From: Candidatus Hydrogenedentes bacterium CG07_land_8_20_14_0_80_42_17
GTDB taxonomy: Bacteria > UBA8481
Direction: 5' to 3'
Assembly (NCBI GenBank): GCA_002780065.1
Contig: PEWQ01000155.1
Location: forward strand, 1 to 5,537
DNA length: 5,537 bases
Of the stretch, positions 1-5,537 are shown piece by piece. The notes below the pieces were generated by a model, which worked only from the letters and a program-made list of their open reading frames with translations, was not told the origin of the DNA and ran no database searches. A program made the position numbers and the translations under genes. The first letter of the stretch is position 1; each line of letters starts with the position of its first letter.

Positions 1-1
1 T

Positions 2-547
2 TCACAGTTTGCTCAGATAATCGATTTGAGCCTTTGCTATTGCATTGCTGGAATTTAATTCGAGAAGTTTTTTAAACTTATCGATCGCTAAAATCTTATT
101 TTCTCTGAATTTTCCCGGATTAGAAATATAAATCATCTTGTTAGCCATAGCGAGATTATAAAGTGCTTTTTCCATATTCTTATCCGTTGCAAGCGCCATT
201 TCAAAAAACTGAACGGCTTTCGTATACATTTTCGACTCATAAGCCTGAACTCCCTGATTGTAGAGTCGAATCGCCTTATTAATCTTTTCGGAAATGATAA
301 AAGATGCGCGACTGATGGCGATATCAGAATAGGCAGGAAATTTTTCAGCGAGAAATTTGTAATGATTTGCGGCTTCCTGCCACCTCTGCTCTTCTTCCAA
401 TTTAAATCCATTCTCAAATTGCATTCCAAATGCTTGAAGCTCTTCCCTCTCTACATCCGAAAGTCTCTGCCACAAAGTATCAACACCTTGAGTTCTAATC
501 TGATCGATCCATAATTTCACACGATCAGAAAGTATAAAATTATTCAC
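2..547 (-). CDS. Soluble TPR-repeat protein, GTG start, end of the visible operon
   Basis: This is a complete 181-residue protein ending in TGA at 4-2. It has no signal peptide, membrane segment or lipobox, so it is probably cytoplasmic. TPR-like helical hairpins can be read at about residues 44-75 (with RWQEAANHYKFLAEKFP), 92-125 (YNQGVQAYESKMYTKAVQFF) and 126-167 (ALYNLAMANK to DKFKKLLELN). TPRs usually act as protein-binding scaffolds, and no catalytic motif is visible. The start is GTG at 547-545, overlapping the end of the upstream gene by 8 bases, which suggests translational coupling. The purine-rich stretch GGAAGAGGAA (570-561) lies 13 nt upstream, rather far for a ribosome binding site. 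The next in-frame Met is residue 42 and would cut into the first TPR, so GTG is preferred. Co-transcription with cpaF suggests a Tad accessory role, but this is inference and the family is not recognised. Confidence 0.85.
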   Translation of the reverse strand: MNNFILSDRVKLWIDQIRTQGVDTLWQRLSDVEREELQAFGMQFENGFKLEEEQRWQEAANHYKFLAEKFPAYSDIAISRASFIISEKINKAIRLYNQGVQAYESKMYTKAVQFFEMALATDKNMEKALYNLAMANKMIYISNPGKFRENKILAIDKFKKLLELNSSNAIAKAQIDYLSKL

Positions 548-923
548 TTTTATTTTTCTGTTCCTCTTCCATACTTTTTTTTACATCGAGCAAACGTTTT
601 CTCGCATCATCGGTTCTATATCCATAATCAAGTTCAATGTAAGGAAACTCGTCTATCAGCCTCTGATACTCTTTGGCGGCATTTTCCCATTCTCCCCTGC
701 TGTAGTACCATTCAGCCAGATTCCACTGCGCCTGCGCCGCGCGGCGAATCATTTCATCCGAGTTATTCTGAGAATTAACCGCCGTTTTATCCTTCACCAG
801 CAAAGATTCGTTGCGCATCCGCTCAAACCAATGTTCACCAGGCGGAGTCAACAAACCATCTGCAATAACAACTACAGCGACTGCAATAAGTCCCAATATG
901 ATAAATTCTTTTCGGAAATTCAT
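540..923 (-). CDS. Small N-terminally membrane-anchored TPR-like protein
   Basis: This is a 127-residue protein from ATG at 923-921 to TAA at 542-540. Residues 1-6 (MNFRKE) are polar and basic, and residues 7-22 (FIILGLIAVAVVVIAD) form one hydrophobic segment. It is therefore probably a bitopic inner-membrane protein with its C-terminus outside the cytoplasm. No cysteine follows the hydrophobic stretch, so it is not a lipoprotein. Residues 61-95 (from RAAQAQWNLAEWYYSRG through EYQRLIDEFPY) form a convincing TPR hairpin, and DDARKRLLDVKKSMEEE may be a capping helix. The tail is charged. It starts 37 nt after cpaF; a weak GAGAG lies about 12 nt upstream of the ATG. It might tether other Tad parts through the TPR, much as the TPR lipoprotein TadD does elsewhere, but homology to TadD is not claimed. 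Coding status is supported by its fit between cpaF and the next gene. Confidence 0.8.
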   Translation of the reverse strand: MNFRKEFIILGLIAVAVVVIADGLLTPPGEHWFERMRNESLLVKDKTAVNSQNNSDEMIRRAAQAQWNLAEWYYSRGEWENAAKEYQRLIDEFPYIELDYGYRTDDARKRLLDVKKSMEEEQKNKSE

Positions 924-960
924 TCGAGTCTTATGCTCTCTTCAAAGTATTTTCGCAGCA

Positions 961-2292
961 CTATTTTTTTGCCTCTACTTGATGAAATAATGATTGAGGC
1001 ACTTCAACTCCTTCAGCTTTAAATCTCTCGATAAATTGAGGCACAAGTCCGGTCGGTTTCAATTTACCAATCAGTTTGCCGTCAGGCCCCATTCCTTCAG
1101 CTTGGAATATGAATATGTCCTGAAGCAGAATCGATTCGCCTTCCATGCCCTGAACCTCAGTTATGTAAGTGACCTTACGCGAGCCATCAACTAATCTCGA
1201 CTGTTGAACGATCAAATTCACAGCCGAAGAAATTTGTTTACGAATAGCTTTTATGGGCAGATCGTATCCTGCCATCATAACCAAGGTTTCCAAACGGCTA
1301 ATCACATCTTGCGGCGCGTTTGCATGTATTGTTGACATAGAGCCGTCATGCCCCGTATTCATTGCCTGAAGCATATCGAAGGCTTCAGGGCCGCGGCATT
1401 CTCCAATAACTATTCTATCAGGTCTCATGCGCAGAGCGTTTCGAACAAGGTCTCGAATAGTAATTTGTCCTTTGCCTTCGAAATCAGGCGGACGCGATTC
1501 AAGCCGAATCACATGTTCCTGAGCGAAAGACAATTCTGCCGCATCTTCAATTGTTATTGTCCTCTCGTCTTCGGGAATAAAAGATGAAAGCACATTCAAG
1601 AGCGTTGTTTTACCGGAACCGGTTCCTCCGGAAACAACTATATTTAATCTGGCTTCCACACATGCTCTCAAGAACTCCGCCATCTCCGTGTTTATTGACC
1701 CGAATTTAACCAAGTCCTGCCAGCCCAGCCGATTTTTCGAAAACTTTCTGATCGTCAAAGCAGTGCCGTCAATTGCAAGCGGTGGAATAACTACATTCAC
1801 GCGTGAGCCATCAGGCAAGCGCGCGTCTTGATACGGGGTCTGCTCATCGCATTGTCTTCCGAGCGGCTTCATAATCTTTTCAACGATCTCGCGCAATTGT
1901 AACTCATCTCTAAAGGTAACGTCCGACTTGACCACTTTCCCCTTTTTTTCGGCAAATATGCATTTCGGTCCTTTGGTCATTATTTCTGAAACTTCTTTGT
2001 CTCTCAGCAAACGTTCCAGAGGACCAAAACCCGTTATACCCGCGCAAATATCGCCTATAAGCTGTTCAAACTGCAATTTGGGAAGACTTATATTTTCCTC
2101 TGTGGAAATTTTAAGAGCGGCTTCCGTCACCTTCTCTTTAATTATCCTGTCGCGCGTCTGAATATCGCTCGATCTCAAGAGGTCAATATCCAATAAAGGT
2201 TCAACTGCCGCATTTATTCTCTCAAAAAGATCAACCTTTTTTTCTTTTTCATCTCCGCCTCTCAGCTGAGCCATTTTCTCCATCAAAGACAT
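961..2292 (-). CDS. cpaF: CpaF/TadA-family Tad pilus ATPase
   Basis: This is a 443-residue secretion ATPase of the type II/IV (VirB11-GspE) superfamily, CpaF/TadA branch. These are hexameric cytoplasmic motors that power Tad (Flp-type) pilus assembly. The N-terminal domain (about 1-200) carries [12 protein letters not shown], the EIM...G...IFAEKKGK stretch, the arginine-rich [16 protein letters not shown] and the LTIRKF strand. The catalytic core has Walker [10 protein letters not shown] (222-230), the Asp box ITIEDAAEL (from about 247), Walker [17 protein letters not shown] with Glu298, and the His box STIHANAP with His323. The C-terminal half runs on normally to [10 protein letters not shown]...GKLKPTG...[12 protein letters not shown], so the protein is full length and should be active. 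AGGAGG at 2306-2301 lies 8 nt from ATG 2292-2290 but only 2 nt from the in-frame ATG at 2298, so 2292 is preferred. A small difference: the usual Asn before Gly in the N-terminal VNGP-type motif reads TKGP. No other core Tad gene is present in the window. Confidence 0.97.
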
Positions 2293-2300
2293 ATTCATGC

Positions 2301-2306
2301 CCTCCT
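2301..2306 (-). promoter_or_regulatory. Ribosome binding site deciding the cpaF start
   Basis: The minus strand reads AGGAGG here, a full anti-16S match. It is 2 nt from the ATG at 2298-2296 and 8 nt from the in-frame ATG at 2292-2290. Spacing favours the inner ATG, shortening CpaF by two residues (Met-Asn). The site lies in the short gap after the stop codon of the upstream gene (2315-2313). Confidence 0.8.
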
Positions 2307-2312
2307 AATCAA

Positions 2313-3572
2313 TTATTGATTCAATGCTTGAAGATTGTTCAATGCAACGGCGTTATTCGGGTCCAATTCCAAAACCCGTTTCCATGCTCTAGCCGCGTCA
2401 GTGACATTGCCCAATCTGTAATTTGCAAATCCCAAGAATAAATGAGTCTCCACATCTCTCGGTTCAAGTTTTACCGCAATCTCATAAGAATTTCTGGCAG
2501 ACAAATAATCGCGATTTAAATATTGAGCCGTCGCTAAATTGTAAACAACTCGAAAATTTTTCGAGTCCATCGCATACGCTCTCTTGTAAAAAATAATAGC
2601 TTCGTCATATTTGCCGAGAGCAACAAGTTCATTACCGAATCTCATGTTTTCTTCCGCGGCTTCAGGTTTTGGAATCGACTCATTGTCAGTTTCTGCAATA
2701 TCAATTTCTGAAACACGATGTGCCGACAAATTTTCTCTTGAGCTGATTTCCAATTGATTTTCAGGTGCGGCATATTCTGGCGCTGGAGGCTTGGGAGCAG
2801 ATTGACGGCGCATCCAAGGTCCTCCCCAATTGTAAACAAGTCCTAGAGAAATCGAAGATTGAGATATCAATTCAGCTTCCAACCTTCCCGAAATCTTTTC
2901 AGTAAATGCGTATTCAGCTCCGGCAATTACTCCGAAATCGTCACGTGATTCAATCGAACCGCTCGCTCCAATTCCTGAAGTCGTTGTGCCGTTGTATTTT
3001 CCTCTCATAGGAGCATAAACCACTCCGGCGTAAGGAATAAGCTTGTCCATATCCATAGCGCCTTTAATTGCAAAGCGAAAATCATCAATGTCAATCTTTC
3101 CCCCGTTTATCGAAGAATAAAAATTCCTGTATTCTGCGGAAAAGCCAACCATAAGATCAGACCAATTTGAACTCGGATTCAAAACGTATTCTCCTCCGAT
3201 GCCCCAAAGAAAACCATACTCTCCTTTCAAACCAAGAATGCCTTGAGAGATTCCCTGAGCCTGAAGTTCGAGGTTCCCGATATTCATGCGGGAAGCGCCA
3301 AGCAAAGCGTAAACTGAAAGACGGTCTGCAAGGCCATAGCAAAGCCTACCGGCGAAATTAGTAGTCGATGCCTTCAGCTTGGAAGGAAAAATTGTCGAAG
3401 AGCCAACGGTTCCGTCAAAATCGATGTAGCGCTCGCCGGTTCCAATCTCTAAATTCAAATTTCTGTCCTGAGCCGAAATCCGTTTTGGCGGGCCCAGAGA
3501 AGCACCAACGTTCGAAGCGATCAAAAGAATAATGACGCATACCGAATAAAAATTTTTCGTTAGAAAATTCAT
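2313..3572 (-). CDS. Outer-membrane beta-barrel protein with C-terminal TPR domain
   Basis: This is a 419-residue secreted protein. Residues 1-24 look like a Sec signal peptide: basic start, hydrophobic core VCVIILLIAS, likely cleavage after NVGA. Residues about 37-250 are alternating, Gly- and aromatic-rich strands typical of a small outer-membrane barrel, such as ADRLSVYALLGAS, GFLWGIGGEYVL and LMVGFSAEYRNFY, closing with ISLGLVYNWG. A Pro/Ala/Glu-rich linker follows (about 251-305). Three TPRs then fill about 307-412, with classic signatures GKYDEAIIFYKRAYAMD, RDYLSARNSYEIAVKLEP and GNVTDAARAWKRVLELDPNN. With a barrel this small, the C-terminus should face the periplasm, placing the TPRs there. 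GAGAGGAGAG at 3586-3577 is a good ribosome binding site for the ATG at 3572. The gene lies 27 nt after the regulator and just before cpaF. By analogy it could supply the periplasmic TPR function of TadD or a pilotin, but that is inference; the family is not recognised. Confidence 0.88.
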   Translation of the reverse strand: MNFLTKNFYSVCVIILLIASNVGASLGPPKRISAQDRNLNLEIGTGERYIDFDGTVGSSTIFPSKLKASTTNFAGRLCYGLADRLSVYALLGASRMNIGNLELQAQGISQGILGLKGEYGFLWGIGGEYVLNPSSNWSDLMVGFSAEYRNFYSSINGGKIDIDDFRFAIKGAMDMDKLIPYAGVVYAPMRGKYNGTTTSGIGASGSIESRDDFGVIAGAEYAFTEKISGRLEAELISQSSISLGLVYNWGGPWMRRQSAPKPPAPEYAAPENQLEISSRENLSAHRVSEIDIAETDNESIPKPEAAEENMRFGNELVALGKYDEAIIFYKRAYAMDSKNFRVVYNLATAQYLNRDYLSARNSYEIAVKLEPRDVETHLFLGFANYRLGNVTDAARAWKRVLELDPNNAVALNNLQALNQ

Positions 3573-3576
3573 AAAA

Positions 3577-3586
3577 CTCTCCTCTC
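3577..3586 (-). promoter_or_regulatory. Ribosome binding site of the barrel-TPR gene
   Basis: The minus strand reads GAGAGGAGAG, containing AGGAG with about 6 nt to the ATG at 3572-3570. It lies in the 27-nt gap after the regulator gene and confirms the start of the signal-peptide-bearing protein. Confidence 0.7.
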
Positions 3587-3599
3587 AACCATAATAAAA

Positions 3600-5276
3600 T
3601 TATTTTCTTCGCGACACAACGTCAACAATTCCTTTGTCTTCTTCATCCTGCATTTCATTCATCCTGAAACAAATCTCGTCAAAGCTTTTCTCTTTCAGAG
3701 CATCCGCATCTGAGTCTTCCAATCTTCCAAGAAGAAATCTCAGCGGCTCATTCTTCTTTGAAAGCGGAAGATGAAGCAAAGTGTCCGAGACCTCCATAAT
3801 AGCATTTTCCGAACCGGCAAGCGGAATAGATCTGAGTTTATGCTCACCAAACCTGCCTATCATAGGGCCAGTGCCGGAATAAGTTCTTAACCCGTCAGTA
3901 CCAATTTCGCATGCAGAAATCAAAAAAGTCTGTTCTTCATTATCAGAACTGGCAATAGGAACTATATCTCGTAGAAAAGAAGAAAGCAGTCGAAAAAAAT
4001 CTATAAGATGCCGGACATGGCCGCGGGAGACAAAATCAGAATAAGATCCGAGTGCAGAATAGAGGTGAGCAGAAGCAAGCGACGATTTTTTATCTTCCGA
4101 AAAAAAGCCTCCAATAAAAAGCAAAGACGACGGATATCTTACTGCTACTTCAATCGGAACATCTATCAATCTAGCAAAAAGAGATATGCTTTTGTTAGCG
4201 TGCCGAATAAAACATTTTCCATCAAAATTACTCGATCTCAATGGTCTCGATAGCATACTTTTAAAAATACATTCTGCATTTTTAGATTTTCCCTGTGAAG
4301 AAAGAAAAATATTTCCCATTGATCTGACAAAAGGAATATATCTTCCAGGCGGTAATTCTAAGGAATTATGTAATTTCATTTCTTCCTTATCTGATTCTTC
4401 CACTTTAGATTTTATCAAAATATCAAAGCCGCTATTCTTTATGAGTTTTTCAATGTAAGGCGTAGCATTGGCGACTTCAACCGCCAATTTCATCTTTCGA
4501 GCCTTTCGTATAAAAGAAAAAATTGCCTGCAATCCAAAAGAATCTGTGAAATCGAAAATAGAAAAATCCAGAACAATTTTTTTTACCCCGTCACATATTT
4601 TTACTTCCGAGAACGGATTTGACCTTGTTCTGTCCAAATGTCCGACAAGGCATATTTTTAATATATCTGCCTCTTCAAATACCGCAACGTGAAATGGAAG
4701 ATGAGTCTGCGATTTTCTGAAGGATTTACTATTGTCCAGAAACCTTATGATCTTCAGACGGTTCACTCCGTCATTTCCAAAACAAAATGTCATGGAATCC
4801 ATGCATCTCGAAATCAAAAAGAGACCCAATCCTCTTTCGCGATAATCGTTGAGGTCTCGCCATTTCAATCTACTCAAGTCCGGACGATTACCGGTGTCTT
4901 CAAATTCAATAACAATTTTCTCTTCTTCAATAGTAATAGAAATCGATATTGTCTGGTCAGGTTCATGGCAATAACTATGTTCTATAATATTCGTGAACGC
5001 CTCGGTTAGTGCAAGCCTAATATCAAAAAGCATAGCGTCATCAATTTTTAGTTCGGGATAATCATTCAGAGAATTAAGCATAAATGCTGTCGCAGATGCT
5101 ATTTCACTCATCTTTGCCTTAAATATTCCATTAGCAGATTTGTGAATACATATTTTGACCGGCAAACCGTCTTTTCTCACAGGTGCCGAATCAATGGAGC
5201 CTTCAATATTTTTACGGAGCCGCGTCATTAATAAAATAATAGATGAATAACAATATTCTTTCAAGTTGGAATGCAT
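3600..5276 (-). CDS. Fused partner-switch regulator: RsbW-like kinase, STAS, degenerate phosphatase-like region
   Basis: This is a 558-residue predicted cytoplasmic protein. Residues about 38-180 form an RsbW/SpoIIAB-type ATPase domain: N box LALTEAFTNIIEHSY with Glu92, Asn96 and His100, then EFEDTGNRPD with Asp127, and RGLGLFLI as the glycine lid. Residues about 192-290 form a STAS domain. FDFTDSFGLQAIF places Asp245-Ser246 where SpoIIAA has Asp57-Ser58, so the phospho-acceptor serine is kept. Residues about 305-558 resemble a SpoIIE/RsbU PP2C domain in outline: LLFIGGFFSEDKKSS for the metal-site loop, TFLISACEIGTDGLRTYSG for the strand leading to the usual AGHPP motif, and EDKGIVDVVSRRK for the usual DDITLVV end. 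The metal-binding aspartates seem lost, so it may be a sensor or scaffold. In known systems the kinase phosphorylates the STAS serine and a phosphatase reverses it. It is the first gene of the block. The start ATG has GAGGG 9 nt upstream; Met17 lacks a site. The third domain is inference from pattern. Confidence 0.87.
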   Translation of the reverse strand: MHSNLKEYCYSSIILLMTRLRKNIEGSIDSAPVRKDGLPVKICIHKSANGIFKAKMSEIASATAFMLNSLNDYPELKIDDAMLFDIRLALTEAFTNIIEHSYCHEPDQTISISITIEEEKIVIEFEDTGNRPDLSRLKWRDLNDYRERGLGLFLISRCMDSMTFCFGNDGVNRLKIIRFLDNSKSFRKSQTHLPFHVAVFEEADILKICLVGHLDRTRSNPFSEVKICDGVKKIVLDFSIFDFTDSFGLQAIFSFIRKARKMKLAVEVANATPYIEKLIKNSGFDILIKSKVEESDKEEMKLHNSLELPPGRYIPFVRSMGNIFLSSQGKSKNAECIFKSMLSRPLRSSNFDGKCFIRHANKSISLFARLIDVPIEVAVRYPSSLLFIGGFFSEDKKSSLASAHLYSALGSYSDFVSRGHVRHLIDFFRLLSSFLRDIVPIASSDNEEQTFLISACEIGTDGLRTYSGTGPMIGRFGEHKLRSIPLAGSENAIMEVSDTLLHLPLSKKNEPLRFLLGRLEDSDADALKEKSFDEICFRMNEMQDEEDKGIVDVVSRRK

Positions 5277-5316
5277 CCGGAGTTTCCCTCAATCTTTTAC
5301 GACGCGCGTTTATCCA

Positions 5317-5389
5317 GCACGCACGGGTGCGTCCATTGACGCGTAGCATCCATTGACGCGTAGCGTCCATTGACGCGTAGCGTGCGTGC
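5317..5389. repeat. 9-bp inverted repeat bracketing the tandem array
   Basis: GCACGCACG at 5317-5325 and its exact reverse complement CGTGCGTGC at 5381-5389 enclose the three 17-bp units, the right arm sharing one base with the last unit. In RNA the arms could pair and present the repeats in a loop of about 55 nt. In DNA they could mark the ends of a small inserted element. No flanking target-site duplication was recognised. Confidence 0.75.
5331..5381. repeat. Three tandem copies of a 17-bp unit
   Basis: The unit GTCCATTGACGCGTAGC occurs head-to-tail at 5331-5347, 5348-5364 and 5365-5381. Copies one and three are identical, and copy two differs only in its first base (A for G). Each unit contains the palindrome ACGCGT. 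It is much more GC-rich than the surrounding DNA. The near identity points to recent expansion or to selection for exact sites. The array ends 54 bases before the regulator's start codon. It is not a CRISPR array, because there are no spacers. Confidence 0.95.
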
Positions 5390-5467
5390 CTCCAGATATT
5401 GCGCACATGCCTCCATGAAATGCAATGTTCCTTTTCCTAAAGAAGATGTGAAATAATTGAAAAATGA

Positions 5468-5508
5468 AAATTGGAAAAATAAAATTTTCAATTTGCACTT
5501 TCCAATTT
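5468..5508. repeat. A/T-rich 10-bp inverted repeat in low-complexity DNA
   Basis: AAATTGGAAA (5468-5477) is matched exactly by its reverse complement TTTCCAATTT (5499-5508) across a 21-base loop. A second nested pair is TGAAAAT (5465-5471) with ATTTTCA (5484-5490). The whole stretch is made of overlapping AATTTGCA, AATTGG and TTCAATTT words, so part of the symmetry follows from low complexity. It has no T-run characteristic of an intrinsic terminator at its end. Confidence 0.5.
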
Positions 5509-5537
5509 GCAATTTCAAATATAATGGGAGACGCTCT

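Follow-up and report, generated by a model that had tools for sequence, protein, structure and literature searches.

The DNA analyzed here (the window, 5537 bases) is a complete contig from a draft genome of 2.39 Mb that is 87% complete. It contains the gene that an earlier note on this sequence had proposed at 3600-5276. The gene is real: a single open reading frame spans the whole interval, on the minus strand, which that note had left unstated (Table 1). Codon usage indicated in-frame coding for the entire gene, including its C-terminal half. The true start may lie further in, at the ATG at 5228 (M17), because the only orthologue found begins at about residue 38 of the window protein and a promoter-like match occurs at 5264-5236.

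Table 1. Coordinates of the gene, its parts and the genes downstream in the window.
Feature	Position	Strand	Basis or remark
ORF, 558 codons, HATPase - STAS - orphan C-terminal region	3600..5276	-	ORF call and codon usage
RsbW/SpoIIAB-type HATPase domain, residues 50-183	4728..5129	-	PF13581, E 4.9e-19
N box, E92-A-F-T-N96	4989..5003	-	sequence; retained in orthologue
G1 box, D127-T-G129	4890..4898	-	sequence; D-Y-A in orthologue
G2 box, G149-L-G151 in YRERGLGLFLISRCMD (R148-GLGL)	4824..4832	-	sequence
STAS domain, residues 192-292	4401..4703	-	PF01740
Ser246, predicted STAS phospho-acceptor following D245	4539..4541	-	sequence; Asp in orthologue
Orphan C-terminal region, residues 293-558	3603..4400	-	no Pfam, NCBIfam or PDB match
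Outer-membrane beta-barrel and TPR protein (OMP-TPR), 419 aa, 27 nt downstream	2313..3572	-	PF13505 and TPR; orthologue L010 11051-12436
TadA/CpaF-type secretion ATPase, 445 aa	961..2298	-	PF00437, E 1.2e-67; orthologue L010 12496-13830
Small TPR protein, N-terminal hydrophobic stretch	540..923	-	PF13174; orthologue L010 13864-14331
TPR protein, 181 aa	2..547	-	TPR matches; orthologue L010 14333-14893

Four genes on the same strand lie downstream, at spacings of 27 nt, 14 nt and 37 nt and then an overlap. The secretion ATPase was also matched by TIGR03819, below the cut-off of that model. We searched for orthologues of the 558-codon gene in GTDB contigs, viral contigs and 386 sampled genomes. 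The only orthologue among the GTDB contigs belongs to Candidatus Hydrogenedentota isolate J006 (RFFU01000133.1, L010 in Table 1), a member of the same order as the window genome. The viral contigs held none, and the 386 sampled genomes gave nothing beyond HATPase or HATPase-STAS matches.

The genes for OMP-TPR, TadA-type ATPase, TPR and TPR proteins have the same order and strand in the window and in the J006 contig. The orthologue begins with a GTG, which shares bases with the stop codon of a metallo-beta-lactamase-fold gene. After it, on the same strand, come three EutN/CcmL genes and a DAHP synthase gene (assigned by sequence), so that four genes stand between the orthologue and the OMP-TPR gene. 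The three tandem EutN/CcmL genes, which encode bacterial microcompartment vertex proteins, lie at 8942-9860, directly 3' of the orthologue (E 1e-29 to 6e-22); among the ORFs listed for this contig, no gene for a shell hexamer was noticed. The TadA/CpaF-type ATPase gene stands amid TPR genes in both genomes, and no other tad genes were noticed beside it.

Elsewhere in the window genome we found three intact SpoIIE phosphatases. Two of the three adjoin STAS genes that keep the DSSG site, and one of these two is a GAF-SpoIIE-HATPase fusion. Thus, the genome has a classical partner switch in trans. It also encodes three region 3-containing sigma factors, among them one of the FliA/WhiG type by size and sequence, which J006 shares.

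HATPase and STAS Domains

Pfam HATPase_c_2 (PF13581) matched residues 77-164 with 69 bits against a cut-off of 27.4. The RsbW and SpoIIAB models of NCBIfam matched the same domain below their cut-offs, and its best solved relatives are RsbW and SpoIIAB chains in the PDB (RsbW 6m36, E 1.2e-4). The earlier note had read the N box, Asp127 and glycine lid of an RsbW-like kinase, and all three are where it placed them (E92/N96, D127/G129, GLGL). Judged by profile and by its N, G1 and G2 boxes, the domain is of the RsbW/SpoIIAB type. Its identity to the orthologue is 43% (z 46), and the 16-residue stretch at the G2 box, YRERGLGLFLISRCMD, is the same in both proteins except for the first variable positions. 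The G1 glycine is absent from the orthologue.

Pfam STAS (PF01740) matched residues 218-291 (E 2.3e-8; 34.2 bits against a cut-off of 22.6), and the SpoIIAA model of NCBIfam matched the same place below its cut-off. The Asp-Ser site noted earlier is present as D245-S246. Identity to the orthologue is 27% here (z 8.4), and the site reads TDSFG in the window protein versus LDDEA in the orthologue; that is, the acceptor Ser is replaced by Asp and the next Gly is lost. The suggestion of phosphorylation in cis can thus hold at most for the window species. A phospho-switch as a conserved function was rejected, because the one orthologue found, which is syntenic, carries Asp-Asp in place of Asp-Ser.

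After the STAS domain the two proteins could not be aligned (z −0.8), with 266 residues in the window protein and about 225 in the orthologue. Conservation against this single orthologue therefore falls along the chain, from 43% in the HATPase to 27% in the STAS domain and none in the C-terminal region. From this comparison, the HATPase appears to be the most constrained part of the protein.

The domain types, the N, G1 and G2 boxes and the Asp-Ser site are those of RsbW/RsbV and SpoIIAB/SpoIIAA of Bacillus. However, these are separate proteins in Bacillus, and the J006 orthologue has no acceptor Ser. Rv1364c of Mycobacterium tuberculosis has the arrangement PAS-PP2C-RsbW-STAS, in which the kinase and the phosphatase act on the protein's own STAS domain (PMC9138534, PMC7693655). 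Like the window protein, it has an RsbW-type kinase followed by a STAS substrate in one chain, and its kinase phosphorylates its own STAS Ser. Rv1364c differs in having an active PP2C and a PAS sensor ahead of the kinase, whereas the window protein has no PP2C by Pfam or NCBIfam profile, nor any other recognizable phosphatase, and carries an orphan region after the STAS domain.

SypE of Vibrio fischeri has a PP2C phosphatase as well as an RsbW-like kinase in a single chain (PMC3999984, PMC8256260). It resembles the window protein as a multidomain regulator with an RsbW-like kinase domain, and its output is biofilm formation. However, SypE acts on a separate STAS protein, SypA, whereas the window protein has its STAS domain in the chain, and neither a receiver nor a PP2C domain was found in it. 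In SypE the kinase domain comes first, and a receiver domain is present. Two other sampled genomes encode HATPase-STAS fusions in the same order as the window protein. One is L009 of genome G061 (248 aa; Pfam E 1.2e-29 and 7.3e-23) and the other, recognized by sequence, is L070 of genome G180 (283 aa; LDFVDSSGLG). Both differ from the window protein in lacking a C-terminal extension, and both have serine at the STAS site.

A kinase and a STAS domain in one chain are therefore already known, from Rv1364c and from these two fusions. The window protein is a variant of such fused partner-switch regulators, which differs by its domain order, the lack of a recognizable phosphatase and an unplaced tail. 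Of the description of the gene as a whole partner-switch module in one polypeptide, the analysis supports the HATPase and STAS domains in one chain, and neither the complete module nor the pseudo-phosphatase.

The C-Terminal Region

The last 250 residues had been read as a SpoIIE/RsbU phosphatase whose metal-site motifs are replaced. Profile searches for the three domains recovered the HATPase and STAS domains and no PPM. Neither Pfam nor NCBIfam gave a PPM or SpoIIE family match to the window protein at E ≤ 1, and Pfam gave none to the orthologue at E ≤ 10. The motifs GGD, GDVSGKG and DD are indeed absent from residues 293-558, and three other proteins encoded in the genome carry them. The claim that TDG is also replaced depends on the register chosen, because a literal TDG sits at residues 460-462.

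We built our own SpoIIE profiles from 10 and 43 sequences of this and related genomes. An unfiltered hmmsearch gave no match in the C-terminal region. Its hhalign scores against the SpoIIE profile were at or below those of shuffled controls (10.5, with a mean of 14.5 for its own shuffles). In a semi-global test, the 0, 15, 30 or 50 most informative SpoIIE profile columns were masked and 269 unrelated decoys were scored. The decoys that scored at least as high as the window region amounted to 23%, 22%, 25% and 5.6%, respectively, and for the region of the orthologue the share was 26-68%. True SpoIIE domains that were left out of the profile still scored at least 90 with 50 columns masked, against a decoy maximum of 9. 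Thus, a SpoIIE domain that had lost its metal ligands alone would be recognized. If residues 293-558 do derive from SpoIIE, they would have diverged far beyond the loss of these ligands.

More than one SpoIIE register fits by eye. FIGGFF may be set against IGDVSG and PLRFLLGRL against LLLLYTDGL, or the literal TDG may be used. Since several registers are possible, the strand pattern proves little. The AlphaFold model of the full-length protein, computed with two sequences (pLDDT 40), and that of residues 332-558 alone (pLDDT 38) were too poor to use. Fold searches with the latter returned unrelated folds (Z < 6) with no PPM among the matches listed, and the model is too poor for this result to carry weight. 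The low-confidence full-length model places a helix at 420-438 and strands at 450-458, 465-467 and 472-475.

It may be that residues 300-558 form a SpoIIE/RsbU-type PPM fold without metal ligands, a pseudo-phosphatase that would bind a ligand or the STAS domain but hydrolyze nothing. Next to RsbW and STAS domains a PPM is a natural guess, SypE unites an RsbW-like kinase with a PP2C (PMC3999984), and by eye the strands and helices of the low-confidence model can be matched in order to a SpoIIE domain's second half. However, the region scored within the decoys, unlike masked true SpoIIE domains, and its sequence is not common to the syntenic orthologue. We consider this reading unlikely, though it keeps some chance. 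It is unsupported, because none of the sequence tests detects a PPM and the predicted structures have too low a confidence to settle the matter. On sequence grounds we do not class the window protein as a member of the SpoIIE family, and the dead phosphatase remains unproven. The case cautions against inferring pseudo-enzymes from strand patterns alone.

Proposed Role and Rival Readings

We tentatively propose that the protein is a HATPase-centered regulator with a STAS partner in cis and a fast-evolving tail for input or partner binding, which likely controls the adjacent secretion or surface apparatus. This reading is possible but somewhat short of probable. The HATPase would be the ATP-binding domain that holds a client (an anti-sigma target or some other partner), and its client-holding face would be occupied in cis by the STAS domain. 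In the window species the HATPase would phosphorylate Ser246, which would loosen the contact between the two domains and change the partner held. For dephosphorylation the protein would depend on one of the intact SpoIIE phosphatases encoded separately in the genome. In this simplest model the tethered STAS partner would be adjustable through Ser246 in the window species, and it would be fixed in its sister lineage. The C-terminal 266 residues would serve as the lineage-specific region for input or partner binding.

Because the gene heads a co-directional run with OMP-TPR and TadA-type ATPase genes, the likely output would be control of that TadA-driven surface or secretion apparatus. The two domain matches with their boxes and Asp-Ser site, the strong conservation of the HATPase, the gene order kept in both genomes, the three intact SpoIIE proteins, the shared FliA/WhiG-like sigma factor and the HATPase-STAS fusions elsewhere support this proposal. 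Against it count the orthologue, which has neither the acceptor Ser and the Gly next to it nor the G1 Gly, and the four genes ahead of the OMP-TPR gene in J006. The domains, their motifs, the gene order and the falling conservation are observations, whereas the cis contact, the phosphorylation, the phosphatase in trans and the output are inferences.

The steep gradient of conservation and the loss of Ser and Gly from the STAS site of the orthologue could also be explained by decay. The protein would then be the decaying remnant of a fused partner-switch protein that was once larger, in which only the HATPase is still selected, as an ATP-binding interaction module, while the STAS domain and the C-terminus drift. 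However, both C-termini are long and open, that of the window protein is in-frame by codon usage, which neutral decay would not keep, and the window STAS domain retains its site. We regard such decay as unlikely.

In a further and quite improbable reading, the C-terminal region would be a PPM-derived pseudo-phosphatase, too diverged to be recognized from its sequence, and would clamp the STAS domain of its own chain. The protein would then be a self-contained switch free of a phosphatase, with the sister lineage locked by a phospho-mimicking Asp where the acceptor Ser would stand. A complete kinase-substrate-phosphatase protein of the Rv1364c kind, with an active phosphatase domain in a different order, would likewise have its kinase-STAS pair in one chain, but it is very improbable here, as the protein has neither the metal motifs nor a PPM profile match.

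To return to the HATPase-centered regulator, if its cis arrangement works as proposed, it would represent partner switching within a single polypeptide that lacks its own phosphatase and is encoded next to a TadA-type secretion locus, in an uncultured lineage. The change from Ser to Asp between the two relatives would then offer a direct way to ask whether switching depends on phosphorylation at all.

Hairpin Repeats Upstream of the Gene

Upstream of the gene, at 5317-5389, a 17-bp hairpin unit (GCGTC-CATT-GACGC-GTA) forms an array of 3.2 copies. The array lies within an inverted repeat, GCACGCACG...CGTGCGTGC, with CTCCA after it. Across the genome the unit occurs in 24 exact copies, many of them near contig ends (reversed control, 0), and it was found in none of 59 other genomes, including J006. 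The element had no match in Rfam, and its DNA fold gave a z of −3.1.

Nine of these elements were read. They contain 1 to 8 inner units, and their outer arms vary and mostly stay complementary, as in the pairs GCACAGGCG/CGCCTGTGC, GCACGTGCG/CGCACGTGC and that of the window. The element resembles REP-type interspersed elements, and its hairpin array is variable. An A/T-rich repeat (AAATTGCAAATTGGAAAGTGCAAATTGAAAATTTT) occupies 5455-5520 of the window, and on other contigs (L117, L118, L121) it is found next to several hairpin elements.
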